A stretch of DNA of 64,000 nt from Entrophospora sp. SA101. Its lineage: Eukaryota > Glomeromycota > Glomeromycetes > Entrophosporales > Entrophosporaceae. The stretch spans positions 35,237 to 99,236 of the forward strand of contig CAUDNR010001491.1 of the NCBI GenBank assembly GCA_958430865.1. The letters run 5' to 3'. A model generated the notes under the pieces. The model had not been told where the DNA came from and ran no database searches. It worked only from the letters and a program-made list of their open reading frames with translations. Both the position numbers and the translations under genes were made by a program. This document shows positions 1 to 64,000 of this stretch, one piece after another (positions within the stretch are counted from its first letter, which is position 1; each line of letters begins with the position of its first letter).

Positions 1-58
1 ATATAGTAATTTTACTTTTGTTCTCATTTTTATAAAATATATATATAGTTTTAATATC

Positions 59-3000
59 ATGTCAGTAAAAGGATGAAACTGCCCTCACTGTAATAAAATA
101 ATCGAAGAAGGAAGGGATTTTACTTGGGAGCAAAAGTGTTTTTGTGCTGGAGAAAATTGTATGAATTGTGGTAAACCACATATCAAAGGTAATGTTTATT
201 GCTCTTGTGGCGGAAATACTTATACTATTCATTCTCCAGATTGTTTAAGCAGGAACGAGCAAGAAAAAGAACAAAAAGCCCTTAAACCATTAGTCGATAA
301 ACATTTAGAAGTTTGTGATAGAGCCATTAAGTGCGATTATTGCCAGCAAAAATTTAAGTATGGTGAAGAGTGTAGTAAGACATCAAAAGGCAATAATTAT
401 CACCCAAGTTGTTGAGAAGAATTAAAAAATAAGAATAATAATGATACAGAGAGAGAGAGAGAGAGAGAGAGAGCAAAAATAAACTCTCGCAACACGGTCA
501 CTCTCGGGAAGTCAAATATCCCACCACAAGGATTTTTTAAATTAGATTTACAATTTTTCGCTGATGGAGAGGATGACCCAAAGACAACTACTCAGAAAAA
601 AAGGAGAAGTTTGGACTTGACTGAGGAAAATTGGCACGGAGAAATTGCCGAATTAAAAACACAAATTAGTAATTTAGAGGAAAAAACAGCCGAGTTAGAA
701 ACAACAATTAAGACATTAGAAGCAGAAAAACAGGAATTAAGAATAACCGCACATGTAGCCGGCGAATATGGGACATTGTTAAGTAATGCAAATTTAGAAT
801 ACCAAACCAAAATTGAAGAATTAAAAGCAGAAAATGAACAGTTAAAATCCGAGCAAGCCAGTTTAACTAGCAAACAAGACCAAAAAAATAGTAAATTACT
901 AGAAAAAGAGCAAAAATTAATTGCCCGGTTAGAAGATGAAATTAGTCAGTTGCGGAATGGGAATGAAGAAAAAAGTAAAGAATTAACCAAATTAAAAAGA
1001 GCAATGGCGGTGGCGGAGAGAAAAGCCCGCGAGGAAAGAGAAAATTTTTTCACCGAGCAAACCAAAAAAGCAGCGGAGCAAGCAAAAATTAAGCGAGAGC
1101 AAGAAGCCGAAGAAATTACCAGACTCAGAAAGGAATTAGAAAAATCAGAAATAGTTTTTAAGGAGATAGCGAACAAAAATAATGCTGAAATAGTAAGTTG
1201 GCGACACAAAAGCGAAGAACAAGAAGAAAAATTAGAAAAATTAACAGAAAAATATAACAAGTTAGTTCCTGACATTCACGAATTAGCCAAAAAAAACTGA
1301 AAACAAGCCGCGGAAATCGAAAAATTAAAAAGCGAGACAGTCATAACTCTTTCGGACACCGAAACCGATAATGAGAACAATACTGTTAGTTGTGTTAAAA
1401 AATATGACAAAGCAGCCGTTAAAATTTTAAAAGATAGTTATGAAACCGTTAAAAGAAGAAACGCCGAGTTAGAGAGAGAAATAGCCAGTTCCCGCCGCAG
1501 TTCGCTGAGTTTTGACCGTCGATACTCGTTTAACCGCCAGAGTAGTATTAATAGTATTTCTTCCAGCGGAGAAAAAGAGAATTTGGGTGATTGGTGAAAA
1601 GGTAAGGACCCCGCGGCCAGCCCTACTGATAGTTATTTTTCAGACACAGCAAAACTCCAATCCCCAACTGGCTACGAAGACAATAAGAATAAGAATAAGA
1701 ATAAGAATAAGAATAAGAATAAGAATAAGAATAAGAATAAGAATAAGACAATTGTGGTAAAAGCACCAATCCCGCCAACCAGAAGAGATACTAACACTAG
1801 TGAAAGTTCCACCAGTTTATATCCTAACGATAAAAATGGTAATGGTAGTGAAGATGAAAGATTCCCTAGTTCGCCGTCGTTGATTGAAGAATATGATAAT
1901 AGATTAAAAGCCAAAGATGAGGCGTTAAAAGACCTAGCACTCGAAAACTTTAATGAAAGAATGCTAAGTGGTAGACTAACCGAAATAAAAAAAGAACTTT
2001 CAAAACAACTAGCCGAAAGAGAGGAAGAAATCAAAAAATTAAAAGCAGAATTAGCCGCCCAGCGACTTCCCGAAATTAACTTGGAAACAATTAGCGAAGA
2101 AGAAGGAGCTGACCGCCACCTACCAAAAGAAAACAACCCTACTACTCGGAGACGGGCTAATTCCATAAAATCCTCCTCCTCTTCCTCCTCCTCCCCTCCT
2201 TTCCTTAGTTTTTCAAAACTTAAAACAGTACTTTCAGTTTCTCTTTCTAAAACGGGTAGCCAGGCTTCGAATGCTTCTACTAACTGACCCGGAAAGGAGG
2301 AAATGGAAAGAAACCTAGAATTACTTCTCGAAGAGGTTGAAAAATTAAAAAGCAACCGGCCGGTTTTTTCGGAGGGAGACTCGGAGGGAAACCAAGAATT
2401 AAAAATGGTGGAACAAGAAAAGGAAATCAGTGAATTAAAAAGCAAAATAGATGAATTAGAATTAACAATTCAAGGTAAAGAAACTGAAATAACGAGAGTT
2501 AAGACGGAAATCTACGCAGAAACAAAAGAGGTTCAAATAACAAAAGAAGCGTTAGAGGAAGTTCAATTATCACTAGCCATCCTCCAAGAAAAATATGATG
2601 AATTGGAACAAGAAAAGAGAGATTATGAAGCAAATGCGGACAATTTAAATAAAAGTTTAAAGGAAGAAAGTGAACGGGCAAATGAACTTTCAGAAAGAAA
2701 AGAATATTTAGAAAATAAAGTGGAGAAACAGAATAGAGAAATTTATTCTTTGGAGAACAGTTTATCAGCACGAGAGAAGGATTTAACAGCAGCAAAAGAG
2801 GAAATCAAGCAGGTCAAGAAGAAGATGGAGGAAGAACTTAAAATACAAGGAATGGGTCTCCAAGAGGGATTTGAAAGAAAGTTGGACGAACAAAAAGAAA
2901 AAACCCAAGTCCTGGAAACCAAAGTCCAAGTCGCCCACCAAGCCAAAAAGCAACTCGAGCAGGAACTGGCCGAAACCAAAACGGAACTGGAACAACAAAA

Positions 3001-4129
3001 AGAGAAAACCGAACAAGCGGAAAAGAAATCCCTTATTAGCGAAAAAGAGAAAAAGAGTTGAGAAAAAAGTAGCGAACTCAATCAAAAACTAGTTAAAGAA
3101 AAAGAGTTAGCAATTATTAAACTTAATGAGAAAATAGCCGAAAACCAAGAAAATATTGCTGAGTTAAAAACGAAGTTAAGTAGTCGCCCAACTGCTGAAG
3201 AATTGGCCGAAGTTAAGAATAATTATCAGAGCCTACTTGATGACAATGAAAAGAAAAATGAGAGCATAAAGGAATTAGCGGAAGAATTAAAACAAAAAAA
3301 AGATGAATTGAGGGAACAAACCAAAAATCTTCGTCAATTAGAAAGAAAATTGCAGGCTACTAATAATAATTCCTTAGCCGACCAAGCAACTATAAAAAAA
3401 CTAAATAAGCAAGTTGAGGAATTAAAAGAAGAATACAAATCAGTATCTTCTGAATTAACAAACACTAAGAATGCTTTATCAGAAGAACAACAAGAAAATT
3501 ATTCGTTGCAAAATGAACTTTGGCAAAGCAAAGAGGAATTACGAAAGATTGCTGAATGAGAAAAATTATTTCAAAACATTCAAAAAGGATATGACCAAAT
3601 ATTAACCGAGAACCAAAAAGACAAGAAAACTAAATTAGAAAATATAACCAAGAAAAGTCTGGCCGAAAAAGAAGCATTAACTACTGAAAAAAATGATTTA
3701 ATGGTAGAGAATGCTCGACTTAATTTTGATTTGAACGCCGCTAATAGTGAAATTAATGATGCCAAATCTTATCTCAATAATATTTCCGACCTAACATCAA
3801 TTAATTTAGAACCTTACAAAAACGCTTATCGTGATTTACCAAACGCTCAAACTACAATAAACAACGCCCAAACTCACTTAGGGGTTATTGATTTAAATAA
3901 TTTGCCAGATATGGGCGGGAAAAATCTCACGCAATTAGTTAATTATGCTCGTTCAAATTGTCATGTTCCTACTCACACTGATTATAACCAAAGGCACAAT
4001 GAAAGCCAAGAATATCAAAGAATAAACACTAAACTAAATGGTAAAATTTCTGATTCCGAACTAGATATTACACTTCTCAAATTAAATGTCCTCATTTTCA
4101 TAAATACTTTCCATCTCATCCACTCCTAA
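59..4129 (+). CDS. Giant zinc-finger/coiled-coil protein with in-frame microsatellites
   Basis: One open frame of 1356 aa when TGA is read as Trp. Residues 8-55 and about 86-120 carry Cys/His clusters (CPHC, CFC, CMNC, CSC, then CDYC with a distal HPSC), which look like treble-clef or LIM-like zinc modules. Residues 131-139 are an (ER)n run encoded by 12 GA dinucleotides. Residues 542-563 are (NK)n from 11 copies of AATAAG. The rest is mostly Glu/Lys/Leu heptads typical of long coiled coils, with a Ser-rich stretch near 710. No TM segment is visible. The same plan (zinc N-terminus, ER run, coiled coil) recurs in the gene at 51665-53062, so they are probably distant paralogs. The last residues before the stop look atypical and lie next to an assembly gap, so the true C-terminus may be longer. 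Function unknown; a scaffold or filament is only a guess. Confidence 0.85.
449..473 (+). repeat. GA dinucleotide microsatellite inside a CDS
   Basis: Twelve consecutive GA units in frame, coding alternating Glu and Arg. A dinucleotide tract in a coding region changes frame with each single-unit slip, the usual arrangement of a phase-variable locus. Confidence 0.9.
1682..1747 (+). repeat. AATAAG hexanucleotide repeat, 11 copies
   Basis: Eleven perfect copies of a 6-bp unit coding Asn-Lys pairs. Copy-number change would alter length without changing frame. Confidence 0.9.
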
Positions 4130-4142
4130 CAACAACTCCCTG

Positions 4143-4238
4143 NNNNNNNNNNNNNNNNNNNNNNNNNNNNNNNNNNNNNNNNNNNNNNNNNNNNNNNNNN
4201 NNNNNNNNNNNNNNNNNNNNNNNNNNNNNNNNNNNNNN
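4143..4238. other. Assembly gap (96 N)
   Basis: A run of 96 undetermined bases. The flanks (4130-4142 and 4239-4386) hold no convincing gene. The frame of the giant upstream gene closes 13 bases before the gap. Confidence 0.99.
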
Positions 4239-4386
4239 AAAATTTTTTTAGTTCCTTACTCTTTGGCATATTCACTTTTTAAAAATTGGACATTTAATGT
4301 GAGAAATGTAATACCAAAAAACCCAAGAAAAGGAAAACTAAATAAAAAACGCTTAGTAACTAAATATTTTTAAAATTAATTAATCC

Positions 4387-5490
4387 ATGGAAAGCATTAC
4401 GGTTATCCTAGCAATAATTATTTTTCTTTTACTAGTTTCTCTACTATACTGCTTATTTTTCCACTTACCAAATAAGCAAAAAGAGAAAGATAATGAATTA
4501 TCTCAAAAAATTTCACAAGACTTAAAGAATAATGAAGAATTAGTAAAGTCCTTGCTAGAAAATTTTAAGGGGGAGTTAGAAAAACAAAAGGAAAAAAATA
4601 ATGCTTTGACCGAGAAGATTACACTTTCTCTTGACAAAAATGAATCATTAATAAAATTACGTTTAGAGAATTTAAGCACAGAGATGAAAAATAATGTAGC
4701 GCAGCCCTTGGAGAAAATTAATAGTATTCTTCTACACCCTTTTCAACGCGGAAAATTGGGAAATTCACAATTAGACCAGCTATTATCCTTATATTTACCT
4801 AAGGATCACAAAGTTTATCAAATAGAATTCAGCCTCAAGAAAAAAAGAGCCAATGGTGATGGTCTAAGGGTAGACGCAATCGTTTTCGGTGTGGATGGTA
4901 AAAACAATATCGCTATTGATAGTAAATTTCCGCTCGAGAATTATCTCTTATCAGCAGATAGTAAATTAACTAAAGAGCAAAGGGAAGAGTTCGAAAAAAA
5001 ATTCAAGAATGACTTAAAGAACCACATTAAGAAAGTTGCCGAGTACATTTCGGAATTAGACAGCACAAAACATGCTATTATGTTTGTTCCTTCAGAAGTT
5101 ATTTTTGCAAAAATTAATGAGAATAATTTTTACGAAATTATTGAGTTAGCATTGGAAAAAAAAGTTACTATTTGTTCTCCTATACTTTTGGTTGTTATTA
5201 TTGATCAAATACTTTGAGCAAATAAAACTTGGGAGCAATATAAAAATGTGGATAGAATAATTTTAGAATTGGATAAGTTTTGAGAAGACCTTGACCGATT
5301 TCAAGGAAGGTGAGAAAAGATAATCAAGTCAGCTAAGGATCATCAGGAGGCTATAAACAAATTAGACCTTACCACCAACAAACTAATCAAACATGGCGAA
5401 AAAATTAAAAAAGGAGAAAATAATTTACTAAAAGCAAAAACTGAAATGGCAGCAGTTTTGCAAGGAGAAAGCCGAGAAGAAGAATTATAA
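4387..5490 (+). CDS. rmuC: RmuC-family DNA recombination protein
   Basis: 367 aa. An N-terminal TM helix (about residues 5-25) is followed by a coiled coil and then the RmuC core, including the conserved RGKLGN-type motif near 118 and the IDSKFPLENY stretch near 178. RmuC proteins limit inversions and other rearrangements and have a PD-(D/E)XK-like nuclease fold; the DSKFP segment fits that active-site region. In-frame TGA at 5215-5217 and later are read as Trp. The N-terminal helix would tether it to the membrane. It stands alone, with about 80 bp before the next gene. Identification is by motif recognition and is fairly secure. Confidence 0.85.
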
Positions 5491-5570
5491 AATAAAGTCT
5501 GATGATTTAAGAATGACATGATCAGTTATTAGGAGAAAGAATAAAAAAAAGCAATAAATATTAAAAACAT

Positions 5571-7259
5571 ATGGTAAATGCCCAAGAATATATAAACGAA
5601 AATTATCCCTTAGAAAAACGAGCCAATATTACTGAATTAGATCTTAATAATAAAAATCTAGAGGGTTCTTTAGATCTAACTACTTTCATTAATCTTCGTA
5701 AATTGAATGTCTCCTTTAACAAGTTAAATGACATTGGATTATCTAATTCCGGTAACTTGGAAGAATTTGATTGCTCCTACAATCAGTTCAATCGTCCCTA
5801 TTCTCATAACCAATTTACTAATAAATGAGCACTTTCTTTAAAAAAACTTAATAATTCTTATAACAGAATACCTAGTTTCGGATTTATTGGTTCGAATCTT
5901 ACTCATTTAGACATTACTAGTAATAACTTAACTAAGTTGGATGTCCATGAGGCTAGCAATTTAATTGAATTGAAATGTTCAGGTAATCCTATTACTAACT
6001 TAAGTTTGCCTTCTAATCCCAGTCCTAATTTTGTTGATTGTTCTATTTTGCCATCAATAAATAATTCTACTTCTTTTAGTTTAATTGCTCCTATAGCGTT
6101 AGGGATCGTTGCGGTCGGAGTTGTCTCTGTTGGTGGAATAACTTACTATCTAATAATCCGAAAGAAAAGAGAAAAAATTAGAAAACAAATAAGTCAAGTA
6201 GCGGAAGAAAGCGGCCAAGAAACAAAGTCAGAAATAGCAGATTTAGTAGAATTATTAATAAAGGAAAAACTGGCAAAAAAAGGAGAAGTTTTGGAAAAAA
6301 TAACTTTTCCTAAACCTTGATTTAATGAGGACTGCGCATTAGTCATCAGCAGGAAAGATGGAATAATTGGAAATAGCGAATATAATTTATGGGTAGCAGT
6401 TTATGAACCTTCTTTTAGAAAAGTCAAGCAAGATATTAATTTAATAAAATTTGTAAAAAAGTTGCCGGTGATTAAAGAAAAGTTGGGTGAAATAATAAAA
6501 TACTTCGGAGAAGCTTTGAATGGTGATCATCCTGCTGTAGAACTATATAATAATATCTATACTACCGAACTGCCTTCCCTAAATCAAAACTATAAAAATG
6601 TATCAAAAAAAGAGATAGAAATACCTACTCAATTTGAGCCTGATGATTATATTAGACCTTATGACATTATTAAAAGGAAAATAAAAGGCACTCTCGCTTA
6701 CCATTATGCTATTTACTTAGGTAATAAGCAAGTAGTTCATATTTCTGGCAAAGAAGTAATAGGTAAAACTGATGGCTTTCATGCTCGAAAAGATAGCTGA
6801 GAAACATTTTTGAATGGAGCAAAAGAAATAGAGATCCATCATCCCTTTATTCCTTTCAAAAGACCAGAACTGATTCAGGAACATATTGATATAGCAGAAA
6901 AAGTCAGATATGGCCAAGGTAAATACAAATTGTTTGGTAATAATTGCGAGCATTTTGCCACCATGTGTGTCTATGGTTTGGGTATGTCGCAACAAGCCAA
7001 GAGTGTAACAGGAAAGGCTGATTATTTACTAAAAGTAATAGAAGAAAACAATAAACTTTTTGAAGAGTTAGAAAAAAACCACCTAAATAGTGAATCTGAA
7101 TCTAATCAATCAATAGAAATCTATAATCAAAGAGAAAATGTCTTCCATAATAATAGCACTTCCTTACTTTCGAATTTAGAAGAAACAAATGATGATATTG
7201 AATTGGAGAATTTATCACTTCAAGCACAAATTGAAGTTAATTCCAATCAAAATAATTAA
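5571..7259 (+). CDS. LRR - transmembrane - LRAT-domain protein
   Basis: 562 aa. Residues 1-18 carry a start motif (NAQEYINENYP) shared with three other LRR proteins in the window. Residues about 20-160 are leucine-rich repeats of the LxxLxxxxN type. A TM helix follows at about 170-195, then a basic stretch. Residues about 355-480 match the LRAT/H-REV107 fold of NlpC/P60-related thiol acyltransferases or phospholipases: a His in the YHYAIYLG strand (about 378) and the hallmark NNCEHF motif (Cys about 459). LRAT domains are widespread in eukaryotes and sporadic in bacteria. The C-terminal 80 residues are Asn/Glu-rich and disordered-looking. The plan suggests a membrane-anchored binding module carrying a lipid-modifying catalytic domain. 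An interaction with host lipids is inference; the domain calls rest on visible motifs. Confidence 0.8.
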
Positions 7260-7449
7260 AAATCCTTAACTTACTTCTTTCCTTATGAATGCTAAGAATA
7301 TCTTGACAAACCATTTGCAAGTTTCGGAATAATTCGGTAATAAATACTTTACCATCTATTTCTGGACTAATGGCATTGGTAAACTTGATTTCTGGCTCAT
7401 GTAAGCAATGAGTGATTAGGTCTTTAAAATCAAAAACGACTTGGAGCAT
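7240..7449 (-). CDS. Small protein paired with a Panacea-domain gene
   Basis: 69 aa, not recognised. Its ATG lies 4 bases after the stop of the upstream Panacea-domain gene (7454-7930), so the two are almost certainly cotranscribed. Its 3' end overlaps the convergent LRAT gene by 20 bases. As Panacea proteins are often antitoxins, this could be the toxin partner, but no known toxin motif is visible. Confidence 0.5.
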
Positions 7450-7453
7450 TTAA

Positions 7454-7930
7454 CTAGTAAGAGCAATAAATTTTGGCTGGCTCTAGGAAGATATGAGGAG
7501 TTATTTCTCCGTTGACTTGTTCGCGGGCTTGTTCTCAGGATTCGTCCTCGCTTCGGAAAAAGAAATCTATATTACCTTGCTTTTTAGAAGTCTGATAATC
7601 TCGGTAAGTTTTAGTCAGATAAGACTTAATTGCTTTATCTTCTATATCTGCCACTGACTCAAATAAACAATCCATCGTTCCATGTTCTTTAAAATGGTAT
7701 TTCATTTGTCGATAAACTGATTCCAGCATAGGTCCGCCTTCTCAGGCTTGAAATTTTTCTTTGAAGAGGACTTTGCTTTCTTTTTTTAGGACTTCCCGGT
7801 AAGTGAGATAAATCATATCTTGCATTAGTCGGTAATCTTCAATGCCTTTTCCATAAAAATACTTCGCTACTGATAGAGGCTCAATATTTAGGTTTTTTAA
7901 TTTTTGATTTGATAATGTGCGGGCTTTCAT
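7454..7930 (-). CDS. Panacea (DUF4065/SocA-like) domain protein
   Basis: 158 aa after joining two ORFs across an in-frame TGA. The order of features fits the Panacea domain: an N-terminal helix around 'VAKYFYGKG', then 'IYLTYREVL', then the family's W..GP...SVYR pattern (here WEGGPMLESVYRQ). Panacea proteins neutralise many unrelated toxins and include GepA-like proteins of mobile elements in Mollicutes. It heads a two-gene unit with 7240-7449. The domain call is by pattern only. Confidence 0.65.
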
Positions 7931-7977
7931 GATAATATAAATATTATATAAGTCATTTTAACCTAAATGCCTTAGCA

Positions 7978-8244
7978 CTAGGCTTTAATTTGCTCTTTTT
8001 GTTCTTTTTCTAACTTCAATGCTTGCTGATATTGCTGAATTTCTAACTCTACTGTCTGAGTTTTTTTAGTCAATTTTTGGATTTTGTCTTGTAAGCGACT
8101 GAGATAGCAACTCCTTTTTTTAATGAGATAAGTAAATACGCCTTGCTTGGTGCGCAAATCTATTTGTGGTAAAGAAGAGCAGTTAGTGCAGCCTTGACAA
8201 GCATAGTTTTGGATTTTTATTTTTTCTAAATCGGGGTAGAGCAT
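7978..8244 (-). CDS. Small CxxC/coiled-coil protein
   Basis: 88 aa. Residues 15-25 have a C..C..C cluster (ACQGCTNC), and the second half is a Gln/Lys/Glu coiled coil. No family recognised. It belongs to the minus-strand accessory block and follows the SprT-like gene by about 40 bp. Confidence 0.6.
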   Translation of the reverse strand: MLYPDLEKIKIQNYACQGCTNCSSLPQIDLRTKQGVFTYLIKKRSCYLSRLQDKIQKLTKKTQTVELEIQQYQQALKLEKEQKEQIKA

Positions 8245-8283
8245 TTATTAATTGTTTTTTTTTATATTAATGCTGATAAGTGG

Positions 8284-8769
8284 TTAATGGTGGTATTTTT
8301 TTAAATAAGTTAAACTGGGATGAGACTTTTTTTGCATTTTGGCTAATTGCTCTAATAATCAAAATTCGTAAGTTTGGCGGATAAATCAATCGAGAACTGC
8401 CGTAATTAAACCATGAGTAGAATCATCATGTTTGCCCGCTTGCTTGGGGTCGTAATCAGCAATTAAACAATGAGCAATTTCATGGGCAATAGTGTTAGCC
8501 AGGTTAGGTAAACCATATTCGGGGTTGTTAGTGATATTAAATTGCTCCGTAATGAAAAGTGAGTTCAGATAAATTACTTTGGTGTAAATTTTCAAGTTCC
8601 CTACTTTATCATAAGTCAGATCAGTTTTGCCGTATCAATTATGGCTATAACAAAAACCGCCAAACTTAATAACGGTGCAACGATAAGGCGGATAATCAAA
8701 AAGATAACTTAATGTTTGTTGAGCTTCCTGATAAACACCGTTGATAAACTGCTCAAAAAAGCTATCCAT
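8284..8769 (-). CDS. SprT-like zinc metallopeptidase
   Basis: 161 aa from an ATG at 8769, reading through two TGA codons. The HEIAH motif is the HExxH zinc site, preceded by a typical 'NTIAHEIAHCL' helix and followed by 'HDDSTHG', which supplies a likely third ligand region. Fold and length resemble the catalytic domain of SprT/Spartan proteases. Substrate unknown. A second HExxH protein occurs at 34958-35467. It ends 2 bases before the next gene start (8772-8987 lies upstream), so they are probably one operon. Confidence 0.7.
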
Positions 8770-8771
8770 TA

Positions 8772-8987
8772 TTACTTAGATTTCTTTTGGCTCTTTTCCG
8801 TTTCAGCAAATTCTTCTCGCCCACAAATAATAGTTTGACTGTGTTGACTGGGATCTACCTTGTGTTTTTTGGCTTTTTTGATAAAAGTAGCGAAGGCTTT
8901 TTTGGTTGCTTCATCCAATTCCAACTTGGCTTCACCTTGGAGCAGAGATTTATATTGTTGCTTAGTTGTTTTTGATTTAGTTACCAT
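8772..8987 (-). CDS. Small basic hypothetical protein
   Basis: 71 aa, Lys/Gln-rich, no recognised domain. It lies directly upstream of the SprT-like protease gene with a 2-base gap, which supports it as a real gene of the same transcript. Confidence 0.55.
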   Translation of the reverse strand: MVTKSKTTKQQYKSLLQGEAKLELDEATKKAFATFIKKAKKHKVDPSQHSQTIICGREEFAETEKSQKKSK

Positions 8988-9064
8988 AATATTATATGAT
9001 AAGTTTTAATACTTTTGCTGATTTGTTAATTAGTCTTTGTAAAAGTAAGCAGTGCCGGAAGCTT

Positions 9065-9253
9065 TTAACCATTTTCCTGTAATCACTTTTCTATTTTGGC
9101 TTGCTCTTTTTGGTAATCTTTGATTTGTTTCACTAGCTGTTCTAACTGTTTGTGGGTGAATTTAACTTTGACACTAAGTTTATAGATTTGTAACTGGTAA
9201 TGGCGAATTAGTTCTTTTTTACGGATAACTTCTTCTTTGGTAGGTTTAGTCAT
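9065..9253 (-). CDS. Small coiled-coil protein
   Basis: 62 aa, interrupted by one TGA(Trp) near the end. Amphipathic Lys/Glu/Gln helix throughout; no family recognised. It is the first gene after the 740-bp non-coding stretch 9254-9993, so that stretch may hold its promoter and leader. Confidence 0.5.
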
Positions 9254-9993
9254 GAGGAGTTTTAAGAAAGCATTCTGAACTTAGAACTTTTGAGAAAAAA
9301 TTACAAAAAATAATAGCAACTATCGCTAAACCTTAAAATATCATATATTACTCTTTGAATAGAACTGGTAAAGACTGGTTATTCGAAATAGCCAATTTCT
9401 ACCAGTTAATCTACCAGTTCTTTTGAGAGAATAATATTAATAAAATTGGCTTTAATTAATAATCATCTTTTCTCAATTTTTTATTAAAAGAGTGGAGGTT
9501 ATTATTTCCGTTAGTGATGCATTATTGAGCATTAAAAAGACTATTTTTCCAAAATAAGTAGTTACTAAAAGTGTTCTTTTTGCCTGGTAGTTATTTATTT
9601 TGGGGAAGTTTCACTGACTCTCTCCTAATACACGTGTATTCATGGGCATAACACAGAAAGCAAAATATTGGAAAGTTAAGAAGTAGTGATTCATAACTGA
9701 CTGCATCATCAACAAATTATACCTAAAAAGTTGATGGTGGGACCAATGAGAAACAGGTCCAACAACTAACAAGAGGTTAACTCTTGAATAAGACTGGTAT
9801 CAATTAGTCTCATTGAAGAATTAATTCATTTATATATTATATTTTAGGGTGTAGGGGATATACACCTTTTAATTTATCATGCCCCAAGAAGACCCCCTAT
9901 CCTCTTTTAGGCGGGGGATGGATAACTCAGGTTAGGTCGCTACTTTCATAGTGTTATAAATTGATGTATGGGATAATTTAGTGTAAGTTTATG
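9254..9993. other. 740-bp non-coding region with nested inverted repeats
   Basis: No convincing ORF on either strand. Visible structure: an outer 9-bp arm (9362-9370 with 9412-9420); inner arms 9374-9379 with 9401-9406; and an alternative arm 9377-9383 with 9387-9393 that competes with the inner one. Further hairpins are a GGACC/GGTCC pair near 9740-9760, a GGTGTA/TACACC hairpin near 9850-9870, and a C5/G5 hairpin near 9892-9916. Its base composition is less AT-rich than the genes beside it. It could be a structured RNA, a leader or an origin; none is proven. Confidence 0.5.
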
Positions 9994-10332
9994 TTACTTT
10001 TTCAAAAACAAAGAAGTCCGTGGATGCTCTCCGGCATAGGGACGGATTTCTTTTTTAATTTTGGTAATTTCGGCTTGGTCGGCTAAGCACTCTAATTCGT
10101 AATCACGTTGTAAATCTAGTCAAAGTTCCGCCGAAGTGCCAAAATAAACACTTAATCTTAAAGCCGTGTCTATAGTAATTGGTCTTTTACCTTGACAGAT
10201 TTCATTGATCCGCCGAAAAGAGATTTTGAGTTTTTGGGCTAATTGGCTCTGGCTAATACCACGTGGGATTAATAATTCCTCCTTTAGTATTTCGCCGGGA
10301 TGGATGGGAGCCATTTTTTTCTTTTGGTTCAT
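9994..10332 (-). CDS. higA: HigA-type antitoxin (XRE family)
   Basis: 112 aa. Matches the HigA/VapI pattern: the start 'MAPIHPGEILKEE', then a helix-turn-helix (about residues 25-65, 'ISQSQLAQKL...RRINEICQGKRPIT'), then the LRLSVYFGTSAELWLDLQ signature in which one W is TGA-coded. HigA binds and neutralises HigB and represses the operon. The gene follows the toxin, the usual higB-higA order, with a 39-bp gap. Confidence 0.9.
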
Positions 10333-10371
10333 AAGTTTAAATAGGGTAGGTTGGTTTTTAAATTGATTTTT

Positions 10372-10671
10372 TTATAAATTGGCTTTTTGATAATGTTTTG
10401 TTAGATCAACTTCATAAGCGTGGTTGTCTTTGCCTCATTTAAAAATAATGCGGTATTGCTCATTAATTCGAATGCTACATCATCCTTTTCAATCACCTTT
10501 CATTTCTTCTAGATCATCGCGGAAGAAGTTTTTTAGTCCTTGCCAACTGTGTTCCCGATGGAGAACTTTTAATTTATTCAATAGCCTTTTGGCAATATGT
10601 TTTATTTTTGGTAAAGATAGACGCTGGAAAAAGAAGTCAGCTAACTTTTTTCTTCTAAAATTTTTTATCAT
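10372..10671 (-). CDS. higB: HigB-type mRNA-interferase toxin (RelE superfamily)
   Basis: 99 aa, with several in-frame TGA codons. N-terminal helices are followed by the 'RINEQYRIIFKW' and YEVDLTKHY strands typical of RelE/HigB ribosome-dependent mRNA interferases. It is followed directly by higA on the same strand. Intact frame under table 4; under the standard code it would look truncated. Confidence 0.88.
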
Positions 10672-10738
10672 TTATTTTTTGGTTTATATAACGTTAAGCG
10701 TCCTATAACGCTATATGTTATATTTTAATTGTTTGTGA

Positions 10739-11035
10739 CTAATTTGATAACTCTTCCCATTCTTTTAATCTTCAACCCCGGGTTCTTTTTTCGTAAGTGA
10801 AGAGGTATTTTTTGTTGTGATAAGTTTGCTGTTCGAGAGTAGTTCAGATTTCTTTACTGACTAAGTTGGGGAAGGCATAGATTACTTCTTGGGTTTTTTT
10901 GGTGAAGAGGCTTTCGGAAGCAATTTCTAAGTAATAGAAGGGTTGGCCTTTATATTGGCTTTTGCTGGATACTTGGCCTAAGAAGCAGTAGTTGATGGTG
11001 CCAATTAGTTGGTGCAGTTTGCGGGGTTTAGTCAT
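10739..11035 (-). CDS. Putative OB-fold (ssDNA-binding-like) protein
   Basis: 98 aa from the ATG at 11035; an upstream TTG start is possible. Alternating beta strands (GTINYCF, FYYLEIAS, KKYLFTYEKRTRGW) resemble small OB-fold single-strand-binding proteins, but no signature is decisive. The start overlaps the stop of 11028-11300 by 8 bases, indicating translational coupling. A second possible OB protein lies at 11473-11745. Confidence 0.5.
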
Positions 11036-11300
11036 CTTCGGTGCTGTGATAACTGTCAACTAAAGAGCAAAGGCCTTCTTCTAGGATTATGGGTTGGCCT
11101 CAGTCATCCAGTTGTTGACCTTTTTGGTCTTCTAAAAGTTGCAAAGTTTCTTTTAAGTCTGCGACTAGACTATAAAGAGTATCAGCATCTCAAGTTTCCG
11201 GGTCATCCGAATTGATGACTTGGGCTTCGTTAATTTGGTTGAGGAGTTGGTGTAAAGTTTCTAATTTTTTGCTGATTTGTTTGTGCAGTTTTTGGGACAT
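11028..11300 (-). CDS. Helical hypothetical protein
   Basis: 90 aa with two TGA(Trp) codons. An N-terminal amphipathic helix and an acidic C-terminus; no family recognised. It overlaps the following gene by 8 bases, so it is part of the same transcript. Confidence 0.55.
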
Positions 11301-11337
11301 AGTTTGTAAAATTCTTTATTCTTTAAGAAGAAAATAA

Positions 11338-11472
11338 TTAAAAATTATTTCTTTCTTGCTTTTGATAGTCAATTAGGTGTTGTTGAGCTTGCGGACAGAC
11401 ATATTTTTGGGTGGGGTCTTCGCGGACTCGCTGGCAACCTCAACAGCCATTTTTATAAATTAGTTGGGGCAT
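11338..11472 (-). CDS. Tiny CxxC protein
   Basis: 44 aa with a CWGC motif (W coded by TGA) and a later Cys, possibly a minimal zinc knuckle. The ATG abuts the stop of the upstream gene (11473), which supports translation. Confidence 0.45.
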
Positions 11473-11745
11473 TTATACTATTTCAATTTTTTGGACTTTA
11501 TAAAAAGTGCCTTGATTATTTTGGTTGGGAAGTTCTTGGTAAGTGATTAAAACTTGGCGATTAATGAAGTTGTGGGGAGCATTAGTTAAAGTGGTTAAAG
11601 TTTCGGCTGGCAGACTGAAACTAAAGGCATAAAAATAACGAGTCGGCATTCCGGCTAAACTGAGGCGGAAGTAAGGATTGTTGTTTTTGTCGAATTTCGG
11701 TTCGATATCTAAGATAGTGGCTTTGATTTGTAATTCTTGGGGCAT
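11473..11745 (-). CDS. Putative OB-fold protein
   Basis: 90 aa from the ATG at 11745. The pattern 'ATILDIEPKFDKNNNPYFRL' followed by a 'VLITYQEL' strand and a terminal 'FYKVQKIEI' strand fits an OB-like beta barrel, as in single-strand binding or replication accessory proteins. A TTG at 11757 would extend it into the upstream gene. Neighbours are small zinc and OB-like proteins, reminiscent of mobile-element replication modules. Confidence 0.5.
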   Translation of the reverse strand: MPQELQIKATILDIEPKFDKNNNPYFRLSLAGMPTRYFYAFSFSLPAETLTTLTNAPHNFINRQVLITYQELPNQNNQGTFYKVQKIEIV

Positions 11746-11746
11746 G

Positions 11747-11995
11747 TTAGAGGTCAATATTTATTTGCGGTTTCGGTCGTTGGCAGTGCTGGCAAGCCTT
11801 ACCGGTAATGGTGCGGTCTTTTCAGTGCCAAAGGATGATTTGGTGCAGGGGTTTTAACTTTTTACAGTTAGGACATTTGATTTTGAGAAGGTAAAGGGAT
11901 GAAGAGGCCAGTAATAAGCCCAGGATTATTCCGAGCAGGAGGATGATTAGTAAAGTGAACATAGATTTTAATTTATCATTTAATTCTTCTGTCAT
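11747..11995 (-). CDS. Membrane protein with zinc ribbon
   Basis: 82 aa from 11995 (or 71 aa from the ATG at 11962). One strongly hydrophobic Leu/Ile helix is followed by a two-pair zinc ribbon (CPNC near the middle and CQHC near the end). The same TM plus zinc-ribbon plan occurs at 14111-14341. Follows the HAD-like gene by 8 bases. Confidence 0.55.
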
Positions 11996-12003
11996 ATTAA
12001 TTC

Positions 12004-12873
12004 TTAATTTCTAAAATCCTCTTTCTTTAAATCACTCACTTCATTTTTGACTAATAAAACTCTTTTATCATGCTGACTTGCTATGGCGGGGTAGTAAGGG
12101 GCAATAACAGTAAAGTTCATCTTCTTACAATTATCACAACTATAATCTGTTTCCCCGCGGCATTTACCCATGTATTTTTTCATACAATCAGAGCAAGGTT
12201 TGACTAGAAAATGATTATTGCTTTCAATTATACTTTTACAGATGTTGGGATTATCATCAATAAAAACATCAAAATCCTTGGCAAAATATTTTATTCAATC
12301 ACATTTTGTATTTGCTCCTGGTTGGATTTTCATTTCCTCTGAAAGTAATCGTAATTGAATATTTGCTGGCAAAGGTGCACCAACAGAAGCAAGTTTAGCA
12401 AGTTTAAAAAAAGTTTCTTTAAATACTTCATATTTTCTCTCATCACTAGTAGATAAGAATATTAACTTTTCCACTTTATCCTCTTTGATTAATTTCAATA
12501 AATCCTCAGCTAAGGTTAAAAATGGTGCTTGTAAATAAAAATCGGGGGAACTTGCTACTTTTTTATATTCTCTTTCTAATTCCTCATAGTTACCTCTAAT
12601 TTTTAATTCAAAGCCATAAGGAGAATAATCAAACACAATTTCATTTTCTAATTTGCCTCCTCAAAATTCTTTAAAAAATTTAGAAAAGTTTATACAGTTG
12701 AAATTAAAACATTCTACTCCATTTTTTTTATGGAGCATCCTTTCTGAGGCTCTTGCTAAACAAAAAGGTTCAGTGGACTGGATTACCTCATCTCAGTCGC
12801 AAATTATTTTTAATTTCTTATTCGTGTTTTTATAGTAGTCGTAGAGACTGGTTATTATTTGTTTATTTTCCAT
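12004..12873 (-). CDS. HAD-like hydrolase with Cys-rich tail
   Basis: 289 aa. HAD motifs in order: motif I 'IICDWDEVI' near residue 27 (Asp-Trp-Asp, with the Trp coded by TGA), motif II 'LIFLSTSD' near 132, and a motif IV-like 'DFDVFIDDNP' near 200. A Cys-rich tail follows (CSDCMKKYMGKC, CDNCKK), probably a zinc ribbon. HAD enzymes are mostly phosphatases using the first Asp as nucleophile; motif III Lys cannot be assigned with certainty. The start overlaps the upstream 47-aa gene by 11 bases. Substrate unknown. Confidence 0.65.
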
Positions 12874-13006
12874 AGATTTCTTTTCTTTTTTGCTGGTTCC
12901 TTTCCGTTCATGTTTGAATTTGGATAATTCAGCAAGCTGCTTTATTTAACTGTTCGTTTTGCTCTTGGAGCGAAAAGTTGTTTTTATTTTCTTTTTCTCG
13001 GTTCAT
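12863..13006 (-). CDS. Small hydrophilic protein
   Basis: 47 aa with two TGA(Trp) codons. The ATG overlaps the upstream TAA (TAATG), a coupling arrangement seen repeatedly in this block. No domain recognised. Confidence 0.45.
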
Positions 13007-13236
13007 TATTTTTCTAGTCATTTTTTAGTATTTCAATTAGTTTCGCAGGGCGGACAAAATCCCTCAATGGTTAACTGCTCTGTGCTGTCTTTTTTACATT
13101 CTAAACAATACCTAATTCCCGCTAATTCTAATAAACTGCGGCGGGTAATTATCTAGTTGGCTAATCTTTGTTTAACTTCTTTTAATAAATCACTGTCGGA
13201 AATATGTTTTAATTCTTTATTTAATGTCATAGTCAT
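13006..13236 (-). pseudogene. Zinc-knuckle ORF split by an in-frame TAG
   Basis: A 28-codon ORF from the ATG at 13236 ends in TAG (13153-13155). The same frame continues for 48 codons with a CLEC...CPPC zinc pair to the TAA at 13006-13008. Either this is a recent nonsense mutation, or the second half starts from a non-AUG codon (ATA/ATT directly after the TAG). Confidence 0.45.
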
Positions 13237-13256
13237 ATAATTTTCAAGTCATATTT

Positions 13257-13796
13257 TTAAATATTATTTGGGTTTTCTAGTAATTTCCTGTCCGTGTCTC
13301 ATTGGGCTAACTGTTGTAAATAACTTTCTTTAGCTTTTATTTGTGCTTGGTAATAAGTGTTCTTGGTATCTTCAGTTTGGCTGATATTTTGAGTCCGACC
13401 TAATAAATAACTGTCACTAAATCGTTCTTGGCCTAATTTATTCGCGCAAATCTTTAATATTTGGCTTTGTCTTATTTTATCCTTATATTGCTTAATTTCT
13501 TGGTGGGTTTTTGTGATTTCTGTGGCAATTCAGGCTTGACAATCACAATCGGAATAATCAACATTTGCCGCATCTTGGTTTTTATATAATGGACTAGTGT
13601 AGCATTTGCAGCATAATGCCTTAGATACCATTAGGTTGGTTGTTTCTTCTAAAAAGCGGTTAATTTTGTGGATACGATGCTTAATTAATGGTCGTTGACA
13701 ATCATAACAAAAATAATTTTCTTGGTTCCGATAGCACCAAATTTTATCTTTATTAGTTTGGTAATATGTTCGTGTTAATTCGGGTTTTGTTGCCAT
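13257..13796 (-). CDS. Zinc-binding/coiled-coil hypothetical protein
   Basis: 179 aa. Two Cys pairs (CYDC near residue 30 and CCKC near 63) and a third cluster (DCDC near 86) suggest zinc binding; the C-terminal half is a Lys/Gln-rich helix. In-frame TGA codons at 13530-13532 and near the end. It lies 4 bases after the stop of 13801-13998, in the same operon. Confidence 0.6.
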
Positions 13797-13800
13797 GGTT

Positions 13801-13998
13801 TTATTCTTCCATACAGTCCGCTCCGCCTAATTTAAAAAATAGGTCAGCGTTTTTGTTATCTTCCTTGTTGCTGCACTCCCGACAAATTCCCTTTTTGCTA
13901 TATAAAATGTAGGCTTGTCGTTTCCAATATTCCGTTTTTTTCTTTTCTTCTGCTACTGCTTCATTTTCTTGGCTGGTTTTACTTTCATTATTATTCAT
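13801..13998 (-). CDS. Small hypothetical protein with CxxC
   Basis: 65 aa; acidic/Asn-rich N-terminus, then 'ICRECSN' and a final Cys. Perhaps half of a zinc site. Supported mainly by tight packing with its neighbours. Confidence 0.5.
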   Translation of the reverse strand: MNNNESKTSQENEAVAEEKKKTEYWKRQAYILYSKKGICRECSNKEDNKNADLFFKLGGADCMEE

Positions 13999-14026
13999 TA
14001 GTCTTAAAATTTCCTGCTTTTGGTTT

Positions 14027-14060
14027 TGGTAGCGGATAAGGGACTTGAACCCTTAAAATT
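14027..14060 (-). other. tRNA/tmRNA 3'-end-like fragment
   Basis: On the minus strand: a T-arm (5-bp stem AAGGG/CCCTT with loop TTCAAGT), then acceptor strand ATCCGCT, A and CCA. No complete cloverleaf precedes it. The complementary 7-mer AGCGGAT lies at 14649-14655, but the gene 14111-14341 lies between. Could be a tRNA or tmRNA remnant, or an attachment site. Confidence 0.35.
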
Positions 14061-14110
14061 CCTGCTAATCAGTGCGAAATTCAAAACCAATGGGGAGAAT
14101 TACGGCTATT

Positions 14111-14341
14111 TTAGTCATTATTTTTATTCTTTCTAAAAACTCAACAAATTCAGATAGTAAGAACTAATAATAGTATTATTATAATTCCCCACGCTAAAAA
14201 CGCGTCTCTTTTGTTTTCCTCATTAATTTTTTTAGAACAAGTTTCACAAAAATAACCACCATAGTATTTGCTTTCGTATTTAATTAAATCCTCTTTGGGA
14301 TGCTTCTTTTCACATTTAGTGCATTTTCTTTTTTTAGTCAT
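14111..14341 (-). CDS. Zinc-ribbon membrane protein
   Basis: 76 aa. Residues 7-40 form a two-pair zinc ribbon (CTKC...CETC). The C-terminus is a TM helix (about 50-70, with TGA-coded Trp) and a short basic tail. The order is the reverse of 11747-11995 but the parts are the same. Role unknown. Confidence 0.6.
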
Positions 14342-14497
14342 TATTCATTTTCTTTAGCATTTTCCTAAAATTTCTGCCCTTTTGGCGAGAGAGCAGAGGA
14401 ACTCGTAATAAAAATAATACCCCATTATTCGCAGAGTTGGGGGCTCTATACTTAAATATGGTTAATCTTTAATGACAATAAATACTTAGTCAACCAG

Positions 14498-14815
14498 AAG
14501 TGGGAGTTTGTTCCGTTGCTGAACGCACTCCCGTGTTAGTGGCATAATAAAGATGGTTTATACTTCCGAGCTGATAAACATTACTAGGCCCAAAGTCAAA
14601 ATTGGGTTGCTAATGCTGGCGATTAGATAAATAACCGCACTCCAAACCATCCGCTAAAACATTATGCTCGGAAGGTGAGTTTTCTTTATTTTATTTACAA
14701 GGCGCCTAGCAATTCTAAGGGTGGTTGCGAAATACCCCAGTAGCGAATATTTAATCTGCCTTGGTTGGTCAGTCTGAGACTCTCACCAACTAGACTGACC
14801 CATTTACTCCCACTT
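14498..14815. ncRNA. Candidate structured RNA (strand uncertain)
   Basis: About 320 bp with little coding potential and higher GC than its surroundings. Long-range complementary arms: 14498-14507 with 14806-14815 (10 bp, closing); 14552-14559 with 14644-14651 and 14563-14571 with 14666-14674 (together a pseudoknot order); 14767-14775 with 14792-14800 (9-bp hairpin); and 14502-14507 alternatively with 14527-14532. I could not match it to RNase P, tmRNA, 6S or group I intron cores. The larger gene-free stretch is 14342-14890. Minus-strand fragments read as short protein-like pieces, so a decayed gene is the alternative. Confidence 0.4.
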
Positions 14816-14890
14816 TAATCCGATTGTGAACTATAAAACTAAAATTCCTGACTTTTTAGGCGGGCGGGGAGTGATTGGAACCCAAAAGGA

Positions 14891-15091
14891 TTATTCGCTC
14901 AAATTTCTCTTACAAGGGCCACAATAACCACCACGGAGAGTGAATACTTGTCTTTTACAGGCTTTTACTTTAATTCTCTTTTTTTATTCATCATTTTCTT
15001 CTTGGCATTCTAGGCAGTCCTTGCGACAACCGTGCAAGACTTGCATGATGGTACGGATATTTTGTTGTTCTAAATTTGGTTTCTTAGTCAT
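14891..15091 (-). pseudogene. Zinc-ribbon ORF split by an in-frame TAA
   Basis: A 35-aa ORF (14984-15091, with 'CRKDCLEC') ends in TAA. The same frame then continues 30 codons with another Cys pair ('YCGPC') to 14891. The ATG overlaps the stop of the upstream gene by 8 bases, so the first part is probably translated. Same pattern as 13006-13236. Confidence 0.45.
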
Positions 15092-15410
15092 AACATTCTA
15101 ATGTTTCTCCTTGCTCGGTGGGATGCTTGGTTCCCAACAAAAGATTGCGGATTTCTTTAATGATGGCTTTTTTATTGGCAAGTGGATAATTACTCTCTTC
15201 CAGTTCGTACAGGTTGGCTAAGGAACAAGACCAACAGAACTTTTTTTCTTCCCAGGTTGGGGTGCTGCCAATTCAGACTGGTTTTTCACTAATTACTGTT
15301 ATTTCCTTATTAAGCGAGCATTTAAAACAAGTACCCCGCTGATTAGGCGGGGCGAGGGTCAGGGTAAGGAGCTGCTGATTAATGGTTAAAGTTCAAGTTT
15401 TATTCATCAT
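15084..15410 (-). CDS. Zinc-ribbon protein
   Basis: 108 aa (ATG at 15410 or 15407). Two Cys pairs ('CFKC' near 33 and 'CWSC' near 63) frame a short beta region, as in a zinc ribbon. It overlaps the 3' end of the 929-aa gene by 11 bases and the next gene by 8, so it is translationally coupled on both sides. Confidence 0.6.
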
Positions 15411-18189
15411 CTTTTTCAGCATCCTCAACAACATTTTCTGTTGGTTCTGCTTCACTGGGACCATTTCATCATTTAGCAATATTTTTTCTAAATACCGCCG
15501 CTAAGAGGCCGCCGACTACTAATAGTGGCACCCAAACTGGTCATCAGTAATTGTTGTTTAATCAGGCAATAGCACCTTTTTCCTCAGTTGGAGTTGGGCT
15601 GGGATTATCCTCTTGCTCCTCACTTGGTTTAGTTAAAGCATTTTCGTTAATCTTGCCAATGGCACACTCATAAAGGTATTCGCTGAACTTATCTTTTTCA
15701 TCATCTTCCAATTTATCCTTACTGTCAATTTTCTGTTGGCCGCCTTTTTCTGACCAAGCAAACTTCAAATATCTTTCGTGCTTCTTGTTATCCGCCAACT
15801 TATTAAACTCTCACTGGTGGATAAGTAATATCACAGCCTGAGGGTCTTTTTCTTGAAATAAGTCGGTCAGAGTTTTTAATTTGGCATCTTGGCCGGTCAG
15901 GAAAGTTAGAAAGTCCGGGTTAATTTCTTTAAATTTATCCTGGTTATCAGCATCTTTTTCAAATACACAGACTTTTTTTAGTAAAGTTTCCAGGCTGGCC
16001 GTGTTGTTAAAGGCAGCTTGGCCGTCTTTTTTTGCTTTTCATTGGTCTATTTTGGTTTGGTCAAAGACTGCTTCTAATCCCGCTTCGTATTGTTTTACTA
16101 TATTTTGTCAGTCTTGGATATTTTCTTCCGGAGTTTGGTTGTCGATGGCTGCTTGGAGTTTGGTTTTAATTTCCTGTTGTTTGGGCGTTAGTTTGACTAA
16201 CTTTTCTAATTCCACTAAATTATCATGTCATCAGTTTAAATTAAGAATATCATAATGTTTTTTGCCTTCCGCATCAGGCTGATTGGCTTTAATAATCGCT
16301 ATTCTTTGTTCGGTGGTTATATTCCTGTTTTCTTCTTCACTGCCACCAACTTTTCAACCGATACTGTCTCAACTGGATTGGTGTCATTTGCTTATACAAG
16401 CCATAATTGTCTCATAACTTTCTTGTAAAGCGGTATTTTCATTAGGAACATCACTAGCTATTTCTGTGTCATTATTTTTTAAGAACCTAATATCGCTTAA
16501 TAATCTGTGAACTTCATAGAGTTGCATTAAGGTTAGGCGGTTATCGTCAGTATCGCTGTTTTTTTTGAAACCTTTATATTCAGTAGGGCTAATTTTTCAT
16601 TTATCTTTTAATTCGGCTCTTAGTTCATTTATTCGAGCAGTAATCTTAGTGTCGATTTCGGTTTCTTTAGCTTGGAGTGCTTTTTTAGTAGCCGCAACTT
16701 CTTCTTCGGCTTGTCTTAATTCATCACCACCAGTACCGACTCTTTTTAGTTCACTTTTCATCAATGCTTTTAACTTATATAGTAAAGCTTGTTGTTTGTG
16801 AAAGTATTTCGGGAAGTCTAATAAAGTATAGTTGTGACCGCCATTAGCAAAACTACCAAAATTGTTTTCTTCAATTACTTGGCGATAATCATTATAAAAG
16901 GTAGTGTAAATATCAGTGTCAAAACTGCTAATTATTTTTTCTTTGCGGCCTTCATTGAGATTGTGATAGGTTTGGAAGGCATGACTATTCAATTTACTTC
17001 AACCACGTAGCCCTTCTTCAATTTCAAATTTAACCGCTTGGTCTTTTCACTCTTTTTTTGGGATAGAGCCATAAAAACCAGTTTTCGTGTCACTGTTAGC
17101 AAAATTTTTATCTAGGTAGTTTTCATGACCTCAACTGTGTAATTTACCTGCCGTATAAGGTTCATCTTGAGCCGGGATAAAGACTAATTCGGTTTGCTCG
17201 GGAATTTCCTTCAAAACTTTTGCTTTGACATCATCATGTTCTATTCAAGCGGAGTTTTTTTGCAAAAAGTCAATAAAATCAAAGTAAGCTTCAATACTGG
17301 TTTTATTAAAAAGAGTATCGATCATTCCCGTTTCATCTTCTTTGACAAAACCATGACCAAAACTGTATTCCTTGCGACCTGTTTCGGCATCAGTAAATTC
17401 TACCAAGTTTTGGGCGTGGTCTTGCAGGATTTTTAATTGACCTTGGATTGCCCCGGCATTAGCACTAGTCGCGGTAAAAGTCAAAGCAGGCAGGCCAGTG
17501 GGCGGAGTATTAGTTAGGTTGGCAAATTCATCTTTGTCAATCTTTTTTATTTCCGCTAAGGTTCGTGTAATCAGCTTAATTAGTTCTTGTTCAGTTATTT
17601 TGATTGACTTTTGCTTATGACCACCACCAGTATAAAGATTTACTTCATAAAGGTTAGTTTTATAATCTTGCGGAGTTGCTCCGCTGGGAGAAGTGGGAGT
17701 AAACTTTTGAGCATTATAATCACTAACTAGTTTAATTCAACCCTCAGTTCGGTAAGCATCAGCACCTGAATTTCGCAAAAAATCTTGCTGCTGTTTAGTA
17801 TAATTTTTACCAGTTTTGAGATTAGTTTTTCATTCGTTAATACTTGCTTCTAATTGATCATGTTGCAGGGCTAAATTAGCGTAAGTTTCGGTATAGCCCT
17901 CTTTACTCGCTAAGTCTTTTTTTTTGGTTACTAAATCACTTGCTAGGGCTTTTCTTTGGGCGATTAAAAGTTCAACATCATTAACTTTTATTTTTTCTCC
18001 GGTCTTAGCCGTTACTTCTGCCCCATCTAAAGCAAAAGATTTTTGACCTAGTTTTTTGTCACCTTTTTGAAAAGTATGTTCGATTTCTTGACCCACTAAG
18101 CCAGCTACCTCTCGTTCTCAACTACCACCATGTTGGTCGGCATCGGCACTTCACTTATTATATTTTTTTTTATTTAATATATTTACCAT
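15400..18189 (-). CDS. 929-aa C-terminally anchored coiled-coil surface protein
   Basis: A single frame of 929 aa across many TGA(Trp) codons, otherwise seen as half a dozen fragments. Mostly helical and hydrophilic, with long coiled-coil-like stretches, Trp-rich segments, and a Pro/Ser/Glu linker before a TM helix at about residues 880-903. A short acidic tail follows. No signal peptide is evident, so topology is unclear: a tail anchor with the bulk in the cytoplasm, or export by an unknown route. It is the first and longest gene of the minus-strand block. No domain recognised; possible structural or adhesive role. Confidence 0.75.
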
Positions 18190-18892
18190 AAAATTTAATT
18201 CTTCTATTTTGTTATGCATTTAATTCGGCAACCAACAGCACTAAAATGAACTAACCGCTTATTGATTGCCTATTCAGAAATTAATCATGATTATTTTTGA
18301 CATAAAGGGAAACACAACCTAAAATTAGTATATAGTTTGCTTAAAAAACTTTTTATATTTTTGTTTTTGAAATAAGACTATACTAAACCCTCTTTTTAGA
18401 GCCTAATTTGGATATATGGAGAGGATCATAACAGGGTGGGTTAGATTGTCCCAACCCTCATGTCTTAATTCCTAAGAATTAAAATTTTATCAACTTTTTC
18501 CAGATTTAAAAAAAACCGAAAAAAATTAGCAAAACTAATTCTTGGCAAAAAGCAGAGAACTCTAATTCCTTACTTGGTGGGGAATTAGAATCCTCATTTA
18601 GAACCCTTGACCGGTACTAATAAATCCATTGTGATAAACCAATTCTTTAAGTTCGCGGCTCATACCTTTACTCGTTTTCAGAGTTTTTATAGTTCTTATC
18701 CTCTAGCGATTTATCATGCGCTATTCTACACTTTACATTTTTGCTCGGTTGCAGGACTTTTTTATTTTCAGATTAATTTCTGAGGATAAAATTCAAATTA
18801 GTAGTTTTTTATTTTTGGGTTTAAGAGTAAAATTAATAAATATATACATGTTGGGTTAACATTCCCCATCAAGTGTAAAGTTATTGAAAAAA
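18190..18892. other. 700-bp intergenic region with hairpins and a 23S-like motif
   Basis: Separates divergent transcription units. Contains a 9-bp hairpin (18561-18569 with 18581-18589) and a GGGTT/AACCC hairpin near 18441-18462. The stretch near 18609-18625 (TGACCGGTACTAAT) resembles the conserved 3' terminus of 23S rRNA, but the rest of 23S is absent. Probably includes promoters for the ribosomal genes and the 929-aa gene. Confidence 0.4.
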
Positions 18893-19090
18893 ATGGATAA
18901 GCCAGAAAAAATCGAAAAAGTAAAAAAAAAATTATCAAAAGAGGAATTATTAGCTAAATATCGGGCAACCTTAATGGTTCTGCAAATGAAAAGTAAGATG
19001 GGGCAATTAGTTCAAACTCATCAGATAAAAGAGTTAAAAAAAGAAATTGCTCGGTTGCTGACTGCCGATAAGATAATAAAAAATAAATAA
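18893..19090 (+). CDS. rpmC: Ribosomal protein L29 (uL29)
   Basis: 65 aa from the ATG at 18893 (a TTG lies 9 bases upstream). Shows the L29 helical hairpin with 'KLSKEELLAKYRATLMVL' and a central Gln/Leu region ending in ELKKEIARL. Binds 23S rRNA near the tunnel exit. First of a shortened spc-type operon; L16 and S3, its usual upstream neighbours, are absent. Confidence 0.85.
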   Translation: MDKPEKIEKVKKKLSKEELLAKYRATLMVLQMKSKMGQLVQTHQIKELKKEIARLLTADKIIKNK

Positions 19091-19093
19091 TAT

Positions 19094-19357
19094 ATGAATC
19101 AAGTATTCACGGGAACAGTAATTAGTTTAAAAAATGCCAAAACTGCGACAGTCGAACTAATTTTTAATAAATTACATCCAAAATATCACAAACCAATCAA
19201 AAGCAAAAAAAAAGTTCAGGCTCATAATGAGGAATATGAACTAGAATTAGGAGACAAAGTAGTAATTAAAAGCAGTCGTCCTTACTCAACCACTAAAAGA
19301 TTTTTGGTAATCAAAAAAGAAGAAAAATTAAACAAAGTAACTGCACTAACAATATAA
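19094..19357 (+). CDS. rpsQ: Ribosomal protein S17 (uS17)
   Basis: 87 aa. Has the S17 pattern: GTVISLKNAKTATVEL, then 'HPKYHKPIKSKKKVQAHNE', then 'GDKVVIKSSRPYSTTKRF'. Primary 16S rRNA-binding protein of the small subunit. Follows rpmC by 3 bases. Confidence 0.95.
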   Translation: MNQVFTGTVISLKNAKTATVELIFNKLHPKYHKPIKSKKKVQAHNEEYELELGDKVVIKSSRPYSTTKRFLVIKKEEKLNKVTALTI

Positions 19358-19381
19358 GAAGTATAAATATAATTAATTAAT

Positions 19382-19753
19382 ATGTTACAAAACGAGTCAA
19401 TTTTATCCGTGGCTGACAATTCCGGAGCCAAAAAAATATTAGTAATTCGCTGTTTGGGTGGTTCTAATCGGCGGTATAGCCGAGTTGGAGACCTAGTAAA
19501 AGCAACAGTGAAAAAAGCTGACCCGCACGCCAATATCAAAAAAAGTCAAATAGTGACAGCGGTAATTGTGGCTACCAAAAGGCATTTCCGCCGACAAAAT
19601 AATACTTGAATAAAGTTCAGTAAGAATTATGCCGTGTTAGTGAAAGAAGATGGCAAAGAACCAGTTGGAACCCGCATATTTGTCCCTTTATTAGCCGAAT
19701 TTGACCAATGAGGATACAAAAAAATGTTTTCCTTAGCCCCCGAAATTTTATAA
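19382..19753 (+). CDS. rplN: Ribosomal protein L14 (uL14)
   Basis: 123 aa once the TGA at 19607-19609 is read as Trp. Conserved '[19 protein letters not shown]' and '[20 protein letters not shown]' stretches (the latter with a TGA-coded Trp), ending 'SLAPEIL'. This gene alone shows that the genome uses table 4. Binds 23S rRNA at the subunit interface. Confidence 0.96.
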
Positions 19754-19759
19754 AACATT

Positions 19760-20083
19760 ATGACAAAAAGTAAAATGAAATTAAAAACTGGCGATAAAGT
19801 AAAGGTTATTACCGGCCAGCACCGGGGAATAATTGATTATATTTCTCGTCTAGACACAAAAGAACAAACAGTTTATTTAAAAAAAGTTAGTCGCAAAAAA
19901 TACGACAAATCTACTCCCGAAAATAAAAAAAAGAGTGAATTAAAGGAAATAATGACCCCGCTTCATATTTCTAATGTGGCTTATTGATTAGAAGATAAAA
20001 AGAAAATTACCAAAATTGGTTTTCAGGAAAAAGAAGGCAAAAAGGTGCGAAAATCCCGAAAATATAATATAGTAGTAAATTAA
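19760..20083 (+). CDS. rplX: Ribosomal protein L24 (uL24)
   Basis: 107 aa. N-terminal KOW motif ('KTGDKVKVITGQHRG'), then 'PLHISNVAYWLEDKKKITKIGF' with one TGA-coded Trp. Assembly-initiator protein of the large subunit. The next gene in ordinary spc operons is rplE, but here a foreign gene intervenes. Confidence 0.93.
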
Positions 20084-20101
20084 TAAACATAAAAATATAA
20101 T

Positions 20102-21058
20102 ATGGTAAGAAAATGTGGGTTTTTTGATTGTAGTAATCCAATAGCAGAAAAAAAAACTAGTTGCCAAAGTTGCGAGGAAAGAAAAGAACAAAATATTTGT
20201 TCGGCTTGTCGACAACCAGAGCCAGAGGAGTCTGAAGTATTGAATTTTCACCTCTCATTTGTGAGAAAAAAATATCTATACGAGGCAGCTACCATAATGA
20301 GGGATAAATTGCCAGTTCAAATTCAAACTGAATTCGACCAATTATTACCCCAGTTAAAATTAAGTGCTAGTGAGCAAGAATTAATTACCAAAGTGGAAAA
20401 ATTTCTTTCGGACTTTTTGGCGGAAAAAGGTGGCAAACAAGACCATGTTGATTGACTTTTATTTTGTTCGGTTTGTAATCCAGAATTTAATAACAAAGCA
20501 GAGGAAATTTTTGAGAAAAATCCGCAAAATAAAGCTCTAATAGAAAGTATAAACGAGAAAGGAAAAAAAATGAGCGAGTTTTTCACTGCCAAGAAACAAG
20601 GAATTAGCGAATGAGAAAAAATAGAGAAAGAAGTCGAAGAAAAAATTTATAAGCAAATCGCGACTAATCCTGACCCTAATCAGAAACCAAATCAGAAAGA
20701 CCAAAATCAACCGAACCAAGATAATAATAATTCGGCGAAAATTACCCAATTACAACAGGAAGTCAATAGTTTAAAACAAGAAATCCGCGACTTAAAAAAA
20801 CCTGGCAACCCTTCTCCTGCTAATTCTGATACTTTGCGAGATAAAGAAAGAAAATTGCAAGAAAAGGAAAAAGAGTTGAAAAAATTATCAGGTGAAAAAA
20901 ATACTCCTCCTTCGAACAATCAAACTAATAATAATTCTAATTTGCCTTTAATAATTGGAGGCATTATTGGAGTAGCAGGAATAATTTGCTTAATTGTTGT
21001 TATCTTGCTAATTTCGCAAAAAAAAAAAAAAACAATAGTATATGCTTATAGTAAATAA
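20102..21058 (+). CDS. Zinc-finger/coiled-coil/TM protein inserted in the ribosomal operon
   Basis: 318 aa. Residues 5-45 contain Cys clusters (CGFFDC, CQSC, CSAC); another pair (CSVC) lies near 122. A coiled coil spans about 205-265, then Asn/Pro-rich linkers and a TM helix at about 281-303. The tail is encoded by an A15 tract (21018-21032). It sits between rplX and rplE on the same strand, and its last 17 bases overlap the rplE start in another frame, so it must be transcribed with, and may be translationally coupled to, ribosomal genes. No family recognised; it resembles other zinc/coiled-coil/TM proteins of this window (23339, 51665). Confidence 0.8.
21018..21032 (+). repeat. A15 homopolymer at the 3' end of a CDS
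   Basis: Fifteen A residues coding Lys, ending 9 bases before the rplE ATG. Slippage would alter the C-terminus and the position of the stop relative to rplE. Confidence 0.8.
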
Positions 21059-21605
21059 CTGGTGAGAAACCAAAAGAAAAGAAATCAAAAAAACAGTGGG
21101 AGAAAAATTCCAACATTCTTCACCAATGCAAACTACTGACATTGAAAAAATAGTTCTCAATAGTGGGGTTAGTCAAGCGGTTAACAACAAACAGTCCTTA
21201 GAAAATACTGAAAAGGCTCTGGTACAAATTGCTCACGGGCAAAAACCATTACTCACTTCTGCCCGCAAATCCATTACTGGTTTCAAATTGCGGGAGGGAA
21301 TGCTGATTGGTTGTAAAGTAACACTAAGAAAAAAACGGGCTTGGAACTTCCTTTTTGAACTAATTAACATCAACTTTCCCTTGATTACTAATTTTCAAGG
21401 CTTTTCCAAGAAAAAATTCGACCAAAAAGGAAATTATAATTTGGGAGTAAACGACTTAAACATTTTTTCAACGGTTCCTTATGATTTAACTTTCAAAAAT
21501 CAAGGAGTCCAAATTACAATTGTTTTCAAATCTTCTTCGGCTGAGGAAAATGGCTATTTTCTAAACTTGCTAGGCTTTCCTTTTAAGGAGAAAGAAAAAA
21601 AATAA
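21042..21605 (+). CDS. rplE: Ribosomal protein L5 (uL5)
   Basis: 187 aa from the ATG at 21042, which I prefer to the GTG at 21096: the extra residues include the WWE...K helix expected at the L5 N-terminus and use a TGA Trp. Core motifs: 'KIVLNSGVSQAV', 'ITGFKLREGMLIGCKVTLR' and 'FKSSSAEENGYFLNLLGFPF'. Binds 5S rRNA in the central protuberance. Starts inside the preceding gene. The usual followers (S14, S8, L6) are missing. Confidence 0.9.
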
Positions 21606-21651
21606 TAAAAAGGATAAGCAAACTTAATACTTCTGGTTAAGAAACTATGTT

Positions 21652-22020
21652 ATGAAAGACAAAGCAGAAGAGAAGGAGATTATAAACAATTTACTAACAA
21701 GGAAAAAACATTGAGAGAGAAAACGAGATTTTTACCATAAATTATTTCATAAATACCAACGAAGAACTAATTTTTTCCTGTTTCTTCTTCTCTTTTCCTA
21801 TTTATTTGTCCGCATCGTCGCACTTGAAAATAAAAATCGATGAACACTTATAACTTCTTCTGTGTTAATTGTAATTAACCTTGTTTTTTATGTTTATTTC
21901 TTAGGGTATTTTATGGATTACGATCGCAAATTAGAAAACTCTCTCCGGAAAATTAACCAAATTAACGAACAATTAATAGAAATTATGGCGTCTTCCCTAA
22001 TTACTAATTCAATAAGTTAG
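21652..22020 (+). CDS. Two-TM membrane protein
   Basis: 122 aa. A basic N-terminus, two hydrophobic segments (about 42-58 and 68-88) and a polar helix at the end. It occupies the place of rpsN/rpsH after rplE. Its last 17 bases overlap the 3' end of aspS on the other strand. Not recognised. Confidence 0.55.
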
Positions 22021-23329
22021 GTGCCCCAGTCAAAGAGCAAGTTCCATCAATATTTTTCGGAAAAGCAATTAATTCTTTTAAACTATTAGTATTCAATATT
22101 ACTGCCAATAAACGGTCAATCCCCAAACCAACTCCACCGTGCGGAGGAGCCGCAAATTCTAAGGCTTGCAAAAAATAACCAAAGTTTTTTTCTTGCTTGG
22201 CCTGGCTATATCCTAGTATTTCCAATACTTTTTCCTGTAATTCTCGCTGATAAATCCGAATACTGCCACTTAATAATTCTTCACCATTACAAACTAAGTC
22301 AAAGGCTTCACAGATTACTTGCTCCGGCTTAATTTTGTTAGTTAGTAAAGGTTGAATATACTTTTCTTGTGGGGTAGTAAAAGGATGACGAAAAGGCTCG
22401 TATTTTTTTGTTTCTTTATTATATTCGAAAAGTGGTCAATCAGTTATTCACAAGAAACTCAATTCTTGCTCATTTTTTGGGTTTTTTCGTAAATCAGGCT
22501 TATCAGTGCCATACTTTTTCATTACTTGGTGGCAAGTCAAAGTAGGAAAAGGAGTTTTTATTTGATAACCAAAAACTTTTTTTAAAACATTTTTCAGCAA
22601 TTTTTCAATAAATCGTTTAATTTCTGGAAAAGTAACAAAACTCATTTCTAACTCTAATTGAGAAAACTCAATTTGGCGATTACTGCGGGCGTCCTCATTC
22701 CGGAAACTCTTAGCAATTTGGTAATATTTGTCAAAACTACTCACCATTAATAACTGCTTAAATATCTGGGCTGACTGTGGTAAAGTATAGTAACGGTTTT
22801 TGAGATTAGAGGGAACCAAAAAACAATTAGCCCCTTCGGGCGAACTTTGGGCTAAAATTGGTGTTTCAATGTCAACAAATTTTTGTTTATGAAGAAAATT
22901 CCTTATTTCATACAAAAATTGGTCTTTAATTAACAAAAGATTTTTGCTTTGGGGACGACGCAAATCTAAATAACGGTAGCGGTAGCGAGTATCCTCATTA
23001 ATATTAACTTCGTCCTTAATTTCAAACGGTAATTCCTTGCTCTGGTTGATTAGTTGCCACTGGCTTAATTCTAATTCTATTTCTTTGTCAGAACCAGTTT
23101 TTTTTTTCACTTGTCCGGATATTTTTAACAAATCTCCTCTTTTTTTGCCTTTTAATTCGGCAATTAATTCCTGATTTTTAACTACTATTTGCAGATAACC
23201 ACTACTATCTTGCCCAACCAGGAATAATAAATTACCTAGTTTGCGAATTTTGCTAATTCAGACACAAAGAACAATATTTTTATTTAGTCTTTTGTGATTT
23301 AGTTGGGCGATTTTTAGGAAAGAGACCAT
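22004..23329 (-). CDS. aspS: Aspartyl-tRNA synthetase lacking the GAD insertion
   Basis: 441 aa; bacterial AspRS is usually 550-600. An N-terminal OB fold (anticodon binding), class II motif 2 ('FRNEDARSNRQIEFSQLE') and motif 3 ('GVGLGIDRLLAVIL') are present. The bacterial GAD insertion normally between 'YGTDKPDLR' and 'LWITDWPLFE' is reduced to about 13 residues, which explains the short length. The Trp codons in LWITDWP are TGA. Charges tRNA-Asp with aspartate. Catalytic motifs look intact, so it is probably functional. Confidence 0.92.
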
Positions 23330-23338
23330 TTATAATTT

Positions 23339-24184
23339 TTATTTTTGAGAAAGTTTTTTCTTGTTTTTTATTATCAAGGCGATAAGCAAGCCAAAAACAA
23401 TCAAAGTTATTCCGAGAAAAATAAAGAGACCTTTATTATCATTAGAAGAAATTTGGTTTGAGTAATTATTTTTGTTTTCTAATTGGCTCTCTAATTTTTT
23501 TATCTCTTTTTCTAATTGGTTTTTCTTTTCCGAATTAATGGTGTTGGTAATTTCCTCTTTTAACTTACTAATTTTGATTTTAATACCATTTTCCTTCTTT
23601 TCTGAATTTACCTGTTCGTTTTTCAAACTTAAACAATCCTCATGATAATGATTTTCCTCTAATCACTTACCATTTTTATCCATGTTTGCTCGACCAATAA
23701 ATTTATCTTCTCCCGAACTAATCGTCTTTTTGCAATAAGAACATATTATCTCTTTTCCTTTTGGATTATTAACCCCAAAGCGATTATCATTTTCGGGCAC
23801 TTCTCCTCTTTTTTTTCGTTCCTCATATTCTTTTTTATCAGCTTTTTTCCTGGCTTCGTCTTCTTCCCTGCGGCGTTGTTCTGCCTCTTTGTTTTTTTTT
23901 TTGTTTTCCTTTATTTTCTTTTTCTGTTCCGCAGTAAGTTCCCAATAAATAAATTTGGCCTGCCCTTCTTTATCTTCGTAAGAAAAGTTCTCACCATGGG
24001 CTCAGTAAAGATAAAGATTGCTGCTATCTATGTATTCGGATACTTTCTGAATAACTTTTTTTAATGTTTCGGAGAGAATAGTATAAATTTCCTTTGAACT
24101 ATTTTCTTCCCAAGAAAAATTATAGTCTACTCCTTGCTGACATTTTTTTATTTCTGCTAATATTTTTTTTCCTTTGTCTGCCAT
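23339..24184 (-). CDS. Zinc-finger/coiled-coil/TM protein
   Basis: 281 aa. Charged helical N-terminal half, then a zinc module near 150-190 ('CSYCKKTISSGED', distal HYHEDC) very like the second module of the 59-4129 protein, then a coiled coil and a C-terminal TM helix (about 250-272). No known family. It starts close to the LRR gene at 24235 and follows it on the minus strand. Confidence 0.7.
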
Positions 24185-24234
24185 AAACTTATGTATTGTT
24201 TTTTCTAATATTTGCTAGGCTTATTATTAATATT

Positions 24235-25059
24235 TTAAGAAGAGTGTTTACTAGACAGAACTTCTACTTGGGCTTCTTGCTGATTTTCTTCTTCCATTAT
24301 TTCTGTTCCTGTGTTTTTAGTTTGGGTGCCTACTTGTCGGGTTTTCTTTTCGCCGAGTTGCTCAGAAATTTCAGTTAGTACTTGTCAATATTCCTCCAAC
24401 TCCTTTTCTAGTTTGTCAATTTTTTCCTCTTTTTCTTGTAACTGAACTTGGACATCAACATAATTAGGGTCGTGGGCTTGTCGTCACTTAGTTATTTGAA
24501 AATTATAAGGTTTTAATGCATCAATAATAATTGAAGAGAATGCAGAACTATTTTTTTTATCATTATAGCAACGGAGGCTTACTAAACTAGTAGGCAAATA
24601 GTCTAAACCACTATCAATATTAGTATTAGAAATGTCTAACTCTCGCAAATGAGACAAGTGTTGCAGAGGTTGCAAAGAACCAATAAAATTATTATGTTTT
24701 GTGTTAATATCACTACCAATTATTAATACTTCCAAGTTGACAAAATTACTAAACATTGATAAATAACGTTGCGACAAGTTATTGTTAGAAATTCTTAAAT
24801 AGGTTAGTTCAGTAGTACTGATAACATTTAAATTCAAGTCAGTCAGATTATTATGCGAACAGTCTAAACAACGAATTTTGCAAGAAGGTAATTTTAATTT
24901 AGCAATATTATTATTAGAACAATTTAATTCTTCTAAATTATAAAAAGTTGTTAAATCCAAATTTCCCTCTAAAAATTTATTTTGTAAATCTAACTTTTTT
25001 ATAGCACTTCTTTGTTGGAGCGGATAGTGTTGATCGATATAATCTTGGGATTTAGGCAT
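24235..25059 (-). CDS. Leucine-rich repeat protein
   Basis: 274 aa. The start 'MPKSQDYIDQHYPL' matches the N-terminal motif of the 5571 and 43557 proteins. About seven LRR units (LxxLxCSxNxL type) span residues 20-185, followed by a coiled coil and a Gln/Thr/Glu-rich tail; no TM. The central segment ('IDSGLDYLPTSL') is nearly the same as in 43557-44666. Likely protein-protein binding; LRR proteins are commonly used at host interfaces. Confidence 0.8.
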
Positions 25060-25245
25060 AATACTAATTTTATTAAAAATAAATTTTATGAGAAAGGAAA
25101 TTTTTTTCTCTTTACATTTTTATAATTCGGAAGGTTATGCCAAAATTACGGAAAATTTATAACCAGAGAAGTGAAACTTAAGCAAAGAAGCAAAAAGTCT
25201 TCTATCCTTAAAAATAAAAATATATATTAAAGATATTTCAATAGA

Positions 25246-26070
25246 ATGCAGACTAAAAAAAATAATTTTCGCTTATTAACTATTTCAGTTTTTCTTCACT
25301 TTTTTTCCTGTTTTTGTGCCATTTATTTCGATCTTTATAAACCTAATTGATGTTTAAGTGAAATTAACTACTGATGATATTTCTTTTGCTGATGAAGTGC
25401 CCAAGCATCTTTAATTACTATCATTTACTTCATTTATCGATTATTCAAAAAGTCGTCGCCCAATTATTTTGATAAAGTTTTTGATTTGATTGTGATTAAT
25501 GCTAATGTTACCTCCATTGTTCTTTTTTCCATTGGCATGTTGCCGTTTTGTTGGGGAGGAAAACCTTGAATAGCTGCACCAGGCAAGGGCAAGATTAGTG
25601 TGTTTTCATTAGTAATGGATAAAAGAATATTTTGATGATTTTATGCCATTATTTGGCATTATTTAGCTCCTGTTTTGGCAATTACTTATTTTGCTCGGCG
25701 GAAAGTTAGTTTAGCCGAAACTTATTACGAAAGAAAACAATTATTCCTTTATAGTTTTATCCACCCTTTTCTTTATATAGTTTGTGTTTTCTATCGTCCG
25801 TTAATTGTAGGGTCAAAAAAGTATAAGTGCGGTAAGTGAGATTATCCTTATATTTTTTTTAAATGAGTAGCGGAATACGGCAAGTCGAGTAATTTTATTT
25901 GGGGTTTACTGTTTCTTTTTTTTATTTTCTTTGCCCTAACTGTAGTTTGATTTACTACTTGGCTCGTTTGGTGGCGCGTTCATCATAAATTAAAAATAAG
26001 TCCGAACAATGATTTGGAGAAAAATAAACTTTTTAGCCGTGTCCCTCCTAGCAAAAAGCCAAAAAAATAA
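25246..26070 (+). CDS. Six-TM membrane protein, Pr6Pr/MAGa3780-like
   Basis: 274 aa with six or so hydrophobic segments rich in Trp (many TGA-coded), short loops and a basic tail. The layout, with a polar/aromatic first pair of helices, resembles membrane proteins annotated in mycoplasmas as DUF1600/MAGa3780 and the Pr6Pr group. Resemblance is by topology and general pattern only. Function unknown. Confidence 0.6.
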
Positions 26071-26112
26071 TTCGTGGCGCGAGAAAAAAGATAATATCAG
26101 TAAAATTAAGTT

Positions 26113-27120
26113 ATGAAAGTAATAATTTGGTGATTGGCCTTAATGATTATTTTGCCACTTCTTTATTTGTTTTGGTGAAAAAAAAGATGACGGTTACTAT
26201 TTGGAATTATTATTTTGGTGGTTTTGGCAATTGGTTATCTTTTTCCAAGCGAATTTGCTTATTCACTGTTAACCTCCGAAACCGACAAGGAAGACCCGTC
26301 GCAAAAGTTGGAAGAGGCTTTGAGGAATATTTCCGATACAAAGCCAAGTCCTTCTGACCCAGAAAAACTCAAATTAGAAAAGGAGATAGTCAAGACAAAG
26401 AAAGAAATTGAAAAATTGGTTGCAAAAAAAACGAGAGGAGAAAAGTTAAGTGAAAAAGAACAAGCTGAAATGAATTCAAAAGTCTGGCGATTACGATGGT
26501 GAATGAGGGAATGGATTAGAAAGTGAGGAAAAAAGAAAAATCCTCCAACTTTCTTATTTTGCGGGGAACGTTTTAATGAAGAACTGAGTAGAAAAGGAGA
26601 AAGATGAGGAAAAGATTGACGAAAGGTAGAGGTTTATAATATTATTGATTTTGGCGAAAAAGAGAACAACAAACCTGATTTGCTGAAAAAAAAATTACAA
26701 GAAATTTGCGAACAGAATGAAATCGATCTAGAACGCGGTCTTTCTCTGATTGTTTGGTTAAAAAACATTGATAAAATTACTAATTCAGAACTAAAAGATG
26801 AATTATTGAAAATGGTTGACCCCGACAAAAAATCTAACTTGGGGGAATATCACAAAGAAAGAAAAGAAAAGAACAAGACTGAAAAAATAAAAAAGACTAT
26901 TGATTTATCCCAGTTTACTTTGGTTGCTACTACTTCCACTACTAATCCACAACTGCCTAAGGAATTACAAGCCAAACTAAAACATGTTGAGCCATTTTTT
27001 GATAAATATTTCTGAGTTTTATTTTTCTCCTCACTTGGAGCAGAAATTGTTATTTTTTTTCTACTTATCAGAGCCAGAAAGAAAGAAAAAAAGAAAACCC
27101 TCAAACAATTTGATTATTAA
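26113..27120 (+). CDS. Membrane-tethered relic of a Lon-type AAA+ domain
   Basis: 335 aa. Two hydrophobic N-terminal helices (about 3-20 and 28-45), a charged coiled coil, then residues about 205-295 that align with the Lon ATPase from Walker B to sensor 1: 'LIVWLKNIDKI' in place of LLDEIDK, 'LLKMVDPDKKSN' like LEVLDPEQN, and 'DLSQFTLVATTST' like DLSNVLFIATAN. A C-terminal TM helix follows (about 300-322). Walker A and the protease domain are absent and the Walker B acids are lost, so ATP hydrolysis is unlikely. Follows 25246-26070 by 42 bp. The Lon link is my reading of the pattern. Confidence 0.55.
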
Positions 27121-27127
27121 TAATTTT

Positions 27128-27203
27128 TGGTGCCTTGTGGAGGACTCGAACCTCCAACCCCCTGATTAAGAGTCAGGTGCTCTAACCATTGAGCTAACAA
27201 GGC
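27128..27203 (-). tRNA. tRNA-Lys (CTT)
   Basis: Complete cloverleaf on the minus strand: acceptor GCCTTGT/ACAAGGC, D-arm GCTC..GAGC, anticodon loop CTCTTAA (anticodon CTT), T-loop TTCGAGT, and encoded CCA. Confidence 0.95.
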
Positions 27204-27227
27204 TAAAATGAGTACTTATAATTAATT

Positions 27228-27989
27228 TTAAGTTTCTATAATTTCTAAATCTTGACTATCTTCCCCAAAAATACATTTGCCTTCTTTATTAATTCAATTT
27301 GGTGTGCCATAGCGAATAATAAAATTTTTCCCTATTTGTACTTTTCCTTGACTTAATAATTTTTTAGTTTGGGGATGATTTTTGCTAATAAACAGAACCG
27401 CAAAATCCTCTGGTGTTGTTTCATCAAAATACACAGTATTACTAAAAACAAAATTATTACCTTCACCCTCACCGATATAAGCAAGTTTTTTTTCGCTTCT
27501 GCTTCCTGGGTTGGTTGGATTTAGGACTTTAATCATCACAGCAAAATTATCATTCTTTTCCGAAAAATAATAAACATGGTCCTGATTATGATATTTTTCA
27601 AATTGTTCAGGGAAGAAAGAAAAAGTATAATGATTACCTTTGTTAGTTAATTCCTTAATTAGTTTACCAGAATAAAGTGAGTTTTTTTATCAATCAAAAT
27701 AGTTTTATTACTATTGTGAACTGCATAAATATAACTTTTGCCTAGTTCGGCAAAATAAGAACAATTAAAAGTTAGTTTATTTTGGTCGGAAGGAAAAAGT
27801 GGGTCAGGAGAGGAATTTGGCTTCGGAGAATTATATCTTGGCGGTTGATTATCTTTTTGCTCGACTGATTGGCTTTGATTTTTTCCTGATAATCTTCCTA
27901 ACCAAAAACTCCCCATAATAAAGACTATGGCAAGGAGAATACTACCAATGATTACTGTTTTTTTTTTTTTTTTTTTGCGGAGCTGTCAT
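27228..27989 (-). pseudogene. Frame-disrupted TM protein with T19 and A7 tracts
   Basis: Coding evidence exists in two frames: 27659-27916 plus upstream (Lys run, TM helix, Pro/Ser-rich linker), then from about 27686 down to 27228. The first join is an A7 run at 27682-27688 (minus-strand sense), where a -1 shift would connect the halves. At the 5' end, the only nearby ATG (27989) is out of frame because of a 19-base A tract (plus strand T, 27958-27976); 18 or 21 would be in frame. It therefore looks like a phase-variable gene in the off state, or a pseudogene, or a homopolymer sequencing error. No domain recognised. Confidence 0.55.
27958..27976 (-). repeat. 19-base homopolymer at a gene start
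   Basis: T19 on the plus strand, coding a Lys run just after the putative ATG at 27989. Length is out of phase with the downstream TM-coding frame. Confidence 0.85.
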
Positions 27990-28045
27990 GAATTTTCTAT
28001 TATTATAAATTTATTAGAAGTTATTAAAACTTTTTTATAATTCCT

Positions 28046-30040
28046 ATGTTCCAACTTGTAACTAATTTTCAACCAAAAGGAGACCAGCCCAGTGCTATTA
28101 GGAAGCTAGTTGCTGGCATTCGCCAAGGGCAAAAAGAACAAGTTTTATTAGGAGCAACCGGAACCGGCAAAACTTTTACCATGGCTAATATTATTCAAGA
28201 AACCCAAAAATCCACTTTAATTTTGGCTCATAATAAAACACTGGCGATGCAAATTTATCAAGAAATGCAAGGGTTTTTTCCTCATAATAAAGTTGAATAT
28301 TACGTTTCTTATTTTGATTACTATCAACCGGAAGCCTATAAGCCGGCCAGTGATATTTATATTGGCAAAAAAGTTCAGCGGAATGCCGGTATTGCCAAAA
28401 TGCGTTTAAAAACCTTAAACTCTTTGGTTACTGATAAGCAAGTAATTGTAGTAGCATCCGTAGCCGCTATTTATGGTTGTTTTGACCCCACCTCTTACCG
28501 GAAAGTAGTCATTCATTTAGAAAAAGGACAAAAAATAGACAATAATTTAGTTAAACATAAATTACTCCTCCTCGGATATAAGGATAATAAAAAAATCAAC
28601 CCTGGAAATTGTCAAGTCGAAGAAGATAGTATTTCTTTTATGTTGGGTTGAGAAGAAAATTATTATTTTCAGTTGAGCACTGTTGAAAATAAGGTTAAAA
28701 AAATAGAAAAAAGGGATAAACAAACCGGCGAAAAAATAAGAGAATTAACCGAAATAGCCATTCCGCCCAGTCAGGATTATGTGGGCGAAGAAGGAGAAGA
28801 ATTAGCCGAAATTTTAGCCGAAATTGAAAGAGAATTGACCGAACAAAAAGAACACTTTTACCAGGAAGGAAAATTTTTGGAAGCCGAAAAGTTAGAAAAA
28901 AGAGTACAAGCCGACTTATTTAATTTGCGGGAAATGGGTTTTTGCCCCGGCATTGAAAATTATTCTCGTTATTTTGATGGCAGAAAAGAAGGCGAAACTC
29001 CCTTTACCCTCTTAGATTATTTCCCTTCTGGTTTTTTAACTATCGTTGATGAATCTCATATTACTATCCCACAAGTAAAAGCCATGTATAATACCAATCG
29101 TCACCGGCTAGAAACTTTAATAAAACATGGTTTTCGTTTACCTTCGGCGCTCGATAATCGACCGCTCAGTCAAGCAGAATTTTTTGAAAAAATTAATTAT
29201 TCTCTTTATGTTTCTGCCACCCCGGGGGATTTTGAATTAGCCAAAGTCAATTATCAACCAGTCGAGCAAATTATTCGTCCGACCGGTCTTTTGGATCCGC
29301 AAATAGAAGTAAGAACCACCCGCAACCAAATTGCTGATATTATTGACGAAATAAAAGAAAAAAGCAGTCGCGGAGAAAAGGTTCTTATTTATGCTTTAAC
29401 CATTGCCATGTCGGAAGACATTGCTAGTTTTTTACAAGAGAGAAATATTCGGGTTGTTTATCTCCATAGCCGATTAGAGATTTTTGAGCGGTATCAGGCG
29501 ATTACTAGTTTGCGACGAGGAGTGTATGACGTAATAGTGGGGATTAATTTACTCAAAGAGGGAATAGACTTGCCGGAAGTTTCTTTGGTCTGCATTTTGG
29601 ATGCTGATAAGCCCGGCTTTTTGCGAGACACTCGCTCGCTAATTCAAATAATTGGTCGCGCCTCACGGAATAGAAATGGCAAGGTTATTTTATATGCCGA
29701 CACAATTACTAGCAATATGCAAGGTGCTATTGAGGAGACCAATCGTCGTCGGCAAATTCAAGCAGCCCATAATACTCAAAATAACGTTATTCCTCGAACA
29801 GTTGAAAAACCGATTAAGGACATTGTACTTGACCCCTTAATATCCTTGTTAGTCGAAAAAGCCCAAAAAGGAGAAATGGCCGAAAAAGAGTTAATAAAAT
29901 TAGTTAAAGATTTACGACGACGAATGAAAAGGTCGAGCAAAGAATTCAAGTTTGACCAAGCTATTGCTTTTCGCAATGCCCTTTTAGATTTGGAAAAAGT
30001 AGAAGGAACAATAACTAACAATCCTAAAATAACTATATAG
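28046..30040 (+). CDS. uvrB: Excinuclease ABC subunit B
   Basis: 664 aa, the usual UvrB length, joined across the TGA at 28649-28651 (Trp). Walker A 'GATGTGKTFT' near 37-46, the beta-hairpin 'YYVSYFDYYQPEAY', helicase motifs ('DESHITIPQ', 'IDLPEVSLVCILDADKPGF', 'IQIIGRASRN') and a C-terminal UVR motif ('LRRRMKRSSKEFKFDQAIA'). Loads onto damaged DNA with UvrA and recruits UvrC. uvrA and uvrC are not in the window. Confidence 0.97.
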
Positions 30041-30071
30041 AATTATTCTATATTAACCTAATATAAACATT

Positions 30072-31115
30072 ATGACAAAATTAAACAATAGCCTGCCACC
30101 TTACGCAGAAGAAATAATAATAAATGAACTAAACAACCCACTGGAACAATCAGAATTAAACCAAAATTCTAATATGGCTGAGGAAAAAGAAAGCAAAGAG
30201 TATTGAATGGATAAACAAAGCCAAAGAATTACGGTTAAAAATTGAAAAGGAGAATTAGATTTAGGACCAATTGAAAAAGCAGCAGGATTTAAAATAAGAG
30301 AAATTAGTTTTTTAGGCAAAGCTAGCAACTTTTCGGTTGTTAATTATTCTTTGCCGTTAATGGTGGATTATCCTTCGTTAGAGAAAAATATCAAAGAATT
30401 TTTTAATTTGCCTTGATTACTTAACAATGAAAAGATAGTGGTTCAAGGTACACTGTCGGAAGATTTAGATAAAGAACTTGTCCAAGGCAAAGAGCATGAT
30501 AAGACTTTTCAAAAATTGTTCTGAAATTTAAAAAGCGGAAGGGGAAATTTATTATCATTTATCGGCATTGAATTACTTATTGATATCGCAGATTTAGACC
30601 AAATAATTGCGGATTATGATTATAGTCGGTGGGGAGACCAAGAATATCATAACCAACTTTTTGGTGGTAATGAAAGATTTAAAAACCTTTACACAGCTTT
30701 TGATAACCTAGCTAACCGAGTACTTGCTCGTAATATCATTGTGACTAACCGACTAACCCACGGAGAAGATAAAGAAAGTGAAGAAAATATTATGAAACAT
30801 GCTTTTGATTATCAACAATGTTATAAAATTCCCGAACCTAAAATTTACTCAGAAATGAGAATAATAGAAGCCGAAAAAAAATTACAAGCCGTTGTTGACC
30901 AAGCCCTCACTGGCGATAAAGAATTATTAAGCAGAATAGCCGATTTACCATATATTAGTGAGTGAGTAAAAGAGCAGTTAAAAAATAATTTCGGCAATGA
31001 CATTAATGAACAAAAATCAACTAAACCTCTATCAAAAAAAGCTCGGAGGAGGAAGCAACGGGAAGAAGAATTAAAGAACCTAAGCCGAAATAATAGTGAT
31101 GAAGAAGTCAATTAA
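30072..31115 (+). CDS. Hypothetical protein, 347 aa
   Basis: Hydrophilic protein with several TGA(Trp) codons, mixed alpha/beta in the first 200 residues, and a C-terminal basic coiled coil rich in Arg and Lys. No TM and no recognised family. It follows uvrB by 31 bp on the same strand. Confidence 0.65.
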
Positions 31116-31214
31116 TGATGATTAAAAGACAGCTGTTATCGCAAAAAGAAGTAAAATAATAGAGTTTTTATCCTTTTTACTCCTTAAAGAAAGAAAGTAA
31201 AAAAATAAAATTAA

Positions 31215-32020
31215 GAAACCGAACAAATCCAAGAAGCTTTAGGTAAATTACAACAACCTATCCCAAATAACTTTTCAAAATTAGAACAAATTAACCAACT
31301 AACTGATATTCAACAAATCACTAATCTCCAAGATAGGATACTAGCCGATATCCAAGCCCGTCGCCAAGACAAAAAAACCGCTCAGGAAGTCAAAGAAAAT
31401 CTCCAAAAAGCCCAAACTGGAACCAAAGAAGAAAAAGAACAAGCCTGAAAAGACTTAGAAAAACAAGAAACGGAAAAAGGTTATAACGATAATAAAGAAG
31501 AAGTAGAAAAGTTGAAAAAAGACAAGGCGACAGAAAATCCTCAGGAATATGGTCAAGAAGCCAAAAAAAGAATTGCGGAGAAATTAAAAGATAATGGGAT
31601 TAAAGAGGATGAATTAGATGAGGAAAATAAAAAGGACTGACAAAAGTTAAAAAATGGTGAAATCCAAGACCCCGACCAGTTAGTTGCCACCGAAACTAAA
31701 ATTAAGCAAAATATTTGCCAAAAAGAGGCCGAGAAGAAAGTAGTTGCTTTAACTGCCCAGGTCAATCAAGTTTTAAAATCAAAAGCCAAAGCCCAAATAG
31801 CAACCGTAAAAAAACTGTAGAAAATTTATTAACCCAACTGGAAAATTGTTCAGTTAGAAATAATGACCGAGATAGTTCTTCGGTAGCAAAGCCTGATAAT
31901 TTTCCTTGAAAGTTAGTTATTCCACTTTTACTAATTGGAACATTATTAGTGATGATATTGTTAATATTAAGAAAAAGAGTTAGCAAAAGAAGAAAGAAAA
32001 AAGGAAAAATAACTTATTAG
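31215..32020 (+). pseudogene. Coiled-coil/TM gene with missing start and A7 frame break
   Basis: First frame 31215-31820: long Glu/Lys coiled coil, but no ATG/GTG/TTG follows the upstream stop, so the 5' end is missing or uses a rare start. It ends in TAG after the run GTA AAA AAA C (A7 at 31807-31813). A -1 shift at that run enters the frame that continues to 32020 and adds a linker and a TM helix with a basic tail. The heptamer A AAA AAA is a classic slippery site. Alternatives: sequencing error or decay. Confidence 0.5.
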
Positions 32021-32181
32021 TTTTTCTTATTCTAAAGACAGAAATAATTAACAAATTAAAACATGATAAGAAAAACATAATAATTTATTTCTTGGCTAGT
32101 TTTTAATTTTTCTAATAAAGATTTTAGTTGGTTTAGCATATTATTTTGCTCTTTCTCTCTCTTTGGTCTACTCGTTTTTGA

Positions 32182-32250
32182 TAGCAGAGGCTGGATTTGA
32201 ACCAATAGTCTCTTATGAGCCAAGTGAGTTAACCACTACTCTACTCTGCG
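32182..32250 (-). tRNA. tRNA-Met-like gene with a damaged anticodon stem
   Basis: Minus strand. Acceptor GCAGAG/CTCTGC, D-arm GAGT/ACTC, anticodon loop CTCATAA (CAT), T-loop TTCAAAT and the 'GGTTCAAATCCAGC' run typical of elongator tRNA-Met. The 3' side of the anticodon stem appears to lack about four bases (a CCAA expected to pair with TTGG), the outer T-stem pair mismatches, and no CCA is encoded. Either a pseudogene or an unusual tRNA. Confidence 0.6.
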
Positions 32251-32290
32251 GTATTTGGGAGAATGTAAAAAAATACATAAAATAAAACAT

Positions 32291-32620
32291 ATGGAAGAAA
32301 AAGAGTTGGCTGAGTATCACCTAAAAGGTGAATTTCTGATGAGCTCGGGTCTAACCATTATTTTAGAAATGAAATTAACCAAGTCGCCTGATCAATCCCG
32401 TTTTCCGATGAAGGACAAATTTAGTTGGATTGCTTGTAATAAAGATAATCTGCAAGAAGAATTCATCTTATTTGATAATCACCATAAACCACCGCACTTC
32501 CATATTGATAGCCAAGCCAAATTTACCTTTTTTGCTTGGACTTCCCGAGAAAATGCTCAGTTATTGTTCTTTGAGCAAGTAGAGAGGAAATTTGGTTATT
32601 TTTTAATTCGCACTAAATAA
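32291..32620 (+). CDS. tumE: TumE-like toxin (DUF6516)
   Basis: 109 aa. The 'FDNHHKPPHFHID' centre matches the family's D.HH..PH.H pattern, and the flanking beta strands fit. TumE proteins are toxins paired with TumA, a winged-helix protein; the molecular target is not firmly established. Followed 4 bases later by the tumA-like gene. Confidence 0.75.
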   Translation: MEEKELAEYHLKGEFLMSSGLTIILEMKLTKSPDQSRFPMKDKFSWIACNKDNLQEEFILFDNHHKPPHFHIDSQAKFTFFAWTSRENAQLLFFEQVERKFGYFLIRTK

Positions 32621-32624
32621 TAAT

Positions 32625-33044
32625 ATGACAAAAACTAAAACATTTACTTTTAAATATGATCCCGAACTTACTACCGAGGGAATGTTTGCTGATTTTTGAC
32701 AAGCCGTAGACGGAAAACAGCGTTTAGTCAAACCACATCAGATTAGTTCACCGCACATTGAAGTTCTGTTAGCCAGCATCAATAAAAATCGTTGGGAGAT
32801 ATTTCACACCCTGGTGGCAAAAAAACCTAATTCTTTAACTGAGTTGGCCAAATTATTGAATAAGGATTATGGTAATGTTTGGCGGGATGCTAAAATATTG
32901 GAGAGTATGGGAATAATTGAACTAAAAAAAGTCGGACCAGAAGTGCAACCAATTGCTCTCTATGAACGGATTGTTTTTGATTTATCAACTAAGCGGATTA
33001 TTGATGCTCCTTCGGTTGGGATTCGGCCAATCCTCAATCATTAA
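32625..33044 (+). CDS. tumA: TumA-like antitoxin (HVO_A0114-type winged helix)
   Basis: 139 aa. Residues about 65-105 form a winged helix: 'SLTELAKLLNKDYGNVWRDA' followed by 'LESMGIIEL', the signature of the HVO_A0114 family. An N-terminal beta region contains a TGA-coded Trp. Expected to bind the toxin and autoregulate. The gene order toxin-antitoxin and the 4-base spacing support the pairing. Confidence 0.78.
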
Positions 33045-33182
33045 CCTTTTATACTTTGTTTTTAAGGAAAAAAACTTTTAAACTCCCATCCTTAATTATA
33101 TCTCATTAGTCTACAAATCCTGCTGGACTTAGTTTTTTTTGGCAAATAACTTTGTCAATTTTTTTTATGTGAAATGTGTTTT

Positions 33183-34445
33183 TTAGACACTTTTTTTAAA
33201 AATTATTTTTAGTGGTAAGTAGTCTAGTTCTAGATTTTTTCGCAAGTAATTAGTAATATATCGTTGATAGGAAAAATGAACCCATTGTGGATTATTAACA
33301 AAAAAAATGAAACTTTGAGTTAAGCCCGGTTCTTGCTTAGCAAAATAAATTTTTATTTTATTACCCTTAAAATTTTTGGGTGGATTATTAAGGAGCATTT
33401 TTTCTACTGTATCGGCTAGTCCTTTTTTAGAAAGTTTTTTCTGGGCTTGTTCCAACATTTTTTCTAAGACTTTTAACAGTGATTTAATTCCTACTCCTTT
33501 TAAAGCCGAGATATAAATTATCGGTACATAACCCAGTGATTTTAATCGACTTTTTAACTCTTCTTTTAACTCCTCTTTCTCCTCCAACAAATCACATTTG
33601 TTAATAATTATAATAAGCGGTTTGCTATGCTTTTCCCCCAAATTAACTATTTGCAGGATTTGTTTGGTCAAGGGCAGAGTAGCATCAATTATTGCTCAGG
33701 CTAAATCACAATTCCTCCACACATTCTCTTTTAATTTCTGTTCTTTGGTAATGCCGGCCGTATCAACTAGTTCCAAGTCAATTTTTTTCCAATTTCAATT
33801 ACTAATTACCGGCTCTTGGGTAGTTCCAGCAATCGGAGTAGCCAAAGAACGATTTTCTTTCAGCAAATAATTCATAAGAGTAGATTTACCGGAATTAGGT
33901 GGGCCAAAAATAAGTAATTTTGATCGATTTTCTTTTTGGTTAGTGTCTTCGCCAGAAGAGTGGGGCAAAAGAGTAGTTATTTGCTTTATTAATTTGCCGA
34001 TATTAGTTCCTTTCAAAGCCGAAATAGTGAAAAAATATTGTGGTCAGAGCGATTGATAATCAAAAAAATCATTTTTGTCGGTTAAATCTATCTTATTAAG
34101 TATTAAGATTTGCGGAGCCGGAAATTTTTTTAAGCATCTTTTTAATAAAACTTCTTCCTCGGCTATTTTGTCAATTACTCAACAAATTAAATCACTTTCC
34201 TTTAATAAATCCTCGGTTTGTTCTTTAATTCCCTTTTCTATTTCTGTTTTGGGGGAAAGAATAAAAGTGGGAGTATCAATTAACTTATAAACATTATTTC
34301 CTATTTTGACTAAACTTTCGGTATAGTTAATTAGTGGGCTTGACTTAATATCTCCTTTTCTTTCATTAGCGGAATTTTTGATTAAATGCCGAAAAAGAGT
34401 AGTTTTTCCTACTTCTTGGCTTCCTATTATGGTAATTATTTTCAT
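33183..34445 (-). CDS. der: Ribosome assembly GTPase Der (EngA)
   Basis: 420 aa with tandem G domains. First P-loop 'GSQEVGKTT' (residues 8-16) with 'NKID'; second P-loop 'GPPNSGKST' (about 177-185) with 'DTAG' and 'NKCD'; then the C-terminal KH-like domain. The first G domain is divergent: its switch region is reduced and DTPT replaces the usual DTGG. Several TGA(Trp) codons. Matures the large ribosomal subunit. Confidence 0.9.
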
Positions 34446-34522
34446 GTAAAAAAATGCCCTCTTTTATACCTTCTCAGGCGGTAACTTTCTGAAAAAATGA
34501 GCAAGATGATGATTAGAAAGAT

Positions 34523-34930
34523 TTAATTTATTTCCTTTTTTAGCTTTGGACTAGCCCGGAAACTTATTCTGTTTTTTGCTTTAATTGCTATTGGTTTACC
34601 AGTCTGAGGATTTCGGGCTGTTCTGGGTAAGGAACGACGAACTTTTAAACTGAAATAACCTCAGAGCAGAATATCTTCTTTTTTCTGCAAACTAGTTTTT
34701 ACTTCTTCTAAGAATTTATTAATTATTTTGGGGACTTTTCTTTCTTCTCATTTTTTTATTTCCTCATTCAGGTGAGCCCGTAATTGTTTTTCTTCAATAT
34801 TGAGCCGGACTTGGGGATTTTTTTTGGCTGATTTTACTTGGGCGATAATTTTTCCCACTAATCTCTTATCTTCCGCAATCTCTTTTTTTATCCTTGTTAT
34901 CAGGATGTCTTTATTAGTAATATTTGTCAT
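34523..34930 (-). CDS. HU/IHF-family DNA-binding protein
   Basis: 135 aa, longer than the usual 90. The C-terminal two thirds fit HU: 'INKFLEEVKTSLQKKEDILL', 'GYFSLKVRRSLPRTARNPQT' and 'ISFRASPKLKK', including the RNPQTG DNA-intercalating arm. The first 60 residues are an extra helical extension with Lys/Arg. A second, smaller HU-like gene lies at 63228-63497. Probably the main nucleoid protein. Confidence 0.8.
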
Positions 34931-34957
34931 ATGATTTATTTTTAGATGCTATTAGTA

Positions 34958-35467
34958 TTATCAATTAAATTTTTCAATTTCTCGCAAGAAAAATTCTTGC
35001 AGACTATAAAACAAAAAAGTGTTGATCTCAGTTTCATTTTCCTTGCCGTGATGACCCTTAGGACAATGATGATAAATAAGAAAAGCGTGGGCAAACTCGT
35101 GGGCAATAGTTTCATTAGTGGGGTTATCCCTTAGTCTGATAGTAATTTCCTTAACTCGCGAGTTAGCAATTTTTTCCGTTTCGGCTTGCAGTTCTTGATT
35201 CACCTTCTCTATTTTTTCTCCTATTTCTCCCCGTTTAGCTTCTTCGGACACCAACTTAAAGTCTATCTCTAACTTTTTGCGTTTTTTTTCTAAGTCTTGA
35301 ATTTTCTTAACTTTATCATTAATGTCATCTATTTTGTCCTTTCATTTCGTACAGCCCAAATCTTCTTGACAATGATGGCACTGCACTTTACAAATTTCAT
35401 ACTTGAATTTTAATTCGGGTTCGGGTGGCAAATATTTTTCTTTTAATTTTTCAATGGTTTGGTTCAT
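34958..35467 (-). CDS. HExxH zinc metalloprotease-like protein
   Basis: 169 aa. An N-terminal Cys pair ('CHHCQEDLGC'), then a coiled coil, then 'TIAHEFAHAFLIYHH' with the HEFAH zinc-binding motif. Reminiscent of SprT-type proteins but with the catalytic core at the C-terminus. Shares the 'N.IAHE.AH' segment with 8284-8769. Lies between the UvrD-like helicase and the HU-like gene on the same strand. Confidence 0.6.
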
Positions 35468-35478
35468 AACAATATTAT

Positions 35479-37446
35479 TTATTTATATTTTAGCAATTCA
35501 ACCAAGTCCAAGTTTAGGTTAGAATCCTTAATAAAATCCGAACGTTCTTCGGAAGAGCTGGTGGTTATGTACAGCCTTATTTTAGGACGGGTTATTGCGG
35601 TAAAAAACAGATTTTTTTCTTCCCGTTCTTCCCATTCATTGGCAAATTGCTCCTTGCGGGGTAAGACTTTTTTATCACAAAAGATAAGGAAAACATGATC
35701 GGCTTCTAATCCTTTCATACCGTGAATGGTAGAAAGAGTAATTCCTTGATGATTTTTCATAATCTCTTCTTCCAATCGGGCAATGAATTTATTAATTTCC
35801 TCCAAAGTAAGGTAAGTTCCAATTTTTCGTTCTTCATCGATTTTTCTAATTATCTCCGTTAACTGAAAAATGCTATTTTCGGAAATTTTTAAACTGGCTA
35901 AAAAGCTCCTTAAAGCGGGAGATTTGCCCTCCCCAAAACTTTTTAATTGTCGGCGAACTTTGTAGATGATACCAGTGATTATCGCTTCACTTATATTAGT
36001 AGTAATACCTTTTTCATCTAGTCATTTTTGCAGTAATTTACCAATTCAATTCTTGCGATAAAGTATCGCTTTGGAATTCTGGCTGTCTAACTGGCTAATA
36101 ATTGGTAAAATTGCATCTAAATGCTTTTTGAGCTTTTTGCTACGGATTTTTTCGCGGATAATCTCGGATCTTTTTTTAGTTAATTCTGAGTTTTGTAGTT
36201 CTAATTCCTCGTCAACTTCTTTTTCTTCCTGGTGGCTCAATCGATAGTCTGATTCTTGTCCAACGATAATTATTTGCGGTTTATGACCATTATTAGACTT
36301 AATAGTCCGAATTGAATCACGATAATTCATAAATTTGCGAATAAAGTCATTAGCAAACTCGGCAATTTCTTGCGGTAAACGGAAACTGGTAGCAATGACA
36401 CTATGGGTCTCGTTGGGAAATTTCTCTTTTAGTAAGGCAAAAATATCCTGCTGGGCTCCGGCAAACCCCATAATATTTTGTTTGGGGTCTCCCACGAAGG
36501 TAAAATTAGCGTGCTCACTTCCAAATACCTCCGTAACTAAATTCAGTACTTCCCCCTTTAAATCTTGGCATTCATCAACCAAAATGTAATCAAATTCTGG
36601 TCAAATTTTTTGATCCTTTATTTTACCAAAACTTAAACCGTTTTCAATTATATTATCAAAATCTAATCAGACGTTTTTTTCTTGGTCATGCTGGCAACTT
36701 TCTTCCAACAATTTTAACAATTCTCTTTCTTCAGGGAAAATGGCTTGAACTTGGGCTAAAAAGGGAGCATAATCAAACATATAATGATAATAAGGCTCAA
36801 CCATTCTTGTTAATACGACATTTTCTGGTTCCTTAAAAATCTCCCACAACTCCTTTCTCTTGGCTTTATCCAAGTATTTTTCGGTTATTTGGCTTAAAAG
36901 ATAATTAAAAAGTCTTTTTTTATAGGATTTTATTGGCCCTTCTGATTTTCAAATAAATTTCTGTTTTTTGTCCTCAACATGAACAAAGCTTTGTTTTCGC
37001 TCAACGGTTTGGGTAGAAACAAGGATTTTAATTTTCCTTTTTTCTTGAAATTGCTTTTTAATTACCACATCAGTTATGCCGTTAGCGAGGGAATGAACCG
37101 TGCAAACTAGAGCCAAAGGCTTCATATTTTCCAAGTAGGTCGGACACTTATCCAAAGAGCAGGTGTGTCGATGAGACAAAGCAGGCAAAATATTTTTCAA
37201 ACGGTCATAAACTTTTATCTTTTCAGACTTTAACTTAGTTCTTATTTCTCGAGCAATATTTTTTCCATAAGCTAAGACTAAAATTAATTTCCTTTGCCAC
37301 TCGTTTTGCTGATGAATAAAAAGAACACGATGTTTTAAGACCTCGGTTTTGCCCGTGCCTGGATCGGCATTAATAATCAACTTATTCTTGTTTAGAGGGC
37401 ATTCGACACATCTTTTTTGTTCTTCAGTCAGTTCAATTTTGTTCAT
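35479..37446 (-). CDS. UvrD/Rep-like superfamily 1 helicase
   Basis: 655 aa, assembled across five TGA codons. N-terminal Q motif ('LTEEQKRCVE'), Walker A 'ADPGTGKTE' (about 27-35), Walker B 'VDECQDL' (about 290), motif III 'GDPKQNIMGF', motif V 'STIHGMKGLEADHVFL' and motif VI-like 'LFFTAITRPK' (usually VALTRA). Shorter than UvrD/PcrA (about 720), with a reduced 2B region. Likely a 3'-5' DNA helicase in repair or restart. The downstream protease-like gene may be cotranscribed. Confidence 0.85.
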
Positions 37447-37533
37447 AAAATCTAGTGTGGATATAATTAATTTTTAGATAAAATAATAAAAAACTTATAA
37501 ATCAGTCGAACTTTTACTTAAATTTTAGATACC

Positions 37534-37662
37534 ATGCCGTACTGAATAGCAATATTATTGGGAGTAATCATTTTGATTATTTATTATTTGCGGAAAATTA
37601 TTTCCAAAAGTTTACAAGAAAGCCGGACAAACAGGTGAAGAAAGCACAGTGAAAATAATTAA
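37534..37662 (+). CDS. Small TM protein
   Basis: 42 aa with one TM helix and a basic tail; an in-frame TGA follows the TM. A short relic ORF (37649-37780), split by a TAA, follows and may be a decayed neighbour. Not recognised. Confidence 0.4.
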
Positions 37663-37827
37663 ACAATTCATTGAGGCTGAACATTAAGGGATAATTATTG
37701 ATCCAAATAAAACCCGCAAACACTATCCCTACATAAAATCTACTAAAGAAAGGAGAAGACTGCGAGAAATTTTAAAATAATAACATTTTTAATTACTTTT
37801 TTTTTTTCTTTGCCTCAATTTCCATAA

Positions 37828-38271
37828 TTACTTACCCAAAGAATTCCGTAAATAAAAAAATACTCCCAAAATAATTGCGAAAAGAACAAAAGTGATACCA
37901 AATAACCAATAATAAAATTGCTTAAATTTGGTTTCTAATTCCTTAATCTTTTTGATATTTTTTCTTTCTAAGTTGGTTAATTCTTTCCTTACTAATTCCA
38001 TTACTTCCTCTCTATACCTCTCTAGTTGTTTTTTATTTTCTTCTTTCAAAAAATTTCTTAAATCACTCCTCTCTTTTTCCAGTATTTGGACTAGTTCTGA
38101 CTTATTTTTTTCGCACTTTTCCACAACTTCTTCCGAAATACTTTTCCTTAATTCCGCTAATTTTAATTGGTGATTTTCTTTCTCCTCTTTCTTTTCTATT
38201 TTTAAATATTCTAATTCCTTTTCCAAGTCCTTTCTTAAAGAAGTAAAGAAATCATTTTTACTTTCATTCAT
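37828..38271 (-). CDS. Coiled-coil tail-anchored protein
   Basis: 147 aa: about 115 residues of Glu/Lys/Leu coiled coil, then a C-terminal TM helix (about 118-140) and a short tail. The same plan as several genes in this window. No known family. Confidence 0.65.
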   Translation of the reverse strand: MNESKNDFFTSLRKDLEKELEYLKIEKKEEKENHQLKLAELRKSISEEVVEKCEKNKSELVQILEKERSDLRNFLKEENKKQLERYREEVMELVRKELTNLERKNIKKIKELETKFKQFYYWLFGITFVLFAIILGVFFYLRNSLGK

Positions 38272-38424
38272 ATTAAATTATTTTAATTTTTCTAACTCTT
38301 TTTCAAAATTAATGGTAATGTTTTTCCATAATCACCTCATTAAATTTTCCATATACTCTCAGTTAGTTTCACCTTTATTAAAAATGATATTATCTAAAAT
38401 ATCTTAACAATCAACTTAACTAAA

Positions 38425-41400
38425 ATGAATTCAGAAAATAAGGAAACTTCCGAATTATTAGGACTCGGCAAGTTAAAAGATAAATTACTAAACTTAAATC
38501 CACTTTACAATCGAAAAATAAGATTTTATACCAGCGAACGGTTGTCGTGGGACTTAGCCGAACTATTAAATAAAAGTAATCCAAGGTTGGTTAATATTTT
38601 CGCATCTTCTATTTTAAACTTGTTAAGTAATTCCGGAAATTGTTCCCTTGATTTAGAACCATTTTTTCAGCCATTAGCTCCCGAAGATATTTCCAAGTTC
38701 CAAAAAAAGATAATTCATCTCCAAAAGAAAAATTTAGCATTTTATCAAGAAAAGGGACACAAGTCACTCTTTCTTGGTGTTGTTTTTTTACATGGTTATT
38801 TTTATAATAACAAAAATATTCTGCGCTTTGTTAATGCTCCTTTATTCTTGCTACCGTGCGATTTGGAAAAGATTAAAAATTTAAGTTTAGTTTTTCGGTC
38901 AGAACGGAAAATTAATTATAATTTACTTTATTATCTCCAAAAAGAGTTAGGCTTAGCCAAAAAAAAATTCACCGATTTTTTAAGCAAGTTAAGGAGTGAA
39001 AAAAAGGTAGACAGTTGAGAAAATTATCTAATTTTCCTTACTAATGAATTGCAAAACTTGCTTGCATCTAGTTCTATCAAAGTTACGCCCCCGTCAATAA
39101 TTTCTTCGTTAACAGAAAAAGAAAAAACAAACAGTGCTGAACTGAATCTCACTCCTTTTTTTGAAATAAAACCAAATGATATAAAAGAAGAATTTTTACC
39201 TAAGCCATTTGTTCGATTAACTTTCAGTAATAAGCCCAATTATTACCCAGAAAATCAATTAAAAATAGTTTTGAATTTTTGCTTAACCATTGATAGCGAG
39301 CCCAATTTAAGTTTATTCCGTGATTTTGAGGAAATTATTCAAGAATATTCACGAGGTAATATAATTAATTGATCGAAATCAGCCTTGAATTTGTTAAGAG
39401 GTGAGGCGGAAAGTATGGTTAGTTATTCCAAGGAGAAAGAAACGAGCAAGCAAGCAAAGCCTCTCTATACCCCTTTCCCCAGCGACCCCTCTCAAACACG
39501 AATTTTAAAAGTAATTTTTCAACACTTTTCCGAAAATGCTCTCTGCATTGATGGTCCACCGGGAACCGGAAAAAGTCAACTAATTTGTAATTTACTGGCT
39601 AATTCTTTGGCTGATCAAAAAAAAGTTTTAGTAATTTGCGAAAAAGAAGTAGCCTTAAAAGTTATCTATGATAAACTAACCTCCATCGGCCTCAATCTCT
39701 CAATTATAAAGATAAATGAATTAGCCCAAACTCCCCAAGTTTATCGGGATATATTAAACCACATCGAAAATAACCAACCAGAAAGGACTAATCGAAACTA
39801 TTACTTCGACAGTGCCAAACAAATTGCTGATTTAGAAGAAAAACAAGCGTCTAATTTAAAGAAAATTGCTAATTATTGTCAAGTTGAAAACGAATTTCAA
39901 ACTTATCGGCAAATTTCTTTACAAGAAGTTTATCTAAAATTTGACAGCAAGCAGCAATTATCGCCAACACTAATTCAATTAAATAAATCAGTCAAAAATA
40001 AGGAACAATTAGAAAAATTAAAGTTCGATTTAGGAAATTATATTAGTAAATTTAGTAAAATTTTTACAAAGTGAAAGCCAGTTCGTCTCCAACTAAAAAA
40101 TTTATTTTTAAAAAATAATCCCCAAAAATTTGAATTTAATTGAGAAAATCAAAATAATTTTCAGGAAATAATTAGTAGTATATTGAGAGAATTAAAAGGT
40201 GAAAAAACAAAAACTAATTTACTATCCCGAATTTTACGTATAAAGTTAGTCCAAGAATGCAGTAAAAATCACCAATCAATAAAATTATTAGAAAACAAAA
40301 TAAAAGATTTAGAGGAATTACAAGCGGAGCCTCGTTATCAAAACTTTTTCATTTTTTTACAAATCGAAAACTTTGCTGACTTTTGGCAAAAATGTAGCGA
40401 TGAAAAATTTTTAATTATTATTCAACAGTTTATTTCGGAGGAGTTTTTAGCCATTGGGGAACTTCATTTTTTTTGAGTCAATTTTGATGAGAATACCAAA
40501 AAAAATATTGATTACTTTTTCCAAAGGGTCTTGGTCGATCAAGAATTTAACTATTTGAATAACTACACCAAAGACTGCGAACAAGCCGTTTATTTCAATT
40601 GGATAAAAGAAGTAGAAGAAAAAAATAGAGAAGTTTTAGCGAACTGAAACCAGGGCGAATTAACCAGAATCCAACAGGAGCAACAAGAAATTGCTAAAAA
40701 GAAAAATAATTTAGTAAAAATAAGTTTGAAAAATAAGCAAAAAGAAAACTTAAATAAAATTTTCGCTAATCAAGTATTAAGAAATGAATTAGGCAAGAAG
40801 AGAAAAATTTCTTCTTTAAAAAGACTTTTTCCAGAATTAGTGAATTATTTTCCGATTTGATTGACTACTCCCGAAGTTATTGCTTCGATAACTAACCGAC
40901 AAGAAGCGCCTTTTGACTTTCTCGTTTTTGACGAAGCTTCCCAGGTGCCTTTGGAAAAAAGTATTCCACTCTGAGCCCGGGCCAAAAAATGTATTGTTAT
41001 TGGCGACGAGCAACAATTACCACCAACTGATTTTTTTAAAAGTCATTTAGGGGATGATGAGGAAATTTGAGAGCAAGAGGAGGAAGAAGAGAAATTACTA
41101 AACAACCAACAAGAAAATATTAATATAGATATTGATGATTTAGAAAAAAATAGTAATTTGTTAAGTTATGCCAAAAAGTATGTTCGCAATAAAGAAAAAT
41201 TAACTTTATTATACCATTATCGTTCGCGTTATCCAGAACTAATTGAGTTTTCTAACCAAGCTTTTTATAATGGCATCTTGCAGATTGTTTCGGCCAGCGA
41301 ATTAAGAAGAAATGATTATTCGCTCATTGAATATCATTACCAAACTAAGGGGTGCTGGATAAATACCGAAAATCAAGTAGAGGCTCGTTACATTATTGAA

Positions 41401-42225
41401 TTATTAAAAACTCTTCCACCGAATAAAGAAATTGGAATTATTACTTTTAATGTCAAACAACGAGATTTATTGATAGATTCAATTACGGAAGGAAGCAACT
41501 ATAAAAATCTATTTATTAAAAATTTGGAAGAAGTGCAAGGAGATGAAAGAGATATAATTATTTTCTCCACTGGTTATGGTCCGAACAAAGAAGGCAAAAT
41601 TTTTCTTAATTTTGGCCCATTAAACAATGAAGGAGGAGAAAAACGACTCAATGTTGCCATCAGTCGAGCCCGGGAAAAAATGATTATTGTCACTAGTCTT
41701 TTACCGGACGATTTAAAAAGAATTACCGAGGAAGACGAAAACCGAAAGCCTGGACCCAAACTATTCAAAAAGTATTTAGAATATGCTTATTATTGTTGAA
41801 AAAAAGAACCCGAAAAGGTTCAAAATTTATTAGAAAAGTCACTACCAAAAATTATTTGTCTGCCTCCCAAAAGCGGGGAATTAGCAGAATTTGGTTCGTT
41901 ATTTGAGGAACAAGTCTATAATGAATTAATAAGTCAAAATTATACTCTTGCAAACAGTTTTGAAATTCATAAGCAAGTAAAAAGTATTGGTTATCATATT
42001 GACCTAGCCATTTGAGATAATCGAACCCAACAGTATATTTTAGGGATTGAATGTGATGGAGAATATTGGCATGGCAAAACCGAAAATATTGAAAGAGATA
42101 TTTATCGGCAACAACTTTTAGAAGATAAAGGTTGAAAAATAATTCGAATTTTATCACGTGATTGATGTCGTAATAAGGGAAAAGAAATCGAAAGGATAAA
42201 AAAAGAACTCGCTCGGTTAATATAA
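38425..42225 (+). CDS. DNA2/NAM7-type helicase with C-terminal DUF559/Vsr-like nuclease
   Basis: 1266 aa in one frame across many TGA codons. N-terminal DUF4011-like region, Walker A 'DGPPGTGKSQL' (about 376-386), Walker B 'VFDEASQVPL' (about 835), 'VIGDEQQLPP', 'YHYRSRYPELI', 'EEVQGDERDIIIF' and 'RLNVAISRAREKMIIV'. The last 100 residues are a Vsr/MTES_1575-type endonuclease: 'GIECDGEYWHG' followed by 'RQQLLEDKGW' and 'RDW'. This architecture is found in putative anti-invader and repair proteins. A standalone gene, 150 bp from its neighbour; tsaD follows within 10 bp. Confidence 0.88.
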
Positions 42226-42234
42226 GTGAACTTC

Positions 42235-43182
42235 ATGATAATCTTGGCTCTGGAAACTAGTTGCGATGAAACCAGTGTCGCAATTTTAGAAAATAAAAAG
42301 GTTCTTAGTAATATTACCATTTCTCAAATATTAGAACAACAAAAATATGGTGGAGTAATGCCTAGTTTAGCCGCTAAACTACATATTAAAAATATTCAAA
42401 AGGTTCTCTCTAATGCCTTATCCAAAGCCAAAATTTCTCCGGAAAAAATTGATTACATTGCTTATACGGAAAAACCCGGACTAATTATTTGTCTCCAAAT
42501 TGGCAAAATAGTTGCAGAAACTCTCTCTTTATACCTCAACAAACCACTTATTACCTGCAACCATTTAGAAGGGCATATTTATGCCAGTTTGTTAGAGAAT
42601 GAAAAAGAATGAGAATTTCCTGCCTTGGCTTTAATTATTAGTGGTGGTCATACTCAACTTTATCAATTAAATAGCCATTTCGATTTTGTTCTTTTGGGTG
42701 AGACACTCGATGATGCAATTGGTGAATGTTTAGACAAATCAGCTATTTTATTAGGTTATGATTATCCGGGCGGACCTATCATCGAAAAACTGGCCTTAAA
42801 GGGAAAAAATATTTATAAATTACCTTTTCCAAAAAATGATGAAAGTCTAGATTTCAGTTTTAGTGGTTTAAAAAGTGAAATTAGTCGGTTAGTTAGCAAG
42901 GAAAGAGAAAACATAAATGCTAATAATTTGGCCTGTTCTTTGCAAGGTATTTTGGCCGAAATATTAACCAAAAAATTAAAAAAAGCCTGATTAATTAGTA
43001 AATCCAAGTCAATTATTATTGGGGGCGGAGTAATTGCTAACAAATATTTACGAAATCACCTAACCAAAGAAATAAAAAAATGAGATAAAGAAATAAAAAT
43101 ATTTATCCCGGAAATTAAATATTCGACTGATAATGCCGCCATGATAGGGATTTTGGCTTATTATAAAATAAAATTAAGTTAA
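42235..43182 (+). CDS. tsaD: tRNA N6-threonylcarbamoyladenosine transferase TsaD
   Basis: 315 aa from the ATG at 42235 (a GTG lies 9 bases upstream, directly after the helicase stop). Motifs: 'ILALETSCDETSVAIL', metal-binding 'HLEGHIYAS', 'IISGGHTQLY', 'GGPIIEKLA' and 'GGGVIANKYLR', with Trp at TGA codons. Makes t6A37 in ANN-decoding tRNAs with TsaB/TsaE. Full length and apparently intact. Confidence 0.96.
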
Positions 43183-43186
43183 ACAT

Positions 43187-43341
43187 ATGCAAAAAAACTA
43201 ACTATTGCTAGTACTATTGGTGGTATAATTTTGTTTATTGAAGTCTTTTGGTTAGGAAAAATTTCCGTAGAAAATAGGCCATCAAAGTCAAGGAATAAAA
43301 GGAATAATTTACTATCCCAAAAACCAGAGAAGTCAGAGTAA
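43187..43341 (+). pseudogene. Small TM protein with a start-proximal A7 frame break
   Basis: ATG CAA AAA AAC TAA is followed in the -1 frame by a clear TM helix and basic tail ending at 43341. The heptamer A AAA AAC at 43191-43198 is a textbook slippery sequence, so -1 frameshifting would make a 50-aa single-TM protein. A homopolymer error is equally possible. Confidence 0.4.
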
Positions 43342-43545
43342 ACCTAGGTAACAAATAATGAAGAAAAGACTTTGTTTAGCGTTAACGTTGAAGAAACAAA
43401 AATCTTTTGTATTTTTAGTAATTGATTTAGTACCAAGAAAAGAGAGGATGGAAAAGTTGATGAAAAAATGGATAAATGACTTGTTTAAATATTAATGAAT
43501 TTAGCACAGAATTAGAAGCAAAAGAAGTCTAAAATTATTATAAAC
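43342..43545 (+). pseudogene. Decayed coding sequence
   Basis: A 40-codon protein-like stretch (about 43350-43490, with TGA-coded Trp) lacks a start and is preceded by two in-frame stops; a further 13 codons continue in another frame. Probably a gene remnant upstream of the LRR gene. Alternatively a 45-aa ORF (43358-43495). Confidence 0.3.
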
Positions 43546-43556
43546 AAGTAACTTTT

Positions 43557-44666
43557 ATGGTAGATGCTCAATGATGATTAGATGAAAATTATTCAAACGA
43601 ACTAATAAAAAAAGAAATTGAAATGTTAACAATCGGAAAATATGTTAACGCGAAACATGATTATTTAGTAGAAGGTCTCTTAAATATAAGTAATTTTACA
43701 AAATTGAAGAGTTTGTATTTTTTTGATAATAAAATTACTAAATTAGTGATTGATAATTGTCCCAAAATTAAATTTATTAATTGTTGCGGTAATTTTCTTA
43801 CTGATTTGGATTTTCTTTCTAACCTTAATTCAGAAAAAATAACTAATATTCATTTGAGAAACAATAACATTTCTGAACGAGATTTAAGTTGTTTTAGTAG
43901 GCTTGTAAATTTAACTACTCTTTTGATTGGCAATTCAGTCGAAAGTAAAATTCAAAAAGGTATCTTTAACCGTTTTACTGGTAGTTTAGAGTTTTTAAAA
44001 GATTTAACTATGTTAAAAAGATTAGATATTAGAAATACTGACATTGATAGTGGCTTAGAATATTTACCTAATAGTGTCAAAGAATTTCATTGTTCAACCG
44101 ACGAGAGAAAAGAAAGTAAGGTGAAAGAAATTGAGACAGAGTTGGAACCTTTTCTCATCAGTAAGTTTCAAGAAACTTATAAATTTGGCGATTGAAGAAT
44201 AAAGAAAGGGATTGCTCTTCCAAGTTTACCAAAGAAAAAACAAGTCCGTAACAAAAACCCAAAAAAAAGAAAACCTTCCCAAAAAAAATTTCAACACCAA
44301 GGAAAGTGTGCTTTAAAACGAAGGAATAATTTGAAGATAAACAACTATGAGCAAAAACAAGAAAATTGAAAGGATATTAGTTTAGATTTTGAGAATAACA
44401 ATCAATTAACTCAAGAATGGCAAGACAAAGGATTTAATTATAATCAAACTAAGGACTGAATAGGCATTGGCTTAAAAGTTTTTGATGCTAATTTCTGTGC
44501 CTGGTTGCGGGATATTAAGCAAGTTGCTAGCGAATGATTTTTAAATAATAGTGATGTAGAAGATTTACGAAAGGAATTCCAACAATGAGCGGCTAGCGAA
44601 TTATCAAAAAAAGGGCAACAGCAATTTCAACAAATAGAAACTAATTTTTACAAAAAATATAATTAA
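43557..44666 (+). CDS. LRR protein with C-terminal W-KGF repeat
   Basis: 369 aa. The start 'MVDAQWWLDENYSNE' is a variant of the LRR-family N-terminal motif. LRRs span about 40-185 and include 'IDSGLEYLPNSV', close to 24235-25059. A very basic linker follows (about 215-275). The last 100 residues ('QEWQDKGFNYNQTKDWIGIG', then 'WLRDIKQV') are one copy of the roughly 55-residue repeat that occurs four times at the N-terminus of the HET-ankyrin protein. This links the LRR family to the HET protein by a shared module. Confidence 0.78.
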
Positions 44667-44711
44667 AAAGTGGATATTAATTCCAAACAAGGCACAGTTC
44701 TATTATCTATT

Positions 44712-44876
44712 TTAATACTTGCTTCCCATAATTTTTATCATGTTCATTTTACTGATAATCTTTTGGCAATCAGGATTTAAGCATTTAACTTTTTCTACTA
44801 TTTTCTGTTGTTGGTTAGTAGGAACTTCACTACTTTTGGCAGACATATTTGCAAGATTTTTTTCTTTTCGTGTCAT
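44712..44876 (-). CDS. Small hypothetical protein
   Basis: 54 aa, basic, with a 'CLNPDC' Cys pair. No family. Weak support; no in-frame TGA and no close neighbour. Confidence 0.35.
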   Translation of the reverse strand: MTRKEKNLANMSAKSSEVPTNQQQKIVEKVKCLNPDCQKIISKMNMIKIMGSKY

Positions 44877-44937
44877 ATGAGTTTGAATTTCATATAGACT
44901 AAAAATTAATTATAAAAAGAAACCAATTCGGTATAAA

Positions 44938-45031
44938 GGAGTGATACTCAAGTGGTTAAGAGGGTTTCCTGCTAAGAAACTAGGTTGGCCTAATAGTCAG
45001 CGCGAGAGTTCGAATCTCTCTCACTCCGCCA
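44938..45031 (+). tRNA. tRNA-Ser (GCT)
   Basis: Class II tRNA: acceptor GGAGTGA/TCACTCC, anticodon loop CTGCTAA (anticodon GCT), long variable arm, T-loop TTCGAAT and encoded CCA. Confidence 0.95.
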
Positions 45032-45392
45032 TTATATATATAAAATAAAAAATATGTTGAAAAATGATAAAAGTGAAAGTTATTGAAAAGCAAAATATAA
45101 GTTTGGTGATTAAGGATTGAATTAATTAATAATTTATGGGTTCTTATTTATCCCGTTAACCTTTATCCATGGTAAGGGCTAAGCAGAAAATGACTGTTTT
45201 TTTTTTTTTTTTTTGCTAAGAGAGCGCTCCTTAACGCTTTTTCTCTCCAGAAAAAAAGAGACAAAAAAGTATTCTAATTGGATTTCTTATTAATTGCCAC
45301 CGATTAGAATACTATTAAAAAAAGCAATTAGTTCAGTTAGTCAAAACTGATAAAATAATCTGACCAATATAACACAAGAATTCATAAATATT
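45032..45392. other. Intergenic region with T18 tract and an 11-bp inverted repeat
   Basis: Contains T18 at 45197-45214 and a perfect inverted repeat (45268-45278 with 45303-45313). Only short unsupported ORFs. The inverted repeat precedes an LRR-like gene and could be an operator or terminator. Confidence 0.5.
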
Positions 45393-45923
45393 ATGGTAAA
45401 CAATCAAAACGAATTTAACGAAAAATATTCTCACGAAGAGCAAGAAATAAAAATTAAATATAAAGTTTTTCAAGGAGAATTAGTTATTGAGGACTATTCT
45501 AAATTAAAAAAATTAAACTTGCGAGACATTAGAAGGATAGACAAAACAACTCTCAAAAATTTACCTCAACTACAAGAATGCACTATCTGAGATTGTGGAG
45601 TAAAGGAGTTAGTAATCAGCACTTGTCCAGATATAGAAACATTAAATGTTCGGAAAAATAATTTGACTAGTTTAGAATTTATGGTTAATCTGAGAAATCT
45701 AACCGAACTAGATATAGAAGGTAATCCTAAATTAGACGAGATTTTAAAACCTTACGGGGGAGATTGAAGAAAATGAAAAATCCTAACTCATCAAAAAGGC
45801 TCTGCATACTATATTCGATCCTCAATAAAAAAAAATGAGGAAAAGGTAGAGAACAAAACTTCTCTAGAGGAAGAATCTAAATTGGAAACTCAGATAGAAA
45901 TTCCTCCTAAAGACGGAAACTAA
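45393..45923 (+). CDS. Short LRR-family protein
   Basis: 176 aa. N-terminus 'MVNNQNEFNEKYSHEEQ' is a variant of the LRR-family start motif. Four or so degenerate LRRs ('LNLRDIRRID', 'LNVRKNNLTSLEF') are followed by an acidic tail. TGA(Trp) at 45588-45590. Its last bases overlap an open frame leading into the PemK-like ORF. Confidence 0.65.
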
Positions 45924-45939
45924 GCCTTCACATAGTAGT

Positions 45940-46242
45940 ATTTACTGGGTAAAATTTGGCAAAACAGTCGGCACCGAAATTCGCGACCCTCATCCCGCGG
46001 TCATTATTTCTAATAACTGACAAAATGAAAAAGGTTCGCGAGTAGTAGTTTTGCTGATGAGCTCTAAAATAGAGAAAATTTATCCGTTTTATTTATATGT
46101 GGGAAAGATAATCAGTAATAAGGTTATTACCGAAAAAGCCGAGATATTACCTCTTGAACTATTAGCCAAAACCGAAATTAAGTTAAAAAAGGTGCTAGTC
46201 TTTGAGGATAAAATTAGATATTTTTTGCTGTGAAAGAAATAA
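45940..46242 (+). CDS. PemK/MazF-like protein, non-canonical start
   Basis: About 100 aa. 'GTEIRDPHPAVIIS' and the following beta strands match the PemK/MazF mRNA-interferase fold (G.E....RP..VIS). No ATG/GTG/TTG is available: the frame is open back to 45898 and the most plausible start is ATT at 45940, allowed in table 4 but rare. It may instead be joined to the LRR gene by a shift, or be decayed. No antitoxin gene is obvious. Confidence 0.5.
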
Positions 46243-46310
46243 TCAGGAAAATATGACAATAATCGCCTTATCAAACCTGTAAAGAAATAAAACATTAAAA
46301 TTATAATAAT

Positions 46311-46490
46311 ATGGCAGTTCCCGCTCGAAGAAAATCCTCCACTAGAATTAAAAAAGGTCGTGGACCAAAGAATTGAAGTTTTCAGCAAAAGGCTCTTCAT
46401 CAACCCTTAATTAAATGTGCTAGTTGTCAAAAAACTAAGATACTTCACCATCTTTGTTCCCATTGTTCGGTTTATCGGACCAATTCCTAA
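46311..46490 (+). CDS. rpmF: Ribosomal protein L32 (bL32)
   Basis: 59 aa. Begins 'MAVPARRKSSTRIKKGR' and has the two zinc-binding pairs of C+ type L32 ('CASC' and 'CSHC'). One Trp is TGA-coded. Component of the large subunit. Stands alone, away from its usual neighbours. Confidence 0.93.
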
Positions 46491-46636
46491 TTTCAGTAAA
46501 CATACAAGATATTATTAGTATTCATAAGGGATAAATAAAGTTAACTGTTATATTATTAATTTTAAAAAGAATAAGTACAGTAGGGATTTTTTTTACTTTT
46601 AATTAGTTTTCCTCAGTGCTAAAAAACTAATTAATT

Positions 46637-47017
46637 ATGGTAATCTCGCAAAAAAAAAAAAAAAAAACAGAAAAGATATTAACAGTCTGAAACGAATTAA
46701 AAGCCAAAATAATTTCTTTACTAAGTGAATTAGACTCAGTTAAAAGTAATCTCCAAGCAGCCAACCAAAAAATTAACGACCTGCAACAAGAATTGGATAA
46801 AGAAAAAGGTTGGTGGGATGAATGGCTTGCTGATGATGTACAATTCATAAATACAACTCTTCGCAGTGGTGGAAAACAACAAGTATATTGCTTTTTGCCA
46901 GAAGGAGATATATATGAATTAATTGATAAAAAGGGGACAGTTTGTCAAAATAACTTTAAAAATGATAAGTTTATAGCAGTAATAAAGTTATGATACGAAC
47001 ATCACCGAGATAATTAA
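46637..47017 (+). CDS. Poly-Lys-start coiled-coil protein (in frame)
   Basis: 126 aa. After 5 codons comes an A18 tract (46650-46667), read as a Lys run, followed by 'TEKILTVWNELKAK', a coiled coil and a beta-rich C-terminus. With 18 A the frame is open (ON). The gene at 57311-57684 has the same layout and the similar sequence 'TEELITVWTTLKPK', but its tract is out of phase. Likely a phase-variable family. No known domain. Confidence 0.65.
46650..46667 (+). repeat. A18 tract near a start codon
   Basis: Eighteen A residues beginning 13 bases after the A of the ATG. In phase with the downstream reading frame. Confidence 0.85.
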
Positions 47018-47052
47018 CTATTGGTTTTTGTAATTTTTAAAAAGGTTCAGTT

Positions 47053-47103
47053 ACTAAGTGATTTTTAATCTAAAACAAGAAAAATAATAAATAATCACTT
47101 AGT
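47053..47103. repeat. 11-bp perfect inverted repeat
   Basis: ACTAAGTGATT at 47053-47063 and its complement at 47093-47103, with a 29-bp AT-rich spacer, between convergent genes. Could form a weak hairpin. Confidence 0.6.
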
Positions 47104-47174
47104 TTAGTAATTTATGCTTAGTGAAATGTTTTATTTTTAAAGCACTTTTTAAGGTTGGTATAGTTATTAGATAA

Positions 47175-47200
47175 GGGGAGTTTTTTAGACTCCCCTGTTT
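47175..47200. terminator. Rho-independent terminator hairpin
   Basis: GGGGAGT (47175-47181) pairs with ACTCCCC (47189-47195), followed on the plus strand by TGTTTT. It lies at the convergent ends of 46637-47017 and 47200-51663 and may serve both. Confidence 0.7.
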
Positions 47201-50200
47201 TATTTAGACGGGATTTGGATTTGAGCTTCCACCTGCTCATCCACTTGTTGTTGTAAACTTAATTTCACAATTTCTTCACAAAGTTGGCAAATCTCCTGTA
47301 CTCTGTTAATGCGTAAACTCTCCAAAGGTATTTTGTCTTTTAAAAAGTTTTGCTTAATTTTTTCAATCTTATCTTGGCTTATTTTTATCTTGGTTTGGTC
47401 ATTATTTTGTTGGGCAAGGATTAATTGTTTATAATTGTCTTGCAAAATTTGAATTACTTTTCGATTGATGTCTTTTATACGACTAAGTATGTTTTCTAAT
47501 TGTTGTTCTTTTTCTGTCTTTTGTTCTTTTAATTTTAACCTTTCTAAGTAAATTTCTTTTACAAAATTATCATAACGTTGAGCATAAGAAGAATCCTTTT
47601 GAAGAAACAAATTCCGAACCGCAGAAATATTTTTAGAATCTGTATCAATAACTATTGATTCTTGCTGCAATAATCACTCAATTATTTTTCAATCTCCTAT
47701 TTCTCTAATTATTCCTTCGGCTGCACTATGTAAAACGGATCAACTAAATACAATAATATTATTAGTTATTTTAGTATCAATATTAATATCTCCGCCGTAC
47801 TTGACAAGTAATTTTAATGATTCTAAATCACCTTGCGTGGCTGCATTGTGGAGTGGAGTATCACCATTTTTGGAGAGATTAGGATTAGCACCATTAACTA
47901 AAAGTTTTTTGGCTATCTCTCTATATTCAGGATTTTCTTTACTTTTAGTAACGGCTATGTGTAGTGGAGAAAAACCTCCTTTATTTATAATGTTCACCTT
48001 TGCTCCTAATTCTAAAAGTTTGTCAATAACTTTAATATTTGCTTCAAGTAATGCATAATGAAGAGCACTATTACCAAAGTCATCACAAGCACTTACTTCC
48101 ACCTGTTTTTCCTTAATAAGTTCTTCAATAGCCTTGATATCATTTTCTTCTACGGCTCTGAAGAACAACTCTCTTGGAGACGAATTATTATCTTTTCTTG
48201 ATTTTTCAAGATAAATAGGTAAGTCAAGAGTTGAAAAACTAATCGTATTAGTTCGCAGACCACTTGCAACTTTACGTAACACTATCTTATCCTTATCTAT
48301 TTCGCTTAAGCATACATTGACTCCTGTAAAATGATTGCCCACTTTATAACCAGCATCACACATTACCAGTTGCCCATCTACGGAATTTCCTGCTGCACCA
48401 TATACAAAAAATATGCCACCTGTTGGTATTATTCCCACTGATATTCCGTTGCCGTTCGCATATCTTACTATTTCTTTTTCCCGTTGCTTGACAAGTTTCT
48501 CCAAAGTTTCTTGAATTCCTATTCTCTTATAACCACCTTCAGTAAACATTGCATATTCTAGACATAAATCCTTAGGCATGTTAGTCTTCTTATGAAGATA
48601 GTTGGCCAATTGCTCGCTTGTTTTGAATCTTGGTGGGGAAATTGAGTGCATAATTGATCTATATATAGTCGTAGATGTTACCCTAAAAGCACCAGTTCTT
48701 AACATTTCTTTAAGTTCAGAACATAATCAGTCAACATAACTCTTAGGCAATTTGTCTACTTCTTCTATTATTCCTAATGATTCGGCTAACTCAAGTATAG
48801 TGATAACTTTATTTTCTATTAACTGCAATAATTCATCCCACACTTCTCTCTCGGCATATTTTGAACCCTTCCTAGCAAAACCAAAAGTGCAAGGTATTGG
48901 AATTATATTACTTATTAGAGATGCCTTTGCATTATTGTTCACCAAACCTTTGCCGTCTATATATTTTCATCCAGCATCTTTTGGAGAAGCTCCAATTAAG
49001 GGTATGCAATTAGAATTTCAGATATTAGGCATGCTATAATTACCATCTCATGTCATACTCCTGCCACAAAACGCCGTTGTTGTTATGTCTCCGTTTCTTA
49101 TCAATGAACGAAAGAATTCTTCAGTTACAACAAACTTATCTTTACTATAATTAATTTCTATGTTAGTTTGCGGAAAAAGCCCAAGCAAACCATATATTCT
49201 ATCATGTTCGAGTGCAGAACTTCTTCCTGTCAATGCCACATGTACCTCGCTCCAATTTAATTTAGCATTGGAGTGCTTAATACGTAATCGCATTGTTGTT
49301 AGTGCTAATTCACTAGTCTGAACATGTTCGAAATTTAATAGAGTTGTCAAAAAACTTTTTTTTGAACCTTCAGTCAATTCCTTTAAAATTCCTGAAATTT
49401 GATCTACATCAATAAATCCATATTTATCCACATAAATTTTAACTTCTTTTGGCAAAATTAATTCTTGCAATGTCCAAACCCTTTTATATCAGGGACTAGA
49501 AACTATCAATTTATTGACTTCTAAGGCAACTAAATCAGGTAAAGTTGTTTCCGAGTACATTACATTGGTCATGTAACTTAGATCTATAGTGCTATAAATT
49601 AACTTCTTAGGAAAATTTCATTTCCAGCCTTTTTGCATCAATTGTTTCAATGAATTAGACAATTTTTCCTCATAAACATAACACTTACTAGCATTACTAT
49701 AATAGCCACCAACATGCGGAATTAAATCTTCTATTCTCATCCCCATATCGCTTTTTCCTAATTGAGGTAAGCAAGCTATATCTAATCATACTCATTCTTC
49801 GGAAATCAATTCGAACATTTTCCATAATCGTTCTTCTTTTCCTTCATCACATAAAGGAAGTTCTCAGTCAATTCCTTTAAGATATTTAGGGGCATAATTT
49901 TGCGTTTTACCCCAAACGTAAGAAATTATGGCATAATCTTTTGCACTCGCTAAACATTTGTCACATAAAGCTTGCGTGTATACAACTAATCCATCTTTTT
50001 TTCTTATCATTCGATGGGGGAAATCTCTAGGTTGACCGATGATATCTTTTCTTATATTTTTTTTGTGACCACAACCTTCTGTGTTGCATTCAAGTTCCTT
50101 ATTTTTTGAATCAGAGTTGGTTGAGTAATCATTTTTTACTTTTTTATCTCGCATTTTTCCTAATAAGATCATTTTGTCCCTATACAAATCCTGCAATTCG

Positions 50201-51663
50201 CTATTAGTTATTTCCAGTTGGTAATTTTTGTTAAAATCACCTTTTCTAATTTCTCGCAATAAATTTAATACTTCCGTCGTTTTTTGGATTATTTTATGAT
50301 CTATCGATTCGACAACTGAATTAACTCTATTTTCCAACTCAGTAGTATGACTTATCTTTCGAAAATTATCCTGTTTTACCAAGGCAATTCTTTTTTCTTT
50401 TTGATATTCTTGTTGTTTTTTCAGTAAAAAACTATCTCTTTCGTTTAATGATCTAGGTTGTTCAAAGAAATATTCGTCAGTACTCATGTAATTTTCTCCT
50501 TTATTATTAATTAATCAAACAACGTAATCTGATTCATTAGCTCTTACTCCAGTGTCAAGCCATTTTCTAGTTTGATTAAAATTAAAACCCTTGATTGTTC
50601 ATTCACTTACCAAATTAGGGTTATCCTCAAATTCTGAGGAAAGTGTTCCTCAATCTTCTTCTTGGTCACAAAGGATTTTAAATACTTCTGGTTTTAATTC
50701 AATTTCACTATTATCATAGTTTAATGATTCAAGTCATAATAAAGAATCTATACTGTAACGCGAGTTGAGTGTATCTATCATATTTTCTGCTAATTCTTCT
50801 GCTCGTTTGGCCTTTTCGCCTCTTTCGTGTTCATCTTTAATGGAGTCTTTCATTAAAATAGTTCCGAGAAGAAAATCATGAATTATCATTGGTCTTAGCA
50901 TTTCAATGCCGACTTCAGGATTTTTGTTTGTATTTGGTTCATCCAATGTTTCCTGATAAAGATTATTAAAATTCATTTGAACGGATTGAGCATCAAGTTC
51001 CCTGCTCTTTAAATAGTCGGCAAAATCAGCATCTTCGGGAGTCAATCCGATATCAATTCACTCTTTTGTTTGATCGCAATTAAAACCTTTAGTTTCTCAC
51101 TCCTTTTGTAATTTTGAAGTGAAGTCTGAATGAATGGTTTTTCATTTTTTGTTAACCTCCGAGTCTCCGTCGCCTTCTAGCGACAATTCACCCATTTTTG
51201 ATGTTATTCTACCTTCGCTACTTGAATTTTTATGTATTTCTAAAAATGTCTGCCATTGCTCTCTCAATAAACTATCGTCATTATCTTCACCTAAATACTC
51301 TGCATATTCATCAGGAGTTATCTTTGAAATATCTCTCATCCAAGCAGCATAGCCACCATCTGGCAATTCTAGACCAACACTAGTTCATTTTCCAATTTCT
51401 TCATCAGAAAATCTTTTATCTTGTCATCTTGAAATTAAGTATTCTTGATACTCTTTTTCTAATTGTTCATTATTACCATGATTTAATAATCACTCAGCAT
51501 TAACTTTTTTAATATCTCTTAATCATTTGGCATAAGCAAAATCATTAGAATTCAAACTAGAATTTATTCACTCTTTCGTTTCTTCATAAGTAAATCCTTT
51601 ATTTTCTCATTTTTCTTGTAATTCTTTCGTGAAATTTATGTCTATATTTTTCCAGTTTTTCAT
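47200..51663 (-). CDS. Giant repeat-HET-ankyrin protein
   Basis: 1487 aa in one frame across more than 30 TGA(Trp) codons. (1) Residues 1-392 hold four copies of a roughly 55-residue repeat (motifs such as 'WENKGFTYEETKEWI' then 'WLRDIKKV'). (2) A helical linker with a Cys pair. (3) A HET domain, about 575-860: 'AIISYVWGK', 'WLDIACLPQ', 'RVWTLQEL' and 'RIYGLLGL' match the SYVWG, W.D..C..Q, RaWTLQE and D..YaLLGL hallmarks of fungal heterokaryon-incompatibility proteins. (4) Ankyrin repeats, about 1155-1330 ('GNSALHYALLEANI', 'GFSPLHIAVTKSK', 'GDTPLHNAATQGD'). (5) A C-terminal coiled coil. An internal ATG at 50487 has a good AGGAG site upstream, so a shorter HET-ankyrin form may also be made. 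Follows 51665-53062 by 1 base. In fungi HET domains trigger cell death; its role here is unknown. Confidence 0.85.
50490..50505 (-). promoter_or_regulatory. Internal Shine-Dalgarno-like site before ATG 50487
   Basis: AAAGGAG about 7 bases upstream of an in-frame ATG at 50487 within the HET gene. Striking because most starts here lack such a site; could allow a shorter HET-ankyrin product without the W-KGF repeats. Confidence 0.4.
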
Positions 51664-51664
51664 A

Positions 51665-52077
51665 TTATTTCTTTATTCTCTGACGATTTCTCGCCAGAAT
51701 AAAGATTAAAAGTAAAGTAAATAAGCCAATTATCCCTAAACCAATATAAAGAGCAGTTTTATCACTTGGTTTAGCATTATTAGTATTAGAATTACTTTGT
51801 TTGGCTAATAATTCCGCTAATTCTTGCTTTTTACTAGTTAAAAGTGCTTCTTCCGTTGCTGTTCTAGTAGGTTTATTAGTCAGTTCTTTAATTTCCCTTT
51901 CTAAAATAGCAATCTGAGTAGTTATTGGTAAAGATTGCGTTAGTTCTTTTTGTTTATTCTCTAGTTCAGTTAATTGCTGTTTTTTAGCCGCTAATTCGGC
52001 TTGGTTTTGCGGGTTAGTAGCATTTTGTTCTAGTTGCATGATTTCAGTAAGTAATTGTGCTTGTTGAGACTGAATTT

Positions 52078-52117
<40 letters not shown>

Positions 52118-53062
52118 ATTAGTGTTAGGATTACTTATATTGGTATTAATAATAATACCTTCTTCCTTAGCAAATTCACAGCAGTAGTCCTCAATATAAC
52201 CACTCATCTCTTGAAAAACCAAAAACTCATCTTTTATGTTTTCAAAAAAATTTCCTCTTCATAAACTTTGCCAATTATCATAGTAATCTTTTTTTTTGAG
52301 AAATTTAGTAAACTTTCACCGCTTTAATCCTTCCTTATCTAGCCACTCTTCTACTTTTTTGCAATATCATTTTTGAAAAGCCTTAGTAAAACTAGAATTC
52401 TTATCTTCTCCACAGTCCAAGCAGTAAGCACTTTCGGTCTCATCTCTTTGAAAAAGTTCTCTTCAGTGAATGTTTGAGTGTTGACAATCTTTACTTACTA
52501 CCTGACCCCTATTTTCATCTATCCATTTTGCTTTAATCACTACTTGGCAAGGAACATTATTTTCTAGTTCTTCTAATGGTTTCTTTAAAAATATTTCAAT
52601 AGATGTTTTAAGAAGTTCGCTTTCAATTTTCTCTTTAAGCAAAATATTTACCTTTTCTTGCAGTTTTTTAATTTTTTTGTATTCCTTAAACGTTATATCA
52701 TTAGTGTCTATTTGCTCTAATTCTTTTAGGTATTTACTATACTTATCAGTTTGCTCTCTATCTTTTTTGTCTTCTTTTTCTAAATCATTAATTTCTTTAC
52801 ATTCTGCACAACTACCATCCACAAGAACATTACATCATTTGCACCATTTGTATACATAACAAGCTTCAGTTCCACAAGTATCACCCATTCCACAGTGGGG
52901 ACATTTTATATAAGTTGTTGAAGTTATCGAATCATTTCCGGTATAAGTTTGATATGATACTTTTTTACCTCCACAATGACATTCTTGACAAAGTAATTCA
53001 CCAGATTTTTCACGATAAGAAGCTTTTTTGTCGCATTTACAGCAAGTCAGTTTTTTGTCCAT
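51665..53062 (-). CDS. Zinc-finger/coiled-coil/TM protein with GA microsatellite
   Basis: 465 aa. Residues 5-95 carry five Cys pairs (CCKC, CQEC, CPHC, CKWC, CAEC and others), probably two or three zinc modules. A coiled coil follows, then an (ER)n run at about 317-328 encoded by 17 CT/GA units, another coiled coil, and a C-terminal TM helix (about 437-459) with a basic tail. It resembles 59-4129 in plan. Its stop and the start of the HET gene are 1 base apart, so the two are cotranscribed; slippage in the GA tract would remove the TM anchor and could uncouple the HET gene. Confidence 0.75.
52079..52112 (-). repeat. GA dinucleotide microsatellite, 17 copies
   Basis: CT x17 on the plus strand, in frame in the 51665-53062 gene, coding alternating Glu and Arg. 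Longest dinucleotide repeat in the window. Confidence 0.9.
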
Positions 53063-53203
53063 GATTTTACTATATTGTAATTTTACAAAAACCAACTACT
53101 GTGCAGCTGAATATTTTGTAAAAAAAATTCTTAGAGAGTTAGAAAAATTATTCCATCAATTTGTCAGGAACGCTGTTTAATCATAAATTTTGTAGATTTA
53201 TTT

Positions 53204-53761
53204 TTACTTATCTTCTTTCAGCAATTTATACATGACATAACAAGCTCCTGCCATCATAATATTTTCTAAAGTTAAGAATTCTCAAATTCAATGCTTTTCA
53301 TCAGTATTTGAACCGATATTCGAGATTGTTTCGTTATTCTTTTTCCTTTGTTCATCATTTCTTTTCCTCTCATCACGATAAGATTTATTTTGTCCTTTTA
53401 AGTCATCTAGTTGAGTTTGAAGAAAACCTAGTTTACCGCGTAATTCTTCCTCTCTTTTTTTGGAAATATTAGGGTCATCTAACTCTTTTTTTATATCGCT
53501 TATTTCTTTTTCAATTTGTTTTTCTTTTTCTTCTCCTTGTCTTAATTTGTCATCTAGTTCTTTATTTCTGGCATTTAATATTTCGTTTTCTTTTCTTGCT
53601 TCGTCCATTGATTTGCCTTTCAAAGCATACTTTTCTCTTTTGGTTTTTTGACCATGTTTGTAAGCATCATGGCCTTTTTTGCAGACATAACCGGCACCGA
53701 ATACAGTTACGCACCAACAAACAGCTTTTATTCCTAAGGGTATTAATAGTGGTGCTGGCAT
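53204..53761 (-). CDS. Coiled-coil protein with terminal hydrophobic segments
   Basis: 185 aa. N-terminal hydrophobic helix (about 4-28) with Cys residues, a long Lys/Glu coiled coil, and a second hydrophobic stretch near the C-terminus ('NIMMAGACYVMY'). Two Trp are TGA-coded. The 141-bp gap to the next gene downstream (start 53062) may hold a promoter. Not recognised. Confidence 0.6.
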
Positions 53762-53763
53762 AA

Positions 53764-53925
53764 TTATTTGATATTTTTATTTTCTAATTTCTTTAATTCA
53801 GTTACTTGCTGAACTAAGTTAGAAATAGTTTTTTCGTATTTGGTTATTTCTTGTTTATAATTGGTTAACATATTTTGGATTTCTTGAATTTTGGTTTCTA
53901 TTTTGATTATTTGTTGGTTATTCAT
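53764..53925 (-). CDS. Small coiled-coil protein
   Basis: 53 aa, a single amphipathic helix rich in Gln, Lys and Ile. Packed 2-4 bases from both neighbours, which is the main support. Confidence 0.5.
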   Translation of the reverse strand: MNNQQIIKIETKIQEIQNMLTNYKQEITKYEKTISNLVQQVTELKKLENKNIK

Positions 53926-53929
53926 GTGA

Positions 53930-55855
53930 TTATTTACTTTTCATGTTTCCTCCTATCTCTGATAAGAGACCGGTTATCTGTTCAACCGCATTGTTAAAAT
54001 TTTCATTGAAAACATTATTGGCTACCTGCACTTCCTCTTTTATTGTGGCAATAGTTTCATCAAGTGTTTTTAAGCGAGTATCTAAGGCTTTACTGATATG
54101 ATTACTGGCTTGGATTACTACATCTTGAATCTTGGGTTCCCGCGGATCAGTAAATTTACCATCAAAATCCGTATCTCATAATTCTCCGCTATCAAATTTT
54201 TGTCAAAAGAATTGTAAAAGTTCTCCTAATTGGATACCTTTTTGTTTTATTGTTTCTTCTCCTTTTTCATCGGTTTCTTTTTCCTCATTGAGAATTTTCT
54301 TATTGTCCTCGTTGTTAATAAACTTATCTCAAAATGATACTGCATTATCAACGCTTTCGCCGGTAATTTTTCGACCTAAAAAACTTTCTTCAAAATGAAT
54401 TATATTAAATCTATTCACTCACTTATTATCCTCTTCGCTTAAAGAATCACTATCTATTCAATGTTGCGGAAATTGACCAATAATCCCAGCATTAGAGGAG
54501 TATTCCTTAAATTTTCCCAAAGTCCAACTAAAACAGAGACGATTAGCCAAACGACCGGGCTGATAAACTGCTTCATCAATCTCACTTAAATGGTTAGTGG
54601 CAATAATTCATAAATTATGACTTTCATTTTTCTTCCAATTATCACTACCCATACACTCTTTGAGAAAAGTTAATCCAGATGATTTTGTTACAAAAGTGTT
54701 TTCACTAACTTGATTGGCTTCATCAATAAAAAAAATGTAACGAGGTTCGCCACTTTCATAATTCCTTTCAAAATCAAAATCATCTACTAATGTATTATTA
54801 ATATCACAGATGGTATAAATGAATTTCTTAAAGTTATTAATACCACATTTTTGATCATTAATGGTGGGAGTAAGAGCGGAACCTTGAATTACTACCAAAG
54901 GATACGAGTCTGCTTTATAGGCCAATTTTTCCACTATAATTGACTTACCAGTTCGCGGTGCTCCATAAAGAGTAGCGTTATTATCGGTGTTGCTTTTATC
55001 TCTTTCTCCTCTGACTGGATCAATAAGTGCTTTGTCATATCAGTTATCAATTTTCGGATTAAAGGTATAACTGTCAACTTCATCTCTTAATTTAAGTTCT
55101 TCGGCTCTTTCATGCACCTTTTGTTCCTCGGTTAGTTCACTCCAAAGAGAAGGAGGAAAATTAATCTTATAAGAAGCGGCGAAATTACATTTATTTGGTT
55201 CTTTCTCTGGTTCATTATGGGGATTTACTAATCCATTCAACTGATTTCAAGCTTGGTCAAAATCTTGTTTAAGGATTTCTAACTTTTTCTCAGCCCAGTT
55301 TTTTGGTTCTCTTAATCAGTGTAATTTTTGTCTTTTGTTTTTTTGTTCGGCAGTGACTTTGTTAGCCTCATCAACAATGGAAGATATGTCATTTTCAGAA
55401 GCGTTGTTAATTCTTTTGTAAAATTTTTTGACATCTTTTTCAAAGGAGGGTGTTTTTTTTATTTCCATTTCTGCAAACTTTTTTATACTGTTAATAGCAT
55501 TCTCCCGAGCTTCTTTTAAATTTTTTGCTTTCCCGGCTTCTATCTCTTTTTTCCTAGTCTCAATTGCTTCTCTAATATTTTCACTAAATTTACTAATCTG
55601 AGTAGGTAAATATAACTTGTCTAAGCGTTCTTGTCAAGATTTAAATCCTTTTCATAAACTAGCATCTAAATCAGCGACAGCAACAGGTGAATTTTCTCTA
55701 AATATTTCCTCAATCTCTTTTCTAGCCTCATTTCTTTGCTCAGGTAAGAAAAAAAAGAGATAGTAACCCATTCCTATTAAGAGCATAATAACTAAATACT
55801 GTAACTGCTCTTTGCTTTTTTCTTCTTTTTCTTGGTGAGATGGAAATAGATTCAT
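53930..55855 (-). CDS. Membrane-anchored AAA+ ATPase
   Basis: 641 aa. TM helix at about 23-42, a helical region to 290, Walker A 'GAPRTGKS' (about 300-307), Walker B 'IFFIDEAN' (about 369-376), sensor 1 'LWIIATNH' (about 417-424), and a likely arginine finger in 'GRLANRL'. A helical C-terminus follows. The N-terminal TM plus AAA domain resembles FtsH/BCS1-like topology but there is no protease domain. Only visible motor protein of the 46-64 kb block, so it probably powers whatever that block builds. The neighbours are tight (53925, 55859). Confidence 0.8.
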
Positions 55856-55858
55856 AAT

Positions 55859-56113
55859 TTATTCTCGTAATCTTCTTAAAAATTCGGCTCTTTTGAGAAT
55901 TCTTTCTTCCGCAATGGTTTCTATTCTTTTACGTTCAGCATCTGTAAGTTCCCTTGGTTCAGGATGCTCTTTTTTAGTTAGATAGTAAATAGAGACTATA
56001 AGCAAAGTAGTTAAAGCAATCAGTAATAAGCCTCTTTGTCATGGTTCTAAGTGTTGTTCGAATTGTTCAGTGGCCTTGCCTAATTGGTCTTTTAGTTTTT
56101 GGGGATTGGTCAT
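55859..56113 (-). CDS. Single-TM protein
   Basis: 84 aa. Helical N-terminus, TM helix at about 28-44, then a charged Arg/Glu tail. Ends 3 bases before the AAA+ gene. Not recognised. Confidence 0.6.
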
Positions 56114-56115
56114 AA

Positions 56116-57072
56116 TTAGAAATCGTAATAATTTGGTTCTTTTGATTCTTTTTGAGATTGCGAATAGAAGTAAAAAACAACCAACAGAGCAACACTACCA
56201 AAGATAATTAGTCGTTGATTGCCTTGAAGCGGATTTTCTTTTTTATCATTTTTTCTAGAATCTGGATCTGAGCCATCGCCTCCTGTATTATTGGAACCGT
56301 TGTCATCTTCATCATCCCCATCGTTATCATTTTTTTTATTTCTGTTTCTTCCACTACCACTTCCTCCTGAACCACTTCCTCTATTATTTTCAATTGCTTG
56401 CTTTATTGATTCTATTAAATCATCAATTCTCTTGTTGGGGTCAAAATTAAACTTGTTAGAGAGTTCCTGTTGCTTTTTCACATTTGCTTTTAACTTTTTA
56501 CCATCATCCTCAATTAGTTGCAAAAGAAGTGCTTTTTGGGCTGGATCTTTTTCGTTCATAGCCTTTTTCTTATTTTCTTCCATCTTCTTCTTAATTTCTG
56601 CCTCCTCTAATTTAAGTTGCTTTAACTCTTGAACTCACTTATAATCTTCTCTTTCTAAATCACCTTTCAATTTGGTTAAATCATTCGAAAAGTTCTTCAA
56701 CTTTGAAATGACATGCTTATCCATACCTTCGTCGGATCAAATACAACAAACACCAAACATAGAACTAGAAGCACTCTTTTCTTGCAAACCTCTTAAAGAC
56801 TCTTCGCATTTTCTAATATAGTTGCCTTTTTTAGCATCATACTCGCTTTTATTAGTGCATTTTTTTAATTCTTCTTTGATTTCTCTTAAACTTTCTAATT
56901 TGTTAAAAGAGCCGGTTAGCGTTTGGCAATCTTCTTTTAAACTGTGGTTACCGCCTCAATTACATCTGCCGCCAGTTCAGTAGCTCGCGTCATTAGCGTA
57001 TTTTTTTCTGCCTCTGCGAGATCCACCGAGGTTTCTAAATTGTCTTTCTAATTGTTCTGCTGTATATGTCAT
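56116..57072 (-). CDS. Coiled-coil/linker/TM protein
   Basis: 318 aa. A Cys/Trp-containing N-terminal region, a coiled coil (about 110-220), a Gly-Ser linker followed by an Asp/Asn-rich low-complexity segment (about 222-275), and a C-terminal TM helix (about 290-308). A flexible spacer between coiled coil and anchor suggests a tethered surface or assembly component. Ends 2 bases before 56113. Confidence 0.65.
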
Positions 57073-57083
57073 ATTTTCTAAAG

Positions 57084-57305
57084 CTATTTCTTTGGTTTAA
57101 TGTAAGTAATCATTCCAGTCACTATTAAACCGCCTATTACTACTGCTTTTTCATGCCAGGGGGCTGCTTTTCACTCGTGATTAGCTCAGGGGGGAGTCGG
57201 TTCTTGGAGTAATTTAAGTGCTGGTGGTAAACCAGTAAGAGTTAAGGCACTAATTTTACTTCAATATCGCACTGCTTGTTTTTTTAATTCGCAATAATTA
57301 TTCAT
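57084..57305 (-). CDS. Single-TM protein
   Basis: 73 aa with three TGA(Trp). Pro/Trp-rich centre and a C-terminal TM helix ('VVIGGLIVTGMITYI'). The flanking genes are 5-12 bases away. Not recognised. Confidence 0.55.
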
Positions 57306-57310
57306 AATTC

Positions 57311-57684
57311 TTAAATCTCCCCCTTTTTATAAAGGGCTATTAGTTTATTCAGTTGCTGATCGGCCAACAAATTTCTGATTTGTTCTAACTTCTTTTCTAA
57401 TCTGGTAAACTCATTTAGTCTAACCTTTAATTGTTCTTGGTATTGGCTAGTTTCAATTCGTAATTGTTCTTCTAACCGCTCAGCTTTCCGAATGGCTCAA
57501 CTTTCATCCGATTCTTGCGAAACATGAATCTTTTGGATAGCACTATTAGAGGCATAGACTTCTTTAAAACCATGGGTTTTGATATCTTTTAGTTCGTTAA
57601 TAGCAATCATTAGTTTTGGTTTGAGAGTAGTTCAAACTGTTATTAATTCTTCTGTTTTTTTTTTTTTTTGCTATTTTCAGTCAT
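57311..57684 (-). pseudogene. Poly-Lys-start coiled-coil gene, out of frame
   Basis: ATG at 57684, five codons, then an A15 tract (plus strand T, 57655-57669). With 15 A the frame stops after 3 more codons; with 16 it would open into about 105 codons of coiled coil ending at 57311. Clear relative of 46637-47017. Probably the off state of a phase-variable gene. Confidence 0.6.
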
Positions 57685-57685
57685 A

Positions 57686-57967
57686 TTAATCTACTTCTTC
57701 AATGGTGAAACCAGTTAGTTCCAGTTCACGTAAGCGGTCAAGATTGACGCCAATTATTTCTATCATCTTGGCTATTTCTGCATCATCAGTTCTAATTTGC
57801 CAGTATTCGCGGAGTTCTTCATTATTCAAATCATATCCTGTTTTAGCACATAGGCTCAGCAGAACTTCTCTTAAATGACTTTGCTGTTGCTGTCGGGCGG
57901 AAGAAAATTTACTGAATATTTTTTCTCTTAATTCGATTCAGGCTACCATTACTTGTTCTTGCAACAT
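57686..57967 (-). CDS. Helical hypothetical protein
   Basis: 93 aa, acidic C-terminus, no TM. 'ELTGFTIEEVD' recalls the KGF repeat only faintly. One TGA(Trp). The stop is 1 base from the next ATG. Not recognised. Confidence 0.5.
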
Positions 57968-57968
57968 C

Positions 57969-58193
57969 CTAATTTAATTGTTGGCTTAATTCTTGAAACT
58001 CTTTAATTAACTGTTCCAACACTTTCTCATTTTCTGAGTTTTCTTTAAGAGTAGTTTCTAACTTGCGATTGCTTTCTTGAAGTTTGTGATTGGTTTCGCT
58101 GATAGTTTGCTGGTTGGCTGCTAATTTAGTAGTGATTTTATTTTTTAAAGTGGTGAATTCTTTGTGGAGGAGTTCTAATTTATTTTTCAGCAT
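57969..58193 (-). CDS. Coiled-coil protein
   Basis: 74 aa, one continuous heptad-rich helix. Its ATG overlaps the upstream stop (TAATG). Confidence 0.6.
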   Translation of the reverse strand: MLKNKLELLHKEFTTLKNKITTKLAANQQTISETNHKLQESNRKLETTLKENSENEKVLEQLIKEFQELSQQLN

Positions 58194-58579
58194 TATTTCT
58201 TAGTGAGGGCGTTAATTTTTTTGGTTAACTCTTGACAGTAATTAGTTAGTCCGGCTTTAGTTTCTCAACTTTCTCAGGGTAGTTTACCAGCTAATTTTTG
58301 ACTGGCAATGGTTAGTGCCGATTGTAATTCAGTTAGTGAGGGATTAGCTAATTCTTGATTGAGGGCTTGGATATCTTTGATGAGGGTGTCTAAGGTGGAT
58401 TCTAGTTCTGGTTCGGGACAGTTCAGAGCATCCGGTTCAACCGTAGTAGTTTGGGTAGCTTGTTGGTGGGTAAAGGGTTTGGGTGGTGGGTTGGGACTAA
58501 TACTTTTTTGCTGGGGTAGATAGATAAAAAAGTAGTAGAGCAGAGCAATTATTAGGGCGTAAAAAAGGAGGTCATTCAT
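58193..58579 (-). CDS. Single-TM protein with Pro-rich linker
   Basis: 128 aa. N-terminal TM helix (about 4-20), Pro/Thr-rich linker, then helices. A strong AGGAGG lies in the coding strand inside the gene near the start rather than before it. Overlaps the next ATG. Confidence 0.6.
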
Positions 58580-58688
58580 GTTGTTTTTATCGTTGTTTAA
58601 AAGCAACCCAGAAGTTGTAAATAACTTTCAGGTCAAGATTATTTAAACTTTCATCTCACTTTTTAGAAAAGTAAGCAAAAAGGATTAA

Positions 58689-59402
58689 TTATTTTTGGTC
58701 AGTATTTTTACTTAATAATCAAGCGGAGCCGCAATAGAGCAGAGCAACTAAGATAACTGGTCAATAATCAGTGCAAAAACTAGGATTAGTTTCCGGTGCT
58801 TGATTATTGAGTAACTTTAATTCTAACTTAGTGTTTTTGGTTTGGGTTTGATTTAATTGCTGTTGTAATTCTAGCTTTTTTTTATTAGTGGCTAAGAGTT
58901 GGTTTTCTAAGCGGTTGATTTCGTTTATTCCTTCGCTAATATTTTCTTCTAATTCGGTTTCTAAAACTTTTTTTTGTTCGTAATAATCGCCAAAGTCTTT
59001 AATTTTATCTAATCTTAATTGTAAGATTTGCTCTTCTAATTGGCTAATTTGCGTTTTTAATTCGGCCGGGTTTTCTTCCGGGGCATCAATAAAAGTTTCG
59101 TGAGACTTTAATTCGGCTTCTAATTCAGTGATTTTGGCTTGGGCAACTTGGAGACTGGCTAAATAATTCTGAGCAGTATTTTGGGTAAAAGTGAGGGTTT
59201 GTTTTAGTTGGCTGATTTGTTGTTCGGGAGTAGGTTGTTGAGTTGGAATATCTAACTGAGATTTACTTTTTTGTAAAGGAGTGTTAGGCAAAGGGGGAGC
59301 CACTGGAATATCACTCAGACTTTTACTTTTTCGTAAATGGCTAGGTTTAATGCCCGGTTTGACTTTCTTTTTTAACTCGGCTTGCAATTGGTCTTTAGTC
59401 AT
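58689..59402 (-). CDS. Coiled-coil tail-anchored protein
   Basis: 237 aa. Two similar 'KSKS.SDIP'/'KSKSQLDIP' motifs at residues 24-33 and 44-53, then about 150 residues of coiled coil, then a C-terminal TM helix (about 215-230). Start overlaps the previous stop (TAATG). The repeated Ser/Asp motif could be a docking peptide. Confidence 0.65.
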
Positions 59403-59638
59403 TATTTTTTATTCTTCTTCTTTAACTGCCGGTGCTGTTTATGAGAAAGGATGGGTTTTTCGGCTGGGGGAATGAGATTACCTAAGTTATCGCTCAGTTC
59501 TTTTTCCGTGGGAACTTTTTGGCTAGTTAGTTCGGTTTGGTCAGGACTGCCAGTGGACTGAGTGTTTACTTGTTTTTTTCAGTAATAATAAGTTAAAACC
59601 AGCATGATGATGACCATGATAATAGTTGACTTATTCAT
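59402..59638 (-). CDS. Single-TM protein
   Basis: 78 aa. TM helix at the very N-terminus (residues 5-20), hydrophilic Gln/Thr/Pro-rich body, Lys-rich end. Coupled by overlap to both neighbours. Confidence 0.6.
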
Positions 59639-59804
59639 TATCCGAATTTACTTCTCAATCTTGGGCATCTCACCAGGTTTCTGATTTAGCTTTGCCTTTG
59701 CGTTCAATTATTTCATCGGGTTTAGGAAGAGTTTTGTTTTGCTGGTGCTTTCAGTAAAGATAGAGAGCCAGCAAGATAGCAGCTAGGATTAAGTATTTAG
59801 TCAT
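59631..59804 (-). CDS. Single-TM protein
   Basis: 57 aa. N-terminal TM helix, then a charged tail with TGA-coded Trp residues. Overlaps both neighbours by 8 bases. Same layout as 59402-59638. Confidence 0.55.
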
Positions 59805-59991
59805 TTTTATTTTTTAACTGGTTAAGTTCTTTTTTTAGTTCATCAATCTGCTTTTGCTCCTTGCCATTCTTTTTCTCTAATTTAGCCGTGCGTCAGTCTA
59901 GTTTGAGGGAGTAGTTAAAAAACATGGCTAACATAGCGAGGATTACACCACAAAGGGCTAAACAGAGATAAAATCAGTTGGTGCAGTCCAT
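59797..59991 (-). CDS. Single-TM protein with coiled coil
   Basis: 64 aa. TM helix at about 7-26 with two Cys, then a Lys/Glu coiled coil. Confidence 0.55.
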
Positions 59992-60300
59992 TTAAGCACT
60001 CTCAATAATTTTCCCTAAACTGAGACCAATTTGTTTTCAGTTGGCAATGATCTTCTTTTTTTCGGTTTGGCGGACTTTTTGTTTAGTTAGCGATAGTTGC
60101 TGGGCATTCTGCTTGCAGTGCGAAGTTAGTTGGGTGATTTTAGTGCCTTTAGGGATGCCTTGTTTAGTTTGTTCGGCACAGCAGCAGTAGTAATCGTGGG
60201 GGGATTTAGTTAGTTTGGGTTTAGCGGGCAGATTAGTTTTTTTAGTTTTACTTGGTCGCAGCATTACGGCTTGCTTTTTAGTTTTTTCTATTTGGGGCAT
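59992..60300 (-). CDS. Basic Cys-containing protein
   Basis: 102 aa, pI clearly basic, with a 'YYCCCAEQ' cluster and a further Cys; no TM. Perhaps nucleic-acid or zinc binding. Not recognised. Confidence 0.5.
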
Positions 60301-60306
60301 AATTTT

Positions 60307-60894
60307 TTAATGGTTTTCTTTTAAACGAGTTAAAACAGTGAAATCAAAAGCGGGATAATCACTTAATCAGTCGGCTAAGCTTTTCACGACGAGATTAAAA
60401 TAGCAAACGGTTACTTCCTGAGCAACATATTCGACATCTTCTTCGGTTCAGTTGTCAGTGGTTATTTTGGTTTGATATTCTTCATTATCCGCATAACTTT
60501 GGGGTAAATCATCTCTTAATAAAACGCGATAGTCAGCATCTTTTTCGCAGTCAAAGTTTTGCGGAGTAGCTTCAATTGGTAAGACTTTTTCGATTAAGTT
60601 GGCGATTAAGTCTTTAGATTTTTTTTCGACTTGTTTTCAAAATTGTTCTTCCGGAGTTAGTTTAAGCTTGTTAGCATTTTTATTCATAGTTTTTTTGGTT
60701 AAAGCACAAAGTTTGCAGGGGCGGAGTTTAGTGTGGGGGAATTGGATTATTCCACTGCCATCACATTCGGAGCAATTGCTGGGACTGAGGTAGCGATTAT
60801 TGTTTATCGCACAATTAGGGCAGTAATCATAATTGCGATAAGTGATAAAGGTGTCACCGCAACCCAGACAGGCTTTGGTTTTTCTGGTCAGCAT
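60307..60894 (-). CDS. Zinc-finger protein
   Basis: 195 aa across TGA codons. Residues 9-65 have Cys pairs CLGC, CPNC, CSEC and CKLC, as in DnaJ-type or double zinc ribbons, then an acidic helical body. No TM. The zinc module may mediate binding within the complex. Confidence 0.6.
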
Positions 60895-60897
60895 GGA

Positions 60898-60996
60898 CTA
60901 GCTAGTTTGATTTTTTTGGTAGAAGTAATAGATGGCTATTGCCACTAAAACTACCGCCAGAATAGTTCATTTGTGTTCTGTGATTTTTTGTAACAT
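60898..60996 (-). CDS. Micro TM protein
   Basis: 32 aa, mostly a TM helix with basic ends. Supported by packing and by the repeated occurrence of such genes. Confidence 0.4.
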
Positions 60997-61001
60997 AATT
61001 T

Positions 61002-61109
61002 TTAGTCTTGTTTTTGATAAAGCTTTCAAGCATAAGTAGCGACCACATAAGTGACAATGCCAATCGCTAAATACTTGAAGCGATAACTCATAGTTAATTC
61101 GTGATTCAT
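61002..61109 (-). CDS. Micro TM protein
   Basis: 35 aa with one TM helix and a TGA(Trp). Same type as 60898-60996. Confidence 0.4.
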
Positions 61110-61177
61110 ATTGTTTTTTAGATTTGGTTTTGCTTTGATTTAGTTAGTAGTTGGTGAGATTAAAGGGCAGGGTGGGT

Positions 61178-61387
61178 TTAGTGTCAAAAATAAGCAATCA
61201 GCAATAAAAAGAATATTCCTAAGGCAATAGCGACGAGAGCTCGTTGGGTTTTTTGACCATAAGCAATATTGGCTTGGAGCAGTTGCTTGAATTCGGCGGT
61301 TTTAGTTTCAATAGTTCCTTTTAAACTTTCTTCATAAAAACCGGTTAAGGCTCCTTTAAAATCGGGGAGATAGTCTTTAATTCCCAT
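61178..61387 (-). CDS. Single-TM protein
   Basis: 69 aa. Soluble N-terminal helix, then a Leu/Ile-rich TM helix at the C-terminus. Ends 68 bp before 61109. Confidence 0.55.
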
Positions 61388-61390
61388 AAT

Positions 61391-61594
61391 CTATAAACTT
61401 TCTTGAGATTTGATATAGTGATAAACAAATATTCCCACGAGAGCGGTGGCAATTAGGGTGTAAATGATTAATTGGGTCGTTTGATTATCAGAATTAAGCG
61501 GTTGAATTACTGCTAAACTAGTGCTTAAATCTTGGACGACACTAGTTAGTTTGCTTAGTTGCTGCTGGTTCGACTGAGTTAGCTGATTCACCAT
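61391..61594 (-). CDS. Single-TM protein
   Basis: 67 aa. Gln/Ser-rich helix, C-terminal TM helix and short basic tail. Starts within the preceding gene (53-base overlap) and ends 3 bases before the next. Confidence 0.55.
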   Translation of the reverse strand: MVNQLTQSNQQQLSKLTSVVQDLSTSLAVIQPLNSDNQTTQLIIYTLIATALVGIFVYHYIKSQESL

Positions 61595-61913
61595 GATTGT
61601 TTAGTTGTTCAGTTTTGGCTTGTCTTTGTTGAAATTTAGTGATGGGGTCGGGGTCATTAGTTACTTTTACTTCAGTGGCAACTTCTCGTTCTCACGGCTT
61701 AAATCGTCAATAAACTTCGTTATTTTTATCGGTCAGGGGGTAAGAGATAAATTTTTGGATGCCGATGCGCAGATAATAAGTGGTTATGCCATCTTTAACT
61801 TCTTTTCACAAAATTATTCGAGTCTTATTGGGATTGATAAAATGACAGGAGCAGTTGCTTTTGGTTAAAATTTGTTCCAGGTCGTGGAGATTAAGAGCTA
61901 ATTCGCAGTTCAT
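61542..61913 (-). CDS. Soluble alpha/beta protein
   Basis: 123 aa with three TGA(Trp) codons. Two Cys near 24-26 (CSC), several beta strands, polar Gln/Asn tail. No TM, unusual in this cluster. Not recognised. Confidence 0.55.
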
Positions 61914-61949
61914 AAGGGTCAGGGTTGATTAAGAGAGGAGTAGTTTAAT

Positions 61950-62099
61950 TTACTCCTCTTTTTTAGTAAATATTTTTTGGGATAATTTTTGGACGATGCC
62001 AGTTTGGTCGACAAAATAAGCTATGCTTATTCCTAAGACTAAGTAAGTGGGTCATCAGTCGACATAAGATTTTCAGTTGTTATTTTCGTTATTGTTCAT
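61950..62099 (-). CDS. Single-TM protein
   Basis: 49 aa; Asn-rich start, TM helix with TGA(Trp) residues, Lys/Glu end. Confidence 0.45.
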
Positions 62100-62106
62100 A
62101 GTTTTG

Positions 62107-62301
62107 TTAAGCGATTAATTTTTTACCAACTACGTAAATAGTTCCGGCAACAGCCAAGGAGGTAGTAATTCCCACAACGACAAAAACAAATCCAGTGGTC
62201 AGATCTTCCCGGTAGAGAATATCTTGACGGCGGACACTTAACAGGCTTGGTTCGTGGGTTTTAATAAAGGGTTTTGGGGCTAAGTTTTCAATATTAGGCA
62301 T
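62107..62301 (-). CDS. Single-TM protein
   Basis: 64 aa. Polar N-terminal half and a Val/Gly-rich TM helix (about 36-58). Such small Gly/Val TM helices can pack into oligomers. Confidence 0.55.
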   Translation of the reverse strand: MPNIENLAPKPFIKTHEPSLLSVRRQDILYREDLTTGFVFVVVGITTSLAVAGTIYVVGKKLIA

Positions 62302-62303
62302 AG

Positions 62304-62420
62304 TTATTTTTTTTCTAGTAATTCTTTAATTTCAGTTAATAACTGATTAGTTTTCAGTTGATTCTGATTAAATTCTTTGATTTGATTGATTAAAGGGGTT
62401 AGGTCAGGGAGGAAGGACAT
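62304..62420 (-). CDS. Small helical protein
   Basis: 38 aa, one amphipathic helix. Weak support except for packing 2-4 bases from its neighbours. Confidence 0.4.
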   Translation of the reverse strand: MSFLPDLTPLINQIKEFNQNQLKTNQLLTEIKELLEKK

Positions 62421-62424
62421 AAGA

Positions 62425-62868
62425 TTAGTAGTTTTCTTCGGTATTTTCTAATTTGGTTGGGGTATATTCAATTTCTTTACGTTCTTTGGTATGGGTTAAA
62501 CGGAGCGATTGGAATTGTTGAGTGAGATTGGTTAAATGATTATTGGCGTTGGTTTCTAAAGCAATTAGTCGTTGACTGAGAGTTTGTTGATTATTCGCGA
62601 TTACTTGCAAATTAGTTTGAATCTGAAGTAAAGCACTTTGCATTTCGGCCATGGTGCCAGTCATAGCGGGTACTTTTTGGCCGGTAAATTGTTCAAAAGC
62701 AAAGGGAGCTAACGGGAGTAATTGACCGATAATGGTCAGGAGACTGGATTTTTGTTTTTGCTCGGTTGGGGTTGGATTGTTTTGGTCAGCAAAACCGCAA
62801 TTGTCAGTTGACTTAGTGTCGGCTGACTGATTATTATTTTTTGGGTTGGTTTCTTCAAATAGGGGCAT
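62425..62868 (-). CDS. Coiled-coil protein with hydrophobic patch
   Basis: 147 aa. Asn/Pro-rich N-terminus, a mildly hydrophobic stretch near 45-60, then a Gln/Leu coiled coil. Could be a peripheral or trimeric stalk component; not recognised. Confidence 0.55.
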   Translation of the reverse strand: MPLFEETNPKNNNQSADTKSTDNCGFADQNNPTPTEQKQKSSLLTIIGQLLPLAPFAFEQFTGQKVPAMTGTMAEMQSALLQIQTNLQVIANNQQTLSQRLIALETNANNHLTNLTQQFQSLRLTHTKERKEIEYTPTKLENTEENY

Positions 62869-62879
62869 AGAGGGATTAA

Positions 62880-63056
62880 TTATTTAGCAATTTGCACTAA
62901 GGTATTTAAACCAAAGGCCAGACCGCCCAAAATGGGCAGATACTCGGTAAACTGATTAGCGTTTAATTGTTGGCGATAGTAGTAAGCAATTAGACAAAGC
63001 AAGGCAACAATTAGGAACAGATATTCTTTTTTTCAGTAGTGAGTGAGATTATTCAT
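62880..63056 (-). CDS. Two-segment TM protein
   Basis: 58 aa with an N-terminal TM helix and a weaker Gly/Leu hydrophobic segment near the end. Confidence 0.5.
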
Positions 63057-63058
63057 AT

Positions 63059-63226
63059 TTATTGGTTAGTCATTAATTGCAACATTCCGCTAAAACCTAA
63101 GCAACAGTAGCCGAGTGGTCGCAGGAATTTAGTATCGGGGAGATTTTGTCCGGAACCAAAAAAGTAAAGAGCTAAGCAGAGCGCCGCCATAATCAGTAAT
63201 AAGTAGCGTTTATTCCACTGGGGCAT
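63059..63226 (-). CDS. Two-segment TM protein
   Basis: 55 aa. Same plan as 62880-63056 (N-terminal TM helix, then 'LGYCCLGFSGML'), so the two are probably duplicates. Confidence 0.5.
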   Translation of the reverse strand: MPQWNKRYLLLIMAALCLALYFFGSGQNLPDTKFLRPLGYCCLGFSGMLQLMTNQ

Positions 63227-63227
63227 C

Positions 63228-63497
63228 TTATTTTAGTCGGTACTTTTTAATGATTTGCTCATTGAGAGCTTGCTTTAACTTAGTAAACGGTTTAAAATTT
63301 AAGCGGCAGTAAACATAATTTTGACCATCTCAACCACAGCGTTGTTTTTGCTCTTTTTTGGTGAATTTACCTAAACGACCTAATTTAATACTTTGGCTAT
63401 CTTTAATGGCTAGGAGCGAATTAATTAAATCTTCTTGGACTAATTGGTAAGCAGTTTTTAAATCGGCTGGGGTGTAGTGATTAGTTGATTTTGGCAT
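63228..63497 (-). CDS. HU-like DNA-binding protein
   Basis: 89 aa, HU length. Helical N-terminal half ('AYQLVQEDLINSLLAIKDSQ') then 'IKLGRLGKFTKKE' in the position of the HU GFGxF turn and 'LNFKPFTKLKQAL' like the PAFKPGKALK end; the DNA-binding arm is short and lacks RNPQTG. Divergent HU-fold or phage-type histone-like protein. First sizeable gene of the block. Confidence 0.5.
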
Positions 63498-63587
63498 TTA
63501 GAGGATAATAATGGGTTGGGGTTTAGTTTTTTTAGTTTTTGGTTGAATGGGATAATCAATAATTAGCGAGTTGGGAATATTCATCAT
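63498..63587 (-). CDS. Very small Pro/Lys-rich ORF
   Basis: 29 aa, abutting the HU-like gene. Possible leader peptide; weak support. Confidence 0.3.
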   Translation of the reverse strand: MMNIPNSLIIDYPIQPKTKKTKPQPIIIL

Positions 63588-63707
63588 TTAACTACATTTT
63601 GTCGAGTAGTTCTAAAGGGGAATTGGGAATTCTGGGTAAAAGTGGAGCAGGCACTGAGTGCTGAGGGTTAAAAGTGGTCTAGTGGTAGCGATTGAAAAAT
63701 TAAAAAT

Positions 63708-63932
63708 ATGGAGTTAAAAGTAGCTAATTTTTGAATCGAACTAAAAGAGACTCAAAGCGGGCATCAGATCTTAAGTTGTCAAATCGCGGGTAAACATTGA
63801 CGAGGCTTTTTAGAAACGAGAGAGGGTAAGCGGGAGAATGGCGAAACTTACACTTATAAAAGTGCTCAGATGCGACCGTGTACGTGGGAGAATTGTAAAA
63901 TATGTAAGCCAGAATTAGAGATAATTGTTTAG
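63708..63932 (+). CDS. Small Cys-containing protein
   Basis: 74 aa with three TGA(Trp) and a C-terminal 'CTWENCKICKPE' cluster. Divergent from the minus-strand block (63587), so the 120 bp between them probably holds both promoters. Possibly a regulator, but no DNA-binding motif is visible. Confidence 0.5.
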
Positions 63933-64000
63933 AGGTTATTTTTTTAAAACTTTTTTCTCTTTTTAGTTAGTTTTTTTTGGTTGATAACTTCTAAGCACTC

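Follow-up and report, generated by a model that had tools for sequence, protein, structure and literature searches.

The giant gene and its neighbors

Our analyses of a 64,000-nucleotide stretch of DNA (referred to here as the window) have identified a giant gene that combines an N-terminal array of modules, designated W-KGF, with a HET domain and ankyrin repeats. This gene occupies the last position in an operon with the order CCTM, AAA ATPase, TMCC, U and, in the window, the HET gene. The features of the locus, and of a neighboring gene on the opposite strand, are as follows.

47200..51663, reverse strand: W-KGF(x4)-HET-ankyrin gene, 1487 aa under genetic code 4, ATG start, TAA stop
51514..51657, reverse strand: W-KGF module 1, residues 3–50, by profile
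51331..51471, reverse strand: W-KGF module 2, residues 65–111, by profile
51004..51147, reverse strand: W-KGF module 3, residues 173–220, by profile; helical model, mean pLDDT 85.2
50506..50655, reverse strand: W-KGF module 4, residues 337–386, by profile
49462..49935, reverse strand: HET domain (PF06985), residues 577–734; 30.4 bits against a cut-off of 22.5
49084..49461, reverse strand: conserved continuation of the HET region, residues 735–860; R814 and D821 reported invariant
47746..48174, reverse strand: ankyrin repeats, residues about 1164–1306; best Pfam stretches within 1164–1334
51665..53095, reverse strand: gene U; Cys-rich N-terminus, (ER)n stretch, coiled-coil-like part, C-terminal transmembrane (TM) segment
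52079..52112, reverse strand: (GA)17 tract in gene U, in frame, between the two halves of U
53204..53761, reverse strand: gene TMCC, TM segment and coiled-coil-like part, 185 aa
53930..55855, reverse strand: AAA ATPase (PF00004, 35.8 bits against a cut-off of 21.2), N-terminal TM segment, 641 aa
56116..57072, reverse strand: gene CCTM, coiled-coil-like part and C-terminal TM segment, 318 aa
43557..44666, forward strand: LRR protein with one terminal W-KGF module (residues 270–319)

The giant gene contains 25 TGA and 10 TGG codons in frame and breaks under table 11 into five open reading frames (ORFs) of at least 100 aa; the 1487-aa frame is open only if TGA encodes Trp. From the base composition, the natural logarithm of the probability that this frame would lack TAA and TAG over 1487 codons is −101.6. 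An earlier sequence-only reading had described a 1487-aa protein of a bacterium that uses TGA for Trp, joining an unrecognised N-terminal repeat, a HET domain and ankyrin repeats and encoded last in an operon for membrane proteins. The frame, its TGA codons and the TAA stop are all borne out, five Pfam ankyrin models exceed their own cut-offs in the ankyrin region, the N-terminal repeat is real and consists of four 47-aa helical Trp modules, and genes for membrane proteins lie upstream. The presence of W-KGF, HET and ankyrin in one frame in which TGA encodes Trp is confirmed.

Within residues 1–572 no Pfam model was matched at E ≤ 1 except for a sub-threshold match to 'Gin' (residues 555–572), and neither NACHT nor NB-ARC was found in the giant protein at E ≤ 1. 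Gene U, which has no Pfam match, is listed with a TTG start (the in-frame ATG is codon 12); its Cys-rich N-terminus appears zinc-ribbon-like by eye, and its stop codon ends 1 nt upstream of the HET gene. A gap of Ns is located at 4143–4238 of the window.

Endobacterial origin of the locus

The window (G000:C1178:35237-99236) lies within the 101.3-Mb, 2123-contig assembly of Entrophospora sp. SA101, and the database proteins of the giant-gene locus are filed under this species, a mycorrhizal fungus of the Glomeromycota. The suggestion of a fungal host is in accord with this placement, and the supposed bacterium is indeed bacterial, although it is more exactly an endobacterium in a fungal assembly. 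TGA is present in 15 of the 15 window ORFs checked, and the contig bears bacterial UvrB, AspS, TsaD, L14 and L5. By its genetic code, gene content and host, the window is assigned to a contig of Mollicutes-related endobacteria (MRE), of the Ca. Moeniiplasma type. The assembly contains three full copies of UvrB (on the contig of the window, C1178, and on C1773 and C1734, at 77 and 59% identity) and one partial copy, which suggests that at least three endobacteria are co-resident in it. The function of these common endobacteria is described as largely unknown or untested (PMC11423566; PMC12306442), and the second, a review, reports that sporulation of a host was reduced with such endobacteria (PMC12306442).

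The public databases hold the giant gene as two spliced fungal models (3923_t and 17302_t). Public model P0002, whose contig we take to be the same locus, spans gene U and extends into the HET part, and P0003 represents the C-terminus. The contig of P0002 measures 59762 nt, exactly what is left of the scaffold (99236 nt) beyond the far edge of the N gap. The exons of these two models contain no TGA, and 20 and 3 TGA (23 in total) are present within their spans, as counted protein by protein and leaving out the stretch of P0002 that separates its U exons from its HET exons. The public models of the giant gene are false fungal models.

The W-KGF module matches 49 of 778 ORFs from the window and from further DNA that was fetched, using a profile that was trained on matches among these same ORFs, and none of the 778 after their letters were shuffled. 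Across the host assembly 45 W-KGF matches were identified on 24 contigs (78 candidates scored), and all 45 contain in-frame TGA; the repeat therefore belongs to the endobacteria in this assembly. A related LRR/W-KGF protein is also present in another sequence source; it is 98% identical over W-KGF and may derive from reads of the same organism.

The HET domain and its relatives

The match of the giant protein to PF06985 (E = 5.7e-7) covers profile positions 1–146 and is significant, as the sequence-only reading had anticipated; the domain had been placed at residues 560–880, and it is present there, but its bounds are 577–734, with the conserved continuation reaching to about 860. Thirteen columns (Y577, I579, S581, W584, W626, D628, C631, W730, L732, Q733, E734, R814 and D821) are reported invariant across 68 aligned HET sequences, comprising the giant protein, P0004 and, from the listing of a profile search, 66 of 119 further proteins, and the HET domain of the giant protein looks intact in this alignment. 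E734 would correspond to the catalytic Glu of TIR domains. In fungi, HET domains lead to cell death (PMC10890737; PMC12881547), by a killing mechanism that was still unknown at the time of the first of these papers.

All six HET matches of the host assembly, among which the giant protein's own copy is not counted, carry in-frame TGA. The HET domain of the giant protein, used as a query, matches only itself in the assembly, and it is 21–25% identical to three other endobacterial HET domains. A profile of these four domains retrieves 279 database proteins; the HET domain of the giant protein is about 15–30% identical to matches with and without an organism name. Among the 120 of these 279 matches that were listed, the named organisms are all fungi, with P0002 representing the giant-gene locus under its fungal label. 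Since the organism-named matches listed are fungal, a horizontal origin of the endobacterial HET genes, as had been proposed, appears likely, although the trees that were constructed name no donor and the six HET matches of the host assembly all contain in-frame TGA. The earlier view that bacterial HET domains are rare needs qualifying: HET genes of MRE have already been published (Daskalov, 2023, PMC10197012, citing Naito, 2015 and Torres-Cortes, 2015).

An operon order that recurs with different last genes

Four further loci homologous to the AAA ATPase gene are present in the assembly, with 40–46% identity. The order CCTM, AAA, TMCC-like, U-like, W-KGF is found in four places (the window, C295, C1459 and C390), where the distance from the stop of U to the start of the last gene is 1, 1, 2 and 2 nt. 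By blastp, CCTM was matched in all three of the other operons, TMCC in C390 only and U in C295 only; the remaining assignments in these operons rest on position, TM segments and make-up, and a hydropathy scan found no TM segment in the CCTM of C295. At the fifth AAA locus (C1609), the AAA gene and a TMCC match (E 6e-5) are followed by convergent, truncated W-KGF/kinase-linker genes.

On sequence evidence, the core domain of the last gene differs between the copies of the operon. The window copy carries HET and ankyrin; that of C295 has the arrangement W-KGF-LRR-HET-W-KGF (HET at 69.7 bits, the 3′ end lying outside the sequence seen); that of C1459 is W-KGF-LRR-kinase-W-KGF (protein kinase, E 2.4e-45); and that of C390 has five W-KGF matches, is devoid of Pfam domains and is followed by a kinase-type linker ORF. 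The LRR regions of C295 and C1459 fall below the Pfam cut-off, yet match the LRR protein of the window.

A search of the assembly for the kinase family of C1459 gives 211 matches, with 131 of 2654 candidates scored. Among the matches listed, the nine best and one lower match (C792) contain in-frame TGA and are 49–99% identical (a place in C1831 with one TGA and 41% identity is excluded from these ten), and nearly all others lack TGA and are about 39–53% identical, a few having TAA or TAG. From these counts, the kinase is assigned to a family that is expanded in the host. A W-KGF match lies within 1 kb of 7 of the 10 TGA-coded kinases and of 2 of the 7 HET places, the modules of C295 being about 2 kb away in the same ORF.

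GA tracts

The window and the fetched DNA, a non-random sample, contain 13 distinct GA tracts of at least 12 nt, and not every gene that harbors one is a homologue of U. Five lie in a single open frame (U and ORF 59–4129 of the window, and C295, C390 and C1459), five are split, with the flanking halves open in different frames and joining at the tract (two in C1992, and one each in C1609, C37 and C458), and three are not classifiable as either. In the other two frames past the tract of the window U, translation would stop 15–20 codons later, and re-initiation 1 nt after the U stop would therefore be lost. The co-occurrence of in-frame and split copies is a pattern that slipped-strand switching would give, the main alternative being assembly error at dinucleotide runs.

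Proposed role and alternative explanations

We propose, with a probability of roughly 0.45, that the giant gene of these MRE encodes a host-directed, phase-switched protein on a membrane complex that helps the endobacterium to persist. From the anatomy, gene order, exchange of domains and GA tract seen in the sequence, we infer docking, export, a target, switching and a benefit. The W-KGF array would dock the giant protein on a membrane complex of the AAA ATPase, TMCC and U, and its HET domain and ankyrin repeats would act, at the endobacterial membrane or across it, on proteins of the host. The most likely effect would be to engage or block death or immune signalling in the host, allowing the endobacterium to persist. 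Slippage of (GA)n would switch U on or off, and the giant protein with it by translational coupling. We read the operon as a putative phase-switched chassis by which signalling domains of eukaryote type are displayed or delivered toward the fungus, because HET and a host-type kinase replace one another as the core, with W-KGF and the membrane operon retained. The giant protein itself would be host-directed and probably phase-variable.

The sequence-only reading had offered either an effector aimed at a fungal host or a bacterial defence toxin. The former is what we infer for the giant protein, and the latter is less likely because parallel operons replace HET with a host-type kinase or with no recognised core domain. 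An intrabacterial suicide or defence system, in which HET would be a TIR-like, NAD-consuming toxin released when the ankyrin repeats or W-KGF, with the AAA ATPase, sense a phage or rival, is in our estimation unlikely: PADLOC matches the giant protein in the ankyrin region only (PDC-M72A), with weak matches to the AAA protein; three of the five AAA loci (C1459, C390 and C1609, which is incomplete) show a kinase or kinase linker, or lack HET; host-type kinases would be odd in phage defence; and searches with the HET piece, the complete protein, the W-KGF region and the AAA protein found no relatives in the collections used for each (phages and plasmids, IMG/VR and GTDB contigs). Similar doubt attaches to a phase-variable or antigenically variable surface or scaffold system in which W-KGF, LRR, HET and ankyrin would act purely as binding surfaces and HET would be inactive. 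W-KGF is the commonest part, in 45 places, LRR recurs, several short window proteins end in a hydrophobic stretch and basic residues (by eye; for U by hydropathy scan), and the simple-repeat tracts resemble the contingency loci of other mollicutes. Nevertheless, the core residues of HET and the whole kinase domain are kept, which argues for activity.

That host-type genes were transferred, shuffled by recombination and are now drifting without function is quite improbable. MRE assemblies are generally rich in pseudogenes and repeats (PMC11423566), and several split or truncated copies exist in this assembly; against this, the giant gene is open for 1487 codons, at the chance probability given above, it keeps the invariant HET residues, and the gene order is kept at 40–46% identity of the AAA proteins. 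We reject the explanation that the giant gene is the fungus's own, misassembled or misread with code 4, as extremely improbable: the databases do list it as fungal (3923_t and 17302_t), but the model exons avoid every one of the 23 TGA in their spans, the 15 window ORFs checked all contain TGA, and the contig also carries bacterial UvrB, AspS, TsaD, L14 and L5.

Relation to known systems and significance

The host-directed protein proposed here shares its bacterial group and its kinds of domain with the HET, kinase and LRR genes of host derivation already published for MRE, among them fungal-type PknD kinases with LRR genes around them (PMC10507103). In the part of that paper available, the W-KGF module, the fixed AAA/membrane operon and the GA tract are absent, and 'HET' and 'ankyrin' occur nowhere in the paper as whole words. 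The giant protein resembles fungal HET and HET-ankyrin proteins in its HET core and continuation (among the matches of the HET profile, HET and ankyrin co-occur in some, P0062, P0066 and P0110), but differs from them in its W-KGF modules, its TGA code and its bacterial operon. As in HET-E, HET-D and HET-R, fungal NLRs with the HET-NACHT-WD architecture, HET is joined to a repeat domain; unlike them, the giant protein lacks NACHT or NB-ARC, and its HET domain is central rather than N-terminal. The dinucleotide tract in a membrane-protein gene, with copies in and out of frame, is like the simple-repeat contingency loci of mycoplasmas. A remote homology of HET to TIR domains has been published (PMC4986451), through which the giant protein may be related to TIR-domain NADases.

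The apparently novel elements are the W-KGF module in 45 places on 24 contigs, all TGA-coded; the operon order, found at four loci that differ in their last gene; and (GA)17 in gene U, with 5 of the 10 classifiable GA tracts in frame and 5 split. No mention of the module, of such an operon or of the GA tracts was met in the available parts of the literature searched. A broader proposal, which we advance only tentatively, is that MRE own a dedicated host interface, a phase-switched membrane AAA complex on which exchangeable HET or kinase domains, held by a W-KGF docking chassis, would address the cell-death and kinase networks of the fungus.

The published fungal gene set holds endobacterial genes that false introns conceal, and work on gene transfer or on the immunity of fungi can be misled as a result. 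The operon, with its exchangeable fungus-type domains and slippage tract, provides testable candidates for the endobacterial hold on the host, and it also offers a test of whether HET domains act outside fungi.

Domain proteins and gene models in the window

Two public proteins assigned to Entrophospora sp. SA101 (3923_t and 17302_t) map to window positions 47200-53062, across the gene for the W-KGF-HET-ankyrin protein, with exons that lack TGA, and these are false fungal models of bacterial DNA. Further domain proteins of the window are as follows:

Other domain proteins in the window (scores against the cut-off)
5571-7259: LRAT-domain protein (PF04970, 59.1 bits vs 24.3)
7454-7930: SocA/Panacea antitoxin-like protein (25.9 bits vs 25.7, barely above)
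38425-42225: helicase-type protein of 1266 aa whose REase domain (MTES_1575) scores 94.6 bits vs 38.2

The LRAT domain is a further eukaryote-type domain; the same protein also gives a sub-threshold LRR match. A second GA tract (26 nt, 448-473) lies in frame within an open reading frame (59-4129) that encodes a long protein with a Cys-rich N-terminal part.

Related sequences elsewhere in the assembly

A W-KGF protein at the end of contig C304 (positions 1729-2163 of the stretch L049) shares 67% identity over its residues 1-101 with the start of the window protein, and it is probably a close relative that has been cut by the contig end. The assembly probably holds several co-resident endobacteria, because three full copies and one partial copy of UvrB are present in it (contigs C1178, C1773, C1734, and C994).

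The region of a HET fragment is present in two copies, on contigs C864 and C231 (stretches L005 and L006), which are 92% identical across 2204 columns. By eye, this fragment, which contains in-frame TGA, adjoins fungal- or transposon-looking sequence in both stretches; C864 also carries a host-type kinase without stops. The HET-fragment DNA of these contigs is possibly endobacterial DNA residing within the fungal genome.
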